A stretch of DNA of 52,584 bases from a virus. A program made the position numbers and the translations under genes. Location of the stretch: IMG/VR virus record IMGVR_UViG_3300032046_000034, positions 1 to 52,584 of that record; one strand, 5' to 3'. The first letter of the stretch is position 1. Every line of letters starts with the position of its first letter. The notes under the pieces were generated by a model. The model was not told the origin of the DNA and did no database searches. It was given only the letters and a program-made list of their open reading frames with translations. Positions 1 to 52,584 of the stretch are shown one piece after another.

Positions 1-125
1 TGCCTTGGCCGCCCGCTCCTCGATGGCGCCGGCACCAGCCATTCCAGCGGTGACGGCCTCCATCACCATGTCGCGCAGCGGGCCACGCTCATCTGTCAGC
101 TTCGCGTGGGCAGCGACAATTTCCT
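1..125. repeat. Terminal direct repeat, left copy (circular contig overlap)
   Basis: These 125 bases are identical to 52460-52584. The major capsid reading frame passes through the junction without a break when the two ends are joined, so the contig is a circle opened inside the capsid gene. The short repeat length is more like an assembly overlap than a biological terminal redundancy, but the sequence alone cannot exclude a circularly permuted genome. Confidence 0.95.
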
Positions 126-213
126 CCAACTGCCCATCCCGGATGATCTGCCCCATGCGCTTCGGGTCACGCATGAGTTCCTGAAGCCCCTCTAGGGTGT
201 CGGGGATCTCCAT
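1..213 (-). CDS. Major capsid protein, N-terminal part (continues at 52459)
   Basis: This is the 5' end of the HK97-fold major capsid gene; the rest is at 51296-52459. The ATG at 211-213 is preceded by AAAGGA and lies two bases after the protease stop. Joined across the contig ends, the protein is 458 residues. The first 100 or so residues are charged and helical, as expected for a scaffolding-like delta domain removed by the adjacent ClpP-like protease. The location, directly after the protease, supports the call. Confidence 0.9.
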   Translation of the reverse strand, partial: MEIPDTLEGLQELMRDPKRMGQIIRDGQLEEIVAAHAKLTDERGPLRDMVMEAVTAGMAGAGAIEERAAKA

Positions 214-215
214 GA

Positions 216-1238
216 TCAGTTGTCCTTTCTGCTGAACGCTTCCTCGACAGGATGTTCAGCCAGTAGTTTTTCTAGGTTAGGTTCGGGCGCGACGTATCGC
301 GCATACTCGGTGAGAACCCCTGCCCAGTCAATGCCCGTGAAGGCGTCAGCGGCACCGTCGTCGGCAGCCTCGTCGCCCTCGCTGGCGGCCTCAAAGCTGC
401 CGTCGTGGTCCTCGCAATGCGAGCGAGCAGCATCAGCGGTCCAGATGGTTTTCGGATAGCGGTAGGCTAGCTCGGTGCTTGAGGTCTCGCCCTTCAGCCT
501 GCCGATGATCACGTCGTACCGCTTGCCGTCATGATTCCGACTCATCCGCCGGAAGGAATCAGGCTGAAAGTCGTCTGGGTCCTTGAGACGGCATGCGTGC
601 TCATTGGGATAGGGGTTCTGAATGGATGGATCGGATGCCTGCGGAACCCAGTCCGGCACGTTCTCGAACTGCGAGAGGTTGAAAATGCCCACGCGGTTCT
701 GTGTCTTCGCTGGACCCACTAGGCCATCGGCTAGGCCAGCATCGACCGCCTCCTGCGCCCGATACCACGTCTCCGCCTGCATCGCCCCACGCCAGTCGGC
801 CTCGGTGCCGCCGGCGCGCCCCGCATAGATGGCGGCGATGGTGTCACCCATCTTCCCGAGCGTCTCCGCCATCTTGGCCATGTCGGTGGCATCGCCCATC
901 ACCAGGCCATGCGGCTCGTGGATCATCATGGTTGACCCTTCCGCCATGAGGACCGTGTCGCCAGCCTGAGCGATGAACGATGCAGCCGAGGCCGCGAGGC
1001 CATCGACGACGGCGTTGACATCAGCGGCATGGCGCTTCAGGGCGTTGTAGATAGCGATGCCGTCGAAGACATCCCCACCCGGGGAGTTGACGCGAAGGTT
1101 GATGTTCTTCGCCTTGATGCCCTGCAACTCCTTGACGAAATCCTTGGCGGACACGCCATAGGAACCGATCTCGTCATAGAGCAGGACTTCGACGGAGCCG
1201 TCACCTGCGTTCTGGATTTCGTACCATGTTCGCTTCAT
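216..1238 (-). CDS. Head maturation protease, ClpP-like, with C-terminal extension
   Basis: A 340-residue serine protease of the ClpP/crotonase fold used to mature HK97-type proheads. The N-terminal 200 residues carry NSPGGDVFDG, the nucleophile region GLAASAAS (Ser84) and MMIHEP (His107), the expected Ser and His of a ClpP-like triad. After about residue 210 comes a separate domain of about 100 residues rich in Asp, Arg and His (EHACRLKDPDDF, VIIGRLKGETSSTE). I recall this type of short domain on other phage proteases but know no function for it. The start was chosen for its GGAGG box; an upstream in-frame extension would run through a terminator hairpin. It ends two bases before the capsid start. 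Confidence 0.93.
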   Translation of the reverse strand: MKRTWYEIQNAGDGSVEVLLYDEIGSYGVSAKDFVKELQGIKAKNINLRVNSPGGDVFDGIAIYNALKRHAADVNAVVDGLAASAASFIAQAGDTVLMAEGSTMMIHEPHGLVMGDATDMAKMAETLGKMGDTIAAIYAGRAGGTEADWRGAMQAETWYRAQEAVDAGLADGLVGPAKTQNRVGIFNLSQFENVPDWVPQASDPSIQNPYPNEHACRLKDPDDFQPDSFRRMSRNHDGKRYDVIIGRLKGETSSTELAYRYPKTIWTADAARSHCEDHDGSFEAASEGDEAADDGAADAFTGIDWAGVLTEYARYVAPEPNLEKLLAEHPVEEAFSRKDN

Positions 1239-1256
1239 AGGCCCCTCCTTCTGGGG

Positions 1257-1284
1257 CAAAGAAAAACGCCCCTTCGGGACGTTC
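1257..1284 (-). terminator. Rho-independent terminator upstream of the protease
   Basis: Read on the minus strand, AACGTCCC-GAA-GGGGCGTT forms an 8-bp stem (one G-T pair) with a 3-base loop, followed by TTTTCTTT. It lies between the small gene 1325-1567 and the protease, inside the late operon. It could therefore reduce read-through from terminase and portal into the capsid genes unless transcription is antiterminated. Confidence 0.7.
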
Positions 1285-1324
1285 ACTGACCTCTCAGCCT
1301 GGGCGCTCTAGGCGCCTCTGTGGC

Positions 1325-1567
1325 CTATTCGGTTATGCGCCTTAATCCGGTCTCTTGCAGTTGCTCATCAGTCAACTGGCTGACGCTCTCATTTGGGTGG
1401 AGAACTATGCAGAGGCAACGGCGGTCAGCGCCCAATGCCTCTCCCAGAACCTCCCGTAGCCCGTCAAAGCGTTCCGCTGTGCCCCCCGCATTCAACTTCA
1501 GCAAGAGGATGTCCCCGTCCTCAACATGCAGGCGCTCTATCTCTGAGATCAGATCATCCGTCTTCAC
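1325..1567 (-). CDS. Small conserved-type protein between portal and protease
   Basis: An 80-residue acidic protein starting with GTG one base after the portal stop, with GGAGG six bases upstream. It has an N-terminal helix (TDDLISEIERLH), a strand-rich core (GDILLLKL, CLCIVLHPNES) and a C-terminal helix. Small proteins with a VEDGDILLL-like core occur near packaging genes in many phages; I know no function for them. No membrane segment or zinc motif is visible. Confidence 0.75.
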   Translation of the reverse strand: MKTDDLISEIERLHVEDGDILLLKLNAGGTAERFDGLREVLGEALGADRRCLCIVLHPNESVSQLTDEQLQETGLRRITE

Positions 1568-1568
1568 T

Positions 1569-3101
1569 CTAAGCCTCCACCAGAAACTGCTCCCTACATC
1601 GGACGCAAGTAAGGCTCGCGCCGACGTTGACGCCCTCGCCTACCTTCCGGCCACACTTAGTACACCGGACTTCCTCAACGAGAGCGGCGGGGCCAGGAGG
1701 AAGAGCCGGAGGCTGAATCGGCGGAGGCGGGGGTGCCTCAAACGCCCCCGCCTTCAGGATCATCATGTTGGCCGGCACCATGAACGTGCCGTCGGTCGGG
1801 TTCGGGTCGAAGCCGATGGCCTCTCGCCCCTCTTCCCAGGACTCCAAGCCGCCAGCCACGTTCTTGCGGTGCCGTTCGTGAATCTTGTCCACGTCTTCCT
1901 GTAGGGCTCGGATATCGCTCAGGTCGAACAGAAGATCGTCGATGCCCCCGAAGTCGGGCCGGAGCCGAAGGTTCAGCACATCGTCCAGGTCGCTCAGGAG
2001 CGGCGTCATGGTCAGGTCCCAGAAGACCTGCCAGTCCTGGCGCTTGTTGGCGTAGGAAGAGGACTCATAGCCGATCAGGAGGCCGAGGATGGAGCCGGGA
2101 ATCCCGAAGACCATTGCGATCCGCGCTTCCTGGACGGCGTCGATCTCCTTGGGCAGGGCGTCGCGTAGACCTCGGTTCAGGCCCATCTGCTGATAGGTAG
2201 ATTCGGCCTGGTCGAGGATCATCATCTCGTGATAGCCGCCCGCGCCGCCGAACTGCCGCCGGAACCTTTCGCGGATCTCGTCCTTGGCTTCCTGGGAGAC
2301 CTTCTGCTTCACCGACAGGATGGACCCGGGGCCGGTGCCGCCGCGCTCGAAGAAGGACTGAAGGAAGTTCCGCATGTATTCGTCGATGTCCACGCGGCCG
2401 GCGATCGCCATCAGCGGCGGCATACCGTAGTAGTCACTCAGCGGGTGCCGCGTCTTGAAGTGGATGATGTCTTTGGGCGGATAGGTCACGCCGGCGGCGC
2501 CACCATACTCATACCCCGCGATGAAGTTCTTGGGGTCGGGGATGATCCGCACGCGGTCGGGCCGCAGGCGCCACAGTTCAGCCACCGCGCCCTTGAGCGG
2601 GCCATCCTGCACGCGGGCCTTCAAGAGATAGGCGTTGCCAGCCAGGGCGCGGTCCATGACGATGGTGCCCCACATCTGGCCGCGTGACATGAAGGGGTTG
2701 GGGTTGTTGAGTAAGCGAATGAGTGCATGGTTCGGGAGATCGAGGTAGAAGCCGTTCTCGACCATCCGGGCGTACACGTCCCGCAAAGGCACGCCCCGGT
2801 GGATAAGCCGATGCTCCTCAGCCTTGATCGTGGCCCTGACCTCGGCGCCAACGCTGTTCTGGAACATGGGACTCTCGCGGCGCCAGCGCCGGCCGACGAT
2901 ATGAGGCTCCCCCGCTGAGGTCGCCAGCATTTCGATGGCGGCGAAGACGATCTCGTTCCGCATGTAGGCGCGTGAGTAGCCGAGGTATCCCTGCTGCGGC
3001 AGCGCCCCGTACTGCTGCCAGGGGACGCTTAGAACCGGCGGGGCCGCCGCTGTCTGTCGCCTGACTACCGTGCGGAGTGCATCTGCGATCAAGCCCATCA
3101 T
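1569..3101 (-). CDS. Portal protein with C-terminal zinc ribbon
   Basis: The portal (HK97-type, 510 residues) forms the dodecameric ring through which DNA enters and leaves the capsid. Its portal-like core (PNPFMSRGQMWGTIVMD, LWRLRPDRVRIIP, ISVKQ-like region, IPGSILGLLIGYESSSYAN) spans about residues 30-430. A Pro-rich linker then leads to a 33-residue tail with two Cys-x2-Cys knuckles (CTKCGRKVGEG and CVRC), resembling the Com/zinc-ribbon family; this is not part of the usual portal. Start: ATGATG at 3096-3101 behind AAGGTG. The first ATG overlaps the stop of the preceding small gene. Confidence 0.92.
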   Translation of the reverse strand: MMGLIADALRTVVRRQTAAAPPVLSVPWQQYGALPQQGYLGYSRAYMRNEIVFAAIEMLATSAGEPHIVGRRWRRESPMFQNSVGAEVRATIKAEEHRLIHRGVPLRDVYARMVENGFYLDLPNHALIRLLNNPNPFMSRGQMWGTIVMDRALAGNAYLLKARVQDGPLKGAVAELWRLRPDRVRIIPDPKNFIAGYEYGGAAGVTYPPKDIIHFKTRHPLSDYYGMPPLMAIAGRVDIDEYMRNFLQSFFERGGTGPGSILSVKQKVSQEAKDEIRERFRRQFGGAGGYHEMMILDQAESTYQQMGLNRGLRDALPKEIDAVQEARIAMVFGIPGSILGLLIGYESSSYANKRQDWQVFWDLTMTPLLSDLDDVLNLRLRPDFGGIDDLLFDLSDIRALQEDVDKIHERHRKNVAGGLESWEEGREAIGFDPNPTDGTFMVPANMMILKAGAFEAPPPPPIQPPALPPGPAALVEEVRCTKCGRKVGEGVNVGASLTCVRCREQFLVEA

Positions 3102-3256
3102 TTCACCTTGATCTGAAGCAGGCGAGGGGCCCAACCAGCCATTCTGGCGGTGACCCCTGGAGACACCATTTGCACAAGGAGGCAGAGCCTCAGCCATAGA
3201 ACCGCCAACCAGACACGCCGTATTTCAACTGAGATTGAGAGACCTCCTGGAGCCAT
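3098..3256 (-). CDS. Small hydrophobic protein translationally coupled to portal
   Basis: A 52-residue reading frame whose ATG overlaps the TAA of the preceding gene and whose TGA overlaps the portal ATG. GAGG lies eight bases before its start. It has a hydrophobic stretch (VWLAVLWLRLCLLVQMV) near the N terminus and a basic C terminus, so it may be a small membrane protein. The exact overlaps at both ends are the main reason to call it. No family is recognised. Confidence 0.5.
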   Translation of the reverse strand: MAPGGLSISVEIRRVWLAVLWLRLCLLVQMVSPGVTARMAGWAPRLLQIKVK

Positions 3257-3420
3257 TAGATCGACCTCATTTCCTCAAAGACTGCCACGGCGATCCCGCC
3301 CACCGCAGCCAGGAGAATGAGCCCGATGGCGACGGCTACAAGCAGGACGAACAGCTCCGCAAGCATCTGCCTGTCCTCAGAGTCGAGCAGGGAATCCAAG
3401 AGGCGCAGGAGCCTCCTCAT
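3256..3420 (-). CDS. Small single-pass membrane protein
   Basis: 54 residues, too short for most gene finders. The ATG overlaps the TGA of the upstream membrane gene (ATGA), and the TAA overlaps the next ATG. An N-terminal Arg/Leu-rich helix is followed by one clear membrane segment of about 28 residues starting at ELFVLLVAVAIGLILL. It forms a three-gene coupled cluster with its neighbours between terminase and portal. Function unknown. Confidence 0.6.
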   Translation of the reverse strand: MRRLLRLLDSLLDSEDRQMLAELFVLLVAVAIGLILLAAVGGIAVAVFEEMRSI

Positions 3421-3620
3421 CGAAAGGCCACTACGACGATAGCCAGAACCAGGCTGATCACGTACAAGGTGGCAGCAAGGACCATGACTCTCAGAGTAGT
3501 GCGCAGCCCGTGGTTATTGGCTTCCATCTGCCTCGCCAGGCCTTGCAGGCTGGTTCCCAGCCGCTGGTTATTGGCTTCTATCTCTCTCATTAACCTCTGG
3601 AGCATGTCTAGGTTAGACAA
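3417..3620 (-). CDS. Small membrane protein with N-terminal coiled coil
   Basis: 67 residues. The N-terminal half is helical with a repeated Glu-Ala-Asn-Asn motif (MREIEANNQRL, RQMEANNHGL), and the C-terminal half is one membrane segment (VLAATLYVISLVLAIVVVAF). The start is TTG at 3620 behind GGGGGTGA, with ATG at 3605 as an alternative. The TTG overlaps the last bases of a relic terminase 3' end (3613-3711), which suggests this gene once directly followed a terminase. Function unknown. Confidence 0.65.
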   Translation of the reverse strand: MSNLDMLQRLMREIEANNQRLGTSLQGLARQMEANNHGLRTTLRVMVLAATLYVISLVLAIVVVAFR

Positions 3621-3711
3621 ACATCACCCCCACTTCGTCATCTTTCGCCTCAGCGGCGCCAGCGGCCACGGCCGCCGCATACCCCTCCCAGGATAGGCAC
3701 CCCGCCATCGC
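3613..3711 (-). pseudogene. Relic of a terminase large subunit 3' end
   Basis: On the minus strand this segment reads 32 codons plus TAA that match the C terminus of the intact terminase at 4126-5805: AMAGCLSWEGYAAAVAAG against AMAGCLSWEAYTAAIAAG, both ending GVMFV-stop. The match stops abruptly at the upstream end, so only the tail of a second, diverged terminase remains. It is probably not translated as such. Confidence 0.85.
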
Positions 3712-3735
3712 GTTCCCGTACCGGGGCAGCGGTGG

Positions 3736-3921
3736 TCAAGATTCTGTTCTCCAACTGGATAGGTGACAAGTGCGGAGGTGCCCTTCGCGTTCCAAGTCGG
3801 TACCGCAGCATTGGCGAATGAGTTTGACTTCAAAATGGCGATCTTCCTGTGCTGGGTCTGATGCTCGAAAGCATTGAACCTGGATTTCCGAGCCATGAAT
3901 GGGACACTCGAACGCCTTCAT
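3736..3921 (-). CDS. Small Cys/His protein between two recombination relics
   Basis: 61 residues, ATG preceded by GGAGG. It begins MKAFECPIHG and has later Cys residues (QCCG, TCHLSS), so metal binding is possible, but no standard ribbon is complete. It lies between a relic portal 5' end and a relic terminase 3' end, so it probably arrived with, or during, that recombination. Function unknown. Confidence 0.55.
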   Translation of the reverse strand: MKAFECPIHGSEIQVQCFRASDPAQEDRHFEVKLIRQCCGTDLEREGHLRTCHLSSWRTES

Positions 3922-3974
3922 TCCTCCACCATCCTCCTGTAGTCTGCGATGGCCGTGATGCTGGCAGGTTGCTC

Positions 3975-4125
3975 CTTCCGCATGGAGGCCCGCGAGTACC
4001 CGAGGTAGCCCTGCTGGGGGGTCGCACTGTATTATCCCCACGGCACGCCGACAATGGGCGGGCTCGAGGTCGACGGTGAGCCGACTAGAGCTCGGAATAC
4101 GCCGGCAACTCTCTCCCGCAGTGCC
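3975..4125 (-). pseudogene. Relic of a portal gene 5' end
   Basis: Directly downstream of the terminase stop, the minus strand encodes a decayed copy of the start of the portal: PPIVGVPWG, then an in-frame TAA (4032-4034), then YSATPQQGYLGYSRASMRKE. The intact portal has YGALPQQGYLGYSRAYMRNE. The DNA match is clear over about 3978-4016 against 2959-2999 and ends near 3975. It is a broken second terminase-portal junction. Confidence 0.85.
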
Positions 4126-5805
4126 TCAAACAAACATCACACCTGCGACTTCCTCTTCGGCCACGGCCCCCGCTGCGATCGCAGCCGTGTAGGCTTCCCA
4201 GGACAGGCAGCCGGCCATTGCTGCATCTATCTTCAGCGGTGAGTCGGGCCGCTCCTTCTGGATTGTCCACATCCGCTCGCCCTGGTCATCCCTGAACTGC
4301 TGCATGTGCTTGTGGGAATTCAGGATACTGGCAGTGAAATGGGGATCGCCGTCGTGGGTCAGGGCTCCAGTCTGGACCGCGTTCCGGTAGGCGAGGAGGG
4401 AGGCCGCCATCTTGTGATACTTCGTCGTGTCCCAACTAACCACCACTTCGGCCCCGTAGCGACCCGCCCAAGCTCCGATCATATCGCGCCAGTAGAATGG
4501 GTCAGCGTTGAAGCGCCAGACCTTCCAGCGGCGGAAGGCATCATCCACGGTCTCATCGACCTCGAGGAATGGCATGCGACTCTCGCCGGAATCCATGAGT
4601 TCGGGTTCCCAGTAGCCAACGATCCATTGATGGGCCGTGGCCACCTCCGTACCGATAAGGGCAGTGTGATCGCGCCAGATAGCACCATCGAGTTTCGAGC
4701 CGTCGAAGCCGAGAGTGATGAGCGCCCCGTCGGGCACGATGTACCCCCGCCGTACCAGCGTCTCCCATTGCTTGCCGTCAAAGGGCTTGTCCTCTTCGGC
4801 GACGATCTGGTTCAGGTAGAAGCGGCGGGCGATGGCGGGTGAGGTCCGGGGGTCGTGGATCTCAGCAATCAGACGGTCGGGGTCGATCCAGCCGGAGTTT
4901 CCCCTCGCCACCAAGATGCCAGCACGTAATGACTCATCATCACTGAGGTCGGTGTCTTCCGGCGCCTCGAGGGAGTCATAGAGAAAGTCGGTCGCACTCG
5001 AAAGCCCTTGCGCCACCTTCTGCCAGGTTTCGTAATCATGTTGGGCAACAGAGTCCTCGCCCGGAGCATGGGCATTCGTGATAGCCAACACCCGCGACGA
5101 ACCGTCGCGTGACTTCGCCGCGTTCCTGGCGATCACATTCGCCATCGCATGCCCTTCGTTGGATCGAAGCCAGTGCTGGGTTTCGTCCATGACGATAAAG
5201 GTCGCACGGCCACCTTCTAGGGCCCGCGGTGAGCTGGTGACTGCCTCGAGGCGACAGCGTCCACCGTGGGCATAGATGATTTCCTTGCCAAGGTCGACCT
5301 GAAACTCGGCGATGGCCTCCCTACTAATCATCGCTGGGAACAGCGCCATCGAGTTCCGAGTTTGGTCACGTGAAACCGCAGCGGTCTGTACCCAACTCGA
5401 ATAGTGAGGTTTGCCGATCGGCCAGCCGTTCTGGTCAATCTTGCCAGTAGAGCGGCATGGCCCCAGGAGTTCGATGGCGCAGATGGCGGCGGCAAACGGG
5501 TTTTTGCCAGCGCCCTTCATGCGCCGGTAGACGCCTGAGCGATACTCAAAGCGATCATTCTCGCCAAGTGCATACCACCATAGGAGGAACCGCTTTTGTT
5601 CGGGCGTGAACTCCCAAGGTGCGCCGGCATTGGGGCCATCAGGTTGACGCAACCATTTCCTCGCCCACGCAATCATGCGATGCCCAAGCGACCACATTGG
5701 GGGCAGTAAAATCTCGCCGCTAGAATCACGCTGCCAAGTCGGGCCAATCGTGACTGGCAGGGTTGGGCCGATCGTGAGTGGCCGGGCCTCCAGGAGCATG
5801 GTCAT
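4126..5805 (-). CDS. terL: Terminase large subunit
   Basis: The ATPase-nuclease motor that packages DNA into the prohead (559 residues). The N-terminal ATPase has GAGKN at residues 98-102 (Walker A-like) and FIVMDETQHW with Asp207-Glu208 (Walker B). The C-terminal half has GFDGSKLDG, where an acidic residue of the RNase H-like nuclease is expected. The start is the ATG whose ATGA overlaps the stop of the upstream HNH gene. Upstream are the HNH gene and the small subunit; downstream is a relic portal start rather than the true portal. Confidence 0.93.
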   Translation of the reverse strand: MTMLLEARPLTIGPTLPVTIGPTWQRDSSGEILLPPMWSLGHRMIAWARKWLRQPDGPNAGAPWEFTPEQKRFLLWWYALGENDRFEYRSGVYRRMKGAGKNPFAAAICAIELLGPCRSTGKIDQNGWPIGKPHYSSWVQTAAVSRDQTRNSMALFPAMISREAIAEFQVDLGKEIIYAHGGRCRLEAVTSSPRALEGGRATFIVMDETQHWLRSNEGHAMANVIARNAAKSRDGSSRVLAITNAHAPGEDSVAQHDYETWQKVAQGLSSATDFLYDSLEAPEDTDLSDDESLRAGILVARGNSGWIDPDRLIAEIHDPRTSPAIARRFYLNQIVAEEDKPFDGKQWETLVRRGYIVPDGALITLGFDGSKLDGAIWRDHTALIGTEVATAHQWIVGYWEPELMDSGESRMPFLEVDETVDDAFRRWKVWRFNADPFYWRDMIGAWAGRYGAEVVVSWDTTKYHKMAASLLAYRNAVQTGALTHDGDPHFTASILNSHKHMQQFRDDQGERMWTIQKERPDSPLKIDAAMAGCLSWEAYTAAIAAGAVAEEEVAGVMFV

Positions 5806-6404
5806 GTGGCCTGCCTCCGGCCTGCTCTCCATTCAACCAGAAAGCGTGAAGCCTTACTGTAGTTACAAGGGCCGCAGGCTGGTAGAAGGTTGCCGATTCG
5901 ATGTTCGCCGCCGCGTGACAGCGGCGTGATGTGATCACGTTGTAGGGGCACGCCTACCATCCCACAGTAAGCGCACGCGCCCTGGAATCGCGCCATGAGG
6001 CGTACCCAATCACGCTCGGTAACGATGAATGTCTGAGCATCACGAAGTCGCGCTCGGCGCCGAAGACGAAACTCCTTTGACTTGATGGGGAAGCGCCGCA
6101 GGTAATCACGGGCGTATGCGCGCCTTCGATCGCCCTCACGCAAGTATCGCAGGCGATCCCGCTCAGCGTTCCGCCCATCTTCGGATCGTCGCCGCTCGGA
6201 GTCCCGCGTCTTGCATGATCGTGAGCAATAGATCGCGTGTGAACGCTTCTGGGCGATGTCAACGCCGCAGATAGGGCAGACTCGTGCCCGAATTGGATGA
6301 TGTATCCGCCAGAGGAACCGATCCTTACAGATGCGACCACAATATGCCGCCCGTTTGGTCACCGCCTCAAATTCAGCCTGGCACGTCCGGCATACCTTAA
6401 CCAC
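5802..6404 (-). CDS. HNH endonuclease between the terminase genes
   Basis: 200 residues. The N-terminal part has two Cys-x2-Cys...Tyr-Cys-x3-Cys modules (CRTCQAEF...YCGRIC and CPICGVDI...YCSRSC), then an Arg-rich helix. The C-terminal HNH nuclease is built on CAYCG, RDHITPLSRGG, and NLLPACGPCN. Start: GTG behind GGAGAG, overlapping the end of the small terminase gene. HNH enzymes next to terminase often assist DNA cleavage in packaging (HK97 gp74 type), but this one could also be a homing enzyme. Confidence 0.85.
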   Translation of the reverse strand: MVKVCRTCQAEFEAVTKRAAYCGRICKDRFLWRIHHPIRARVCPICGVDIAQKRSHAIYCSRSCKTRDSERRRSEDGRNAERDRLRYLREGDRRRAYARDYLRRFPIKSKEFRLRRRARLRDAQTFIVTERDWVRLMARFQGACAYCGMVGVPLQRDHITPLSRGGEHRIGNLLPACGPCNYSKASRFLVEWRAGRRQAT

Positions 6405-6828
6405 GGAGGTCTCTCCGATAGGCGTCCATGTCAAGCACGGCTTCATCGTCGCTCTTACCTTCAGTCGCTTCGACGTACCGAATCCGCAGGTCGCGCCGGG
6501 CGTCCAGGGTAGTACCAAGAATCTTCTCGCGCTGCCTGAGTTCGACGGCCATCTTCGTGTCACCGTCATGGAAGGCAGCAGCGACCTCAGCGGTGTCGAG
6601 AGCGAACTGCCAGTCAGCCTCGGTCCATAGGGAGACGTGAGGCATACGGCGGATGACGCCCCACCATCGCTTCGTCGCCTCGGGCCAGGCGCGGCCCGTA
6701 GCCTGCTTGGCAGGAAGATGGGGCCCACCTCGATGTGTCCGGCGGTCGACCTCGATCCAGTCATGGCGAGGCTTGTTCTGGTTCCGCCGCTGGTCTTCGG
6801 GCTTGGGCTTGCGGCCAACTATCGCCAT
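6397..6828 (-). CDS. terS: Terminase small subunit
   Basis: 143 residues. The N terminus is basic (GRKPKPEDQRRNQNKP), followed by a helical body with WPEATKRWWGVIRR and WTEADWQFALDTAEVAAAF, typical of small terminase proteins in siphoviruses. It recognises phage DNA and recruits the large subunit. GAGGA precedes the ATG. It lies upstream of terL with an HNH gene between them. Confidence 0.82.
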   Translation of the reverse strand: MAIVGRKPKPEDQRRNQNKPRHDWIEVDRRTHRGGPHLPAKQATGRAWPEATKRWWGVIRRMPHVSLWTEADWQFALDTAEVAAAFHDGDTKMAVELRQREKILGTTLDARRDLRIRYVEATEGKSDDEAVLDMDAYRRDLRG

Positions 6829-6859
6829 CGCGTTTCCTCAATGGGTTGGAGATTCATAA

Positions 6860-7570
6860 TTAGCCTTTGCATGGTACGGCAACGACTCCCAGACTTTGGC
6901 GGTTCAGATTTTTGACCGGGTATTCCCACTTGTGGCGCGGATGCCGTCTCAACTTTGGTCTATACGATTCACGATTCCTTACCCTCATCATTGCGAGCGC
7001 GCAGAACGGGGAACAATATCTCCACCGTGAACTGAGAGCAAAGGGTTCCCCGCAATATGCACACTGGCGCTCGGTCGGTGACAGGCCTTCGGGCCTTGGC
7101 TCCGCGCTAGCACCCAGCGGTAGTTGTACGGGAATGCGTCCTATCCAGCGGGCCGAGTTACAACTGCGGTGAGCAAGAGCGATATTGGTCCATTCATCTG
7201 AGCCACCATAGCTAAAGGGGATCAAGTGATCGTGGCTAGCGTTCTCACGTTTCACCTGCTTGCTACAGATATGACATCGCCAACCATCACGTTCGCCTAG
7301 ATCATTAAGGTTTACCCTCGCCCGCCTCGCCCTTCCCGCGCCTGGACTATGAGGTATCTGGTGGGCGAGGCCAGCGCACTTCCTAGAGCAGTACTTCGCT
7401 TCTGCGTGTCCCTTGCTCTTGAAGAGGCGGCCACAAGTCACGCAGGGTATCGCCTCTCGATGATGATTGGTCGGAGAATGCTCAGCACATCGTCGCCCAT
7501 AGCCTTTGGCGAAACGGACTGCGCTCACGTTAGTACAGGCGATGCCACAGATTTCACAGACACCATTCAC
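6860..7570 (-). CDS. HNH endonuclease with additional zinc modules
   Basis: 236 residues with three parts. The first is an N-terminal Cys region (CEICG...CVTCGRLF...YCSRKC). The central HNH domain has CHICSKQV, SHDHLIPFSYGG and NIALAHRSCN. The third is a C-terminal CAYCGEPF...YCSPFC module. The repeated CxxC...(Y)CSxxC module is shared with the other HNH proteins of this genome. It could be a free-standing homing endonuclease inserted before terS. Confidence 0.85.
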   Translation of the reverse strand: MNGVCEICGIACTNVSAVRFAKGYGRRCAEHSPTNHHREAIPCVTCGRLFKSKGHAEAKYCSRKCAGLAHQIPHSPGAGRARRARVNLNDLGERDGWRCHICSKQVKRENASHDHLIPFSYGGSDEWTNIALAHRSCNSARWIGRIPVQLPLGASAEPRPEGLSPTERQCAYCGEPFALSSRWRYCSPFCALAMMRVRNRESYRPKLRRHPRHKWEYPVKNLNRQSLGVVAVPCKG

Positions 7571-7596
7571 GCCATCCCGAGAGGTCGGACTGCGCC

Positions 7597-7920
7597 TTAT
7601 CCCCGTCCCGCCCTCGCTTCCCGCCTTCGCTTGATCTCATTGCACTGAACACATGCGGCAACGAGGTTTGAAGGATCATCACTACCGCCTCGGGCCAAGC
7701 CGATGACATGGTCGACCACGGTTGCCGGGCCGCCACAGTAGCGACAGGTGTAGTTGTCCCTCAGCAAGACGCTCACCCGTACTCGCTGCCAGGCCCAACC
7801 TGAGCCAGAGGTCATCTGGTGTGGGCGACTTCGTTGCCACGGCTTGATGGGATGAACGGCACAGGGACGGAGATGTCCACAACCCGGCGTCGAGCAGGGC
7901 GAGGCGGGAGCGGTGGGCAC
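7597..7920 (-). CDS. Small HNH endonuclease
   Basis: 107 residues. A Cys/His-rich N terminus (CSTPGCGHLRPCAVH) is followed by a compact HNH domain: RDNYTCRYCGG, VVDHVIGLARGGSDD and NLVAACVQCNEIK, matching the HNH consensus including the Asn and terminal Cys pair. The GTG start overlaps the TAG of the upstream gene. Position and size fit the packaging-associated HNH family. Confidence 0.87.
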   Translation of the reverse strand: MPTAPASPCSTPGCGHLRPCAVHPIKPWQRSRPHQMTSGSGWAWQRVRVSVLLRDNYTCRYCGGPATVVDHVIGLARGGSDDPSNLVAACVQCNEIKRRREARAGRG

Positions 7921-8207
7921 TACGGGATGCTCCTCAACTCAGCAAGGTTCCGCTCGTCTACGGCCAGCATGTAGCGGATCTCGTGCTCGCGGCCTCGGGG
8001 CGGAAGCCGTGATGGGTAGTCATAGGTGCCCGCTCGCTTCGTCGCCTCAGCCATGAGGAAGGCCCGTAGTACGGGGTCACGCTTCACGGGCTCGTCCACA
8101 TAGCCGCAGGTGCAGCATGAATGATAGACGCCGGCCGGCCCCTCTAGGTGCCAGCAGGTGACTCCCCCACAGTGAGGGCAGGGCCCGGGTGGTACTCGCT
8201 TGCACAT
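7920..8207 (-). CDS. Small zinc-ribbon protein
   Basis: 95 residues from the ATG at 8207, the first start after the terminator hairpin. It has CPHCGG and CCTCGY knuckles followed by a helical C-terminal half with several Arg. Probably a zinc-stabilised protein of unknown role. It is the first gene of the late segment if transcription resumes past the terminator at 8212-8239. Confidence 0.7.
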   Translation of the reverse strand: MCKRVPPGPCPHCGGVTCWHLEGPAGVYHSCCTCGYVDEPVKRDPVLRAFLMAEATKRAGTYDYPSRLPPRGREHEIRYMLAVDERNLAELRSIP

Positions 8208-8211
8208 GGCA

Positions 8212-8239
8212 TAAGAAAACGCCCCCATCTCTGGGGGCG
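8212..8239 (-). terminator. Rho-independent terminator at the early/late boundary
   Basis: On the minus strand CGCCCCC-AGAGAT-GGGGGCG forms a perfect 7-bp GC stem followed directly by TTTTCTTA. It should stop leftward transcription from the early region just before the HNH/terminase genes, so late expression would need a processive or promoter-based bypass. Confidence 0.8.
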
Positions 8240-8270
8240 CTGCTCCCTGGGCGGAAGACTCCTATCTTAG

Positions 8271-8299
8271 TACGTACACCCTGTTTTGCCCTTTGTCAA
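8271..8299 (-). promoter_or_regulatory. Possible leftward promoter just upstream of the terminator
   Basis: TTGACA (8294-8299 on the minus strand) is separated by 17 bases from TACGTA (8271-8276). The -35 is consensus; the -10 is weak. A start near 8264 would give a transcript ending at the hairpin about 25 bases later, the arrangement used by lambda pR'. This is a candidate only. Confidence 0.4.
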
Positions 8300-8336
8300 T
8301 GTGTTTCCGTCGGATCATGCGTGGTGGCCCTTCACC

Positions 8337-8450
8337 CTACCGCACCCACAGCGCCAGCAGCAATATGCCCTCAGCTAGCAGTCCGGCGATGATGAGAGGC
8401 CACAACTCACGCATTAGCCTTCCCGCTATCCTGCCCAGAATGTCAAACAT
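8337..8450 (-). CDS. Small membrane peptide
   Basis: 37 residues. The ATG lies inside the last codons of the upstream gene, and one hydrophobic segment follows (WPLIIAGLLAEGILLLALW). Short overlapping membrane ORFs recur across this phage. Function unknown. Confidence 0.5.
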   Translation of the reverse strand: MFDILGRIAGRLMRELWPLIIAGLLAEGILLLALWVR

Positions 8451-8670
8451 CAGGGACCTCCTGTTGGCGGGCAGCCTCGTATATCACCTTGAGCAGCGGA
8501 GCGAATTCTACGGACACCATTAGGTCTCGTCTGGCCTGCGCCCCCTTCTGCCTATTCCACCCACCGATGATGTCCCAAATGTTGAACGGTAAGCCCAAGT
8601 AGTCTTGCGTGCCCATAATGGCGGCGCGCATCTGGGGCGTTACTTCTGTTGCATCCGAACCTTGTGTCAC
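8443..8670 (-). CDS. Hypothetical early protein
   Basis: 75 residues, GTG start that overlaps the stop of a relic reading frame (8667-8729) in a GTGA configuration, with AAGGTG upstream. Mixed helical protein with QDYLGLPFNIWDIIGGW in the middle. No family recognised. It is the last well-supported gene before the early/late boundary. Confidence 0.65.
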   Translation of the reverse strand: MTQGSDATEVTPQMRAAIMGTQDYLGLPFNIWDIIGGWNRQKGAQARRDLMVSVEFAPLLKVIYEAARQQEVPDV

Positions 8671-8729
8671 GACACCTTCTCCTTCAGCATCAACCCCGGC
8701 TCCACGAACCCGCCGCCCTCAGCCGAGCA
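8667..8729 (-). pseudogene. Relic 3' end of the gene at 8969-9385
   Basis: The minus strand reads CSAEGGGFVEPGL then a diverged tail and TGA. The intact gene at 8969-9385 ends with CSAEGGGFTEPEV and a different tail. The two DNA segments match over about 35 bases. The relic stop overlaps the GTG of the next gene, as the original gene's stop would have done before the zinc-ribbon gene 8719-8964 came between. Confidence 0.7.
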
Positions 8730-8964
8730 CGGCCTCTAACCATTCATAGCCGCAGTTGCCGCAGATACGGTGAAAGTGCTCCCCAACTTCATGAGAACCT
8801 GGGGAACACGACCGACCATCTGACCTGGCCAACGCCCCAACACAATAGACCGTCTCGATGTTAGCAGGGCCAGCGGTGGCGATCTGTCCTGCAGTCCGGC
8901 TATCAATCGGGGAGGCTCCGCATTTCTGGCATGTGGCTCCCTCTGCCGAATACGGTCGTAGCAT
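8719..8964 (-). CDS. Zinc-ribbon protein
   Basis: 81 residues with CQKCGAS near the N terminus and HRICGNCGYEW near the C terminus, a classic two-knuckle ribbon with a long insert. It appears to be a later arrival: a relic of the upstream gene's 3' end lies at its far side. Function unknown; nucleic acid binding is plausible. Confidence 0.75.
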   Translation of the reverse strand: MLRPYSAEGATCQKCGASPIDSRTAGQIATAGPANIETVYCVGALARSDGRSCSPGSHEVGEHFHRICGNCGYEWLEAVLG

Positions 8965-8968
8965 TCCA

Positions 8969-9385
8969 TCATCTCCTTCCGCTGACTACAAGAAGTGTCT
9001 CTACCTCCGGCTCCGTAAACCCGCCCCCTTCCGCCGAGCACACCCACCGGAAGGCGGTGTTGAGCAGCCTGCCGGCCGTCTCCCGCGTCGCCGGTCGGGC
9101 CAGCTTGGCGCCGATATCCTCTAGTGTCTTGCTAGCGATCCATAAGTCGGCTACCATTCGCAAACGTACACCATCGGGGTGTGCCCACTCTAGCCTCCCG
9201 AGGGCCCGGCAGAGGTCGAAGTAGTCAACGCTGACGGGGTACATACGCCCGCCCCTGCCTTGAATGCCCATCGAGATTAGGCATCGCGGCGGCTCGCCAG
9301 CTCGGCAGCCGGCTAGACCTTCGGCTTTCGCTCTCCAATGAGGACTGCCATCACGAACCTTGACCCACCAAGGCCGCTCGCCCAC
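8969..9385 (-). CDS. Hypothetical early protein
   Basis: 138 residues from a GTG at 9385, or 91 from ATG 9244. The C-terminal two-thirds is helical (YFDLCRALGRLEWAHPDG, MVADLWIASKTLEDIGAKL) and looks well folded. The N terminus is basic with Trp residues and its start is uncertain because the array at about 9405 adjoins it. No recognised family. A piece of its 3' end is duplicated at 8667-8729. Confidence 0.65.
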   Translation of the reverse strand: MGERPWWVKVRDGSPHWRAKAEGLAGCRAGEPPRCLISMGIQGRGGRMYPVSVDYFDLCRALGRLEWAHPDGVRLRMVADLWIASKTLEDIGAKLARPATRETAGRLLNTAFRWVCSAEGGGFTEPEVETLLVVSGRR

Positions 9386-9404
9386 TCGCAGCCCTTTCTC
9401 CCCG

Positions 9405-9835
9405 CCTTAGAACGCCTTGCCTGCCCTACCACGCCCGAACGCACCAAGCCCAAGCGGGCCTTGCCTCACCAGCCTTACCACACCCGGCCCAGCCCAGCCA
9501 GGCCGCGCCAGGCCCCGTCACGCCCAGCCGCGCCGCGCCAGACCGCGCCATGCCTGCCGCACCCCGCCTTGCCGCACCCCGCCGCGCCGGACCGCATCGC
9601 ATCCCGCCGGACCAGACCTCTCCTCGCCTCGCCTGCGCTGCCTTGCCGCACCAGGCCAGGCCTCGCCGCACCCGGCCAAACCTCGCCTCACCGGGCCACG
9701 CCACGCCTCACCGGGCCACGCCACGCCAAGCCCCGCCTGCCTCGCCCGCCTTGCCTCACCAGATCGCACCCCACCAGGCCGCGCCACTCCTAGCCTCGCC
9801 ACGCCGAACCTGCGATACCTTGCCTGCCTAGGCTG
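9405..9835 (-). repeat. Degenerate pentanucleotide array (GGYNN on the transcribed RNA)
   Basis: About 430 bases with no convincing gene. Read on the minus strand the sequence is a run of 5-base units of form GGYNN (for example GGCGT, GGCGA, GGCCT, GGTGA), roughly 80 in all, with occasional 4-base units that shift phase. One 20-base block is duplicated exactly in tandem (9687-9726). Several frames stay open only because the repeat lacks stops. The array starts within the last codons of the gene 9828-10283 and lies inside the leftward early transcript. Confidence 0.85.
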
Positions 9836-10283
9836 CCTGCTCCTCCTCCTTCGCGTACTTCCCCAGGACACGGGCAATCGCCGCGAACACGGGCTTCAGT
9901 TCGGTTAGCGCCCCGTAGGTATGCCGCCAAGTCTGCAACTCCGCCAGGGCCATCAACAGCCACTCGTGCCGCTGCTCCGGGTTCGCCATCACATCCTTAC
10001 TGAAGCGGTAGCCCTGCTTTGCCGGCCGGTCGCTGGTCAGTGAGAGCAGCAACCGAATCGGCGCTTGACTGGCAGGCTCCACCACCCAGTAGGCCGCGAT
10101 TAGCTCCCGCGCCTGCCACAATCTGTACTCATGGGCGGCCTTCTCGTCATTCCAGAGGAATTGCCCATGCAGGGGCGAGGCTTCATCCACCGCAGCCATT
10201 ACGACCTGCTCGGGCCGCACCAAGCCGCGGTTCTTCTTGGCGATCTTCCTCAGTTCATCGAGTATCTTGGTGTCCTTCTTCAT
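9828..10283 (-). CDS. Conserved phage early protein
   Basis: 151 residues. It begins KKDTKILDELRKIAKKN, then has HGQFLWNDEKAAHEYRLWQA, a Trp-rich middle and a helical C terminus ending in acidic residues. I recognise this general type as a common phage early protein (N-terminal LDELRKIAKKN, then a W-x-D...A-x-x-Y-R motif) often paired with the next gene. Its function is not known to me. Its TGA/ATG junction with 10280-10972 is overlapped. Confidence 0.75.
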   Translation of the reverse strand: MKKDTKILDELRKIAKKNRGLVRPEQVVMAAVDEASPLHGQFLWNDEKAAHEYRLWQARELIAAYWVVEPASQAPIRLLLSLTSDRPAKQGYRFSKDVMANPEQRHEWLLMALAELQTWRHTYGALTELKPVFAAIARVLGKYAKEEEQAA

Positions 10284-10972
10284 TCCGGCATTTCTCCTAT
10301 CACGTCGAAGAGGCCGTAGCCGATGCCTGCTGACTTCTTGCTGTCGGGGCGCCCCTCGCCGATGCCGACCTGCTGGCCAGCTCGCATCAGGAGATTCGCC
10401 AGGTCAGAGAAGGCAATCATGTCGGCGTCGAACCGGATGCGAAGCGCCGCATGCCATTCGTCAAACCGTGGTCGGGCCCGCAGGTCGACGACGCCCGTCT
10501 CATTGCGAGCATAGCGGACATCCATGACAGGCTCACCATAGACCCGCACGAGCGGCGTTCCGTCCTCATCGATGCCATCGGCCTCAATGAAGGCCGCCAA
10601 TTTCATCTGCGTCATCTTGATGCCAGCGGTTCGGCAAGCGGAGATCATCGCGCCCCGGATGGAGGCTGCATTGAACCCGTCCCAGCCAGCCTTCTTGTCA
10701 CGGTAGCGGGCTGCCTCATATTCGGCGTCGAAGTCCCGGGGCGGCTTATCCTTCCTGCTCTTGTTGACGCGGCTCCCCGCTTGATGCTTCGCCATGAGTT
10801 CTGCTTTGGCGGAGAAACGGTGTAACATGAGTGGAGCGGTCCCCACGATGTGGGCGGTCGCTATCTTGAAGTTCGGGGCGGTGACTGTAAGGACTCCACC
10901 TTCCTGAGCCGCCCCGACTTCCTGTCGCCTCTCCTCCAATAGAACTGTCCCTGGCCCATTCTTCCGTACCAT
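10280..10972 (-). CDS. RAMP-like early protein (candidate)
   Basis: 230 residues, ATG behind GGAGGTGAA. The order of motifs is an N-terminal strand and TAPLMLHRF, a middle NAASIRGAMISACRTAG, and near the C terminus a glycine-rich loop GIGEGRPDSKKSAGIGYG. The last two resemble the SxRGAxR segment and G-rich loop of RAMP/Cas7-type RNA-binding proteins. This is inference from pattern, not a family assignment. It is paired with 9828-10283. Confidence 0.7.
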   Translation of the reverse strand: MVRKNGPGTVLLEERRQEVGAAQEGGVLTVTAPNFKIATAHIVGTAPLMLHRFSAKAELMAKHQAGSRVNKSRKDKPPRDFDAEYEAARYRDKKAGWDGFNAASIRGAMISACRTAGIKMTQMKLAAFIEADGIDEDGTPLVRVYGEPVMDVRYARNETGVVDLRARPRFDEWHAALRIRFDADMIAFSDLANLLMRAGQQVGIGEGRPDSKKSAGIGYGLFDVIGEMPE

Positions 10973-11020
10973 TTCACCTCCTGGCCCTTCCGGGCCGCTA
11001 CAAGCTGCCATCCGGCAGTT

Positions 11021-11269
11021 CTATCCCCTCTCCCCGCCTACTTTTGAGATGTCGTGCATTTCCCAGATACCTCTGTGCTTGTGCCATCCTAACTCAACCG
11101 GCGTTTTTGTCTTGATTAGCCAAGGCCACACATCGAATGTTGCTAGGCGAGCTATCTCGGTCACATCCATGCTGCCCGCTCTGTGCCAGCGCAGTGCCGC
11201 CTCAGCTCCATCAAAGCAACCCCGCCGATATTCCGACTGGCCAAGCCACCGGATGATTGCTCTAAGCAT
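11021..11269 (-). CDS. Hypothetical small early protein
   Basis: 82 residues with a helical N-terminal half (GCFDGAEAALRWHRAGS) and Trp-rich C-terminal half (DVWPWLIKTKTPVELGWHKH). It overlaps the end of the upstream Cys protein by eight bases. No family recognised; probably cytoplasmic. Confidence 0.65.
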   Translation of the reverse strand: MLRAIIRWLGQSEYRRGCFDGAEAALRWHRAGSMDVTEIARLATFDVWPWLIKTKTPVELGWHKHRGIWEMHDISKVGGERG

Positions 11270-11477
11270 CGCCTCGGCCTTTCTCCCCGCCTAATCTCAA
11301 ATGCCCACAGGGCAGCAACTCGGCGCCCCTGCTGCCGATGTAGTCACAGTCTGGACAGCACCGGCCCGGCTCATAGCGGCGAATGGCCCGGTCCCGGGCT
11401 GCCTCAAGGCCCTTAACGATCTCGCAGTGTCGTGCCAAGGCGGCCTCTAGACGGTTGACGACGTCAGTTCCGCTCAT
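11262..11477 (-). CDS. Small Cys protein with helical N terminus
   Basis: 71 residues; ATG behind GGAGGAG, overlapping the stop of the preceding gene (ATGA). A helical first half (VVNRLEAALARHCEIVKGLEAA) leads to CCPDCDYIG...LPCGHLR, a zinc-binding-like cluster of four Cys and one His. Function unknown. Confidence 0.7.
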   Translation of the reverse strand: MSGTDVVNRLEAALARHCEIVKGLEAARDRAIRRYEPGRCCPDCDYIGSRGAELLPCGHLRLGGEKGRGDA

Positions 11478-11749
11478 GGCTCCTCCTCCAGGTGCGCGAA
11501 CGGGGCGAGGGCGGCACACAGCGGGTTGTGGCAAGGCCCGTAGACGTTCTCCGCACTATCCAGGCAGGGCGAAACAAGAACTGTTCGCTCACCTTTACAT
11601 TCACGGCACCGTACCCTCCCCGCCGCCCTCACCAGCGCCCGGACACTCGCCTCTAGGTCTTCGGGCGGGAGGGCAAGGCGGCGGCAGCCATGCCAAGCAA
11701 GCCAAGCGTCGTGTGACTGGCGTCCGATGTTCCAGCGCGTATCGCTCAC
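11474..11749 (-). CDS. Small Cys-rich early protein
   Basis: 91 residues, GTG behind AGGTGA. Contains CRECKGERTVLVSPC and GPCHNPLCAAL, so it probably binds a metal ion. The N-terminal part (HDAWLAWHGCRRLALPPEDL) is followed by a helix. Coupled by ATGA to the next gene. Function unknown. Confidence 0.68.
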   Translation of the reverse strand: MSDTRWNIGRQSHDAWLAWHGCRRLALPPEDLEASVRALVRAAGRVRCRECKGERTVLVSPCLDSAENVYGPCHNPLCAALAPFAHLEEEP

Positions 11750-11765
11750 CTTCTCACCTCCTGCC

Positions 11766-12221
11766 TTAGCCTTTCACAATGATTCCCAACTGGTAGTCGA
11801 AGCGGGGGGCACGGCGGTCTGCCAACAGTGCCATGGCCTTGTCGCGGGTGACATGGCGCTTGTCCATCTCCGCATCTCCCCCGATTCCCCACTGGTAGTC
11901 GAAGCCGTCTTCAGGGTGCCAACGGACAGCAACGTAGTCTAACAGTTCCCAGCCGTCAGCTACCGGCGGGGCATCCTGTGACGGTGGTGGAATATCAACC
12001 GAGCAAAAGCCACCGTTGGAATCTGACACCTTCTGCGCCAACCCTTCCAGCAGCGTTATCGGGTCGTCCAGCGCCTCGTCCCGCTCGCGCCATGCCTCCC
12101 TAAGTACAGCGCCGAGGTATCGCACGGTGATACGCCAATAGGGAGTGAGATTCGTTTCATTAGGGTCAGCAGCGCGGGCCAGTATCCGCTCCAGGTCCTC
12201 GTCCGTGAGGGGCTTAGTCAT
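11766..12221 (-). CDS. Hypothetical early protein with internal repeat
   Basis: 151 residues. The N-terminal half is helical and acidic. The C-terminal half contains FDYQWGI and, 34 residues later, FDYQLGI, encoded by near-identical 23-base stretches at about 11779 and 11881; the protein ends just after the second copy. It overlaps the following gene by eight bases. No family recognised. Confidence 0.68.
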   Translation of the reverse strand: MTKPLTDEDLERILARAADPNETNLTPYWRITVRYLGAVLREAWRERDEALDDPITLLEGLAQKVSDSNGGFCSVDIPPPSQDAPPVADGWELLDYVAVRWHPEDGFDYQWGIGGDAEMDKRHVTRDKAMALLADRRAPRFDYQLGIIVKG

Positions 12222-12531
12222 GGCCTGCCTCCTTCACGATGCAGACGGCATGGCGGTAGGCCGCAATAAAGCGATCGCAGTCCTCAATGTTAGCGAATAT
12301 GTTCCGACTCCCTTCGGTCTCCACACCCATCTGCACCATGCCCTTGTAGCAGTCCTCGTTGCAGGCCCGCAGTTCTTCCAGCGCCGCCCACGCCTCCCTG
12401 ACGGCGGCGACGAGGGCGAGTACGTCCTCAGCGCGGATAGGATAGAGGCCGCCGTGTCTGGCCGCGTCGGTGGCGAATGCCTCCATCCTCGCCAGGTCCT
12501 CGTCCGTGTAGTGCTTACGGTCGGTGGTCAT
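12214..12531 (-). CDS. Hypothetical early protein
   Basis: 105 residues from ATG 12531, chosen over an earlier start because AAAAGGG lies just upstream and the ATGA overlaps the preceding stop. It is helical throughout (DEDLARMEAFATDAARHG, VLALVAAVREAWAALEELRAC). The DEDLARME opening resembles the start of 11766-12221 (TDEDLERIL), so the two may be distant paralogues. Confidence 0.66.
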   Translation of the reverse strand: MTTDRKHYTDEDLARMEAFATDAARHGGLYPIRAEDVLALVAAVREAWAALEELRACNEDCYKGMVQMGVETEGSRNIFANIEDCDRFIAAYRHAVCIVKEAGHD

Positions 12532-12710
12532 GGCCCTTTTCCTAGACCCCGGCACCCAATCTCACTGCCCCCATAACCATGCAACCAACATTCTGCCTTG
12601 CCACACCGAGAACAGCGGCGAATCGGAATCCGCCAAATCGTGATGGGCCAAGCGTCGAGGATAGTCAGAGCCCGATCCTGTTGCCACTTGTGAAACCACA
12701 GAACGCACAT
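12528..12710 (-). CDS. Small Cys protein
   Basis: 60 residues, ATG 12 bases downstream of GGAGGTG. A Trp-rich first half (CVLWFHKWQQ, AWPITIWRIPIRR) is followed by CSRCGKAECWLHGYG...GC, which could bind one zinc. Coupled to the next gene by ATGA. Function unknown. Confidence 0.62.
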   Translation of the reverse strand: MCVLWFHKWQQDRALTILDAWPITIWRIPIRRCSRCGKAECWLHGYGGSEIGCRGLGKGP

Positions 12711-12738
12711 TAGTCCATCACCTCCACTGTCACCCAGG

Positions 12739-13017
12739 TCATGGCTTCCTCGCTGCGCCCATGATCTCAGCAGCACGGTCTGTCATAGCCTGGCCTCTAT
12801 CGGGAGTCCATTCTGGTATCCACCACCCAGGATGCTCATGGGCATACTCAACCTTGAACGAAGTGCTGCGGCTATCACAGGCCCCTGTATCACACTTCGG
12901 GCAGCATCTACCGAAAGCCCACTGGCGGGCATCAACTTCGATGCCGCAGCACAGGCACCTGAATGGCTGATGCCAACGCCAGCCCCGAAAGTCTATGTAC
13001 ACTTCGGTCATCGTCAT
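12739..13017 (-). CDS. Small zinc-ribbon protein
   Basis: 92 residues; ATG behind AAAGGTGGGAG. Has CLCCGIEVDARQW and CCPKCDTGAC, a two-knuckle ribbon, then an aromatic segment (HPGWWIPEWTPD). One of many small Cys-rich early proteins in this genome. Function unknown. Confidence 0.68.
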   Translation of the reverse strand: MTMTEVYIDFRGWRWHQPFRCLCCGIEVDARQWAFGRCCPKCDTGACDSRSTSFKVEYAHEHPGWWIPEWTPDRGQAMTDRAAEIMGAARKP

Positions 13018-13040
13018 GACTCCCACCTTTCCACTGTCAC

Positions 13041-13409
13041 CTACGGTTTGCACGCCCACGGTCCCCACCCCTGTTCCATCCAAATCTGACACGCAACCGC
13101 CACATTCACGGCGGGGTCTAAGGCTGCTCCAAGTCCGCCGTAGGGTTCAAATCGCCAGGCGTGGATGGCGTTAATCTGAAAAAGACTGTAGTTACCATTG
13201 CTGACGGCGGTAGCATCCCCACCAGACTCGCAGGCGAGGACGCGCAGCGCATCACCAATGTCCCAGGAGCAGGCCGAAACAATGCCTCGCCATCGCTCAA
13301 TGGCGGGCGGGAACTCGGTGGCGATTGCGGGAGAGCCTCCAGGGCTTCGAGCTTCTGCTCCACGATCGCTACCCGTTGGTAGAGTTTCCGCAGGTGCCTC
13401 TCTACCCAC
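13041..13409 (-). CDS. Lysozyme/transglycosylase-like domain in a second frame
   Basis: The C-terminal 85 residues form a small SLT/lysozyme-like domain: WRGIVSACSW, LACESGGDATAVS with the likely catalytic Glu, NYSLFQINAIHAW, and VNVAVACQIWMEQGWGPWAC. It is not in the frame of the well-formed gene that precedes it (13118-13894) but in the -1 frame. A GTG at 13407-13409 is the nearest possible own start and has only a weak, distant GAGG. It may instead be reached by frameshifting, or be the separated end of a broken gene. Confidence 0.65.
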   Translation of the reverse strand: MGREAPAETLPTGSDRGAEARSPGGSPAIATEFPPAIERWRGIVSACSWDIGDALRVLACESGGDATAVSNGNYSLFQINAIHAWRFEPYGGLGAALDPAVNVAVACQIWMEQGWGPWACKP

Positions 13410-13894
13410 GCCGCCGTATCCTCGGCGAGTGCCGCCCTCGCTTCGCGCGTCTCCTCCGGCCCGTTCGCCCCATCCCAAGGAGATGATGGTGGGGTCTCCT
13501 GACCAGTAGATACCCCCGCAGGCCATCCCTGAGGCGTTATAGGATTCGCGGTAGTGGGCAGCGATTGCGGGCCATCCTCCAGGGCTGCCAGCCTGTCCTC
13601 TATCCCACGAATCACCCCCTCCAGGGTTATCTTCTGATTCCCAGGCAGTTGTCGCCATACGTCCCAGAATGTCAGCGGGTTCAACACCGGATGCGGATCG
13701 CGTTTTGGCGGGCTCGCTTCGCGCGTCTCCTCCGGCCCGTTCGCCCCATCCCAAGGAGAGGCCAGCGCCTCGTCGCCCAAGGACGGCGGAGCACGGTGGC
13801 CCAGGGCCGCTGCCGCCGCACTCATCAGGGCTCGCCCCACCTCCACCATCCGCTTGCCTGCTCTGAAGTTCGCCATCTCGTCCGTTCGTGACAT
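13118..13894 (-). CDS. Helical protein with repeated motif, upstream of the lysozyme frame
   Basis: Open for 258 residues from an ATG behind AGGAGG, immediately after the stop of the small membrane gene. The first 190 residues look like real protein: a helical N terminus, LTFWDVWRQLPGNQKITLEG, IEDRLAALE, and RHLRKLYQRVAIVEQKLEAL. The segment SPWDGANGPEETREA occurs twice, encoded by an exact 47-base repeat. The last 60 residues overlap the lysozyme-like domain in another frame and do not look natural, so the true C terminus is probably the lysozyme domain. Confidence 0.6.
   Translation of the reverse strand: MSRTDEMANFRAGKRMVEVGRALMSAAAAALGHRAPPSLGDEALASPWDGANGPEETREASPPKRDPHPVLNPLTFWDVWRQLPGNQKITLEGVIRGIEDRLAALEDGPQSLPTTANPITPQGWPAGVSTGQETPPSSPWDGANGPEETREARAALAEDTAAWVERHLRKLYQRVAIVEQKLEALEALPQSPPSSRPPLSDGEALFRPAPGTLVMRCASSPASLVGMLPPSAMVTTVFFRLTPSTPGDLNPTADLEQP
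13437..13483. repeat. 47-base direct repeat, copy 1
   Basis: Identical to 13713-13759. Both copies encode the same peptide (SPWDGANGPEETREA) in the same frame, 276 bases apart, so this is an in-frame internal duplication. Confidence 0.95.
13713..13759. repeat. 47-base direct repeat, copy 2
   Basis: Identical to 13437-13483. The perfect identity suggests a recent duplication or ongoing exchange between copies. Confidence 0.95.
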
Positions 13895-14044
13895 CTACCG
13901 CCTCCTGTCCGCCGCATCCAGCGGGGTCTCGCACCAAGGCCCCGCGCAGTGCGCTTCCAGCCACCGGCCAAGCATAATCCCCAGGGCCATCAAGACAGGC
14001 AAGATCGCTACCCCTATCAGGCAGCCGATCCAGAAATGATCCAT
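13895..14044 (-). CDS. Small membrane protein
   Basis: 49 residues, ATG behind GGGAGGAGG. One membrane segment (IGCLIGVAILPVLMALGIML) is followed by a polar tail with two Cys. Its TAG is directly followed by the ATG of 13118-13894. Position before a lysozyme-like gene makes a holin-like or export role conceivable but unproven. Confidence 0.65.
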   Translation of the reverse strand: MDHFWIGCLIGVAILPVLMALGIMLGRWLEAHCAGPWCETPLDAADRRR

Positions 14045-14128
14045 GCGTTCCTCCTCCCGTAAATACAAAGCCCAGACTGATCGCCGTCAGGATTACGCCT
14101 AGCTGTGCCAGCCTGGGGATGTGCCATC

Positions 14129-14329
14129 TCAGCGCTCCGTCCTTTGTAGGTCAGCCCGTCGGAGCCACAGGCGCTCGATCTCCCCGCAGCACCCACACGT
14201 GGAAACGGGGAACGCAACCCGAAGCAAATCCGTATCGCGTCCGCTCACGGTTCCCGTCCAGCCAATGAACGGCCCCTTTGAAACTCGGACATGATCGCCA
14301 ATGTTAATTGGCTTAGACCACCAGCTCAT
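14129..14329 (-). CDS. KOW-domain mini-protein
   Basis: 66 residues; ATG behind GGAAAGGAGAAGG. The segment INIGDHVRVSKGPFIGWTGTV matches the KOW motif of NusG C-terminal domains and ribosomal proteins, followed by a second strand (LLRVAFPV) and STCGCCGE. KOW domains bind RNA polymerase partners, ribosomal protein S10 or RNA, so a role in phage transcription control is plausible but inferred. A hairpin and a short upstream ORF precede it. Confidence 0.72.
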   Translation of the reverse strand: MSWWSKPINIGDHVRVSKGPFIGWTGTVSGRDTDLLRVAFPVSTCGCCGEIERLWLRRADLQRTER

Positions 14330-14346
14330 GTTCCTTCTCCTTTCCT

Positions 14347-14366
14347 CCCTGCCAGCACCGGCAGGG
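14347..14366 (-). promoter_or_regulatory. Leader hairpin before the KOW gene
   Basis: CCCTGCC-GGTGCT-GGCAGGG is a perfect 7-bp inverted repeat with a 6-base loop. It lies just after a 19-codon ORF stop and directly before the ribosome binding site at about 14335-14346. No U tract follows, so it is more like a translational or processing element than a terminator. Confidence 0.55.
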
Positions 14367-14426
14367 TTAGCGGGGCCAGCCCGCCGCTCTCTTGGCAAGC
14401 CAAAGTTGGTTCCGTGAATCAGCCAT
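14367..14426 (-). CDS. Possible 19-residue leader peptide
   Basis: ATG one base after the upstream TGA, with AAGGAGGGAG nearby; it reads MADSRNQLWLAKRAAGWPR then TAA. Its stop abuts the hairpin before the KOW gene, an arrangement reminiscent of leader peptides. It could also be chance. Confidence 0.35.
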   Translation of the reverse strand: MADSRNQLWLAKRAAGWPR

Positions 14427-14427
14427 G

Positions 14428-14640
14428 TCACTCCCTCCTTGCGCGCATGGCCCGAATGTCGTAGCAGGTATGAATCAGGCACACGCAGCGGTCCCACTTC
14501 TTGCCAGCCAGTCGGAAGGGTTTTCCCTCGTGGTATCCGATATCATCCGGCGGCTCGACCTCCGGAAACAGCGGACAGTACCGCTTGTCGTGGAGCAGGT
14601 CTTTCTCGCAGCGGGGGCAGTGGTAGGGCCCAGGCGGCAT
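14428..14640 (-). CDS. Small Cys-rich protein
   Basis: 70 residues; ATG behind AAGGAA. Has YHCPRCEKDLL, a lone Cys in RYCPLFPE, and CVCLIHTCYD, so it likely binds zinc. Basic C terminus. Function unknown. Confidence 0.65.
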   Translation of the reverse strand: MPPGPYHCPRCEKDLLHDKRYCPLFPEVEPPDDIGYHEGKPFRLAGKKWDRCVCLIHTCYDIRAMRARRE

Positions 14641-14705
14641 GATTCCTTCTACCCGCCCGCTCCGCCCACTAATCATGTTGGGTGTGGTACTAAGTTCCAC
14701 GGGCA

Positions 14706-15080
14706 TCACCCCCCTTCTAGCGGCTCCGTCCTGATTGCGTCCTTGTCTGCCGTGGCCAGTGTCTGCCTTCGGCGGTGTATCGCCTTCGCTAACTCGTCAT
14801 CCATGCGGGCGGTCGTCAGCCTAGCCTGCTCCAGAACCTCCGCAGCCTGCGAGGATGCATAGGGCACCCGCCCGCTTTCTGGGATCAGCAAGCGGCGGCT
14901 CTGCCGAATGAACTTCTCCGTCCAAGCGGGGTCATCGCCTTCGATCACGTTTATGGCACAGGCCAGAGCATCAGAGAGGCGTTGCATCCGTTCCTTCACC
15001 GCCGCGATCTCAGCACGGAGGGCAGCATTCTCGTTCTCCAGGGCCGTCCAACGTTCAGTCTCCTGATTCCCGAATGCCAT
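14706..15080 (-). CDS. Coiled-coil early protein
   Basis: 124 residues. A long N-terminal coiled coil (RWTALENENAALRAEIAAVKERMQRL) is followed by a helical domain with WTEKFIRQSRRL and a third helix (MDDELAKAIHRRR). Start overlaps the preceding stop. Coiled coils suggest an oligomer or adaptor. No family recognised. Confidence 0.68.
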   Translation of the reverse strand: MAFGNQETERWTALENENAALRAEIAAVKERMQRLSDALACAINVIEGDDPAWTEKFIRQSRRLLIPESGRVPYASSQAAEVLEQARLTTARMDDELAKAIHRRRQTLATADKDAIRTEPLEGG

Positions 15081-15367
15081 CACTCACCTCCTCTTGCCTC
15101 GGCAGCACGGCGCACATGTCGCCAGACCTCACGGAAGGTACACTCGGGACTGTGATTCTCGAAGGCTCGCACGTCCACGCCTTCACCGGCACCGCAGTCC
15201 ACACAGATGTCCTTAGTGCTGAGGCTGTGGTATTCAAGGAGTCGCCGCGTCTCGCTCTCCAGATCGGCCAGCGCCTCGTCCTTCACGTCGAGGTCGGCGA
15301 GGAGGGCAAGGACATGGGGTGCCCGGGCGGCCTTCCGCATTCGCGCCCGCTCCGCCTTAGTCAGCAT
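15080..15367 (-). CDS. Helical protein with a Cys pair
   Basis: 95 residues; ATG behind GGAAGGAGG. The basic N terminus (LTKAERARMRKAAR) is followed by a coiled helix (LDVKDEALADLESETRRLL) and ICVDCGAGEG...ECTF. It overlaps the upstream gene's end. Function unknown. Confidence 0.66.
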   Translation of the reverse strand: MLTKAERARMRKAARAPHVLALLADLDVKDEALADLESETRRLLEYHSLSTKDICVDCGAGEGVDVRAFENHSPECTFREVWRHVRRAAEARGGE

Positions 15368-15726
15368 GGCTGGCCTCCTTCCAGGCGGGCACGCGCTTCC
15401 TTTGCACAGACCCTCTTGCCACCCTGATGTATGCAGGGTGCTATGTAGGACGTGCATTCTCTGCTGTCACGTCCTTGGTCAAAGCTCGCCAGCGCGAGGC
15501 GGGCGGCGAGCTGCTTAATGTCACGCTGCGTCACTAGAGTTAGCCCAGCGATCCGAGCATCAAGTGCCCACCGCGCCTCGTCTATCGGGTCAGGCATCAG
15601 AAGCCTCCTTTCCCCGCAGTCGGCCGGTTTCAGCGTGTTACGCTCGACGAGCATCTTCTCCACCAGTTCAATCAGCGCGTCCTGCACCTCGAGGAGTCGC
15701 TTCATCTCGGGGTATCTGCCGGGCAT
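15361..15726 (-). CDS. Hypothetical helical early protein
   Basis: 121 residues. N-terminal amphipathic helix (MKRLLEVQDALIELVEKMLVE), a central helix (DIKQLAARLALASFDQG) and a Cys-containing tail (ECTSYIAPCIHQGGKRVC). Overlaps its neighbours at both ends, as do most genes in this block. Function unknown. Confidence 0.66.
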   Translation of the reverse strand: MPGRYPEMKRLLEVQDALIELVEKMLVERNTLKPADCGERRLLMPDPIDEARWALDARIAGLTLVTQRDIKQLAARLALASFDQGRDSRECTSYIAPCIHQGGKRVCAKEARARLEGGQPC

Positions 15727-15887
15727 ACCGGTGCCTCCTTGACCTTCCGAGTAGACCAGTACAGGTCCACGATGACATCCCAGGGAACGGCGCGCTCACG
15801 ACGAGCCGTTACGCCGTTCGCATGATCCCGAGGGATAATGTAGTCGCGCACTTCGGCTTTGAGTTGGCGGAACTCCTCATCGGTCAT
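15702..15887 (-). CDS. Hypothetical small early protein
   Basis: 61 residues: an acidic N-terminal helix (TDEEFRQLKAEVRDYIIP), an Arg-rich centre and VPWDVIVDLYWSTRKV. The start lies within the end of the upstream gene. Function unknown. Confidence 0.62.
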   Translation of the reverse strand: MTDEEFRQLKAEVRDYIIPRDHANGVTARRERAVPWDVIVDLYWSTRKVKEAPVCPADTPR

Positions 15888-16425
15888 GGGGCGCCCCCTT
15901 CTCGAGCAATGCCGCCAGCGGTGTCAGTCCAGCCAGGGTCTTCGGCTCTACCGTTCTCTCTCGCTTCTTAAGCCAGAGGGCGCCGCACGGGCATCGCTGC
16001 GGCTCAAACCGGGCCGGCACCTTGTCCTCGCTCGGCTGCCAGTCATGGACGTGCCGCGGCTGAAGGGCAGGCATCAGGCCGCTTGTCCGCTCTCCGCGGC
16101 ACACCTGGCATTGAACCAGGGCGTAGCCGTGGCCGAGGTACATCTTCAGGAGCCCCACACCGCGGCACCGCCAGCACTCCCAGATATCGTGGTACTCATC
16201 CACGGGCTCTTGGCCGCGGAGTGACCCATCCGCCAGGCAGTACTCCTCACCATCCGGTAGGAGGTAGATGTTACCGAGGACATGAGAAGCTCCGAAGTAC
16301 AGGACAGCGAAGGCGTCATGGGGCTTTGGCGGCGGCATCGAGAATTGGGAGGCCCGCTGCCCACCCGATGACTGGGATGCCGCCGATCTCTGTTGGCCTG
16401 TTGTCTGGCTGTTCCTTTGGCTCAT
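15877..16425 (-). CDS. Cys-rich protein downstream of the replication initiator
   Basis: 182 residues from ATG 16425 behind GGAG; the start could also be a later Met. It has CWRCRGVGLLK...CQVCRGE, similar to a DnaJ-type zinc knuckle, then a second pair RCPCGALWLKKRE near the C terminus. It overlaps the end of the initiator gene. Possible nucleic-acid or chaperone-type zinc protein; function inferred only from the Cys spacing. Confidence 0.65.
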   Translation of the reverse strand: MSQRNSQTTGQQRSAASQSSGGQRASQFSMPPPKPHDAFAVLYFGASHVLGNIYLLPDGEEYCLADGSLRGQEPVDEYHDIWECWRCRGVGLLKMYLGHGYALVQCQVCRGERTSGLMPALQPRHVHDWQPSEDKVPARFEPQRCPCGALWLKKRERTVEPKTLAGLTPLAALLEKGAPHDR

Positions 16426-17113
16426 CTCGTAACTCCTGTCTCTCGTTGGGCTCCCGGCCTTCAGCCTTGCACCGCCGAGCAATCGCTTCCAGGTAGCGAA
16501 CCGAAGGTTTGGTCTGGCCTGACTCCAGCGCTGCCTTCCAGCAGCCCCACATGAAGTCCGAGCCATATTCTTCTTCAAGGTCGGTGTAGCCCTGAAAATA
16601 GACGGCACCGGCCCCAGGCCAGATCGCCATCACGGCCTGCATCAACCGCGACGGCGACGGCGCGCCGACTGGGGGGGTAGGGGGGGTTGTGGTCTTGTGA
16701 TGTACGGTACGGTACGGTACGGTAGGCCGATCATGATCGGCAGTGATCGCCGCTGTCCGTAAATGTTCGCCATTCTCGTTTGGACAGATGAAAGCGAAGG
16801 GTGGCGCAGGACGGTGGCGACGGGTGATCTCCCCCTGGTACTTCTCAAAGTGACACCAGTGAAGCCAGTCATAGCCGGCGCCATGCTGGACGCAAAGTTT
16901 CTTCATCTCTATGAGGCGCTCGATGGCGGTGGCGACCTTGGCTCGGGTACTACGTTGGGGAAATACCATGCCCTTTGCCTGGTCTTGGCGCAAAAGACCC
17001 CAAGCGTCAGTGTGGGCAATCCCCCAGGTGTAGAAGAGAGCGTCATGCGCACTAGCCTCATTCAGGGCGATGGACAGACTTACTGTGTTATGAAGGCACC
17101 GCCACTTAGCCAT
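16316..17113 (-). CDS. Replication initiator-like DNA-binding protein
   Basis: 265 residues; ATG behind GGAGGG. The N-terminal 110 residues (HDALFYTWGIAHTDAWGLL, ATAIERLIEMKKLCV, YDWLHWCHFEKYQ) look like the winged-helix domain of phage replication-organiser proteins. A Thr/Pro-rich linker follows, then a C-terminal helical domain (CWKAALESGQTKPSVRYLEA) like those that contact a helicase or its loader. The linker DNA carries repeats and a palindrome (16671-16741), as the lambda O gene carries its origin. Confidence 0.72.
   Translation of the reverse strand: MAKWRCLHNTVSLSIALNEASAHDALFYTWGIAHTDAWGLLRQDQAKGMVFPQRSTRAKVATAIERLIEMKKLCVQHGAGYDWLHWCHFEKYQGEITRRHRPAPPFAFICPNENGEHLRTAAITADHDRPTVPYRTVHHKTTTPPTPPVGAPSPSRLMQAVMAIWPGAGAVYFQGYTDLEEEYGSDFMWGCWKAALESGQTKPSVRYLEAIARRCKAEGREPNERQELRDEPKEQPDNRPTEIGGIPVIGWAAGLPILDAAAKAP
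16671..16741. other. Candidate replication origin inside the initiator gene
   Basis: Three elements lie together: two G7/G6 runs (16671-16686), four and a half tandem copies of GTACG (16702-16724), and a perfect 16-base palindrome GCCGATCATGATCGGC (16726-16741). They encode only a Thr/Pro-rich linker, so the DNA is free to serve another role. Iteron-like repeats within an initiator gene are typical of lambdoid-type origins. Confidence 0.5.
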
Positions 17114-17363
17114 ATCGTCGCCCTCCCTGCGGGCTCATCGCGGCATGACGCATCTCGCGGCCTTGGGCTATCCTTGCCTCTGCCGCCTCCCACCTGTCGA
17201 GCATCCGCCGGCACGTGAAGCAGTGCTGTCCGTCCACTAGCGCCGTGATCGCGTGGTCGGGCCCGATGAAGATGCCGCATTGGCCACAGCGGGCGTGAGT
17301 CGCCGCCAGCTTGCCACAGATGTTGCAGCACCGATCCTCAGAGGTCGGGTGGACATAGCTCAT
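17106..17363 (-). CDS. Cys-rich protein upstream of the initiator
   Basis: 85 residues with CCNICGKLAATHARCGQCGIFIGPDH and HCFTCRRML: three Cys-x2-Cys pairs and nearby His, consistent with two zinc sites. A helical C terminus follows. Overlaps the initiator start by eight bases. Possible DNA-binding accessory; function not established. Confidence 0.7.
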   Translation of the reverse strand: MSYVHPTSEDRCCNICGKLAATHARCGQCGIFIGPDHAITALVDGQHCFTCRRMLDRWEAAEARIAQGREMRHAAMSPQGGRRYG

Positions 17364-17397
17364 GGGCAGCACCCTGCCGTCGCACGCGGGTCAGCGG

Positions 17398-17664
17398 TCA
17401 CAGCAGGACCTCTTGGGCTAGCATCTTTAGGGCACGCTTGCAGACCAGGATGGCCTCCTGGGGCGGATTCACTTCTGGCTCATCCACAATTGATGGGCAG
17501 CACAGACCATCACCTCGTTCATCGGTGACGTGATACTTGCCGACGAAACCCCAGGTTCTGGTTGCTGCACGCTGGGCAAAGGACTGATGTGTGCCGCCTA
17601 CTTGTCCCGCGCACCCTGCCGCGCGGCAGTCCAGCGGGCCGATGGCGGCCATGTTCTTGTTCAT
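17398..17664 (-). CDS. Hypothetical early protein with Cys residues
   Basis: 88 residues: an N-terminal Cys/Gly-rich part (LDCRAAGCAGQVGGTHQSF), GFVGKYHVTDE, then CCPSIVDEPEVNPPQEAI and a C-terminal helix. The ATG overlaps the preceding stop. No family recognised. Confidence 0.6.
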   Translation of the reverse strand: MNKNMAAIGPLDCRAAGCAGQVGGTHQSFAQRAATRTWGFVGKYHVTDERGDGLCCPSIVDEPEVNPPQEAILVCKRALKMLAQEVLL

Positions 17665-18020
17665 GGCTCCATGTCCGCCACTAATTCGGGCACGCTGTAG
17701 TAAACAGGAATGCCGCTGTCCAGCCCAGCAATCCGTTCCCGCTTGGCTCCCTGGCTGTGCTCCCAGCCTTCGAGCAAGAGCATGGCATCGGCAACTTCCA
17801 GGAATCGCATGTCCATGTCCCGCCAGAAATCGGCCTCGACCTCGGGCGTGATGACCTCGAAATGAGCACTGTTCAGGTGGGGACAGAAGAAGCCGTAACC
17901 TTCGCGGATGAGCGCGGCGGCTGCCTCGCGAGCGGCGGCGATGTTCCTTTCAATCTCATGGTATGCGTAGGAATCATGGGTCTTCCCCATATACGGGCCA
18001 GCGATGTAGACGATCTTCAT
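17661..18020 (-). CDS. DUF4406 / nucleoside 2-deoxyribosyltransferase-like protein
   Basis: 119 residues. It opens KIVYIAGPYMGKTHDSYAYH, has GYGFFCPHLNSA in the middle, a conserved-looking DMRFLEVADAMLLLEGW, then HSQGAKRERIAG. This is the pattern of DUF4406 and related nucleotide-processing Rossmann-like proteins common in phages. The substrate is unknown; it may salvage or modify nucleotides. Start ATG has GAGGTAGGAG upstream. Confidence 0.8.
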   Translation of the reverse strand: MKIVYIAGPYMGKTHDSYAYHEIERNIAAAREAAAALIREGYGFFCPHLNSAHFEVITPEVEADFWRDMDMRFLEVADAMLLLEGWEHSQGAKRERIAGLDSGIPVYYSVPELVADMEP

Positions 18021-18082
18021 GCTCCTACCTCGATGCCGTAACCATGCTGAACCAGGGCGCGCAGGTGCTCGTCGTGCTTCAT
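18017..18082 (-). CDS. Possible 21-residue coupled peptide
   Basis: Reads MKHDEHLRALVQHGYGIEVGA then TGA. The ATG overlaps the upstream stop and the stop overlaps the downstream ATG, both as ATGA. The perfect tiling suggests it is translated, but its own ribosome binding site is weak. Confidence 0.4.
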   Translation of the reverse strand: MKHDEHLRALVQHGYGIEVGA

Positions 18083-18276
18083 TTCGATACAAACTCTTTC
18101 AGCAGGTGGCACCGCTCTGTGCCGCACACCCGCTTGTCGTACCGAAAGGCTAGAACCACGTGGGGGTACTCCCAGCTCCGAGTCGCAACGATGTGCATGT
18201 GTATGTCCTCATTGTCCTGGAGGGCTCTTGCCAGCCTTGCCCACTTGGCAGCAACGACGGCAGGCCGCAGTGGCAC
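18079..18276 (-). CDS. Small hypothetical early protein
   Basis: 65 residues from GTG 18276 behind GGAG. Helical first half (VVAAKWARLARALQDNEDI), then HMHIVATRSWEYPHVVLAF and a Cys pair (CGTERCHLL). Function unknown. Confidence 0.6.
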   Translation of the reverse strand: MPLRPAVVAAKWARLARALQDNEDIHMHIVATRSWEYPHVVLAFRYDKRVCGTERCHLLKEFVSK

Positions 18277-18278
18277 CC

Positions 18279-18641
18279 CTAACTCCGTACCGCCTCGCTC
18301 ACCTCCGCCTCGCCGGACTCGACCTGCGGGGCAGTCCACACCCAGGGGGTGAGCATCTTGTCCTTGTCTGCTGGTCGGTAGACCAGCCTCCGCCGTACTC
18401 TCAGGGCCAGCAGGGCCTCAGCCCCGATGCTCTCGGTCAGGGCGGCAAGCGCGATGCCCTCGCGCTTGTGAGACACGGAGTCGGCCTTGCACTGAATGAG
18501 CAGCGGTGGCTCTCCAGCCTTCAAGCACACGAGGTCGGCGGGGCCATGACTACCCGCAGCGCGAATGACCCACCAGCCACGCGATTCCATGTCGCGCTTC
18601 ACGCGTAGCTCAAAGCGGTAGCCCTGGCGGTAGCGAGTCAT
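18279..18641 (-). CDS. Holliday junction resolvase-like nuclease
   Basis: 120 residues. GYRFELRVKRDMESRGWWV, AAGSHGPADLVCL and PLLIQCKAD give the Glu...Asp...Cys-Lys pattern of Hjc-type PDDEXK nucleases. Such enzymes resolve branched recombination or packaging intermediates. The ATG at 18641 lacks a strong ribosome binding site; an in-frame start at 18677 would add 12 residues. Confidence 0.75.
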   Translation of the reverse strand: MTRYRQGYRFELRVKRDMESRGWWVIRAAGSHGPADLVCLKAGEPPLLIQCKADSVSHKREGIALAALTESIGAEALLALRVRRRLVYRPADKDKMLTPWVWTAPQVESGEAEVSEAVRS

Positions 18642-18663
18642 GGCAGCAGGTCTTCCATTGGGT

Positions 18664-18927
18664 TCATGGCCTGACATTCCACGGATTCATCCAGCCGTGG
18701 CGAAAGCCACGCACAAATACCACCGTTGCAAGCGCGAAAGGCCCGAACCAACTAAAGGTGAGCGCAAACCGCCTGTCAGCTTGTACCTTGCCCTGCACGA
18801 TACCGATCAGGTCCGCATATTCGCGCTCGAAGTAGGCGAACGCAAACCCGGCCGCCAAGACACGGCAGATGCCCCACAACAGAACGCCGCCGAGGAGAAC
18901 CAGGGTGATTATCCAGATCGTCGTCAT
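18664..18927 (-). CDS. Two-pass membrane protein
   Basis: 87 residues. Two hydrophobic segments: IWIITLVLLGGVLLWGICRVL at the N terminus and FGPFALATVVFVRGF near the C terminus, separated by a polar loop with YFEREYADLIG. Sits among DNA-metabolism genes. Function unknown; host-takeover or superinfection exclusion are possible. Confidence 0.68.
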   Translation of the reverse strand: MTTIWIITLVLLGGVLLWGICRVLAAGFAFAYFEREYADLIGIVQGKVQADRRFALTFSWFGPFALATVVFVRGFRHGWMNPWNVRP

Positions 18928-19145
18928 GCCCGCGCCTCCTCCAACTCGTCTAGCTCCTTCTCGCTAGCAGCATGAGCCGCAAGCCAGCGGCCCAAGGCAC
19001 GCTCCATGCGGAGGCAAGGCACGCAGCCGATAGAGCATTCCAGAGAGCCCCCGTGAGCTGACTTCTGCAAGTCCATGATAGTGAAGGCAAGGTGAAAGGC
19101 GTCAGCCGTAGTGAGGAGTCCGCGTTCCTTGGTTCTGAGTGCCAT
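18924..19145 (-). CDS. Small early protein with a Cys pair
   Basis: 73 residues; ATG behind AAGGAGG. Has AFHLAFTIMDLQKSAHGG, then CSIGCVPCLRMERAL and an acidic helical tail. Three closely spaced Cys may bind a metal. Function unknown. The 156 bases upstream (19146-19301) contain no gene I can support. Confidence 0.65.
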   Translation of the reverse strand: MALRTKERGLLTTADAFHLAFTIMDLQKSAHGGSLECSIGCVPCLRMERALGRWLAAHAASEKELDELEEARA

Positions 19146-19301
19146 GTCATGCCTCCTTGGTGGGCCGCTGCGCCAGAGTGAGCGGGTCTGCCCATTGATG
19201 CGAACAATGGACAGGTGTTTCTCCGGCGCAGCCGGCCCATGCGCGGCGGGCGGGGCCATATCGGGCCGGATCGTCAAGGCTACTGTCGTGCGGACAGTTG
19301 C

Positions 19302-19421
19302 CTAGCGGGCCTCACCCGCCGCCGCCAACCCTGGGCTACTAGCCGACGCCTGCCGCTGGTTCCTGGCGGTCGCCTGCTGGTGTTTCTTCCCAGGGCTGGA
19401 GGCGAAGGGCGAAGCTCTCAT
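19302..19421 (-). CDS. Possible small basic peptide
   Basis: 39 residues, Ala/Ser/Gln/Arg-rich (KKHQQATARNQRQASASS). The ATG overlaps the upstream stop (ATGA) and GGAGG lies just before it. Low complexity makes coding uncertain. Confidence 0.4.
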   Translation of the reverse strand: MRASPFASSPGKKHQQATARNQRQASASSPGLAAAGEAR

Positions 19422-19744
19422 GCCTCCATCGCCTTCCCTGCCTTTGCCACCTTCGGCGTCCAACTCGTCCACTCCGGGATCTCGACGGGCCCGCCCTCTA
19501 GGGACTTGCCGCTGAGGACGTAGGGGCCGACGCGAACGAACCCGCCATCAAGGATGCGATCCAAGAGACCAGGCTTCTCGGCGACCGCCGTCTTCAGCGC
19601 CTTCTTCGCCCGCCGAAACCAGGCGGCGGGATCGGCCACAGCCTCCCGGGCGTCGAAGTAGTCCCCGAGCAGCGCCTCAAGCCCGACGTCCTGGACCTCA
19701 TGCTCATCGAAGGCCCGCTGTGGCTGCTTTGTTGCTGTGACCAT
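19418..19744 (-). CDS. Hypothetical early protein
   Basis: 108 residues. N-terminal acidic region (FDEHEVQDVGLEALLGDYF), a helix with FRRAKKALKTAV, and FVRVGPYVLSGKSLEGGPVE near the C terminus. It overlaps neighbours at both ends. Function unknown. Confidence 0.68.
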   Translation of the reverse strand: MVTATKQPQRAFDEHEVQDVGLEALLGDYFDAREAVADPAAWFRRAKKALKTAVAEKPGLLDRILDGGFVRVGPYVLSGKSLEGGPVEIPEWTSWTPKVAKAGKAMEA

Positions 19745-19929
19745 CACGATTCCCTTTCTTGCCGTTCCAGCGCGGCTACCGTCCTACCCTCAGCCGCCTC
19801 GCAGACGGCCTGCAAGTGCGCCCGCCAGCAGTCGGCCGAGAACTCGAGTGTCTCATGGAAAAGGAAGACCCTCTTCCAGCCCTCGGACGTGAGATACCAG
19901 GCCCGCGTCGGCTGCGGGACGAGGATCAT
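19744..19929 (-). CDS. Hypothetical small early protein
   Basis: 61 residues. Begins with RAWYLTSEGWKRVFLFH, a possible two-stranded sheet, then a helix ending in Glu and Arg. The TGA/ATG is shared with the radical SAM gene upstream. Function unknown. Confidence 0.64.
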   Translation of the reverse strand: MILVPQPTRAWYLTSEGWKRVFLFHETLEFSADCWRAHLQAVCEAAEGRTVAALERQERES

Positions 19930-20729
19930 GCGGGTACCTCACTCGCCACCATCTTCGTGATCGCTGGCCGCTGCCATCGGCGAACCTGTGCCCGACTGTC
20001 ACGCGGCCATAGAATCTGGCCCCCTACCGGCTGATAGAGTTGGGCAAACGGCATCGCCCCCATCTCCCAGACCGCGCGGCATCGCTCCTCGCCCTTACTC
20101 AATGGCTCATGGGCGAAACCCCAGAGGACATAACAGCGTTTCTTGTATCGTGGCAGGAATGCTAGGAGTCCAAGGGCGCGGCGGAGATCGGGCAGAGCCT
20201 CCTCAGAATCAGCAGCGAGGAACACCTGGCCCACCTTGAGGCCCCGGATCTCCTCGGCCATCCAATCCTTCAGTAGGCGAGCATCTAGGCCGCCAGCGAA
20301 CGTGACCGGGCGGCCCTGCTGGTGCAACATCTGAAAGACCCGCGACAGATGCGCCCGGCCAGTCGCCAGGAGGTTGTTATCTTGGACGATCCACCCTGGT
20401 TTGATGTCGAGTAGCCGCATCCGCCCACGCACGATGCACCACGGACACTCGCGTACGCAGCCGCGGCTCGTTATCGTCACGCCTTCCTTTAGGTACATGC
20501 CCGGCTGGAAGTCGTCGCCCTCACCGTGGAGAGCCGGACCGCCAAGTTTCACGACGGCGTAGTATTGGGACCAGTCAGCGGCCAGTTGCCGGCCCCGCTC
20601 AATGTCCCAGGCGAAGGCCACAGACACATGAACCTCATCTGCTACTGGCCGCCAGAGGCCGGGAAATCCCACGACAGCCATCGGGTCCGTGGGCGTCATG
20701 CTTGTGCGACGCGGGAAGACTCGAATCAC
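19926..20729 (-). CDS. Radical SAM enzyme
   Basis: 267 residues. ITSRGCVRECPWCIV (Cys91, Cys95, Cys98) is the CxxxCxxC site for a 4Fe-4S cluster that cleaves S-adenosylmethionine. The fold continues with VTFAGGLDARLLKDW and QVFLAADSEEALPDLRRAL, as in radical SAM barrels. The GTG start overlaps the preceding stop (GTGA). The substrate is not evident; phage radical SAM enzymes may modify nucleotides, RNA or proteins. Confidence 0.85.
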   Translation of the reverse strand: MIRVFPRRTSMTPTDPMAVVGFPGLWRPVADEVHVSVAFAWDIERGRQLAADWSQYYAVVKLGGPALHGEGDDFQPGMYLKEGVTITSRGCVRECPWCIVRGRMRLLDIKPGWIVQDNNLLATGRAHLSRVFQMLHQQGRPVTFAGGLDARLLKDWMAEEIRGLKVGQVFLAADSEEALPDLRRALGLLAFLPRYKKRCYVLWGFAHEPLSKGEERCRAVWEMGAMPFAQLYQPVGGQILWPRDSRAQVRRWQRPAITKMVASEVPA

Positions 20730-20875
20730 GCCCACGCCACCACTGCCTCTTGTAGCAGCCGGCGTATCCGGCGCCGGTAGTGCCGGTGTCGCAGGGCCTT
20801 CCGCAGCGCCTCAGCCCGGGATTTCCAGTTGTGCCCGCCTCCATAGCCGGCCTGGGCGAGTTGGTGGTTGTTCAC
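20726..20875 (-). CDS. Small basic protein coupled to the radical SAM gene
   Basis: 49 residues, strongly basic (KSRAEALRKALRHRHYRRRIRRLL). GTG start overlaps the upstream TGA, and its own TGA overlaps the radical SAM GTG. The Arg/His-rich helix suggests nucleic-acid binding. Function unknown. Confidence 0.6.
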   Translation of the reverse strand: MNNHQLAQAGYGGGHNWKSRAEALRKALRHRHYRRRIRRLLQEAVVAWA

Positions 20876-21945
20876 TTGCCAGCCATCTCCCGCAGCCGCT
20901 TGTAGTCAGCGCCCCGATCCGTGATGTCCATCTCGCTCCGGTAGCCCAGCGCCGTCAGGATGTGCCCCTTGCTCTTATAGCCGAGCTTGAGGCCCGCGTT
21001 GAACAGGTCGGCGTTGGTGTTGAGCCGCGGCGTGGCCTTGGCGGGTGCCTCCTCGGGGGGTGGTGCCGGCTCCTGTTCTTGGCCGATCTCTTGCTGCGCC
21101 TCCTCCTCCGAGTAAAAGCCTTCCGGTGTCTCTTCCTCCTCTGGCTCCGGGTGGGGCTCCGGTAGTAGTGCCTCGATGACGGGCTTCGTCATGCTCTCGG
21201 CCAACTCGGCCAAGCCGAACCGGGATGACACCTGTAGGACGTGGACGGTCTTCTTCTTCCCGTTGGGTGCCACGTCCTGGGGAACGACCTTGAGCAGCAA
21301 AGGGATGCCGGCAACGCGCCCACCCGTCAGCATCGCCAGATACTCGAAGAAGCCGTTGATGTTCAGGATCGAGTTGACGCTTGATGTGTCGAGCTGGTAG
21401 ATGCCCAGGCCGGGAGCCTGCGGGATAGCGAATTGCAGCATCATGAGCCGTTTGCACTTCGCAGCGTCATAGGCCGGACACGCCGGGTGATCCTCGTACC
21501 CCTGTCCCCAGCACTCGATGTCATCACGCCTCACGGTTTGCTTGGAGTCATGCTTGGCCCATACATCGACAGGAATGGGCTGCGTGATATCGCCGCTAGC
21601 GCGGGTCAGTGCCTCACGATCAAACAGTGCGTCCGCCCTGTAGCCGTCGCCCTTGCAGACGAGGCCCACAGTGGCCTTGTAGGAGCGGAACCACTGGGAG
21701 GCCACCTTCTCCATATCGTTCGACAGGAACATGATGGGCAATTCAATTGGACCCGGTTCCTCCTTACAGGAGCCATCACACAAGGGAACCTTGCCCTTGA
21801 GTGTATCCAGAACTGCGGGCGGGCAGAGGAAATGATCGAGAGCCTTGGGATATTGCGTCCCTCTGCCGCTGTCTACTTTCCGGCCCAACCGTATCTTTCC
21901 GAGGCGGGGCATCCGCGGACGGTCAGAGACGTTGCGAATCGGCAT
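20872..21945 (-). CDS. Gp3/RDF-like phage protein
   Basis: 357 residues. RLGKIRLGRKVD opens the protein; QWFRSYKATVGLVCKGDG, a Cys set (CWGQGYEDHPACPAYDAAKC), and PGLGIYQLDTSSVNSILN follow. These features match the family that includes the phiC31 Gp3 recombination directionality factor and many proteins labelled hydrolase or metal-binding. The C-terminal third has a long acidic Pro/Glu linker and a small helical end. Because the integrase here is of the tyrosine type, an RDF role is doubtful; single-strand DNA or metal binding is equally possible. Confidence 0.72.
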   Translation of the reverse strand: MPIRNVSDRPRMPRLGKIRLGRKVDSGRGTQYPKALDHFLCPPAVLDTLKGKVPLCDGSCKEEPGPIELPIMFLSNDMEKVASQWFRSYKATVGLVCKGDGYRADALFDREALTRASGDITQPIPVDVWAKHDSKQTVRRDDIECWGQGYEDHPACPAYDAAKCKRLMMLQFAIPQAPGLGIYQLDTSSVNSILNINGFFEYLAMLTGGRVAGIPLLLKVVPQDVAPNGKKKTVHVLQVSSRFGLAELAESMTKPVIEALLPEPHPEPEEEETPEGFYSEEEAQQEIGQEQEPAPPPEEAPAKATPRLNTNADLFNAGLKLGYKSKGHILTALGYRSEMDITDRGADYKRLREMAGK

Positions 21946-21947
21946 TG

Positions 21948-22319
21948 CTACTTCTCCTTCACCTCATCCAACACCGGCCCCAGGTCGGTGGCTTGCGCGA
22001 TGGCCTCATGGGTCAACGTCTCTGCATTGGCGATGATGTGTATCCAGTGATTGTCATCACCTACAGCGCCTAACAAGTCGGCGATGAACCATCCGCCAGT
22101 TTCCACCCGGTAACGGCGCTTTAACTCATCCATTGCCCGCCGCGCTGCTTCTAGCGCCACTAGGAGGTCGGGCGCGGCGGCTATCAGGCGGGCGTTGGCT
22201 AATGCCTCCTCGTACTCACGGTAGTCACTTGCATCTGCTATCAGGTTGCCATCGGCGCTGTAGACAAATCGTTTGAGAGTCTTGTCTACGTGCCACGGTC
22301 CCGGTGTCTGCTCGCTCAT
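21948..22319 (-). CDS. Conserved phage protein (TPGPW...ARLIAAAPDLL type)
   Basis: 123 residues. EQTPGPWHVD at the N terminus and ANARLIAAAPDLLVALEAA in the centre are hallmarks of a very common phage protein family of unknown role. The C-terminal half is helical with Trp/His (DDNHWIHIIANAE). Overlaps the next upstream gene by ATGA. Confidence 0.75.
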   Translation of the reverse strand: MSEQTPGPWHVDKTLKRFVYSADGNLIADASDYREYEEALANARLIAAAPDLLVALEAARRAMDELKRRYRVETGGWFIADLLGAVGDDNHWIHIIANAETLTHEAIAQATDLGPVLDEVKEK

Positions 22320-22840
22320 GACCGCCTCGCCCCCGTGGCCGGCAGCCCGCTAGGGCCACGATGCATCGCGCCAGGGCGGCTAGAGTACCGCGGCGGGACA
22401 GGCGGCTCGCCGGTGCCCGTGCCCTCGATGATGAACCCCACGTGTCCTGCTGGGGCTGAGGCCGGCGCGTACTTGCTCGTGTCAAGGTAAGCCAGCTCCC
22501 CGAGGGCCTTGCGGGCTTCGGGTGTTAGGAGCTCATGGAAGTGCAGGCCGGGGCACCCGTCCTTAGTGGACTCGAAAGCCGTGAATGGCGCCGCCTCGGA
22601 CCCTGGCATGGCCAGATAGAAGGCAGCGTTGCACGTCAGCGCCCGGAACTTCTTGAACCAGCCGAGCAGCGCCGCGTTTACCTGCTGCTCTTGGCGAATC
22701 TGATCCTGCTGTTCGCGGATGATGCCGCCCATGAGGATCACGCGATCCTCCAAGGCCAGCCCACCATCCTTTGTCGCGTTCAGGATGGCCTCGATGGCCT
22801 CCTGCTGTGTGAACTTGGTCTTGACCTTTTGTTGAACCAT
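22316..22840 (-). CDS. Hypothetical early protein
   Basis: 174 residues. N-terminal helical half (FTQQEAIEAILNATKDG, IIREQQDQIRQEQQ), then CPGLHFHELLTPEARKALG and a Pro/Gly/Arg-rich C-terminal tail that is probably disordered. A stable hairpin (22877-22913) lies upstream of its start. Function unknown. Confidence 0.65.
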   Translation of the reverse strand: MVQQKVKTKFTQQEAIEAILNATKDGGLALEDRVILMGGIIREQQDQIRQEQQVNAALLGWFKKFRALTCNAAFYLAMPGSEAAPFTAFESTKDGCPGLHFHELLTPEARKALGELAYLDTSKYAPASAPAGHVGFIIEGTGTGEPPVPPRYSSRPGAMHRGPSGLPATGARRS

Positions 22841-22876
22841 CGATTATGCTCCTAGTGTCCGTTGATCTACTGGTAT

Positions 22877-22913
22877 GGGAGCCCGTCCTGACCCAGCGTC
22901 AAGGCGGGCTCCC
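22877..22913. repeat. Long nested inverted repeat between early genes
   Basis: GGGAGCCCG (22877-22885) pairs with CGGGCTCCC (22905-22913). Inside it TGAC and GTCA pair around a 5-base loop, with one-base bulges, giving a stem of about 15 bp. It follows the stop of 22920-23099 on the leftward transcript. No U tract follows, so it is not a standard terminator. Confidence 0.75.
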
Positions 22914-22919
22914 GGCTTC

Positions 22920-23099
22920 TTATGGCGACACATCTCCTACGGTGCTGGTAAGCCTGAGTCTGCTAGGCACCTCCTTCCTGATCCCCATCTGACGTCTCAC
23001 CTTCCGGCTGCGTAGGCAGCGGCGGAGACAGTACCCTCGTTCATCGACCTGGCCGTAGCCGTGGCCGTTGACGCAGTAGGCGAGCCGGTAGTCAGTCAT
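22920..23099 (-). CDS. Small basic Cys protein
   Basis: 59 residues. ATG overlaps the end of the upstream gene. YCVNGHGYGQVDERGYC followed by RRCLRSRKVRRQ gives a Cys/His cluster and a basic stretch, fitting a small nucleic-acid-binding protein. Function unknown. Confidence 0.58.
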   Translation of the reverse strand: MTDYRLAYCVNGHGYGQVDERGYCLRRCLRSRKVRRQMGIRKEVPSRLRLTSTVGDVSP

Positions 23100-23463
23100 C
23101 TAGCGTTTCCAGAATCTTGCCGTCGCCGACGTGGGCAAGGGCGTCTCCCCCTGGGGCCCGTGGTATGTGAGACTCGAAGGGCAGGCGGACTGTTGACTCG
23201 GGTACCACCTCGCCATCCACAACCTGTTCATGGCGGTAACAGACCCAGCCTGTAGGCCGGAAGACCATCCGATGCGGATTCCAGATAGACCCTTCGGGAC
23301 AATACGGTGCCCTCGCTGGATCTTGGAGTTCGCGGGGAGTCAGCGCGCATAGTTCGGAGAGGGTGCCAAGCAGCCAGATCGTCCAGGGATTCCCCAGGCC
23401 ATAGAACCCCAGAAATGACCCACCAGCGTCAGGCGGGATGGGGCAAAGTTCCGGGTCAGTCAT
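23092..23463 (-). CDS. Hypothetical early protein
   Basis: 123 residues. FLGFYGLGNPWTIWLLGTLSE in the N-terminal half is amphipathic; then PYCPEGSIWNPHRMVF and CYRHEQVVDGEVV. The protein ends acidic. No family recognised. Confidence 0.65.
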   Translation of the reverse strand: MTDPELCPIPPDAGGSFLGFYGLGNPWTIWLLGTLSELCALTPRELQDPARAPYCPEGSIWNPHRMVFRPTGWVCYRHEQVVDGEVVPESTVRLPFESHIPRAPGGDALAHVGDGKILETLDD

Positions 23464-23474
23464 AATTGCTAACC

Positions 23475-23765
23475 TTAATCCCTAGCTAGCCCACAATCGC
23501 CGACACTGGCCGGGGACGGCGAATCATGGAAATCTACCCGCCCATCCCGTCTATACCGCTGTGCTAGCGTCCTGAGCCGGTCACTCCGTATTTCCGCGGC
23601 AGGGCGACCCCTGCGCGAAGAGAAGCGATAGTAACAATGGCCGCCATGAGTACAGGGAATGATGGCCATCACCTTGAGGGGCCGACCCAGGCGCAGCCAG
23701 TCAACATAGGGCTGCACGTACAGCGGGCGGGCGTAGTCGCCAACCTCAAACTTCCGCGTCGTCAC
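23475..23765 (-). CDS. Hypothetical small early protein
   Basis: 96 residues. KFEVGDYARPLYVQPYVDWL, PLKVMAIIPCTHGGHCYYRF and a basic C terminus. The first part looks like a small beta-barrel; no family assigned. GTG start overlaps the true stop of the frameshifted upstream gene. Confidence 0.65.
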   Translation of the reverse strand: MTTRKFEVGDYARPLYVQPYVDWLRLGRPLKVMAIIPCTHGGHCYYRFSSRRGRPAAEIRSDRLRTLAQRYRRDGRVDFHDSPSPASVGDCGLARD

Positions 23766-24215
23766 CGTGGCCCCTCCAAGAGTGGGTAGGTCTCAGGCAG
23801 ATTGCCAGCCTTCAGATGCTCGGTGAGTACCTCGCCCATCGTCTGGCCCCCCCTTGCCGATGAGGTAGGGCAGGAACTCCCGCTCCAGGTCAACCAGTCC
23901 ATCCTCCACGGCCACCAACTTTGCCTTGATATGGTTCAGGAGCACCCGGAGCAGCCGGCGCCGTTCCTGATCGCGCTTCTGGCCCATGAGGTCGTAGCCT
24001 GCGCGGTCCTTTGCTGGCACCGCCAGGTCGATACGGAAGGCGAGGTCTTGCCCCTGATACGGCCAGGCGAACTCGATGCGAATCAGGTCCACGCCCGTAG
24101 TCCAGCGCACAGTCTGGACGCCGTGGAGGCGCAGGAGATACTCGATGTCCAGGAGGGACTTGGACTCGGCGACGACTGTGCCCTCATAGTGCCGGCGGGC
24201 TTGATATGCGCTCAC
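23762..24215 (-). CDS. Hypothetical early protein with a frameshift at a G7 run
   Basis: The main frame starts with GTG 24215 and reads a sensible protein (AKLVAVEDGLVDLEREFLPY) up to a run of seven G (23847-23853). As written the frame then continues with an unlikely tail to a stop at 23793. Removing one G gives QTMGEVLTEHLKAGNLPETY and a stop at 23762 that overlaps the next gene as GTGA. Either the run is miscounted or slippage occurs there. Confidence 0.6.
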
Positions 24216-24421
24216 AGCACGACCTTCCCGCACTTCGCTGGACTCCCCCGGGGGGCCCGCTGGTCAGGCACCATACCGTATATGACCACCCCGCAGACGT
24301 AACAAGAGGCGTCGCCATCAAGCTCTCGGATCAGGTAGCCCATGCGGCATCGTGGACACGGCACCCAAGAATCCGCCCGAGAGCCCGCCGCCGGGGCTGG
24401 TGATGATAAGGAGACCTTCAT
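24212..24421 (-). CDS. Small zinc-ribbon protein, paralogue A
   Basis: 69 residues; ATGA overlap with the upstream gene. N-terminal SPAPAAGSRADS is shared with the next gene. CPRCRMGYLIRELDGDASC and CGVVIYG form the ribbon. The two genes are tandem duplicates that have diverged in the zinc domain. Confidence 0.68.
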   Translation of the reverse strand: MKVSLSSPAPAAGSRADSWVPCPRCRMGYLIRELDGDASCYVCGVVIYGMVPDQRAPRGSPAKCGKVVL

Positions 24422-24696
24422 CTTATTTCCCATTCGCTGGACAACCATGTCCGAACATAGATGTCACGCCACCAGATGCCCTGCCGTTCCCAGTGCCGCA
24501 ACCTGAGCCTGTAGTCACACACAGGGCAGAGACGGGACAGTTCGAAGGTCCGATCCCTATAGGTGAACAGTGCCCCACATAGGCGACATCTCGTTATTTC
24601 CGCCCGAGAGCCTGCCGCCGGGGCTGGTGGCGAGGACGACGGCAGACTGGCCTCGGGCGGGCAACGGAGGGCAGGAAGGGCAGGGTTAGGCGTCAC
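24418..24696 (-). CDS. Small zinc-ribbon protein, paralogue B
   Basis: 92 residues; GTG overlaps the methyltransferase stop. SPPAPAAGSRAEITRCRLCG, CPVCDYRLRLRHWERQG and a Trp-rich end. Shares a 30-base N-terminal DNA segment with the next gene (24376 and 24602 regions). Function unknown. Confidence 0.68.
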   Translation of the reverse strand: MTPNPALPALRCPPEASLPSSSPPAPAAGSRAEITRCRLCGALFTYRDRTFELSRLCPVCDYRLRLRHWERQGIWWRDIYVRTWLSSEWEIR

Positions 24697-26288
24697 AATA
24701 AGGACTCCTGTTTCACGCCGTCGCGTTCGGCCTTGACCATCAGCCGCACGCCCGCATCCCCCACCGTCAGCCGCGTCAGGGCTTGCCTCAGGTATTCCTC
24801 GGAGGCGTCGATCCCAATGCAGCGGCGGCCCAGCTTGACGGCGGCGACGCAGGTGGTTCCGGTGCCAACGAAGGGATCAAGGACGAGGCCGGGCTCGTAC
24901 TCCGGCGACTCACAGCCGCAGTCCGTCCAGCCAGCCTCCTCATGCGTCTCTTGGAAGGGGTTATCGTGTCGGTGGCCGTCCCGTCTTAGGGCGTCCCTGT
25001 GGGCCCCGAGGCGCGCTGGGCCTTCGGGCATGTAGCTCCGTGCCTTGTCGTCTTCCAGTACCTTCTTGACGTTGACGATCCTCACCCTCGCCTTGCCGCA
25101 CTTCACGCAAACCTCGGCGGGGCAGGAAGCCTTGATGCACCGCTCCGGCTCCTCTACCGGGAACGTAGCGAAGTGGGCGGCAGGGTAGGCGGAAGGGGGA
25201 ATGTCGGCCCAGATGTTGCCGAGCGAGCGGAGACCGTCGGGGGAGCCCGCGTTTGAGTAGGTGCCATCGGTGAACACTCCGAGTCTGCCTCGGCCCTCTT
25301 GGTAGGCGTTGTCACCAGCAGCACGGGCACCGTCTTCTCTATAATCTCGCGCCGTCGCCACCCTCACGGCCGCCGCGTCGTAGTAATACTTGCGGCTCTT
25401 GCACAGCATCAGCACCACGCGATAGGCGTCTGTCGGGCGGTCACGCGCCGACTCTGGCATCCATGAGGGAATGATCACCTGCGAGCGCACGATCCAGCCG
25501 TCGTCCTGGGCCGCTATCGCCACGCGCTGCGGAATCAGGCAGAGGGACTTGGGCAGCAGACCGTGTTTCTTGTCACTCTTGATCCAGCCGCCAGTTGGGT
25601 GCCCACCTCTATGATGATCCGTACCAGCATCCCAATTCTGCCCGCTGCCGCCGCCCCTGCTGTCGTCCAGGTCCCACCAGCAGCATCCGTCTTTCCTGAG
25701 CACCCTTCTTATGGCCCGCAGCACTTCGATGGTGTGCTCGACGTACATGGCGACGGTGGGCTCCAAACCGTACCACCCGCGCCAGGCACCACAGAGGGAG
25801 CAGGTGGCGGATTCCGGTGTGACCACGGCCGCATCGTCACCCTCTGGCCGCTGACTACCGCCCTCTAAGGATGAATGGTCGCCTACCTTGCCGCATTGAT
25901 GGTGGCCCGCCTCCTTCACCCACGCTTCCGGCGTTTCCTGGCGGCTCACGCCGTCATGCTGCCACCGCTTGCGGCCCGCGTAACCGCCGGTCACAGAGGC
26001 AGGATGGGGGATGCGCTCGCCCGCATAACAGTCATTCTTGCGCCCGTCGCCATGTGGTAGTTGGCGCTTATTCCCAACAGCCGGTTCGGCGCCCGTGGTG
26101 CTGTCGAGCCTATGCGGGCACCCCGGATCGCCGCCCCAGATGCTCGGCGGGCACGAATATTTCCTCAAACCCCAAAAGGGAGGAGAGCTTATGCAGCACG
26201 ACACGCTCTCGGCGGGCAGGGTCGCCAGCACCTCGCGGCAGTCGCCGTGGAGGAGGGTCACGCCGTCCCGCTCGTAGTAGGGCTTCAT
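24693..26288 (-). CDS. DNA methyltransferase (N4-cytosine/N6-adenine, beta class)
   Basis: 531 residues from ATG 26288, coupled by ATGA to the upstream gene. The catalytic motif SPPFWG is at residues 35-40 and the SAM-binding motif DPFVGTGTTC lies near the C terminus, the order of beta-class amino-methyltransferases. The target-recognition insert between them is long and Cys-containing. It probably modifies phage DNA against host restriction. SPPF is more typical of N4-cytosine than N6-adenine enzymes. Confidence 0.85.
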   Translation of the reverse strand: MKPYYERDGVTLLHGDCREVLATLPAESVSCCISSPPFWGLRKYSCPPSIWGGDPGCPHRLDSTTGAEPAVGNKRQLPHGDGRKNDCYAGERIPHPASVTGGYAGRKRWQHDGVSRQETPEAWVKEAGHHQCGKVGDHSSLEGGSQRPEGDDAAVVTPESATCSLCGAWRGWYGLEPTVAMYVEHTIEVLRAIRRVLRKDGCCWWDLDDSRGGGSGQNWDAGTDHHRGGHPTGGWIKSDKKHGLLPKSLCLIPQRVAIAAQDDGWIVRSQVIIPSWMPESARDRPTDAYRVVLMLCKSRKYYYDAAAVRVATARDYREDGARAAGDNAYQEGRGRLGVFTDGTYSNAGSPDGLRSLGNIWADIPPSAYPAAHFATFPVEEPERCIKASCPAEVCVKCGKARVRIVNVKKVLEDDKARSYMPEGPARLGAHRDALRRDGHRHDNPFQETHEEAGWTDCGCESPEYEPGLVLDPFVGTGTTCVAAVKLGRRCIGIDASEEYLRQALTRLTVGDAGVRLMVKAERDGVKQESLL

Positions 26289-26590
26289 ATCGAGTGCCCC
26301 GTGATGTCTGACCAGTCGTACGGCTTCGTCCGCTTCCCCCGCGGCTCCTTCGCCGCGCACTCCGGGCAGACGGTGAGGATTTCCTTGGGGGGGGCGCCGG
26401 CGGGCACCGAGCCTATGCGGAGGCCGGTCGCGGCGTCGGTCGTGTGGCCGCATTCATAGGACAGAACGGTTCCCGAAGGATTCCATTTCTCTAAAGGGGG
26501 CTGCCCTGAAGCAAGAGGTGTAAGCGGAATGGCGGGGTCCGTCATGTCTACCTCATGGAGCCTGATGGCCCGGCCCTTCTTGGCAGGCAT
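26285..26590 (-). CDS. First leftward early gene, small Cys protein
   Basis: 101 residues from ATG 26590. Basic N terminus (PAKKGRAIRLHEV), then LSYECGHTTDA and TVCPECAAKEP, a Cys-His-Cys-Cys site. Alternative starts are GTG 26614, almost at the transcription start, and ATG 26545 with a GAGG box. It overlaps the methyltransferase by ATGA. Function unknown. Confidence 0.65.
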   Translation of the reverse strand: MPAKKGRAIRLHEVDMTDPAIPLTPLASGQPPLEKWNPSGTVLSYECGHTTDAATGLRIGSVPAGAPPKEILTVCPECAAKEPRGKRTKPYDWSDITGHSI

Positions 26591-26619
26591 CCCTGCCTCG
26601 GGCCACCGGCTCACAGGGG

Positions 26620-26648
26620 ATTATGTACGCCGCTAGCGGACTTGTCAA
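26620..26648 (-). promoter_or_regulatory. Main leftward early promoter
   Basis: TTGACA (26643-26648) and CATAAT (26620-26625) on the minus strand are 17 bases apart, near the sigma70 consensus. Predicted start near 26613. It drives the long early operon and faces the repressor promoter. Confidence 0.85.
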
Positions 26649-26726
26649 TAGGGGGCAACCCGATTTCGGCATTTCGCAATAAAGTCGGTGTTTAGTTGGC
26701 AAAGGGAAACTGATATGGCTAGCCCC
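26649..26726. promoter_or_regulatory. Divergent control region (probable operators)
   Basis: 78 bases between the -35 boxes of the two promoters. It contains the inverted repeat CCGA-TT-TCGG and an imperfect repeat of CGAAAT/CGATTT (about 26660-26676). A repressor encoded next to it is expected to bind here, but no operator consensus can be proven from one copy. Confidence 0.5.
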
Positions 26727-26755
26727 TTGACTTCCGTTCGGGGACGGCGTACATT
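26727..26755 (+). promoter_or_regulatory. Repressor promoter (near-leaderless)
   Basis: TTGACT (26727-26732), 17-base spacer, TACATT (26750-26755). The expected start at about 26762 is only a few bases before the ATG at 26766, so the mRNA would be leaderless or nearly so. This suits weak constitutive expression in a lysogen. Confidence 0.7.
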
Positions 26756-26765
26756 TACTGTTGCT

Positions 26766-27005
26766 ATGGGGGAACTAGGAACGATGATCCGCACAGCGCG
26801 AGAGGCGCAGAGGCTTAGCCTCCGGGCTCTTGGCGAATTAGCCGATGTCGGTTTCAATACGATTCGTGACATCGAGCGTGGTGACATCGGACGGCCCACG
26901 CCAGAGACCCTACAGGGCCTAGGACGCGCTCTCGGCATCCCCTACCGCGACCTGGCCCTCGCCGCCTATGCTGCCAACGGCAATACCCCGCCGCAAGGAG
27001 ACTGA
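26766..27005 (+). CDS. Phage repressor, XRE-type helix-turn-helix
   Basis: 79 residues from ATG 26766. GTMIRTAREAQRLSLRALGE, LADVGFNTIRDIERGD and ETLQGLGRALGIPYRDL form the five-helix lambda-repressor fold with the recognition helix at FNTIRDIERG. No C-terminal cleavage domain follows, so it is a short C1/Cro-like regulator. It faces the early operon and heads the lysogeny operon. Confidence 0.85.
   Translation: MGELGTMIRTAREAQRLSLRALGELADVGFNTIRDIERGDIGRPTPETLQGLGRALGIPYRDLALAAYAANGNTPPQGD
26984..27000 (+). promoter_or_regulatory. Start-associated motif, copy 1
   Basis: TACCCCGCCGCAAGGAG, six bases before the ATG at 27007. Related motifs precede the next three starts of this operon. Confidence 0.7.
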
Positions 27006-27006
27006 C

Positions 27007-27204
27007 ATGCGAGCAAGAATCCTGGCCCTGCTATTAGTCCTCGGGATGGGCATAGGGACCCTGGGAAGCATAGCGTCGGCCCACCCTACGCCGCACTCGC
27101 CGGCCCTCCCAGTCTGGTGCTGTCGGGACCATGACTGCCGGAGCCCGACGCCGTACTGGCCCTATCCGCGAGTGCCCACGCCATACTGCGTCGCCCACCC
27201 ATGA
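27007..27204 (+). CDS. Small secreted Cys-rich peptide
   Basis: 65 residues. A clear signal peptide (RARILALLLVLGMGIGTLG, ending ASA at about residue 25) is followed by about 40 residues rich in Pro with VWCCRDHDC and a fourth Cys near the end. ATG lies six bases after AAGGAG, one base past the repressor stop. Co-expression with the repressor suggests a lysogen surface function such as exclusion of other phages; this is inference. Confidence 0.75.
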   Translation: MRARILALLLVLGMGIGTLGSIASAHPTPHSPALPVWCCRDHDCRSPTPYWPYPRVPTPYCVAHP

Positions 27205-27231
27205 CCTCTGCCTGCCGGTGAGGAAGTGATG

Positions 27232-27253
27232 CCCGATGCTCGCTAGAATCCGC
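27232..27253. repeat. 22-base direct repeat, copy 1
   Basis: Identical to 27561-27582. It covers the end of a gene (Pro-Asp-Ala-Arg-stop) and the beginning of a following MLARIR frame. Confidence 0.95.
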
Positions 27254-27280
27254 GCATTCCTAAAGGAATGGCGAAGGTGA
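27236..27280 (+). CDS. Very short ORF at a duplicated gene junction
   Basis: 14 codons starting MLARIR. The same first codons and flanking 22 bases occur at 27561-27582. Probably a remnant or leader rather than a functional protein. Confidence 0.3.
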   Translation: MLARIRAFLKEWRR

Positions 27281-27285
27281 AACCC

Positions 27286-27300
27286 TACCCCGCCGGAGGG
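27286..27300 (+). promoter_or_regulatory. Start-associated motif, copy 2
   Basis: TACCCCGCCGGAGGG, five bases before the ATG at 27306. Confidence 0.7.
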
Positions 27301-27305
27301 AAGCG

Positions 27306-27575
27306 ATGACTGAGGTTCCGCCCTGTCCCGCCTTTGTGGCCTATTCACCTTCAGCTCTTACACCCTCAGATAGGCCACTCTATGAATGCTGCCTTGACGC
27401 TGGCCATACTGGCCCCCACGTCACTGAGGACTTGTGGCTCTGGCATGATGGCGAGGAACTCCGACATTTCCCATCCTTTGGAGTCTGTGCTGCCTTCGCA
27501 AGGGCGACCCAACTTTGCTATGAGCAGCGCTTTGGTATCCCCTTCACCCCGCCGGAGCCACCCGATGCTCGCTAG
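27306..27575 (+). CDS. Small Cys/His protein in the lysogeny operon
   Basis: 89 residues. CCLDAGHTGPHVTEDLWLWHD places two Cys and two His close together, like small zinc-binding proteins. ATG preceded by CCGCCGGAGGG. It lies between two copies of a 22-base repeat, suggesting it was inserted at a pre-existing gene junction. Function unknown. Confidence 0.68.
   Translation: MTEVPPCPAFVAYSPSALTPSDRPLYECCLDAGHTGPHVTEDLWLWHDGEELRHFPSFGVCAAFARATQLCYEQRFGIPFTPPEPPDAR
27544..27557 (+). promoter_or_regulatory. Start-associated motif, copy 3
   Basis: TCACCCCGCCGGAG, seven bases before the ATG at 27565, inside the end of the preceding gene. Confidence 0.7.
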
Positions 27576-27582
27576 AATCCGC
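27561..27582. repeat. 22-base direct repeat, copy 2
   Basis: Identical to 27232-27253; spans the stop of 27306-27575 and the ATG of 27565-27690. Confidence 0.95.
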
Positions 27583-27690
27583 TTCCTCCTCTATGTCATA
27601 GGCTTATTGCCTACCCCGCCGGAAAGTGACTCCCCATGTCCGCCTCCTCATGGGCGGAAACCAAGGACGGGTTCCGGCTCCACCTCCTAG
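27565..27690 (+). CDS. Small peptide overlapping the integrase start
   Basis: 41 residues: a short hydrophobic start (ARIRFLLYVIGLL) followed by a Pro/Ser-rich part. It overlaps the integrase gene by 55 bases. Its ATG carries the same start-associated motif as its neighbours, which supports translation. Confidence 0.42.
   Translation: MLARIRFLLYVIGLLPTPPESDSPCPPPHGRKPRTGSGSTS
27612..27626 (+). promoter_or_regulatory. Start-associated motif, copy 4
   Basis: TACCCCGCCGGAAAG, nine bases before the integrase ATG at 27636. Confidence 0.7.
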
Positions 27691-28490
27691 CCACCGGCCA
27701 TAGCCGCACTACCATCCTCGGCTATCTCTACACCCTGGGCCTGTTCGAGCGGTGGTGCGAGGCTCGGGGCACTAGCGCGCACAAGGCCAAGCAGAGCCAG
27801 GTTCATCGCTGGGTCGCAGGCCGCCTCGAAGACTGGAGCCTCACCACTAACCAGCGCTCCATCTCCGCCCTCCGTTCCTTCTACCGTTGGCTGATGGCGA
27901 CCCGTCGGCGCCGTGAGAACCCCACCGACGGCCTCAAGCTGCGCCTTGTTCACCCCGTCCCACATAGGCCCTACACGCCGGCGGAGCTCCGCGCCCTCCT
28001 TGCCGCCACCGAGAATGACCCGCGCCGGGGCCAGCGTGACAGGGCGATGCTGCTGACCCTCATAGGAAGCGGCGTCCGTGTCGGGGAGTTGGCCGCCATG
28101 CGGACTGAGGACATTGACTGGGAAGGCGGGACAATCCTGGTGCATGGGAAGGGGGCCAAGGAGAGGTACATCGCGCCCGGCCAAGCAGTAATGACGGCTC
28201 TACGGAATCACCTGAACGGGCACCGAGGGCCTGTCTGGCCGATCAAGATCGCGGCCATAGAGGCGATGATCCACCGCCGCGCTCGGGAGGCCAGCCTGGG
28301 GCGGATTCACCCGCACGGCTTCAGGCACACGTTTGCGATCATGTTCCTAGAGCAAAGCCGGGACCTGGACGCGCTGAGGGTCATTCTGGGTCATGAGACG
28401 CTGAAGCAGGCGGGGGAGTATGCGGCCTACACGGCCCAGGCGCGGGCGCTGGATCAGCAGCGGGAATTGGACCTGGCCGGTCATCTCTAG
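27636..28490 (+). CDS. int: Tyrosine recombinase (integrase)
   Basis: 284 residues. An N-terminal SAM-like core-binding domain (about 1-105) and catalytic domain (110-284). Catalytic residues are visible: Arg148 in GSGVRVGEL, Lys172/175 in GKGAKER, His227 and Arg230 in HPHGFRHTF, His253 in LGHETL and Tyr262 as likely nucleophile. It lacks a long N-terminal arm-binding domain, so it resembles XerC/D-type integrases. It would insert the genome into the host chromosome; no attP core can be identified with confidence. Confidence 0.92.
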   Translation: MSASSWAETKDGFRLHLLATGHSRTTILGYLYTLGLFERWCEARGTSAHKAKQSQVHRWVAGRLEDWSLTTNQRSISALRSFYRWLMATRRRRENPTDGLKLRLVHPVPHRPYTPAELRALLAATENDPRRGQRDRAMLLTLIGSGVRVGELAAMRTEDIDWEGGTILVHGKGAKERYIAPGQAVMTALRNHLNGHRGPVWPIKIAAIEAMIHRRAREASLGRIHPHGFRHTFAIMFLEQSRDLDALRVILGHETLKQAGEYAAYTAQARALDQQRELDLAGHL

Positions 28491-28523
28491 ATCGTTGCCA
28501 CCAGGGCCCGACGCCGTGCACCG

Positions 28524-28700
28524 TCAGGACGATGACCCATTCTCGCCAGGGGGCGCGGAGGATTCGCCAGGGGTCGAGGTAGCGGTTATACCCACGTCGC
28601 GCTTCCAGACGTAGACGGCGGTCCAGTCGGATGCCTCTAGGATGATGACGACGGGTGATTCCGGCAATGGTTTGTCTAGGCGGAATCTCTTGATCCCCAC
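28524..28700 (-). CDS. Small protein downstream of the lysin
   Basis: 58 residues from GTG 28700: GIKRFRLDKPLPESPVVIIL then SDWTAVYVWKRDVG and a Pro/Ser/Gly tail. An AGGAGG lies rather far upstream (14 bases), and an overlapping ATG frame uses it better but gives an unlikely protein. Function unknown. Confidence 0.5.
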   Translation of the reverse strand: MGIKRFRLDKPLPESPVVIILEASDWTAVYVWKRDVGITATSTPGESSAPPGENGSSS

Positions 28701-28720
28701 TCGGCATGGCCGACACCTCC

Positions 28721-29524
28721 TTAGACTGTGGGCCTCACGCCGACAACGGCCAGCTTGTTTGAGAGAAGTTGAAGATCGCCATTCGCCCACGCCTTCCCCA
28801 GGTCAAGCCACATCCGCAGGATAGCCAGCTCCTTCTTCTCCGCTTCGCTCATGGTATCCTCCTGGTGGGCGAACTCCGCCCATTCCGCATCGGTGGCGTG
28901 GGCTATCGTGTAGGCTTGGCAGCCTAGGAGGCCGCGCCGGTTGACCTCTTGCACCTGCTCGGCGACCGCGGCGGCCCCGACCCCATCGTAGGTCTGGATC
29001 GTGGGGAGTATAGGAATGCCGCCGAAGTCCTTGCCGTCCAGGCAGGCAGAGAAGGCTTTGGCGACGCCCTGCCCGAATGTCTTGGGGTATATCATCGGAA
29101 GCCAGCCAGTGATGTGGCGACGGAGGACCTGCTGGTAGGGAAGATTCAGCCGGTTCCCCCGCGTGTCTACTGAGGCGTAGAGTTCAACGGTCGGATGCCG
29201 AGCACGGAAGGCTGCGATAAGGGTCTGCATCGCGTTTGCGCCCAGTCGTTCCCACTCGACCTCGGCGTTGATGACAGCGGCTACGGCACCGGCGTCTACC
29301 GCGTTCGCCAACTTCTGGGCCTCGCCCTCTGGATTGTTGGGGTAGACGTAGCGCTCGATAAGGAAGGGAATATTGGCCCTCGTAAAGGCCACTTCAACAT
29401 CAGGGTGTCCGTACTTTATGACCATGAAGCGTAACTTGGCATCTACGGCCCGTTGCACACACTCATCAAGTGGAAGCGAACCGTAGGAATTCCACCACGC
29501 GCCCCGACCCTCGGCGATGATCAT
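28721..29524 (-). CDS. Lysin-like glycoside hydrolase (TIM-barrel type)
   Basis: 267 residues; ATG behind GGGAGG. The N-terminal 210 residues alternate strands and helices (MIIAEGRGAWW, FMVIKYGHPDVE, IPFLIERYVYP, AVINAEVEWERLG, VELYASVDT, GWLPMIYPKTF), as in GH25-like or related barrels; the Glu pair in NAEVEWE could be catalytic. A C-terminal helix (TMSEAEKKELAILRMWLDLG) may bind another protein. Position after holins at the end of the late operon supports an endolysin role. Confidence 0.68.
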   Translation of the reverse strand: MIIAEGRGAWWNSYGSLPLDECVQRAVDAKLRFMVIKYGHPDVEVAFTRANIPFLIERYVYPNNPEGEAQKLANAVDAGAVAAVINAEVEWERLGANAMQTLIAAFRARHPTVELYASVDTRGNRLNLPYQQVLRRHITGWLPMIYPKTFGQGVAKAFSACLDGKDFGGIPILPTIQTYDGVGAAAVAEQVQEVNRRGLLGCQAYTIAHATDAEWAEFAHQEDTMSEAEKKELAILRMWLDLGKAWANGDLQLLSNKLAVVGVRPTV

Positions 29525-29541
29525 TATGCGCCTCCCTGGGC

Positions 29542-29571
29542 TTGCCCACATACACGTACAGATGCTATACT
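29542..29571 (+). promoter_or_regulatory. Leaderless promoter for the LAGLIDADG gene
   Basis: TTGCCC (29542-29547), 18-base spacer, TATACT (29566-29571). The expected transcription start coincides with the ATG at 29578. Confidence 0.6.
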
Positions 29572-29577
29572 GATGTC

Positions 29578-30081
29578 ATGCCGCATAAGAGTCCTGAAGT
29601 CCGCCGAGCGTACTGCCGACAATATCATCTTGATCACGCCGGCACCTGCCTTGACTGCGGGGGCAAACTGGGCGGGCACGGGGCGAAGCGATGTCTCGCT
29701 TGCTCCCGGTTGCATCTCTGGGGAGATCGCTCGATGGTGAAGATCGGCACGATTGGCGCCGCCTACCTTGGTGCCCTGATTGATGCTGATGGCTGGATCA
29801 TTAACTTCTTTCTCCCAAAGGCGCAGCCGGGTTCCCGGTGGTCTAGGCGCGCTGGCGTAGCTATGCAACTTGAGAGTGCAGAGGGAGTGGAGTGCATAGC
29901 CGCCATCCTCCGGTTGACTAGGGCTGGCAATATCCGAATCTGGAACCCTGGCGGCCACAGCGGGAAATTGCTCATCTCTTGGAACCTGACGGGAAAGCAA
30001 CGAGTGACCGAATTGTGCCAAGCCATAGCGCCGTTCTCCGTCAAGGCGCAACGGTTCCTGGCTAACTATGCCCCTCCCTAG
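29578..30081 (+). CDS. LAGLIDADG homing endonuclease
   Basis: 167 residues, opposite in strand to its late-gene neighbours. N-terminal CLDCGGKLGGHGAKRCLAC forms a small zinc knuckle. AAYLGALIDADGWI is the single LAGLIDADG motif, so the enzyme should act as a dimer. Later FFLPKAQPGSRW and a Gly-rich strand region fit the DNA-binding saddle. It is a free-standing mobile gene with its own promoter, placed between lysin and holin. Confidence 0.85.
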   Translation: MPHKSPEVRRAYCRQYHLDHAGTCLDCGGKLGGHGAKRCLACSRLHLWGDRSMVKIGTIGAAYLGALIDADGWIINFFLPKAQPGSRWSRRAGVAMQLESAEGVECIAAILRLTRAGNIRIWNPGGHSGKLLISWNLTGKQRVTELCQAIAPFSVKAQRFLANYAPP

Positions 30082-30205
30082 ATTCCACCAGCCCCACCGG
30101 CCTTCTAGGATCGCCATAGTCCTCTCCCCTCGGCCCCCGGCCCCCTAGCGCCCGCGCCAGCAGGCCGATGATCCAGTCCTGCCCTGCCGGGCTGAAGCGG
30201 TTCAC
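30062..30205 (-). CDS. Possible small protein between holin and lysin
   Basis: 47 residues from GTG 30205: NRFSPAGQDWIIGLLARALG then a Gly/Arg-rich end. It overlaps the 3' end of the convergent LAGLIDADG gene by 20 bases. Plausible composition but no strong ribosome binding site. Confidence 0.38.
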   Translation of the reverse strand: MNRFSPAGQDWIIGLLARALGGRGPRGEDYGDPRRPVGLVESREGHS

Positions 30206-30242
30206 CGCGCTCAGGTCGGTGCTCGAGTGCGGCGGGCACCAG

Positions 30243-30440
30243 TTATCGCCAGCCGAAGAAGAAGTGACCGGCTGCCCAGATTGCAAGGCCCGCTCCTGCC
30301 CACCAGCACCAGGGATGGGAGATGATCCAGCGTACCTGCTCAGTGAGTGTGTCCCCGCTCTGCTTGTTGAACCAGACGGCCCATATCTCCAGGGCCAGCC
30401 CAGACAGCGCCCAGACGCCCCACGCGATGCGAGGGTTCAT
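30243..30440 (-). CDS. Holin-like two-pass membrane protein
   Basis: 65 residues; ATG behind GGAGG and overlapping the upstream stop. Two membrane segments: IAWGVWALSGLALEIWAVWF and HPWCWWAGAGLAIWAAGHFFF, with a short polar loop between. Small size, topology and place next to the lysin gene fit a holin. Confidence 0.7.
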   Translation of the reverse strand: MNPRIAWGVWALSGLALEIWAVWFNKQSGDTLTEQVRWIISHPWCWWAGAGLAIWAAGHFFFGWR

Positions 30441-30616
30441 CGCGTCAGCACCTCCAAAACTACTGCCAGCAACGTTCCGGCCACGCCTAGCACGAGCAAA
30501 TAGACGGCGGTCTCGATCCGCCCCATCCGATGCGTCAGGCCGTTGAAGAGGTACTCGTGTATCTCGACGCACTTCTGCTCCACTGTGGCCAGCCGCTCAC
30601 CTTGCGTTGGGGCCAT
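30437..30616 (-). CDS. Holin accessory protein, XhlA-like
   Basis: 59 residues; ATG behind GGAGGG. N-terminal helix (ERLATVEQKCVEIHEYLFN), then GLTHRMGRIETAVYLLVLGV leading into a C-terminal membrane anchor. This is the plan of XhlA-type proteins that assist holins. Coupled to the next gene by ATGA. Confidence 0.7.
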   Translation of the reverse strand: MAPTQGERLATVEQKCVEIHEYLFNGLTHRMGRIETAVYLLVLGVAGTLLAVVLEVLTR

Positions 30617-30840
30617 TCAGTTCCCTCCGATCAGCGCCACTAGCCTGAACTCTCTTTGCGCCCCTCGTTCTCCCGGGCGGGTAACAGCGAATGGTTCCAA
30701 GAGGGCGACCCAGCCGCCGGCTTTGATGTGGGCGGCGCAAGCCATCGCTTGGGGCAGTACACAGCACCCTCCTGCTCGTTCATCAAGATGAGGATCAACG
30801 GCAGGTCTCCCTTGATTCGGAATCGGCGTGCTATCTCCAC
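30617..30840 (-). CDS. Small protein split by a frameshift
   Basis: The first half reads naturally from GTG 30840 (EIARRFRIKGDLPLILILMN) up to about AVYCPKRW. The second half reads naturally in the -1 frame (AHIKAGGWVALLEPFAVTR) to a stop that overlaps the XhlA-like gene start. Neither frame alone looks right throughout. The change lies near CCCCAAG (about 30750). Either one base is missing or frameshifting occurs. Confidence 0.5.
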
Positions 30841-30862
30841 ATTCCTCGTCCATCATGCCCCC

Positions 30863-32104
30863 CTAGATCACCGTCGCCCAACTGCGCCCGCCGCCCCCTG
30901 GCAGGGTCGGCGTGGTGAACAGGCTGTGGTCGTACACGTTGACGTAGGTGAGCCACTGCATCATGCACATGGTCACGCGCCAGGTTATGTTATGCGAGGC
31001 CCCGTTCGGCACCTGGCAGCCGAAGTTTAGGGCGGTCATGTCGGTGATGACCCAACCGCCGGACTTGTAGAACTGACCGGGGACTCCCAGATAGGTTCCG
31101 CCAGGGCGTGGCACGGTGGCGGCGGTTCCCAGGCTGTTATAAAAGGCCCCCGCCCACTTTGTTCCGTCGCCCTCGTCGCGGTGGACGATGTTGCCCACGG
31201 GGCCAGCCTCGCTGATACCTTGTATGACCGTGTGCGTGTCAATCCCCACCGTCGCCTCGGTCTGGCCGTCGCTGACTTGGTGCCTGTTCGCCCAGGGCGT
31301 GATGTTCCGGTTGTAACTCGTGTCGTCGTCGGGGCCGGTGGCGTCAGCCCAGTTCTTGTATTGGTCAGTTGCCTCTGGCGAGCCTGTCCAGTCGTCCTCC
31401 GCCGTGTCCGCGATGGGGAGTTGGCGGTGAACCTCGGGCTTGGGCCAGTCTTTCAGGTGGGGCGCGTCAGCAGTGGTGGTGGTTGACAGGCCAGCTACAT
31501 CATCTAGGGTTACATAAATGGCTGCGTTCGCCACGGCAGGGCAGGTGTACATCACATGAGCACCCGCACCATTGGGAAATGCCCCGATGTCCACCGACCA
31601 CTGCTGAACATCATTGATGAATAACGTTGCCCAGACATGGCTTGTGCTGATTGTCAGGGGGTCTATAAAGAGGCTGACTTCCTTGAACGTGGCGTCATCC
31701 GTCGCCAGGGCATCGGTTGACCAGCCTGTGAGAGCAACCCGGTCGGCCCAGGCAGCAGCCATCTTGACGAGGCATATCTTGCTATCAGTGCCGACTTCAA
31801 GGCCCAGAAGGTTGCCCCCCGCCGCTAGGCATCCTGTCAAGCAATAGGCGAGTGAGGGAATGCCGGATTGTACGGCCCAGGCGTGCCAGTGGCCTATATG
31901 AAGATTCTCAAACGATATGACCGCTCCGGCTAGTGCCGCCTGGCTACCGTTTACATTGATGCGGATAGCACCCACGCCGCTCTTGATGGGCGATGTGACA
32001 TTAGCCCAACCGGCAGGAGTAGCTAGACCCAATGAACCGTCCACCAAGAGGGTCCGGCTCTCGCCACCTAGATACTGGATGTACAGGGGCGCAGCGACGG
32101 TCAT
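30863..32104 (-). CDS. Tail fibre or virion tip protein
   Basis: 413 residues, beta-rich with many Gly, Thr and Asp. ISFENLHIGHWHAWAVQSG and the following strands resemble a concanavalin-like jelly roll; the second half (SYNRNITPWANRHQ, GTYLGVPGQFYKSGGW) is a different beta domain. It is the most distal structural gene before lysis, the usual place for a receptor-binding protein. Specific receptor unknown. Confidence 0.6.
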   Translation of the reverse strand: MTVAAPLYIQYLGGESRTLLVDGSLGLATPAGWANVTSPIKSGVGAIRINVNGSQAALAGAVISFENLHIGHWHAWAVQSGIPSLAYCLTGCLAAGGNLLGLEVGTDSKICLVKMAAAWADRVALTGWSTDALATDDATFKEVSLFIDPLTISTSHVWATLFINDVQQWSVDIGAFPNGAGAHVMYTCPAVANAAIYVTLDDVAGLSTTTTADAPHLKDWPKPEVHRQLPIADTAEDDWTGSPEATDQYKNWADATGPDDDTSYNRNITPWANRHQVSDGQTEATVGIDTHTVIQGISEAGPVGNIVHRDEGDGTKWAGAFYNSLGTAATVPRPGGTYLGVPGQFYKSGGWVITDMTALNFGCQVPNGASHNITWRVTMCMMQWLTYVNVYDHSLFTTPTLPGGGGRSWATVI

Positions 32105-32340
32105 GCGAACACCACGCCTTTGTTGTCCTCGTCATAGGCCGCTATCTCATCGCCCGCCAGCTCAAGGCACCTCAGGCAACGCATGTCATGGGGAACCGGC
32201 CCATAGGTGCAAGGTTGTGCAGGTGTCCCGCAGGCGGCCTCGTAGAGGTCAGCGCGGATTTTGCGCGGGTCCGCCCTTAGCCAGTGCCAGGGGCGCTCAA
32301 CGTCGTTTCGGTCATCAGCCCATTCGCCAGCCCAACTCAT
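32101..32340 (-). CDS. Small protein in the tail fibre region
   Basis: 79 residues; ATG behind GGTGGGGG. PWHWLRADPRKIRADLYEAAC and MRCLRCLELAG suggest a helical protein with a Cys pair. Overlaps both neighbours. Possible fibre assembly factor, but no family is recognised. Confidence 0.62.
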   Translation of the reverse strand: MSWAGEWADDRNDVERPWHWLRADPRKIRADLYEAACGTPAQPCTYGPVPHDMRCLRCLELAGDEIAAYDEDNKGVVFA

Positions 32341-32777
32341 GCCTTCACCCCCACCGCCTTTAGCAGCGCGGCCCACTTGATTTCTAGCACCTGCCAACGG
32401 TCAACCTGGTCCACGGCGGGCATCCCGACAATCTGGGTCGCTCCCCGATGGGCGTCCGCAGCGCACGCGGCGGGGTCTATGAGGGCTCGCAGGGTTGTGG
32501 CCCGGGGCCAGACTACTTTCGCCCTGAGAAGCGCGGCCTTGTAGAGCGCCCTGATCCCGGCGTCGGTGCCGTCGCTGATGGTGATGCCCGCGTGTACCAG
32601 CGTCTTGTCGTTCTCGTCCAGCGTCGCCCAGAAGCAGCCCAGGGGCGGGTCAACGACGAAAATATACCGCTCGCTAGTGATGGCGTTCTCAATAGCCTCC
32701 CATGCCCATACCTGCTTGCGGCTACGCAGGCGCTCGTCGATGTAGGCTGCGTCTTTGATGGTCGCTAGACGGGCCAT
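32337..32777 (-). CDS. Hypothetical late protein
   Basis: 146 residues, mixed alpha/beta. DPPLGCFWATLDENDKTLVH and ISDGTDAGIRALYKAALL could belong to an acetyltransferase-like or related fold, but this is weak. Starts ATG near 32777, divergent from the + strand gene at 32804. Confidence 0.6.
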   Translation of the reverse strand: MARLATIKDAAYIDERLRSRKQVWAWEAIENAITSERYIFVVDPPLGCFWATLDENDKTLVHAGITISDGTDAGIRALYKAALLRAKVVWPRATTLRALIDPAACAADAHRGATQIVGMPAVDQVDRWQVLEIKWAALLKAVGVKA

Positions 32778-32794
32778 GACAATTCCTCTATACT
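32766..32794 (+). promoter_or_regulatory. Near-leaderless promoter
   Basis: TAGACG (32766-32771), 17-base spacer, TATACT (32789-32794). Predicted start at about 32801, two or three bases before the ATG at 32804. Confidence 0.6.
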
Positions 32795-32803
32795 GCCAGC
32801 GAG

Positions 32804-33016
32804 ATGTCCATTCACTACGGCGAATCCCGCGAGCAACCGCTGGATTATGACAAGAAGGGCTGGCAGGTCATTCAGGTTTCGTTGCCCAATGACATCAAGC
32901 CGGGTGAATGGTTCTGTCCATTTCATTCCTGTAGAATCTTCCGCACTCTCCGGTCGCTGCCTTCGGGCGAACTGACCGAAGTCCTCTACTGCCCATCCTG
33001 CCAGCAGCGTAACTAA
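32804..33016 (+). CDS. Small Cys protein on the opposite strand (moron)
   Basis: 70 residues. GEWFCPFHSCRIF and VLYCPSCQQRN form a Cys4 site. It sits inside the late operon in reverse orientation with its own promoter, so it can be expressed when the late genes are silent. Function unknown. Confidence 0.7.
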   Translation: MSIHYGESREQPLDYDKKGWQVIQVSLPNDIKPGEWFCPFHSCRIFRTLRSLPSGELTEVLYCPSCQQRN

Positions 33017-33071
33017 CCAGCCGCTCCTCGATGATGGTCTCTGCGTCTTCGGGCTTCGCTCCGGCGGGCTG

Positions 33072-33884
33072 TCATGTCATCCGTAACCTCAAAGTCAGCG
33101 TTGCGAACTCGCAGGTAGTACAGGAGTCTACGTTCACCGTCAGCGTGGCCCCCGCCGCTATCGTGATATCCGCCCAGTCAACCGTGAGGTCCTGGTTCTT
33201 CACGGCGCTAGAAAGCGTTGGCTTGGTGCCTGTAGCTATCATGGTGTCGGCTACAGTGGGCGGGTGGTTAGCGTAGGAATCGCTCCACAAATCGAGCACG
33301 AGACTGCCCGAAGGGCTGCCCACGAGCGTCCAACCCTCCACGGTACAGCCGGGCATATCGGGAATCTCAATCGCAATGCCGTCTGCAATCTCCGCCCCCC
33401 CGCCGTTGATGTGGATTACGAAGCGGCGTAGGTCGCCCACGAGTCCAGCGAGACTACCGCTTCCCAGGCCAACAATACCATCAAGCCCATCAGCCCCATC
33501 TAGGCCAGGCGGCCCCATCGGGCCAACGACGCAGTTTCCCGGCGGCCCTGGGATTGGGGATGCGTCTAGGCCATCAGTGCCGTCAAAGCCGGGTATGGTC
33601 GGGCCGGCGGCCCCCGGGACTCCCGCTGCTCCCGGAATCGGAAAGCTATCAAAGCCGTCCGTGCCATCGAATCCCGGCGGTCCTACAATGGAGGCTCCGT
33701 CGGCTCCGGCTGGTCCCGCCGGGCCTGTCTCCCCGGCGCCGCCACCTTGAACCGTGACGCGGGTTACGGCTATATCCCCCGCCCGTGTCGCCCGCTCCTG
33801 CCGTTTCTGGCGCCGATCCATGCGCTTGGCGAACGGCCCCAAGCCTTCACGGTGCTCTTGAACAAGCGGCTTTCTTGGCACCAC
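33072..33884 (-). CDS. Collagen-like tail fibre protein
   Basis: 270 residues. Residues about 50-140 are Gly-x-y repeats (GETGPAGPAGADG, GPPGFDGTDG, GAAGVPGAAG) broken by short non-collagen pieces. The C-terminal 120 residues form a beta domain (EGWTLVGSPSGSLVLDLW, DSCTTCEFATLTLRL). Collagen-like stalks make trimeric phage fibres. Basic N terminus probably attaches to the tail. Confidence 0.8.
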   Translation of the reverse strand: MVPRKPLVQEHREGLGPFAKRMDRRQKRQERATRAGDIAVTRVTVQGGGAGETGPAGPAGADGASIVGPPGFDGTDGFDSFPIPGAAGVPGAAGPTIPGFDGTDGLDASPIPGPPGNCVVGPMGPPGLDGADGLDGIVGLGSGSLAGLVGDLRRFVIHINGGGAEIADGIAIEIPDMPGCTVEGWTLVGSPSGSLVLDLWSDSYANHPPTVADTMIATGTKPTLSSAVKNQDLTVDWADITIAAGATLTVNVDSCTTCEFATLTLRLRMT

Positions 33885-33890
33885 AGCCCC

Positions 33891-34262
33891 CTAGATGAAG
33901 CAGATCGTTCCTTCGCCCTCAATCGTCAGCGCAGTAGTCGTGCCAGCGCCGCCAACGAGGAAGTCGGCAACCTCCATGTCCAGGTAGCCGTACCAGTCGT
34001 AGGCCGAGTTGGCAGGAACCGACAGGTCATAGCCGATGACTTCTGTCCCTGCCGCGTTCCCACCCGTCGCGCCCAGCCACAGCCTGAAGGTCGCCGCCGA
34101 TGCTGTCTTGTTGACGATTCGGATATGCCGAATGACCATGTGCGGCTGGGTCAGCGTCAAGCCTACCGGCCCTGCGAGGGATGTGATGTTGCAGTTCAGG
34201 ATGTTCGTCGTGTAGGTCGTGGTCAGCGCGACCGGCCCGAACCTAACAAACTTATCTGCCAT
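33891..34262 (-). CDS. Small beta-rich virion protein
   Basis: 123 residues: VALTTTYTTNILNCNITSL, MVIRHIRIVNKTASAATFRLW, then DLSVPANSAYDWYGYLDME. It is strand-rich like small tail or fibre components. ATG behind GAAAGGAG. No specific family. Confidence 0.62.
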   Translation of the reverse strand: MADKFVRFGPVALTTTYTTNILNCNITSLAGPVGLTLTQPHMVIRHIRIVNKTASAATFRLWLGATGGNAAGTEVIGYDLSVPANSAYDWYGYLDMEVADFLVGGAGTTTALTIEGEGTICFI

Positions 34263-34277
34263 GTTAGTTTCTCCTTT

Positions 34278-35942
34278 CTAGGTGTACTCCACCTGGACAG
34301 CCACGTCGCGCTCGCCGCTCGCTTCATCTGGCTGTAGCGATAGCAGCCGCACCTTCCGGCTGACACCCCCGAAGCGGACGTTGGGCAAGACGGCGGTGAA
34401 GGTATCACCGAGCCCGAGGTCCCAGGGCGCGGATGGGGCCAGCGTCAGGTACAGTTCCTCAGCGGCGTTGGCCGGTGCCTCTAGGGCCTTCTGTGCGGCG
34501 CTGGCCAGCACGGCCTCATCGGTGTCGAGCGGCAGGTTGACCACCACATCCCGTGCCAGCGTCATACCCACAGCCAGGTTGCGCATCTGGACCTCCGAGG
34601 CACCGCCGATGACCGCCGCCTTACCTGCGGCCGACGCAGGCCGGCCCATCGTGGCCGCCGCCGCCGCCCGGTCGCTCACGGCCTCGCCGCCGCCTATGGC
34701 GATGGCGGAGCGGGCAACACCCTGGCTGGTCTCCTTGTAGCTGGAGGCGGTGAAATGCTTGCCCTCATAGAGCGCGATCTCGCGGCTCCGGTCCTGGCCC
34801 CGTCTCTGGCCCCAGCGTAGGGCGATCTCTATCTTCTGCCGGCTGATGATCTCCTCCAGCCACCATTCGTCGCCTGTCTTGTCGGCGAGGTCATTCAGGG
34901 CATCGCCGAGCTGGGCGCTCCCCGCGTCGAAGTCGCCCCGGATCGGACTGCCGGGCTCGCTGGCCTTGCTGGGCCAGACGCCGGTAGGGTTCTGGCTATT
35001 GGCGAGCCGCAGGAGTTGCATCGCTATGACGCCGGCAGCCTGGCCGCTGAAAGAACAGTCCTGGGGCAGGGCGCGCTCGAAGAGCACCTGGGCGTAGGCC
35101 GGGCCGGTGATCTCTACGGTGCCGTCGTCCTTGTGCTCTACGTCGTCGATGCGGCCCAGGAAGGGCGGGCAGCCCGCTTTCGTCGACCGGATGGCCACCA
35201 CGAGGCCCTTGCGGACGGTGTCGCGGTTGGCCTGGGGATCGTCGCGGCTGATGGCGAAGGAGAACGTCCCCGGCCCCTTGTCGGCCAGCGTGTGGACCAG
35301 GAGGCGATTGATGTCATGGGCCGTCCTGAACTCAGCGAGCATGGCGAAGGAGGGGAAGTCGTCATGGACAGTGACGATGGCGGCCCCGCCCTGGCCATCC
35401 TCGTATTCGATATGCAGCAAGGGGGCATTGGCAGACGAGCGATCATAGGAATAGAGCTGGCGGTAGGCGCTCGCGGTTGAGTCGTCATTCTCATGGAATA
35501 GGCTGATGGCGTTGCCGTCCGCCCAGCCGATCCGGTTCACAACCTCCTGGATCACCTGCCGTATGTCGGGGCTCCTCGCCGGGGCCTCGGCGGCGATGCT
35601 GGGGATGTTGTCCCAGTCGACGTAGGCCGTTGTGCGTGTCCGGCTGATGAAGTCAGCATAACTGACAACCTGCGTCGGATTGTCAGCGGCCTCGGCCTTG
35701 ATGGTACTTTTGACCGTCGTGCCGGACTGGGTAGTGTGCCCCGTGTAGTCCAGGTAGGCCCGAATGATCTTGGCGCTACGGGGAATACTAACGGCAGCGT
35801 ATCGAATCCAGGCATGGTTGGCTGCGAGGCCGCTGTGACCAACCAGGACGTAATTCCCGGCTGAAACCCAGCCGCCTGGTGTAACGGCATACCCGTCATC
35901 GGCCCCCGCCGCTACCGGGACCCGGACGACCTTGATGCTCAT
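34278..35942 (-). CDS. Tail protein: beta domain fused to a Gp37-like hub
   Basis: 554 residues. The N-terminal 190 form a jelly-roll-like domain (YVLVGHSGLAANHAWIRYAA, SAKIIRAYLDYTGH, GNAISLFHEND) similar to DNRLRE-type carbohydrate-binding modules. From about residue 195 the protein matches siphovirus Gp37-like tail hub proteins (VHDDFPSFAMLAEFRTAHDI, SFAISRDDPQANRDTVRKG, FLGRIDDVEHKDDGT). It probably joins the distal tail to fibres. Coupled by ATGA to the gene upstream. Confidence 0.75.
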   Translation of the reverse strand: MSIKVVRVPVAAGADDGYAVTPGGWVSAGNYVLVGHSGLAANHAWIRYAAVSIPRSAKIIRAYLDYTGHTTQSGTTVKSTIKAEAADNPTQVVSYADFISRTRTTAYVDWDNIPSIAAEAPARSPDIRQVIQEVVNRIGWADGNAISLFHENDDSTASAYRQLYSYDRSSANAPLLHIEYEDGQGGAAIVTVHDDFPSFAMLAEFRTAHDINRLLVHTLADKGPGTFSFAISRDDPQANRDTVRKGLVVAIRSTKAGCPPFLGRIDDVEHKDDGTVEITGPAYAQVLFERALPQDCSFSGQAAGVIAMQLLRLANSQNPTGVWPSKASEPGSPIRGDFDAGSAQLGDALNDLADKTGDEWWLEEIISRQKIEIALRWGQRRGQDRSREIALYEGKHFTASSYKETSQGVARSAIAIGGGEAVSDRAAAAATMGRPASAAGKAAVIGGASEVQMRNLAVGMTLARDVVVNLPLDTDEAVLASAAQKALEAPANAAEELYLTLAPSAPWDLGLGDTFTAVLPNVRFGGVSRKVRLLSLQPDEASGERDVAVQVEYT

Positions 35943-38890
35943 CCCCAGGCCCCGCGCCATGACAGGGTCACGACAACCGTGCCGATGCCCTGGCCAGCCA
36001 CATAGCGAAGGTTGTTGACTCCCGCGAGCAAGGTGAACCAGTCGATCTCGTCACTGAAGACACAGGCCCAGGGCACATCAATGGTGGGGTTAGCAGCGGA
36101 CGTGGGGATGAGCTTGATCGTCTTGTTGTAGGTGTCGATCTCCAGGATATCATTCAAGGCGAGGATAGGCCGCTGAAGGGTGATGCTCTGTCCCGTATCA
36201 TCGTTGGAGAGCACGTCCTCTGTGAAGGCGTAGATCGTCTCCTGGGTGCCCCGCACGATGAGCGGCGTGCGCGGGGTCGCGTCGTCGAGGGTGAGCTCGA
36301 CGTTGTCAACAGAGACCTCCGCCCCGCTTCCTGTGGGTACATCGGTATTGGGGGCACCTTCTGGGAGGCCCGAAACGGCGAAGACGGCACTTTGCTGTAT
36401 CTCCTCCTCACCCTGGCGGCCGTAGACGGTAAGCCGGATGTGATCGACTGAGAACGTGCGAGCTGGCCCGCCCGTGAAACTAAACAGAATCCAGAGGCCG
36501 AAGGTCGACGCATTTACGTCAGCAGGTGTCCACGTGACCGTACCGCCACCTCGCCATAGGTTGGTCGGCCCTCCTAGGGTATAGTAGGCATCTGCTAGTT
36601 CAGGCACGCCCTCAAGAACCTGGGTGGGCCAACCTTCGATTGGGTATCCGACCCCAGCCTTAATGAGACTGGCCTGTAACCACCTATTGCCAGCAACCCC
36701 ATCCGCCTTACACTCTATCTCAGCTTTGAAGCCCTCAATCACCGTGCCGGAGGGGATTGCAAAGCCGAAGTTGGTCGCCTTGAGGCCGGAGGTGTGCCAC
36801 TTTCCGGCGGCTACAGCATGGGTCGCGTAGGCGTTATCGGAAGCGGCGGCATTGGCCGGGTTCTGCCACGTCACAGCGGTGTCGTCCCAGTAGATCGGAT
36901 AATCAACGAATGTCCCGCCGCTATTCGGTCCCCAGGGGCCGGCGCCAGTGGCGATGATCAACTTGCCGCGTGTGTAGAGCTTTGCCGCTGTGCTTAGCAG
37001 GTAAACGATGCCCTGCGTGTTAAGTGTTCGACGCAGACGTGCCCAGTATTTGCCCTTCGTCCCGCTCACGTAGCCGATAGCGAGCACCGTCTCTATGCGA
37101 CTCCCCACGTAGTCCGGCGTCGTGGGAACCGAAGTCATCAGGATTGTGATAGGGTCTATGAGGGAGTCGCCGATTACGTCACTTTCATCGGCGGCCAAGA
37201 TCATCTGAATATCCCCATCGGGCGAGGCTGCTTGTTGTAGCCGGAACACCAGAGCCCGAATCTGATTATCGTTGTCGATCTCGAATTGCTGACTCGTCCA
37301 GCCGGACGCCATCAACATGATGGCAGACGCATCATCCTCGCTGTATAGGCCCGTCAGGACGATCGGGTTCGCCCGGTATCTGAGGCGCGAGAGGACACGG
37401 GCTGGCGTTATCGTCTGGTTCGCGCCGTCATTGGCCGAGTGGTAGCGCGCCAGCAGCGACTCAAAGCCCTCTAAGTCCCTGCTGAGGACTTCCAGCGTCA
37501 GGATGTCTTCTACGGTTATGTCGTGCTCGATAGCCCCGGCGGCGGCTTTGATGCCACAAGGAATGTAGAGTTCTAGGCCGTTGAATTGAAGGGCGTCCGC
37601 AGACGGCGCGATGTCCCGAAACTCAGCGGTCGCCCCATCATCGTAGAAGCTCAGGGTGGGCGATAGGAGATGGTCATTGGTGTATCGCCGCACCCACTGG
37701 CCGCCGCGGTAGGTCCCGATGGCCGTGAAGGGGCCGGCGTAGACGTGCTTCAGGTTGGTGGAGAGGGCCAGGTCGATCACCGGCTTGCGGTCCACGTCCG
37801 AGCCGTTGGGCTCCGTGGCGGCCGTGTAGTCGGAGAGGATGTAGATGTCGTGCTCCCGCCGGTAGCCGGTGGCGCCGATGGCGTGTATGGCGGCCGTCGT
37901 GCCCCGAGAGCCCCTGAGTATCTGTTGGTACTCCTGGGCGGTGCGGGCGCCGTAGTAGATGACCTCAGGAACCCCATCATCAATTATCACGAAGCCAGCC
38001 TCGGGCTCCAGGGCCAGGCCGTTCTCTTCTGCGACGGCAAAGCTCTCCCCGTTCGCCGGGCTCACAGCGGTCATGGCGGCGGCGAGCGTGAATGAGAACT
38101 TGGGCTTCCAGCTCGCGCTCGCCCACACCTTGCATGTGGCGCCGCCTACGCCGTCCAGGTCGCGTCGCACCTCAGTACCATCGATGAGGACCCGGAGGTC
38201 ATCGCCGTCGGCCTGTAGGCGGCTGGCCCCCGCCTCCGTCGCGGTGTCCAGCGAATCGTCCGCCACGTCGATCGGGTACGGGAGGCCGTCCGTGGAAAGC
38301 ATCTCCTGCTCGGTGCGCGAGGCGATACTCACGGGCCAGCGGCGGAGGTAGTCAACGGCATGGCTCTTGGCGACGGTCGGCTTGAGCTGGATCACGGGGT
38401 AGCAGCGCACGGTGCCGGCGTTGGTGACCTGCCATGTCTTCGGGGTGGCGTTGGCGGTCTGGACGTCGGGAGCCGGTGCGCTATCCTGTTCCCAGATGGG
38501 GCGGGCGACGTAGAGGCGGACGACGAAGCGGTCGTAGCTATCCTCGCGGGCGTTGACGCCGACGATGCGGACGGTGAGGCGATAGGTGGTAGGCGTGGCC
38601 TCGGTGGCGGTCAGGATCACGTCGCCCTTGAGCGGGTCGAACAGCTTTTTGAAGGCGTCTAGCCCGGCCTGCGTGAAAGTGAGCAGGCGCACCTGCATAG
38701 GCAGGATGATGCTCTGGGGCTGCGAGCGCGGCGATGTCGGGAAGGAGTAGTCGCCCGGTATCTCGACCTCTACGGGCTCCCTGGTGACAGGCGACAGTAC
38801 GTCATACTCACGTAGGAACTTCGATTCGTAGGTGGCGCTGTTGATATCTACGCCATCGAAGGTATCGGGCGTTAGGGCGAAGGCGGTCAT
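35939..38890 (-). CDS. Distal tail protein, extended
   Basis: 983 residues. The N-terminal 160 look like a distal tail (Dit-like) ring domain (PGDYSFPTSPRSQPQSIILP, TFTQAGLDAFKKLFDP). Beta-rich segments follow, including GFVIIDDGVPEVIYYGA and ILRGSRGTTAAIHAIG, and further beta-sandwich regions. It sits directly after the tape measure, where Dit is expected, and overlaps the tape measure stop by one base. Confidence 0.72.
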   Translation of the reverse strand: MTAFALTPDTFDGVDINSATYESKFLREYDVLSPVTREPVEVEIPGDYSFPTSPRSQPQSIILPMQVRLLTFTQAGLDAFKKLFDPLKGDVILTATEATPTTYRLTVRIVGVNAREDSYDRFVVRLYVARPIWEQDSAPAPDVQTANATPKTWQVTNAGTVRCYPVIQLKPTVAKSHAVDYLRRWPVSIASRTEQEMLSTDGLPYPIDVADDSLDTATEAGASRLQADGDDLRVLIDGTEVRRDLDGVGGATCKVWASASWKPKFSFTLAAAMTAVSPANGESFAVAEENGLALEPEAGFVIIDDGVPEVIYYGARTAQEYQQILRGSRGTTAAIHAIGATGYRREHDIYILSDYTAATEPNGSDVDRKPVIDLALSTNLKHVYAGPFTAIGTYRGGQWVRRYTNDHLLSPTLSFYDDGATAEFRDIAPSADALQFNGLELYIPCGIKAAAGAIEHDITVEDILTLEVLSRDLEGFESLLARYHSANDGANQTITPARVLSRLRYRANPIVLTGLYSEDDASAIMLMASGWTSQQFEIDNDNQIRALVFRLQQAASPDGDIQMILAADESDVIGDSLIDPITILMTSVPTTPDYVGSRIETVLAIGYVSGTKGKYWARLRRTLNTQGIVYLLSTAAKLYTRGKLIIATGAGPWGPNSGGTFVDYPIYWDDTAVTWQNPANAAASDNAYATHAVAAGKWHTSGLKATNFGFAIPSGTVIEGFKAEIECKADGVAGNRWLQASLIKAGVGYPIEGWPTQVLEGVPELADAYYTLGGPTNLWRGGGTVTWTPADVNASTFGLWILFSFTGGPARTFSVDHIRLTVYGRQGEEEIQQSAVFAVSGLPEGAPNTDVPTGSGAEVSVDNVELTLDDATPRTPLIVRGTQETIYAFTEDVLSNDDTGQSITLQRPILALNDILEIDTYNKTIKLIPTSAANPTIDVPWACVFSDEIDWFTLLAGVNNLRYVAGQGIGTVVVTLSWRGAWG

Positions 38891-41763
38891 TAGAACCCCC
38901 TCAGAATTCGGCCCTGCTCACGCAGGAAGTCGCCGTGGTCCCTTACGTTCGGGAGTACGACTTGATAGCGGCCGTAGTTGTAATAGTTGCCGCCGCTTGG
39001 GCCTTCGCCCCGTCTCTGCTGGGCTGCCTCAGCCGCGGTCAGCACGGCCTCGCCCCGGTGGAGCGTGTAGATGCCCGTAGACGGCACGAAGGGCGTGCCC
39101 ATCTGGTAGCCGGATGGAGCCTGGATAGAATTGAACACGTCGATTACGTGCTGGGCCGCGCCCACAAGTTCATAGTTCTTGGCGGTTACAGCACTAGCTG
39201 AATCGCCGAGGCTGCGTGTGAAGAAGCCCATGTAGTCGCTGGCACCCTTCGCCACCGCGCCGAACTTGTCAGTCTGCGTAACAGCCTTGGCCGTCGCCAA
39301 CGTCTGAATGTCTGTGGCCCAACTAAGGTCATCAACCTTGCCGGAGTAGGTTCGGATATTCTCTGTGATCGTCGCCACCATGTCTTTGAGTTCAGCCTCT
39401 GTGGGCAGCATCTGGTTGGCGAGGGTCGCCCGGTCCTGCATGACTCGATGCTCTGCGGTGTAGACATCCTGCTGGGCCTGAAGGGCGGCGATCTGATTTC
39501 GGATGGCCTGGGTCTGTTCCTCAGTCGCACCGGCGGCCTCCTGGACGGCCAACTGGTAGGCCAGCGTATCAATCTGGAGCTGGAGCGTTGCCGTCTCTAC
39601 GGTTCCGCCACCGAGCAACTGGCCGAGGGCACCCTGAAGTTGATTCACGAGCTCAACGCCGATGCCATAGGCGAAGTCGGAGGCGGCGCGGCGGGCATCA
39701 CCGAAGGCCGAGTGAACAGCGCCCAGGGCCAGCTCGAAGTCAAGCGCCTGTCGCCCGAGGCCCTCGTTCCCGAGGCGCCGGCCCAGGTTGTCCAACTCGC
39801 GGACGGAGTCAGCCACCGACCCGGGCAAGCCCCCAAGTTGTAGTGTGAAGGTCGCCATCTCTACCATCACGGCGTAGATGGCGTCCTGAAGGGCCTGGTG
39901 AGCCTTGGCGGCGTCGGCGACAGATTGAATGTAGGCCGCCTGAGCTGGCGTGAGCCCCAGGTTCAGGGCATCGGTCAGCGTGAGTGTGCCCTTATTCGCC
40001 TTGTCGCAGGCAACCCAGAATGAGAGGGTGGCTGCCGTCATGCCTTTTTCGCCCAGAGCATCGGCCAACCTGATTAGACCCTTCTGAGCCTCCCATGCCG
40101 CCTCAGCAACTTCATCGGCCAGTGTCTTCGCCATCGCCTCCGCCTCGAAGCGGGCGGCGGCCCAGGCGGGGATGCCCTTGGCGGTGGCTTCGGCCAGGGA
40201 GATGATGCCATCGTCGAGGATGTCGATGACCTCTACGGCCTTCTCGACGGCCTCAGCAGTGCCGCCGACGGCACCAGCGGCGTCGCTGGCGGCGGCGCCC
40301 AAACCCTGAACCTGTGTCTTTAGTTCGTCAACTCCATGGGCCTCAAACCAACCCTTTACCTTTACGTCGATGCTCTTCGATGCACCACCTAAAGCCGCCG
40401 CCGCCGCCTCGCCCAAGAACTCCCGTATCCAGGGAATGTTCGCACGGCAGGAATCACCGACGCTTTGGACTGCCCCGATGGCGGTATTGGTTCCGGCAAC
40501 CACGCCCTCTGCCCAAGCCTCGAAGTCTACGGTGTTGAGGGCATAACCGACTTCATTCATGTCCCCAACAACAGACTCTCGCATCTCGGCGATTTTCGCC
40601 TGAACCTCATCGCCCGCAGTCTTCCAGCCAGGAATGATGTCGAACCCGGCGCTGGAAATCATGTCAGCGACCTGGACGGCGATATCGGCGAAGTCCAGGA
40701 ACTTGACAATGGTCTTGTCTATTTCATATCGCAGTCGGAGCATCGGTGCTGGCAGGTCCTCGACCTTAGTCTGGAAGACGCCGAGTGCCAACACCACCCC
40801 ACCGGCACCGACGAGGGCCATCACCAGGGGATTCGTCCAGGCGAAGGCAACCCCAATGGCGACGATGGCACCCACGAGAACGGCACGGTTTGATATGATC
40901 CACTGGCCGAAGTCCATGAACGCTTCGCCTGCGGTCTTCGCCCCCTCAGCAAACGCTTTAAGACTCCCGATGATGTCTTCCTTGTGCTGGTCGAACCAAG
41001 CGCTTAATCTGTCAAAGCCCTTCTCGATCAGATCCGCTACGGCCTGGGCCATGCCAGCAATATCTGCCATGTGTGCCGTGAGGAAATCACCTAGCGCCTC
41101 GCCAACCTTCGTCAATATGGGTAAGAGCGCAGTACCAAGGACATCCTTGATCTCCTCCATCTGAACGCCGAACCGTGCCCATGCGCCGGCGGCCGTTTCG
41201 GCGTAGGCCTGGGCCTGGCCGCCGAAACGCTGTTGCACTGCAGCGAGAACTTCCTGTGCAGTGGATGCATCTTTGATGATGATGCCGTACCGGCGGAGTA
41301 CACTCGTGGTCTCATCAGTTACCTTGCCCAAGAGCCGCGAGGCCGTCTCTAGGTCAAGACTGGTGCCTCGGGCCAAGTCCATAGCAAGAGCTTGGCGCCG
41401 AACAGCCTCTTCGTAGTCCTGAGTCTGTGCCACGAGCATCGAGAGCGACTCACGAAGCGTTTCATCTGAATATCCGAGCTGCATACGGGCAGTGATGACG
41501 CTCTCAACCGCTGCGGCGTTGCCCTGGTGTGCGGCATCCAGGTTCTTGATGGCGGTCTGAAGTCGGGCGATGCTTACTTCTTCCTCGGCGGCAGCCTTCC
41601 CTAACAAGAGCAGGCCGCCAGCGGCAGCGGCGATACCCGCAGCCGCAGCGACGGTCGCAACCTTGCCCAAACTCTGAAGATTCTTGCTAATGCCAGAGAG
41701 AGTCTTAGAAGCTTCGTCCTTAGCGTGGACGAGAATCGAGATTTCGTTACTTGAGATCGCCAT
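38890..41763 (-). CDS. Tail tape measure protein
   Basis: 957 residues. Long helical protein with an N-terminal Ala-rich hydrophobic stretch (VATVAAAAGIAAAAGGLLLL), repeated helices, and a second hydrophobic region (AVLVGAIVAIGVAFAW). It sets tail length and is threaded into the tail tube; from its size a tail of roughly 140 nm is expected. It lies between the tail chaperones and Dit as usual. Confidence 0.9.
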   Translation of the reverse strand: MAISSNEISILVHAKDEASKTLSGISKNLQSLGKVATVAAAAGIAAAAGGLLLLGKAAAEEEVSIARLQTAIKNLDAAHQGNAAAVESVITARMQLGYSDETLRESLSMLVAQTQDYEEAVRRQALAMDLARGTSLDLETASRLLGKVTDETTSVLRRYGIIIKDASTAQEVLAAVQQRFGGQAQAYAETAAGAWARFGVQMEEIKDVLGTALLPILTKVGEALGDFLTAHMADIAGMAQAVADLIEKGFDRLSAWFDQHKEDIIGSLKAFAEGAKTAGEAFMDFGQWIISNRAVLVGAIVAIGVAFAWTNPLVMALVGAGGVVLALGVFQTKVEDLPAPMLRLRYEIDKTIVKFLDFADIAVQVADMISSAGFDIIPGWKTAGDEVQAKIAEMRESVVGDMNEVGYALNTVDFEAWAEGVVAGTNTAIGAVQSVGDSCRANIPWIREFLGEAAAAALGGASKSIDVKVKGWFEAHGVDELKTQVQGLGAAASDAAGAVGGTAEAVEKAVEVIDILDDGIISLAEATAKGIPAWAAARFEAEAMAKTLADEVAEAAWEAQKGLIRLADALGEKGMTAATLSFWVACDKANKGTLTLTDALNLGLTPAQAAYIQSVADAAKAHQALQDAIYAVMVEMATFTLQLGGLPGSVADSVRELDNLGRRLGNEGLGRQALDFELALGAVHSAFGDARRAASDFAYGIGVELVNQLQGALGQLLGGGTVETATLQLQIDTLAYQLAVQEAAGATEEQTQAIRNQIAALQAQQDVYTAEHRVMQDRATLANQMLPTEAELKDMVATITENIRTYSGKVDDLSWATDIQTLATAKAVTQTDKFGAVAKGASDYMGFFTRSLGDSASAVTAKNYELVGAAQHVIDVFNSIQAPSGYQMGTPFVPSTGIYTLHRGEAVLTAAEAAQQRRGEGPSGGNYYNYGRYQVVLPNVRDHGDFLREQGRILRGF

Positions 41764-41776
41764 TCTAGTCTCTGCC

Positions 41777-41785
41777 TGTTATAAT
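41777..41785 (+). promoter_or_regulatory. Extended -10 promoter for the tail-region HNH gene
   Basis: TGTTATAAT: an extended TGn and a perfect TATAAT (41780-41785). No good -35 at the normal distance. Expected start at about 41792, exactly the GTG that opens the HNH frame. Confidence 0.65.
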
Positions 41786-41791
41786 CAAGTT

Positions 41792-42553
41792 GTGAGCAGG
41801 AAGATGGGCGAGACAAGGATCTGTCAGGTCTGCGGACAGTCGTTTACCCGATCCGCTTGGGAATTGCGGGATCAGTCCCCCCGCCATTGGTGCTCTAGGA
41901 AATGTGCCGATGTCGGGCGCAAAAGGGGCGAAGAACGGATTTGTCAAAGTTGCGGTGCATCCTTCTATCTTTTTCTGGGGACTCTCAGGGAACCGGGCAG
42001 GACAGGCGCGTTCTGTTCGCAGCGCTGTTATCTGCAGTCGGGAATTCCAGGCGCAAGTCAACGGGGCGTGCCCAAGACGGAAGAGCAAAAGGCAAAGCTG
42101 AGCCAGGCGATGAAGGGCCGCCCATCGGCCCGTCGCATGCCGCCTATCTTTCACCATTGCGAACATTGCGGTCAGCAGTTTCAGGTGTCGCGTCACCGCG
42201 GTAACGCCGAGGCGGCACGGTTCTGTTCTACGGCCTGTTGGTATGAATGGATAAGGCAAGACCCGTCGCGCATTCCGACCTGGAAGGGGGGGCGCCAGCC
42301 CTACTATGGGCCGAACTGGAGAAAGCAAGCCCGCCTTGCACGCGAGAGAGACAGCCAGCGCTGCCAGCGATGCGGCAAAGGGCCTCGCCGCCAATCGCTG
42401 GAGGTCCATCACATCAGGTCCTTCCGTGAGTTCCCGTCATGGCGGGAAGCCAATGACCTTTCCAATCTGATTACCCTCTGCAAGAGTTGCCATAGCCGCG
42501 CTGGAGGTTCTCGTTTCTACTTCCGGCGACCCCTGCCGTTGCCGGTCCCTTGA
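41792..42553 (+). CDS. HNH homing endonuclease in the tail region
   Basis: 253 residues, opposite strand to the tail genes. Three CxxC...CSxxC modules (CQVCGQSF...CSRKC, CQSCGASF...CSQRC, CEHCGQQF...CSTAC), a NUMOD3-like segment (PKTEEQKAKLSQAMKGR), then the HNH domain: RCQRCGKG, LEVHHIRSFREFP and NLITLCKSCHS. Start is GTG 41792, leaderless, or ATG 41804 with AGGAAG. Typical free-standing homing gene between chaperone and tape measure genes. Confidence 0.85.
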   Translation: MSRKMGETRICQVCGQSFTRSAWELRDQSPRHWCSRKCADVGRKRGEERICQSCGASFYLFLGTLREPGRTGAFCSQRCYLQSGIPGASQRGVPKTEEQKAKLSQAMKGRPSARRMPPIFHHCEHCGQQFQVSRHRGNAEAARFCSTACWYEWIRQDPSRIPTWKGGRQPYYGPNWRKQARLARERDSQRCQRCGKGPRRQSLEVHHIRSFREFPSWREANDLSNLITLCKSCHSRAGGSRFYFRRPLPLPVP

Positions 42554-42563
42554 TCGTGTGTGG

Positions 42564-42569
42564 TATCAT
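42564..42569 (+). promoter_or_regulatory. Probable -10 box for a small membrane gene
   Basis: TATCAT at 42564-42569; a start near 42576 leaves a short leader with AGGAGGT before the ATG at 42595. The -35 is unclear. Confidence 0.42.
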
Positions 42570-42594
42570 TTAGGTGCCCCGCCAGGAGGTAGTC

Positions 42595-42786
42595 ATGCGC
42601 GCCAAGATGCATCGAGTACCAGTCGAACAAGAGGACGATGATCTCCCTAGAATCTGTGTTGAACCTGGCCCAAGTATGCGTTGGCTCGAACAGGGCTTCT
42701 TCATGGGCATCGGCTTCATCTGCGCCAATCTCATCGTGGGGGCGTTCGCTGGCATAATCTTCCTAATCGTCGCTGCCTGGCCCTAG
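42595..42786 (+). CDS. Small single-pass membrane protein (moron)
   Basis: 63 residues; ATG behind AGGAGGT. Acidic N terminus (PVEQEDDDLPRICVEPG) and a C-terminal membrane segment (IGFICANLIVGAFAGIIFLI). Convergent with the chaperone gene, whose end it overlaps by four bases. May act on the host membrane or exclude other phages; inferred. Confidence 0.68.
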   Translation: MRAKMHRVPVEQEDDDLPRICVEPGPSMRWLEQGFFMGIGFICANLIVGAFAGIIFLIVAAWP

Positions 42787-43348
42787 CCTGGTCGCTTCCG
42801 ACTACCCCGTTCCGTCTCCCGCCGCTCATACTCGGCCAGCCCTTCGCCCAGCAGTAGTACGTCGGCGCGTAGCATCGCCGGCATCTCTTGCCACTCCCTG
42901 TAGGTGATGCTCACGCCCCCGAGGCGGAGGTAGTACGCTTCCTTGAGCTCGGGTGGGATGCGCCCTCCGGTGAGGACGCGCTTGAGTTTCCCACCTCTCC
43001 CTCCAGCCGCACGTTCATGTCCAGGATGATGTCGCGTGCCCAGTCCCGGGTGCGGGCGTCCAGGTCGCGCTTGGTGGCCTCATCGCAGTCGGCCTGATAG
43101 GACCAGTCGACCACGCCGTACTTGATCAGGATGTCGGCGTCGTACTTCGTGCGCCGCGTGTCCCGGTCGCTCACGTCCTGGGGTGTGGCCAGCTTGGAAA
43201 GGTCGAGGCCCTGCGCCATGTCAAGGATGCGCTTGGTCGCGGCGCGTTCGGCCTCGTCCAGTTCGGAACCCGACAGGGGACGAAAGGTCATGTGCTGTCC
43301 GGGCTCGTGGGGGATTTCCCATTCGGTTCGCTTATCGGTGACTAACAC
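42783..43348 (-). CDS. Tail assembly chaperone, frameshifted long form (GT type)
   Basis: 188 residues made by -1 frameshifting on GGGAAAC (42986-42992). The first 121 residues are shared with the short form. After the slip the product continues LKRVLTGGRIPPELKEAYY and WQEMPAMLRADVLLLGEG to TAG at 42783. Long and short forms together chaperone the tape measure during tail assembly. The GTG start has AAGGAGG six bases upstream. Confidence 0.88.
42911..43348 (-). CDS. Tail assembly chaperone, short form (G type)
   Basis: 145 residues without frameshift: VTDKRTEWEIPHEPGQHMTF, SGSELDEAERAATKRIL, VVDWSYQADCDEATKRDL, then an Ser-rich tail after the slip site that looks non-conserved. Upstream of the tape measure as expected. 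Most ribosomes should make this form. Confidence 0.85.
   Translation of the reverse strand: MLVTDKRTEWEIPHEPGQHMTFRPLSGSELDEAERAATKRILDMAQGLDLSKLATPQDVSDRDTRRTKYDADILIKYGVVDWSYQADCDEATKRDLDARTRDWARDIILDMNVRLEGEVGNSSASSPEGASHPSSRKRTTSASGA
42986..42992 (-). promoter_or_regulatory. Programmed -1 frameshift site GGGAAAC
   Basis: Perfect X-XXY-YYZ heptamer in the zero frame (GGA AAC). The new frame is open for 67 codons with good protein composition. Same type of site as lambda G-T. Confidence 0.9.
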
Positions 43349-43673
43349 CTCCGGCCTCCTTGGCGGGCATCGCCCGCCGCTTCCAATCAAGGGCACCGCC
43401 CATGATTCTTATAGCTGGGTGCCACGCACCGTCAGCTAGAAAATCCGTCCAGATGATGCCCACGGCCTCCAGAATGCCCACACGAGCATCCAGCATCAGG
43501 CGCACATCCCTGGACCCGTTCATGATCTCCTCAAGGCGATAGCGTTCAGCGTCTAATCTCCACTCCCGGTTCCAACCATCGAGATACCAGCGATTGATGA
43601 GGCCGACCTTCTCATCGCCGTGCCAGACCTCACCGACATCGCCCCAGAGTCGGACGCCACTACCGCCCCTCAT
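43332..43673 (-). CDS. Hypothetical tail-region protein
   Basis: 113 residues between the tail tube and chaperone genes. VRLWGDVGEVWHGDEKVGLI, WRLDAERYRLEEIMNGSRDV and an alternating C-terminal half. It overlaps the chaperone start. Possibly tail assembly related because of position; no family recognised. Confidence 0.65.
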   Translation of the reverse strand: MRGGSGVRLWGDVGEVWHGDEKVGLINRWYLDGWNREWRLDAERYRLEEIMNGSRDVRLMLDARVGILEAVGIIWTDFLADGAWHPAIRIMGGALDWKRRAMPAKEAGGVSHR

Positions 43674-43675
43674 GG

Positions 43676-44077
43676 CTACTTGGCGTAGAAGCCAACCGTA
43701 CCGATGGCCTTGATCGACCAGTTGAACGAGGCGAAGTCCTCGTAGGGGCTGCCCACCTCATCGACGCCGACGTAGCCGGAGCCGTAGAAGTAGCGGTTGC
43801 TGTTGCCCCAATAGAGTGAGAACGTGCCGCTGGCCTTGGCGATGGCATCCTTCACGATCTGATCGCTCTTGCCAAGGGTCGTATCCCACAGGCCAGTGAC
43901 GGAGGCACCGAACGTGCTGAATGATGGCGCGAAGGTCCGCACGGTGTCGCCGTGAACCGTGTCGTCAATCCAGTCGGTGCCCAGGTCGATCGTAATGTTG
44001 CGTGTCTCTGCGATTAGAGTCGGGGTGCCAGTACCCCAGTATGCTGAGGCATCCCGGCCGACTAGCGTACCCGTAAT
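43676..44077 (-). CDS. Major tail tube protein, non-standard start
   Basis: 133 residues if started at the ATT at 44075-44077, which has AAGGTG at the right distance. The sequence SAYWGTGTPTLIAETRNITI, then DTTLGKSDQIVKDAIAKASG and GSGYVGVDEVGSPYEDFASF is a small tail tube protein. The frame is open from 44103 but has no ATG, GTG or TTG before a GTG at 43942, which would cut off a natural N terminus. The upstream glycosyltransferase stop is 14 bases before the ATT. Confidence 0.7.
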   Translation of the reverse strand: MTGTLVGRDASAYWGTGTPTLIAETRNITIDLGTDWIDDTVHGDTVRTFAPSFSTFGASVTGLWDTTLGKSDQIVKDAIAKASGTFSLYWGNSNRYFYGSGYVGVDEVGSPYEDFASFNWSIKAIGTVGFYAK

Positions 44078-44091
44078 ATCACCTTGCCTTT

Positions 44092-45120
44092 CTACGCCAC
44101 CCGCTCAAGTAGGGTCGCCATGCGGGTCGCGCAATCGTGTCCTTGAATCGCTTGGTGCTGCTTCTTCGCCACCTCCTCCCTCCAAACGGGATCGTCTAGT
44201 GCCCGTCTCATAAGCCGCCCGAACTCGGCCGGCGTCTGGTAGATGGGCACCGTGTCGCCGAAGATGTCCTCAACCTCCTGGCGGAAGTCGCTTATCTGGA
44301 AGCAGCCACAGGCCGCCAGCTCGAACGTCCGGGGGCTGGCGCTGTACGCCTCGCCCTCATCGATCGTCCAGTCCATGTCGATGTAGCGCTGGCTACGGTG
44401 GATGCTGAAGCTCATGGCGGCCTGCCGATAGAGGTCAGCAGCCATTTCGTTCTCTATGGCCCCGTCCCGTACATAGGGACGGAGACTCCAGCGGGAGGGC
44501 ATGGCATTCCACAGGCCGTACATCTCGAGGTCGATGCCCCGCCAATCGACAGCGTGAAGGAACTGCCGCCGACTGCCGTAGGCCGAGCCCACCCACACGA
44601 CGCGCTCACCCTCAGCGGGGTTGGGCGCCGGATAATGAATGACCGGATCGTAGGAGTGCGGCAGGTACATCACGTTGTCACAGAAGCTCTCATAGAGTCC
44701 CAGGCTGTAGCGGTCGTTCACCATGACGTAGTCGAAATGCGCCGCTTGGACGGGGGCGATCAGCGTGTCCTCATACGGGCACTCCGTGAAGTAGCCGATG
44801 GTCTTGATGCCCGACCTGCTCAACAGGTCAGCTATCGGCACCGGGAAGTATTGCGGGCTGACGACGATCACAGCGTCGACCTCGTGGTAGTGGGCCGCGC
44901 CGAAGATGGGCTCGTAGGCCAGGAGGTTCGACTTGAACGGCTCAGGCATGACTACCTTCGCCTTCCGTGCCAGGTCGAACATCGCATCAAAGGCGTTCCA
45001 TCGCGGGAGCAGGTCGAAGGGGTAGACCTCAGCACCGTTGGCCGCGAGGCCCACCAGTACCCGCTTCCAGACGTCCCTCGTGCTGAAGCCATGCGGAGAG
45101 GAAATGACTAGGAACCTCAT
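44092..45120 (-). CDS. Glycosyltransferase, CgeB-like
   Basis: 342 residues; ATGA overlap with the gene upstream. Opens RFLVISSPHGFSTRDVWKR, has IKTIGYFTECPYEDTLIAP, VVWVGSAYGSRRQFLHAVDW, and the GT-B donor-site region YSASPRTFELAACGCFQISD near the C terminus. This resembles CgeB / group 1 glycosyltransferases. It probably glycosylates a virion component, given its place in the tail operon. Confidence 0.8.
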   Translation of the reverse strand: MRFLVISSPHGFSTRDVWKRVLVGLAANGAEVYPFDLLPRWNAFDAMFDLARKAKVVMPEPFKSNLLAYEPIFGAAHYHEVDAVIVVSPQYFPVPIADLLSRSGIKTIGYFTECPYEDTLIAPVQAAHFDYVMVNDRYSLGLYESFCDNVMYLPHSYDPVIHYPAPNPAEGERVVWVGSAYGSRRQFLHAVDWRGIDLEMYGLWNAMPSRWSLRPYVRDGAIENEMAADLYRQAAMSFSIHRSQRYIDMDWTIDEGEAYSASPRTFELAACGCFQISDFRQEVEDIFGDTVPIYQTPAEFGRLMRRALDDPVWREEVAKKQHQAIQGHDCATRMATLLERVA

Positions 45121-45365
45121 GTCTCGGTCAAAGCCTCCGCGAACGAGCAGGTCTTCGCATGGGCACCAGTCAGTAGAGAGTCGCAGCATGTCCGGTAGAT
45201 GGCGCAGGGCGCATGGCGTAGGGCAGCGTAGAGGCCGTCCTTGAGGCCCTCTAGTGCCACCTCAGTTACCTCATTCGCCACCCGGAAGACCAGTCCCTCG
45301 CCGGGCCGCCATTCGATGAACTCGACCTCGGCCCGTTCCTTGCCGACGAGGATGATGATGCTCAT
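45117..45365 (-). CDS. Small protein in the glycosyltransferase cassette
   Basis: 82 residues. An N-terminal beta part (SIIILVGKERAEVEFIEW), FRVANEVTEVALEGLKDGLY and a Cys-rich end (APCAIYRTCCDSLL). Overlaps both neighbours. No family recognised. Confidence 0.62.
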   Translation of the reverse strand: MSIIILVGKERAEVEFIEWRPGEGLVFRVANEVTEVALEGLKDGLYAALRHAPCAIYRTCCDSLLTGAHAKTCSFAEALTET

Positions 45366-45808
45366 TGCGTCTCCTCCGGCTTCTCCATCACGAGCCGCAT
45401 GATCTGGCCGTCAGACAGCCGCTTGCGGGCCACGAGTTTCCAGGGCCGTATCCCGTAGAGGGCCATCTGCTCGCCGTACTGAGCGACATTGCTGAAGTAG
45501 TCCCAGGTCTGCGGCACATAGAAGCTGACGTGCGTCGGGTCGGCCATCGCCGTCCAGAAGGGGAAGACGGGCATCTCGATATCGATGGCCCCCCCGGGTT
45601 TCACGACGCGGTGAGCCTCATTCATCACGCCCACGAGATCGCGCCGCTCGATGTGCTCCAAGACGTGGTGACACTTGATACCCTCGAAGGCCCCATCCCT
45701 GAAGGGCAGATAGCGGGCGTCGCAACGCACGTCAGGTTGGCCCGCAATGTCAGTCGCTAGGAAGCCGTCCTCGCGCTTGGCGCCAGCGCCGATGTCAAGG
45801 TTCATCAC
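45362..45808 (-). CDS. SAM-dependent methyltransferase (class I)
   Basis: 148 residues, compact. NLDIGAGAKREDGFLATDI is motif I, CDARYLPFRDGAFEGI motif II-III, HHVLEHIERRDLVGVMNE and VVKPGGAIDIEMPVF follow. Typical class I fold often found beside glycosyltransferases, where it can methylate sugars. Substrate unknown. Confidence 0.82.
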   Translation of the reverse strand: MMNLDIGAGAKREDGFLATDIAGQPDVRCDARYLPFRDGAFEGIKCHHVLEHIERRDLVGVMNEAHRVVKPGGAIDIEMPVFPFWTAMADPTHVSFYVPQTWDYFSNVAQYGEQMALYGIRPWKLVARKRLSDGQIMRLVMEKPEETQ

Positions 45809-46311
45809 ACCCTCGCTACGGCGAAGACCCCCATCGGACCCTCGCCCTCGGTATCAATTCGGACGTCAGAGAAGCCCGCGTCTTCTAGGAGTAGGCGGAA
45901 GCCGGCGGGTGTAGCCCGCCAGTAGTCCTCCGGCTCGTTGTGGATCGCATACACAAAGCACCATGTCCCGATAAACAAACCGCCGGGCTTCAGTGCCCGG
46001 CGCATGGCTGCTATCGCCTGCCACGGTCTAGGGATATGTTCTAGGGTCTCACAGCAGAGCACGGTATTGAACCGTTCAAGTAGGGCAGCCTTTTCCTCAA
46101 TATAATCCGCCTCGATGTAGCTTCGATCGCAGATATCACCGACTATGTCCACCCCTGGACCATCCCGTATGTCCAGTCCGATATAGCCCTCCTGGGGAAA
46201 GAGATCGCGCACCGTGCCGTTAATGTTCAAGGCCCCGACTTCTAGGACGGGGCCTCGTGGTCGATACTCTGCAACGACGCCTTCAACCCAGGCGCGAACT
46301 TCCCCTCTCAC
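45805..46311 (-). CDS. SAM-dependent methyltransferase (class I)
   Basis: 168 residues. VLEVGALNINGTVRDLFP, YIGLDIRDGPGVDIVGDI, NTVLCCETLEHIPRPWQAI and ALKPGGLFIGTWCFV give a full class I set. Related to, but distinct from, its downstream neighbour, with overlap at ATGA. Probably part of the same sugar-modifying cassette. Confidence 0.82.
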   Translation of the reverse strand: MRGEVRAWVEGVVAEYRPRGPVLEVGALNINGTVRDLFPQEGYIGLDIRDGPGVDIVGDICDRSYIEADYIEEKAALLERFNTVLCCETLEHIPRPWQAIAAMRRALKPGGLFIGTWCFVYAIHNEPEDYWRATPAGFRLLLEDAGFSDVRIDTEGEGPMGVFAVARV

Positions 46312-46314
46312 GGC

Positions 46315-46569
46315 CTAGGCCGACAGGGGGAGATCAATCACGCGCAGTTCGACCTTTCCCCGCTTCTCTTCTACGGCAAAATCCAGATCGGGGCCCTCGC
46401 CTTCGAGAAGAATGTTGCCATTCCCATCCCTCCTGTATAAGACGACGGTGCCCGCCTCTTCATCGGAGGCTGGGCTATCATCCGAGACATCGACGCCATC
46501 CAAAAACAACTGATAGCACTTACCTGGAGGTGCAGGCCAATTCTCCCCTGTTCGCGTATCGACTCTCAT
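46315..46569 (-). CDS. Small acidic protein before the methyltransferases
   Basis: 84 residues, acidic and beta-rich: YQLFLDGVDVSDDSPASDEE, VVLYRRDGNGNILLEGEG, KVELRVIDLPLSA. ATG behind an AGGA. Its place next to head completion genes makes a virion or modification target role possible. Unassigned. Confidence 0.62.
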   Translation of the reverse strand: MRVDTRTGENWPAPPGKCYQLFLDGVDVSDDSPASDEEAGTVVLYRRDGNGNILLEGEGPDLDFAVEEKRGKVELRVIDLPLSA

Positions 46570-46577
46570 GGTTCCTC

Positions 46578-46997
46578 CTATATCCGATACGTCAGCGACA
46601 GTGTAATGTCGGCGATCCTGAAGTTCCGCCCGCCGACCTCAGCGTAATCGAACTCCTCTATCATCTCGCCCTGGACGATCCACCCCGTCGCGCTGAGGTT
46701 GAGGTTCGCCTTGAGATCATCCTCAGTGTCATAGACAATCTCATCGATGGCGATCTCGGTCTCATCCCGTGGCTCTGCCGTCGCGTCAAGGTAGATGCGA
46801 ATCGTCACGTCCCGGCGCCGCAGGAATGTGCTCATCGTCAGAAGACCGGCGGCGCCCCTGGCTAGGAAGATGGCTGCGGCCGGCGTCTCCGGCGGCCCGG
46901 CTGGCAGACCTAGCGTGACCCCGCCGCTGAAGCGCCCGCTGGCGGCGAGCTGCGATTCGATGAGGCGCAGGGCGGCGGTGATGTAAACGTCAGTCAT
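46578..46997 (-). CDS. Tail terminator-like neck protein
   Basis: 139 residues. DVYITAALRLIESQLAASG, TFLRRRDVTIRIYLDATAEP and EFDYAEVGGRNFRIADITL. The order (connector, gp10-like, this gene) and size fit a tail terminator or tail completion protein of siphoviruses, but sequence identity alone is not decisive. Overlaps the next gene by ATGA. Confidence 0.62.
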   Translation of the reverse strand: MTDVYITAALRLIESQLAASGRFSGGVTLGLPAGPPETPAAAIFLARGAAGLLTMSTFLRRRDVTIRIYLDATAEPRDETEIAIDEIVYDTEDDLKANLNLSATGWIVQGEMIEEFDYAEVGGRNFRIADITLSLTYRI

Positions 46998-47350
46998 CCG
47001 CCCAGTTCCCCTACGATGCGCTTCGCTGTCGCCCTGAGAATCCTGGGTGCCATTGCCTTGATAATGCCCATGTTCTTCTTCGCCCAGCTAGAGCCGGTCC
47101 TGCGCGGGTTGTGGAAGCGGCTCTGCACGTGCTCGAAATGCAGGTTGACGGCATCGGTTCCGCCAGCCTCCATTCGGGTCTTCACGGGGTTCCGCATCAT
47201 GCCCAGCTTCTTCGCTGGCGGTTTGCGGCTCAGGCGTTCGTCGACCTTCTTCATGCACTCATCGATCATGGCCTGCTTGACCACGGCGTTGATCTTCTTG
47301 GTGAAGAGCGGGCCCCGCACGGTCACGTGGACGGCCATCGGCTGTGTCAC
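46994..47350 (-). CDS. Head-tail joining protein, HK97 gp10-like
   Basis: 118 residues, basic. VHVTVRGPLFTKKINAVVKQ, then MKKVDERLSRKPPAKKLG and a helical basic C terminus with KAMAPRILRATAKRIVGEL. This is the pattern of gp10-like neck proteins that follow the connector. Overlaps neighbours at both ends. Confidence 0.68.
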   Translation of the reverse strand: MTQPMAVHVTVRGPLFTKKINAVVKQAMIDECMKKVDERLSRKPPAKKLGMMRNPVKTRMEAGGTDAVNLHFEHVQSRFHNPRRTGSSWAKKNMGIIKAMAPRILRATAKRIVGELGG

Positions 47351-48396
47351 AGGCTCACCTTGCCGTATTTCTCAATCAGGGCCCGCTTCATCGCCCACAG
47401 GCCGAACATCTTGGTCTCGACGGCGCCGCCCTCGGTGTTGGGCACCACGCCCGTCCAGCCCGAGCGCCCCTGCTGGTGGTGGGCGATGGCGTGGGCCCGG
47501 CAATACTCCATGATGTCCGCGGGCGGGGCGTACTTCTTGATGGCGGCTGCGGAATCATGGGCCGCCGCTGTCGTTCCGTTGACCGCTCGTACCACCGTCA
47601 GGGTCCGAGGCGCATACACCTTACTGGTTATCACGTGAGCCGCCAGAATCGAGCCGTCGTAGGCCCGCTGCACGGCCAGGTTGTTGCCGCTGATGGACTC
47701 TACCAGCATCCGCTCGGAGTCCACGGTGATGACCTCACCCGCCTTGATCAGCGTGCCGGTATTCACCCCTACCGTCGTCTCAGCCTTGTTCGCTGTCAGG
47801 GCAACCGTAGTGGCCGTCGTATCGAGCAGCGTCTTCCCCGAGACGAACATGGCCTCAGTCCCGATGAGGATGGTGTCGCCGACGCCGATGAGCGAGCTGT
47901 CCGTCACGTCTAGGGCCGTCTCGCTGCCATCGTCGGCCTCAGCCAGGGCACCCGCCGCCTTCGTGTCCTCGCCGTAGCCCCACCGTCCGGTCACCGCGAT
48001 GGACCGCTGTGCGGTGTCGCCCGACTCGAAGGCGGCGCTTGACGACTGATCGATCTCGATCCGGGTGTACGGTGGACCGCTGTTGACGGGCTCCTTGAAG
48101 TAGTCCGTGTCAGCGATGGTGATGGGTACAGCATCAAGCGCCGCCGCCTGTAGCAGCGTGACGGCGATCAGGTCCAGGTCATCGAGTTGCAGGATGTAGC
48201 CGCCGCCAACCCTGGGTGGCCAACGAAAGTATTTGATGCCTGTCTCCGGGATGAACCGGCGCCCAAGGACCGCCTCTATATCCTCCGACGCCGCCTCGAT
48301 GTAGGAGGCGAAGAGAGCGTCAAGGTCTGCCCCGGCGAGGCTCACCGCAGCCTTCACACCTTCGACCGTGCAGTACCACCGCGTGGCGTTGGACAC
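47347..48396 (-). CDS. Head-tail connector with internal beta insertion
   Basis: 349 residues. The first 150 (GVKAAVSLAGADLDALFASY, EAASEDIEAVLGRRFIP, YILQLDDLDLIAVTLLQAAA) and the last 60 (YCRAHAIAHHQQGRSGWTGV) match gp6-type connectors. Between them is a 130-residue insert with two similar units (LIGVGDTILIGTEAMFVSG, and LIKAGEVITVDSERMLVES), probably a surface beta domain. The insert also occurs in other phage connectors by recollection. Confidence 0.75.
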   Translation of the reverse strand: MSNATRWYCTVEGVKAAVSLAGADLDALFASYIEAASEDIEAVLGRRFIPETGIKYFRWPPRVGGGYILQLDDLDLIAVTLLQAAALDAVPITIADTDYFKEPVNSGPPYTRIEIDQSSSAAFESGDTAQRSIAVTGRWGYGEDTKAAGALAEADDGSETALDVTDSSLIGVGDTILIGTEAMFVSGKTLLDTTATTVALTANKAETTVGVNTGTLIKAGEVITVDSERMLVESISGNNLAVQRAYDGSILAAHVITSKVYAPRTLTVVRAVNGTTAAAHDSAAAIKKYAPPADIMEYCRAHAIAHHQQGRSGWTGVVPNTEGGAVETKMFGLWAMKRALIEKYGKVSL

Positions 48397-48594
48397 TTAG
48401 CCGCCTCTCCCTTTCCTCATGATTGGGCCACCCCAGGTGAAGTGGCCCATCTTGCAATTGCGAACCCCGTCATCTCGCACGTCCAGCGGCGTGCCGCAAA
48501 GAGGGCAGCCTTCGGGCGGCTTGCCGCGCTCCTCGCGATCAATCTCGCGGGCCTCTTCGATGATCGTCCCGTAGCCGCCCCAATCGCGCATCAC
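48397..48594 (-). CDS. Small Cys protein in the head completion region
   Basis: 65 residues. A helical N terminus (IIEEAREIDREERGK) then EGCPLCGTPLDVRDDGVRNC and MGHF, a Cys3-His zinc site. The GTG start overlaps a possible extension of the upstream gene. Function unknown. Confidence 0.66.
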   Translation of the reverse strand: MMRDWGGYGTIIEEAREIDREERGKPPEGCPLCGTPLDVRDDGVRNCKMGHFTWGGPIMRKGRGG

Positions 48595-48659
48595 GCCAGC
48601 CCTACCATTCCAAGCATCTTAGTGTAGAGTTCCGCTACTTCAGCCGCCGTAGTCAGACA

Positions 48660-48959
48660 TCAGGCCAGCCCCTTATCTGTTGGTTTGTGGTCGTTGTTGG
48701 GTGGCATCTGCCGGACAATATGAAGGCCAGTGTGGGCACCTTCAAGGCTGATGCCCACAACCGGCACCACAGGCTCGCGTTCATCGCAGGCCACCATCAT
48801 CATCTGGAAGGTCGCGCCCACGATGCCCTGAGCGATCTGACCGAAGCCCTCAAGCCAGCAACGCTGCGCCGCCGCCTTGTCATAAATGATCAACGGCGCC
48901 TCGGCGACGCAGCGTTGTCCTTCCATAATCCTGAGTAGATAGACCTTCGGTTCGGGCAT
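48660..48959 (-). CDS. Hypothetical virion-region protein, possible TGA extension
   Basis: 99 residues. KVYLLRIMEGQRCVAEAPLI, FGQIAQGIVGATFQMMMVAC and an acidic C terminus. After its TGA the same frame stays open for 22 codons (TTAAEVAELYTKMLGMVGLA) and ends overlapping the next GTG (48591-48659), a helix-like stretch. The extension has no clear start of its own. Confidence 0.62.
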   Translation of the reverse strand: MPEPKVYLLRIMEGQRCVAEAPLIIYDKAAAQRCWLEGFGQIAQGIVGATFQMMMVACDEREPVVPVVGISLEGAHTGLHIVRQMPPNNDHKPTDKGLA

Positions 48960-48966
48960 TCGACTC

Positions 48967-49551
48967 TTACGGCGCTAGGTCAACTTCCTCCCAGATGTAC
49001 TCGCACCACATACCGCTCGCACCCGAGGCCGCAGACGTCTGGATCGACAGATTGCTACCCGGCATCAGTTCAAGGGCACCGTTGAACCAGCGGCCCAATG
49101 GAACCATGTGCGGCAGCAGGTTTACGGCTCCTGTTAGACCAGCCCCCAATAAGCCGACAGCAACTGGGGCCTCGGGAAGGGTGGCCGCAAGGAGTGGGAT
49201 TATCTGGTTGCCATGTGCTAGGAGGCTACCAAGCCTAGTCCGGCGGTGAGCCGTAGTCAACGTCCCCGTCGTCGCCGCTGCCTGTACATTTGTTCCGACA
49301 GCCACGAAAATGGCGGCCACGGCGGCGAAGACGACGGTGAAGGTACAGCCGACATACCATATTCGGCCCTTGACACCGCTCCCCAGCGGGTTATACAGAG
49401 TCAGAACCGGCGTCGTAGCCGAGAGACCAGCCTGTGATGTCACACCCGCTTGGTTACAGACGGTATACGCCCGGCCCTCACCGACAGCCCTCTGAAAATC
49501 CAGAAGTTCCGTCTCCACGACATGCGGTCCGATCATTCCCTTGGTCTTCAT
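48967..49551 (-). CDS. Virion structural protein
   Basis: 194 residues. Beta-rich with GLSATTPVLTLYNPLGSGVK and YVGCTFTVVFAAVAAIFVAV, and later AVNLLPHMVPLGRWFNGALE. Similar in style to capsid-region decoration or fibre base proteins. Placed in the head completion block; specific role unknown. Confidence 0.62.
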   Translation of the reverse strand: MKTKGMIGPHVVETELLDFQRAVGEGRAYTVCNQAGVTSQAGLSATTPVLTLYNPLGSGVKGRIWYVGCTFTVVFAAVAAIFVAVGTNVQAAATTGTLTTAHRRTRLGSLLAHGNQIIPLLAATLPEAPVAVGLLGAGLTGAVNLLPHMVPLGRWFNGALELMPGSNLSIQTSAASGASGMWCEYIWEEVDLAP

Positions 49552-49567
49552 TTACCTTGTCCTCTCT

Positions 49568-49590
49568 CCCGCCATCTCTTTTCAGGCGGG
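49568..49590 (-). other. Inverted repeat between virion genes
   Basis: CCCGCC and GGCGGG enclose an 11-base A-rich loop right after the stop of 49592-49861. No U tract, so not a strong terminator; it may separate translation units. Confidence 0.4.
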
Positions 49591-49591
49591 A

Positions 49592-49861
49592 CTAGAAGCC
49601 TGGGGTTACTTTCTCCAAGATGGCACCAAGTAGCCCCTGAATAGCTTTGAGTTCCCGAACCTCTGGGCTCTCACCAATGACCCACTCCCGGCCATTCCAG
49701 TGCCAGACTTCATTCGTATCGGTGGCTAGAAAACTGGAACCGGGGGGAAGGTCCTTATCCAGTACCGTGTACCCGTCAGGATTGACCTGACCCGGGACCG
49801 GCTTCGCATCCGTCGATATGCCGATATACCGCTTGATCGTGGCTTCGAGTCTGACCGTCAA
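49592..49861 (-). CDS. Small virion-region protein
   Basis: 89 residues from a TTG start behind GGAAGGTGAA. VRLEATIKRYIGISTDA, then PPGSSFLATDTNEVWHWNGR and a C-terminal helix (ELKAIQGLLGAILEKV). The middle part resembles fibre or head-attachment modules (SxFxATDTxxxWxWxGxxW). Role unknown. Confidence 0.65.
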   Translation of the reverse strand: MTVRLEATIKRYIGISTDAKPVPGQVNPDGYTVLDKDLPPGSSFLATDTNEVWHWNGREWVIGESPEVRELKAIQGLLGAILEKVTPGF

Positions 49862-49886
49862 GGTTCACCTTCCAGTCTGGGGCCAC

Positions 49887-49927
49887 GGGAGCGGGCCAGG
49901 AGGTGAAGGAGGCCCGCCCCCGCTCCC
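49887..49927. other. GC-rich inverted repeat
   Basis: GGGAGCGGG (49887-49895) pairs with CCCGCTCCC (49919-49927), with a competing GGGCC/GGCCC pair inside. It occupies most of the 77-base gap between two virion genes. No U tract. Confidence 0.5.
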
Positions 49928-49938
49928 CTTATGGTCCG

Positions 49939-50415
49939 CTAGGCTGCGACCACGTAGGCGTCGTCGTCGAGCGGGATGTAGAAGATGGTCCACTCGATAA
50001 CGACCGTCGCCGAAGGCGTGCTCGCCGTGAGCTTGATGGCGTTCGCCGTCGCCTTACGACCCAGGACAACCGGGTTGATTCCGAAAGTCAGGCCGTGCGC
50101 CACGTCAATGACCGGCGCGTTAGCGGTGCCGCACAGGATCACGGCGCAGTCGCCCGTCAAGATGTACATCGTGCCGATAGCATCTCCCGTGACGGTCGTG
50201 TCCGCGCACAGGTCAACGCTGTTCGTCAACTCCGTCAGCTTGATGATGGTGGCGCCGCTCGCCTCGGCGGTGGTCACCTGCCCGATCAATGCGGTGATCA
50301 TCACTCTGCCGTAGGTCGTGAAGATGTTGGCGGTTGCGGACGCAGCGAGAGACTTCTGGGCCTTCAGACCCAGCGCGAGCTCCCGAAGCGCCCGGCCCTT
50401 TGTCAATCGACTCAT
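49939..50415 (-). CDS. Virion structural protein, head region
   Basis: 158 residues. An N-terminal helix (LTKGRALRELALGLKAQKSL) then beta strands (VMITALIGQVTTAEASGATI, TMYILTGDCAVILCGTAN, IKLTASTPSATVVIEWTIFY). Downstream of the capsid gene; may be a minor capsid or decoration protein. No specific family. Confidence 0.62.
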   Translation of the reverse strand: MSRLTKGRALRELALGLKAQKSLAASATANIFTTYGRVMITALIGQVTTAEASGATIIKLTELTNSVDLCADTTVTGDAIGTMYILTGDCAVILCGTANAPVIDVAHGLTFGINPVVLGRKATANAIKLTASTPSATVVIEWTIFYIPLDDDAYVVAA

Positions 50416-50418
50416 GGT

Positions 50419-50691
50419 TTACGCTTTCCTTCCTGCCCGTCGTGCGGGCGGCTGACCCTCCGATACGGCTTCAACCTCTGCGGGCCCGGGGGCTGGGCTT
50501 AACCCAGCCCCCGACTCCACTTCGGGTTCTGATTCTGGCTCCGGCGTCGGAGGTGCCGCCGCAGCTATCTCAGCCTCTACGCACTCCCGAGCGGTGGCTA
50601 GGTGGCCAAAGATCGGGTGCTCGTAGTGGTAACGCGAGCGGAGGATGGACTCCGCTCGCGTAATCTCAGCTAGCGCAATCTCTAGGCTCAT
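50419..50691 (-). CDS. Small acidic/Pro-rich protein in the head region
   Basis: 90 residues. An N-terminal helix (ALAEITRAESILRSRYHYE) and a long disordered-like Pro/Glu/Ala tail ending RRAGRKA. ATG overlaps the stop of the read-through extension of the upstream gene, which is strong evidence that extension is translated. Possibly a scaffold or assembly factor. Confidence 0.65.
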   Translation of the reverse strand: MSLEIALAEITRAESILRSRYHYEHPIFGHLATARECVEAEIAAAAPPTPEPESEPEVESGAGLSPAPGPAEVEAVSEGQPPARRAGRKA

Positions 50692-51209
50692 GCGTTAGCC
50701 ACTCCCGGCCGCAGCGGGTTCGGCATGTTGGCCGGCGTCCGCTGGACCAACAGGTCATGCAGGATATACAGCGCGGCGCAGACCTTTGCGTCGGTCCCGT
50801 TCTGCGCGTGGTTCACGCTGATCCAGCTATAACCGTCCGTAAGCTGGGCCGCGTCGACCTCAATGACCTAGATGTTCTGCTTCTCAGCCTCGCCAGCGAC
50901 AGCCGTCATGATGGCAGCCGCCGTCTGTGTGGTCTTCGTCCAGGCTTCGTCTCCATCCAGGAGGGTCTCGGACTTGCGATAGATGGTGTCGATGACCGCT
51001 AGGTCCGCTGACGTTCCGCCCGCGTAGGCGGTGTGCTGTTGGAGCGAGGGCACGGGGTCATCAGTCGTGCCGACGGCAGTCATGAAGAGCACAATCGTGC
51101 AGCCCGCGTAGTTCTTCAAGCACACGCGCTTTCCAGTGTTCGTGGCCCCGTTCAGGGCGACCGGCACCCAAGCGCAGCTAATGTCAAACAATCGTCCCAG
51201 TGCATCCAT
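50688..51209 (-). CDS. Head-region protein with an in-frame amber codon
   Basis: Starts ATG 51209 behind AAAGGAAC and reads 113 residues (MDALGRLFDISCAWVPVAL, CLKNYAGCTIVLFMTAVGT) to TAG at 50868-50870. The same frame then runs 59 more codons with natural protein (VIEVDAAQLTDGYSWISVNH, CAALYILHDLLVQRTPANMP) and ends with a TGA that overlaps the next ATG. The whole looks like one 173-codon gene, just downstream of capsid. The TAG is either read through, suppressed, or a nonsense mutation. Confidence 0.75.
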
Positions 51210-51225
51210 GTTCCTTTTGCCTCCT

Positions 51226-51269
51226 CCGCAGGGGGTTTATTGCCTGCGGTGAATGGCCCCCAAGGGGGT
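51226..51269 (-). other. Two hairpins after the capsid gene
   Basis: CCGCAGG/CCTGCGG (51226-51249) and CCCCC-AA-GGGGG (51256-51269) lie between capsid and the next gene. Hairpins after capsid genes can protect mRNA or partly terminate. No U tract is present, and the downstream ribosome binding site is close. Confidence 0.5.
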
Positions 51270-51295
51270 GTTAATGCCGCTCGGGGGCTGGCCTG

Positions 51296-52584
51296 CTATG
51301 CCCGTGCCGCCAGGGCGACGTAGGGGCTCAGCGTCGAGCCGTAGACTGGGGTCAGAGCGGACTGCACCCAAGGGCGTCCGTCCACGCGCTCCACGGGCTT
51401 CAGAGCCGTCTGGTCGCTGGTGAAGTAGGCGTGCTCCGAGGTTGAGATCTCGATGGACTGCCGGTCGCCGATAAGGTAGTACCCCAGATCGAAGAAGCCG
51501 ATGTCCCCCTGGTCACCTAGGGTCGGCACCTTCTCGGTGAAGATCAGGGGCCGGGAGAGCATCGTCATCAACGGCCCGTTGCGGATGTCGACAAGCGCCA
51601 CCGGGGCGCCGCCCACGCCGACGGAGATGGAAAGCGTCATCAACTCCTTGAAGGTGTTGATGTTCGCAATCCAGACCCCCCTGCCCAGCGAGCCGGGCAG
51701 CATCCGGGAGAACATATTGAGGATGTTCTCGACGACGATGCTGTCGGCGGGCTGGTCGGTCTCCTTGTCGACCGCTATGAGGGCCTCCGACTCCAGGACG
51801 CCCTTCGGCTGACCAGCGCCGTTGCCAGTGAGGAACGCTAGGTCCTCGAAGAAGGCGAGGCCCTTCGGAAGCGCCTGCATCAGCCAGCTCGACAGGGCTG
51901 CGGCGTCGTTCCACAACTCGTTCGGAACGGCAGCCAGGCCCATGAGCTTGTTGGCGTCCAGTTTGACGCGACCGAACTTGGCCTGGGTGATGGTCGGGGT
52001 GGCGCCCTCCTCCGTCCAGTAGAAGACCATCCCGCCTAGCACAGAGCCAGAGTTCGTCGTGGAATCGATGAACGGTATGGACTGAGTCGGCGTGGTCATC
52101 GTGATGACCGTCGCCCGCGGGCGGACGATGGACTCCTCAAGGGCGAGCTGCATGATCTCGGAGCGCATGGTCTCAGGGATCAGGTAGCCGCCGGCACTCG
52201 GGTCGACCGAGCTGTAGGCGGCCTGAACCTTGCGGATCTCAGGCAGGCGATTGTCGGGGAATGGGTTATTGTGCCAGATAGCCTTGGTGAAGTCACCAAG
52301 GCTGGCGAACCCGACATCTTCCATCCTCACGCCGGGAGCCAGGGGGTTGTAGCAAGCATTGACCTTGGCACCCGTGCAGGGCTGGGGGTGTTCTGGCGGT
52401 CCCAGGTTCGGCCGGTTGACGCCGCGCTCCTTCAGGTAGGCGTCCAGGGTGTCTCTGGTTGCCTTGGCCGCCCGCTCCTCGATGGCGCCGGCACCAGCCA
52501 TTCCAGCGGTGACGGCCTCCATCACCATGTCGCGCAGCGGGCCACGCTCATCTGTCAGCTTCGCGTGGGCAGCGACAATTTCCT
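51296..52584 (-). CDS. Major capsid protein, HK97 fold (main part)
   Basis: Together with 1-213 it encodes 458 residues. The core has SAGGYLIPETMRSEIMQLAL at the start of the mature protein, FYWTEEGATPTITQAKFGRV, NELWNDAA, FLTGNGAGQPKGVLES and WIANINTFKELMTLS, all typical of HK97-family capsids. About 100 N-terminal residues are probably cleaved by the adjacent protease. Bases 52460-52584 repeat 1-125. It is followed by a hairpin pair and by the amber-containing gene. Confidence 0.95.
   Translation of the reverse strand, partial: EIVAAHAKLTDERGPLRDMVMEAVTAGMAGAGAIEERAAKATRDTLDAYLKERGVNRPNLGPPEHPQPCTGAKVNACYNPLAPGVRMEDVGFASLGDFTKAIWHNNPFPDNRLPEIRKVQAAYSSVDPSAGGYLIPETMRSEIMQLALEESIVRPRATVITMTTPTQSIPFIDSTTNSGSVLGGMVFYWTEEGATPTITQAKFGRVKLDANKLMGLAAVPNELWNDAAALSSWLMQALPKGLAFFEDLAFLTGNGAGQPKGVLESEALIAVDKETDQPADSIVVENILNMFSRMLPGSLGRGVWIANINTFKELMTLSISVGVGGAPVALVDIRNGPLMTMLSRPLIFTEKVPTLGDQGDIGFFDLGYYLIGDRQSIEISTSEHAYFTSDQTALKPVERVDGRPWVQSALTPVYGSTLSPYVALAARA
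52460..52584. repeat. Terminal direct repeat, right copy (circular contig overlap)
   Basis: Identical to bases 1-125. Joining the copies restores the capsid gene. Confidence 0.95.

Follow-up and report, generated by a model that had tools for sequence, protein, structure and literature searches.

Does the amber codon at 50868–50870, which lies within the gene that follows the major capsid gene on the minus strand, mark a programmed event in the expression of a virion protein, or is it a private lesion in an otherwise ordinary reading frame? At 52,584 bases, the window analysed here comprises an entire IMG/VR virus record, the first and last 125 bp of which (1–125 and 52460–52584) are identical direct repeats. 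As the major capsid gene (PF05065, 51296–52584, minus strand) also reads through the joined contig junction, with its 5′ end at window positions 1–255, the genome is apparently a closed one of about 52,459 bp. The capsid gene itself ends in TAG at a place where its relatives stop with TAA or TAG. The gene that follows, hereafter the head gene, begins at ATG 51209 behind a strong ribosome-binding site (GGAGGAGG, score −12.1) and runs for 113 codons on the minus strand (50868–51209) before it reaches the TAG. Beyond this codon the frame stays open for a further 59 codons (50688–50867, minus strand) and closes at TGA 50690–50688, which overlaps the ATG (50691–50689) of the next gene (50419–50691, minus strand) as ATGA, as the original prediction had described. 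A separate ribosome-binding site of moderate strength precedes the next gene, and the same ATGA junction is present in the nearest relative, locus L002 (81% identity). Elsewhere in the structural gene region, a glycosyltransferase-like gene (44092–45189) and a methyltransferase-like gene (45805–46311) are found.

An open stretch of 59 codons would arise by chance with P of about 0.14 in a genome of 62% GC with a wrong-frame stop density of 3.3%; thus, openness alone is no evidence of coding, and it is homology that provides the evidence. The segment downstream of the TAG has GC contents of 0.65/0.43/0.82 at the three codon positions, matching the surrounding genes, and its dN/dS with respect to L002 is 0.14, compared with 0.19 upstream of the TAG. 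Judged from homology, codon-position GC and dN/dS, the segment is real coding sequence, in agreement with the original prediction of a coding continuation. Changes private to the window, counted as synonymous/nonsynonymous, amount to 20/17 before the TAG and 6/6 after it (Fisher p = 1, with small counts that give little power), and there is no sign of relaxed constraint in the downstream part. The absence of relaxation implies that the change is very recent, or an error, or tolerated via suppression, and retained constraint past the TAG argues against an old pseudogene. Retained constraint is, on the other hand, equally expected under a recent mutation, a consensus error and suppression or read-through, and does not separate these.

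The read-through interpretation can be judged from the state of codon 114 in homologues. Viral contigs and genome contigs were searched, and about 76 loci with a relative were recovered, originating from viral contigs and from Streptomyces, Lentzea and Dehalococcoidia contigs (the latter a bin). Each locus was aligned with the window protein, in which an unknown residue was set at the TAG, and 66 distinct sequences span the site. A single uninterrupted frame passes through codon 114 in all 66, so that the first check suggested with the original prediction (one uninterrupted frame or a conserved TAG) returns the former throughout; a stop at this position is found in 0 of the 66. The head proteins of related siphophage and prophage contigs thus all differ from this record in having a sense codon in place of its TAG. 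Among the closest eight relatives (59–81% identity), codon 114 is invariably Tyr (TAC or TAT), from which TAG is one third-position base change away; beyond these eight, Ile, Val and Leu codons predominate, with two further Tyr codons and others occurring once each. The relatives include L002 and, at 59% identity, a Streptomyces ossamyceticus contig (L091), both of which carry the same gene with about 170 residues of homology, located after the capsid gene wherever this can be seen from the locus. Viral contigs were also scanned twice by DNA pattern for near-identical records with either TAG or a sense codon, and only the known relatives were returned, very near records being possibly omitted from such scans. 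Neighbouring changes found in this record alone are clustered at 50799–50804, where ‘QN’ in NHAQNG replaces the ‘DL’ of near relatives. L002 covers a head region (95% capsid identity) and derives from the same metagenome (3300035659) as locus L099, which covers a tail region (78%), and the two could be pieces of the same sister phage.

The position of the TAG within the protein bears on what the codon would do. The head gene, which immediately follows the major capsid gene, encodes a conserved one-domain protein of 173 residues whose probable role is that of a capsid decoration or accessory protein. An AlphaFold2 model built with 59 sequences gives one domain of nine beta strands and one short helix (mean pLDDT 94.7, pTM 0.90), in which residue 114 falls within strand 111–119, so that the remainder of this strand, together with strands 129–134 and 143–153, is encoded past the TAG. 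According to this model, a product of 113 residues would be left with an incomplete sheet and core; such a fragment should not fold, and a loss of function would be expected. The protein has no match in the phage collection, Pfam or PDB sequences, nor in PHROGs, where some of its relatives fall into a few families, none with a named function. The top structural matches of the model are uncharacterized phage proteins (A0A6J5M948, E 4e-9, TM 0.67–0.72), whereas PDB matches are weak (E about 0.01) and comprise a neck/portal vertex chain of Agrobacterium phage Milano and a capsid chain of phage 7-7-1; these model-based matches hint at an accessory role in the capsid. The family is widespread, and a by-product of the present analysis is a well-supported, uncharacterized phage head-protein family with a confident fold model.

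Taken together, the TAG in the head gene is very probably a private nonsense substitution, either a recent real mutation or a consensus error, rather than a signal for programmed read-through. The relatives are all sense at codon 114, the nearest are one base away, and TAG occurs in one lineage only. We infer that a Tyr codon (TAC or TAT) became TAG by a single third-position change in this record alone, and the source of the base would be a mutation in the sampled phage or prophage (e.g. a defective prophage or a minor variant) or an error in the assembly consensus. Roughly equal weight is given to a real, very recent mutation and to a metagenome-assembly consensus error, although the closed contig points to reasonable coverage and somewhat lowers the odds of a random consensus error. 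The recent nonsense mutation offered as one option in the original prediction therefore fits everything seen, and a consensus error fits equally well. Literal translation would yield the 113-residue fragment, and the TAG may in addition lower translation of the coupled next gene. Against this account, an active phage would not be expected to have fixed a null mutation in a conserved head gene; suppression of the mutation or a defect of the phage would be needed to explain it.

In-frame stops in prokaryotic genes reportedly last for the most part no longer than polymorphisms within a population, a substantial fraction of them may be artefacts, and the mobilome category is over-represented among genes that carry them (Belinky et al. 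2021, PMC7918605). The head-gene TAG resembles the stops of that study in being a nonsense codon in a conserved gene of low dN/dS that is apparently very recent. The study, however, required stops to be common to at least two species, which limits artefacts, whereas the stop described here occurs in a single record. A lone stop in one metagenome-derived genome should be read as a point mutation or a consensus error unless it is common to relatives, and this caution holds even where the coding continuation is clean.

The alternatives differ in what they demand of TAG elsewhere in the genome. TAG is used at 17 of 57 gene ends in our own gene list, in which some small ORFs are uncertain. A scan of the 16 window gene ends with homologues revealed that the TAG of the head gene is crossed by 64 of 65 homologous loci, and it is the sole such end among the 16. 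Crossings at other ends are confined to the capsid (1/78) and to the end at 50419 (2/13), the remaining ends having none; the TAG of the portal gene is crossed in 0 of 46 loci and that of gene 49939–50415 in 0 of 26. Relatives stop at the same place as the capsid, portal and 49939–50415 TAGs, some with TAA or TGA. TAG as a normal stop elsewhere, which the original prediction had claimed for the portal, is thereby borne out for that gene and also for the capsid and gene 49939–50415. An added comparison with tail- and early-region relatives revealed no other real gene whose frame is clearly interrupted in this record alone. No tRNA gene was detected in the window (ARAGORN, Rfam) or across the closed junction (ARAGORN), which renders a canonical phage-encoded suppressor unlikely, and RNA structure after the stop is not unusual (z = −0.55), a downstream stimulator being not above chance.

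Of the alternatives, the one that survives best holds that the TAG is real and fixed, and that an amber suppressor of the host or of a helper, or leaky termination, inserts an amino acid at position 114 often enough to provide sufficient full-length protein. Continued constraint on the downstream part and retention of the ATGA junction of the full-length gene with its neighbour would both be accounted for in this way. The same phage nevertheless ends its capsid and portal genes with TAG as a true stop, its closed genome is without a tRNA gene, structure after the stop is unremarkable and the TAG is common to no relative, such that this explanation is considered unlikely. The host amber suppressor of the original prediction has no positive support. 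A specific version, in which the lineage has fixed the TAG and suppression in the host yields full-length head protein in limited quantity while the capsid and portal TAGs still stop, is distinctly unlikely; if true, the phage would be dependent on amber-suppressing hosts.

Programmed read-through to produce a minor extended virion protein, which the original prediction had put forward as one explanation and which would resemble that of phage Qbeta, finds no support and is highly improbable. What Qbeta A1 (PMC8067240) has in common with the present case is a virion gene whose frame holds a stop and stays open beyond it, here for 59 codons and with a neat junction to the next gene. In Qbeta A1 the leaky UGA follows a complete coat protein, to which read-through adds a domain of its own (PMC8067240), whereas in the AlphaFold2 model of the head protein the extension belongs to the same single beta domain and the TAG interrupts one of its strands. 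Moreover, the stop is conserved in none of the 66 homologues, which are single full-length frames, and no structure signal is seen downstream.

That the locus holds two independent genes, or encodes a protein in two pieces with the C-terminal one initiated separately, is very hard to credit. In-frame candidates for such a start do exist after the TAG, namely GTG 50816 and ATG 50726, which lie 18 and 48 codons into the segment, but their ribosome-binding scores of −3.1 and −3.3 are weak against the −12.1 of the real start, they fall inside or beyond core strands, and none of the 66 homologues is split. Re-initiation after the TAG was rejected on the same weak starts.

An amino-acid reading of TAG across all genes, under genetic code 15 or a similar code, for which the one in-frame TAG might be taken as a sign, has next to no probability, being refuted by the respected TAG ends and by the lack of a suppressor tRNA in the window or across the junction, as the original prediction had anticipated in judging global recoding unlikely. 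Phage phAss-1 likewise has in-frame TAG in phage genes, in its case in 41 ORFs and accompanied by three suppressor tRNA genes (PMC10607447), whereas the present genome has one in-frame TAG, no detected tRNA and TAG as a stop otherwise; there is no sign of recoding. The two crossings at the end of gene 50419–50691 are those of loci L023 and L037, in which the homologues read over the position of its stop (50419–50421); this suggests that in those phages the homologue of this gene is fused with the gene that follows.
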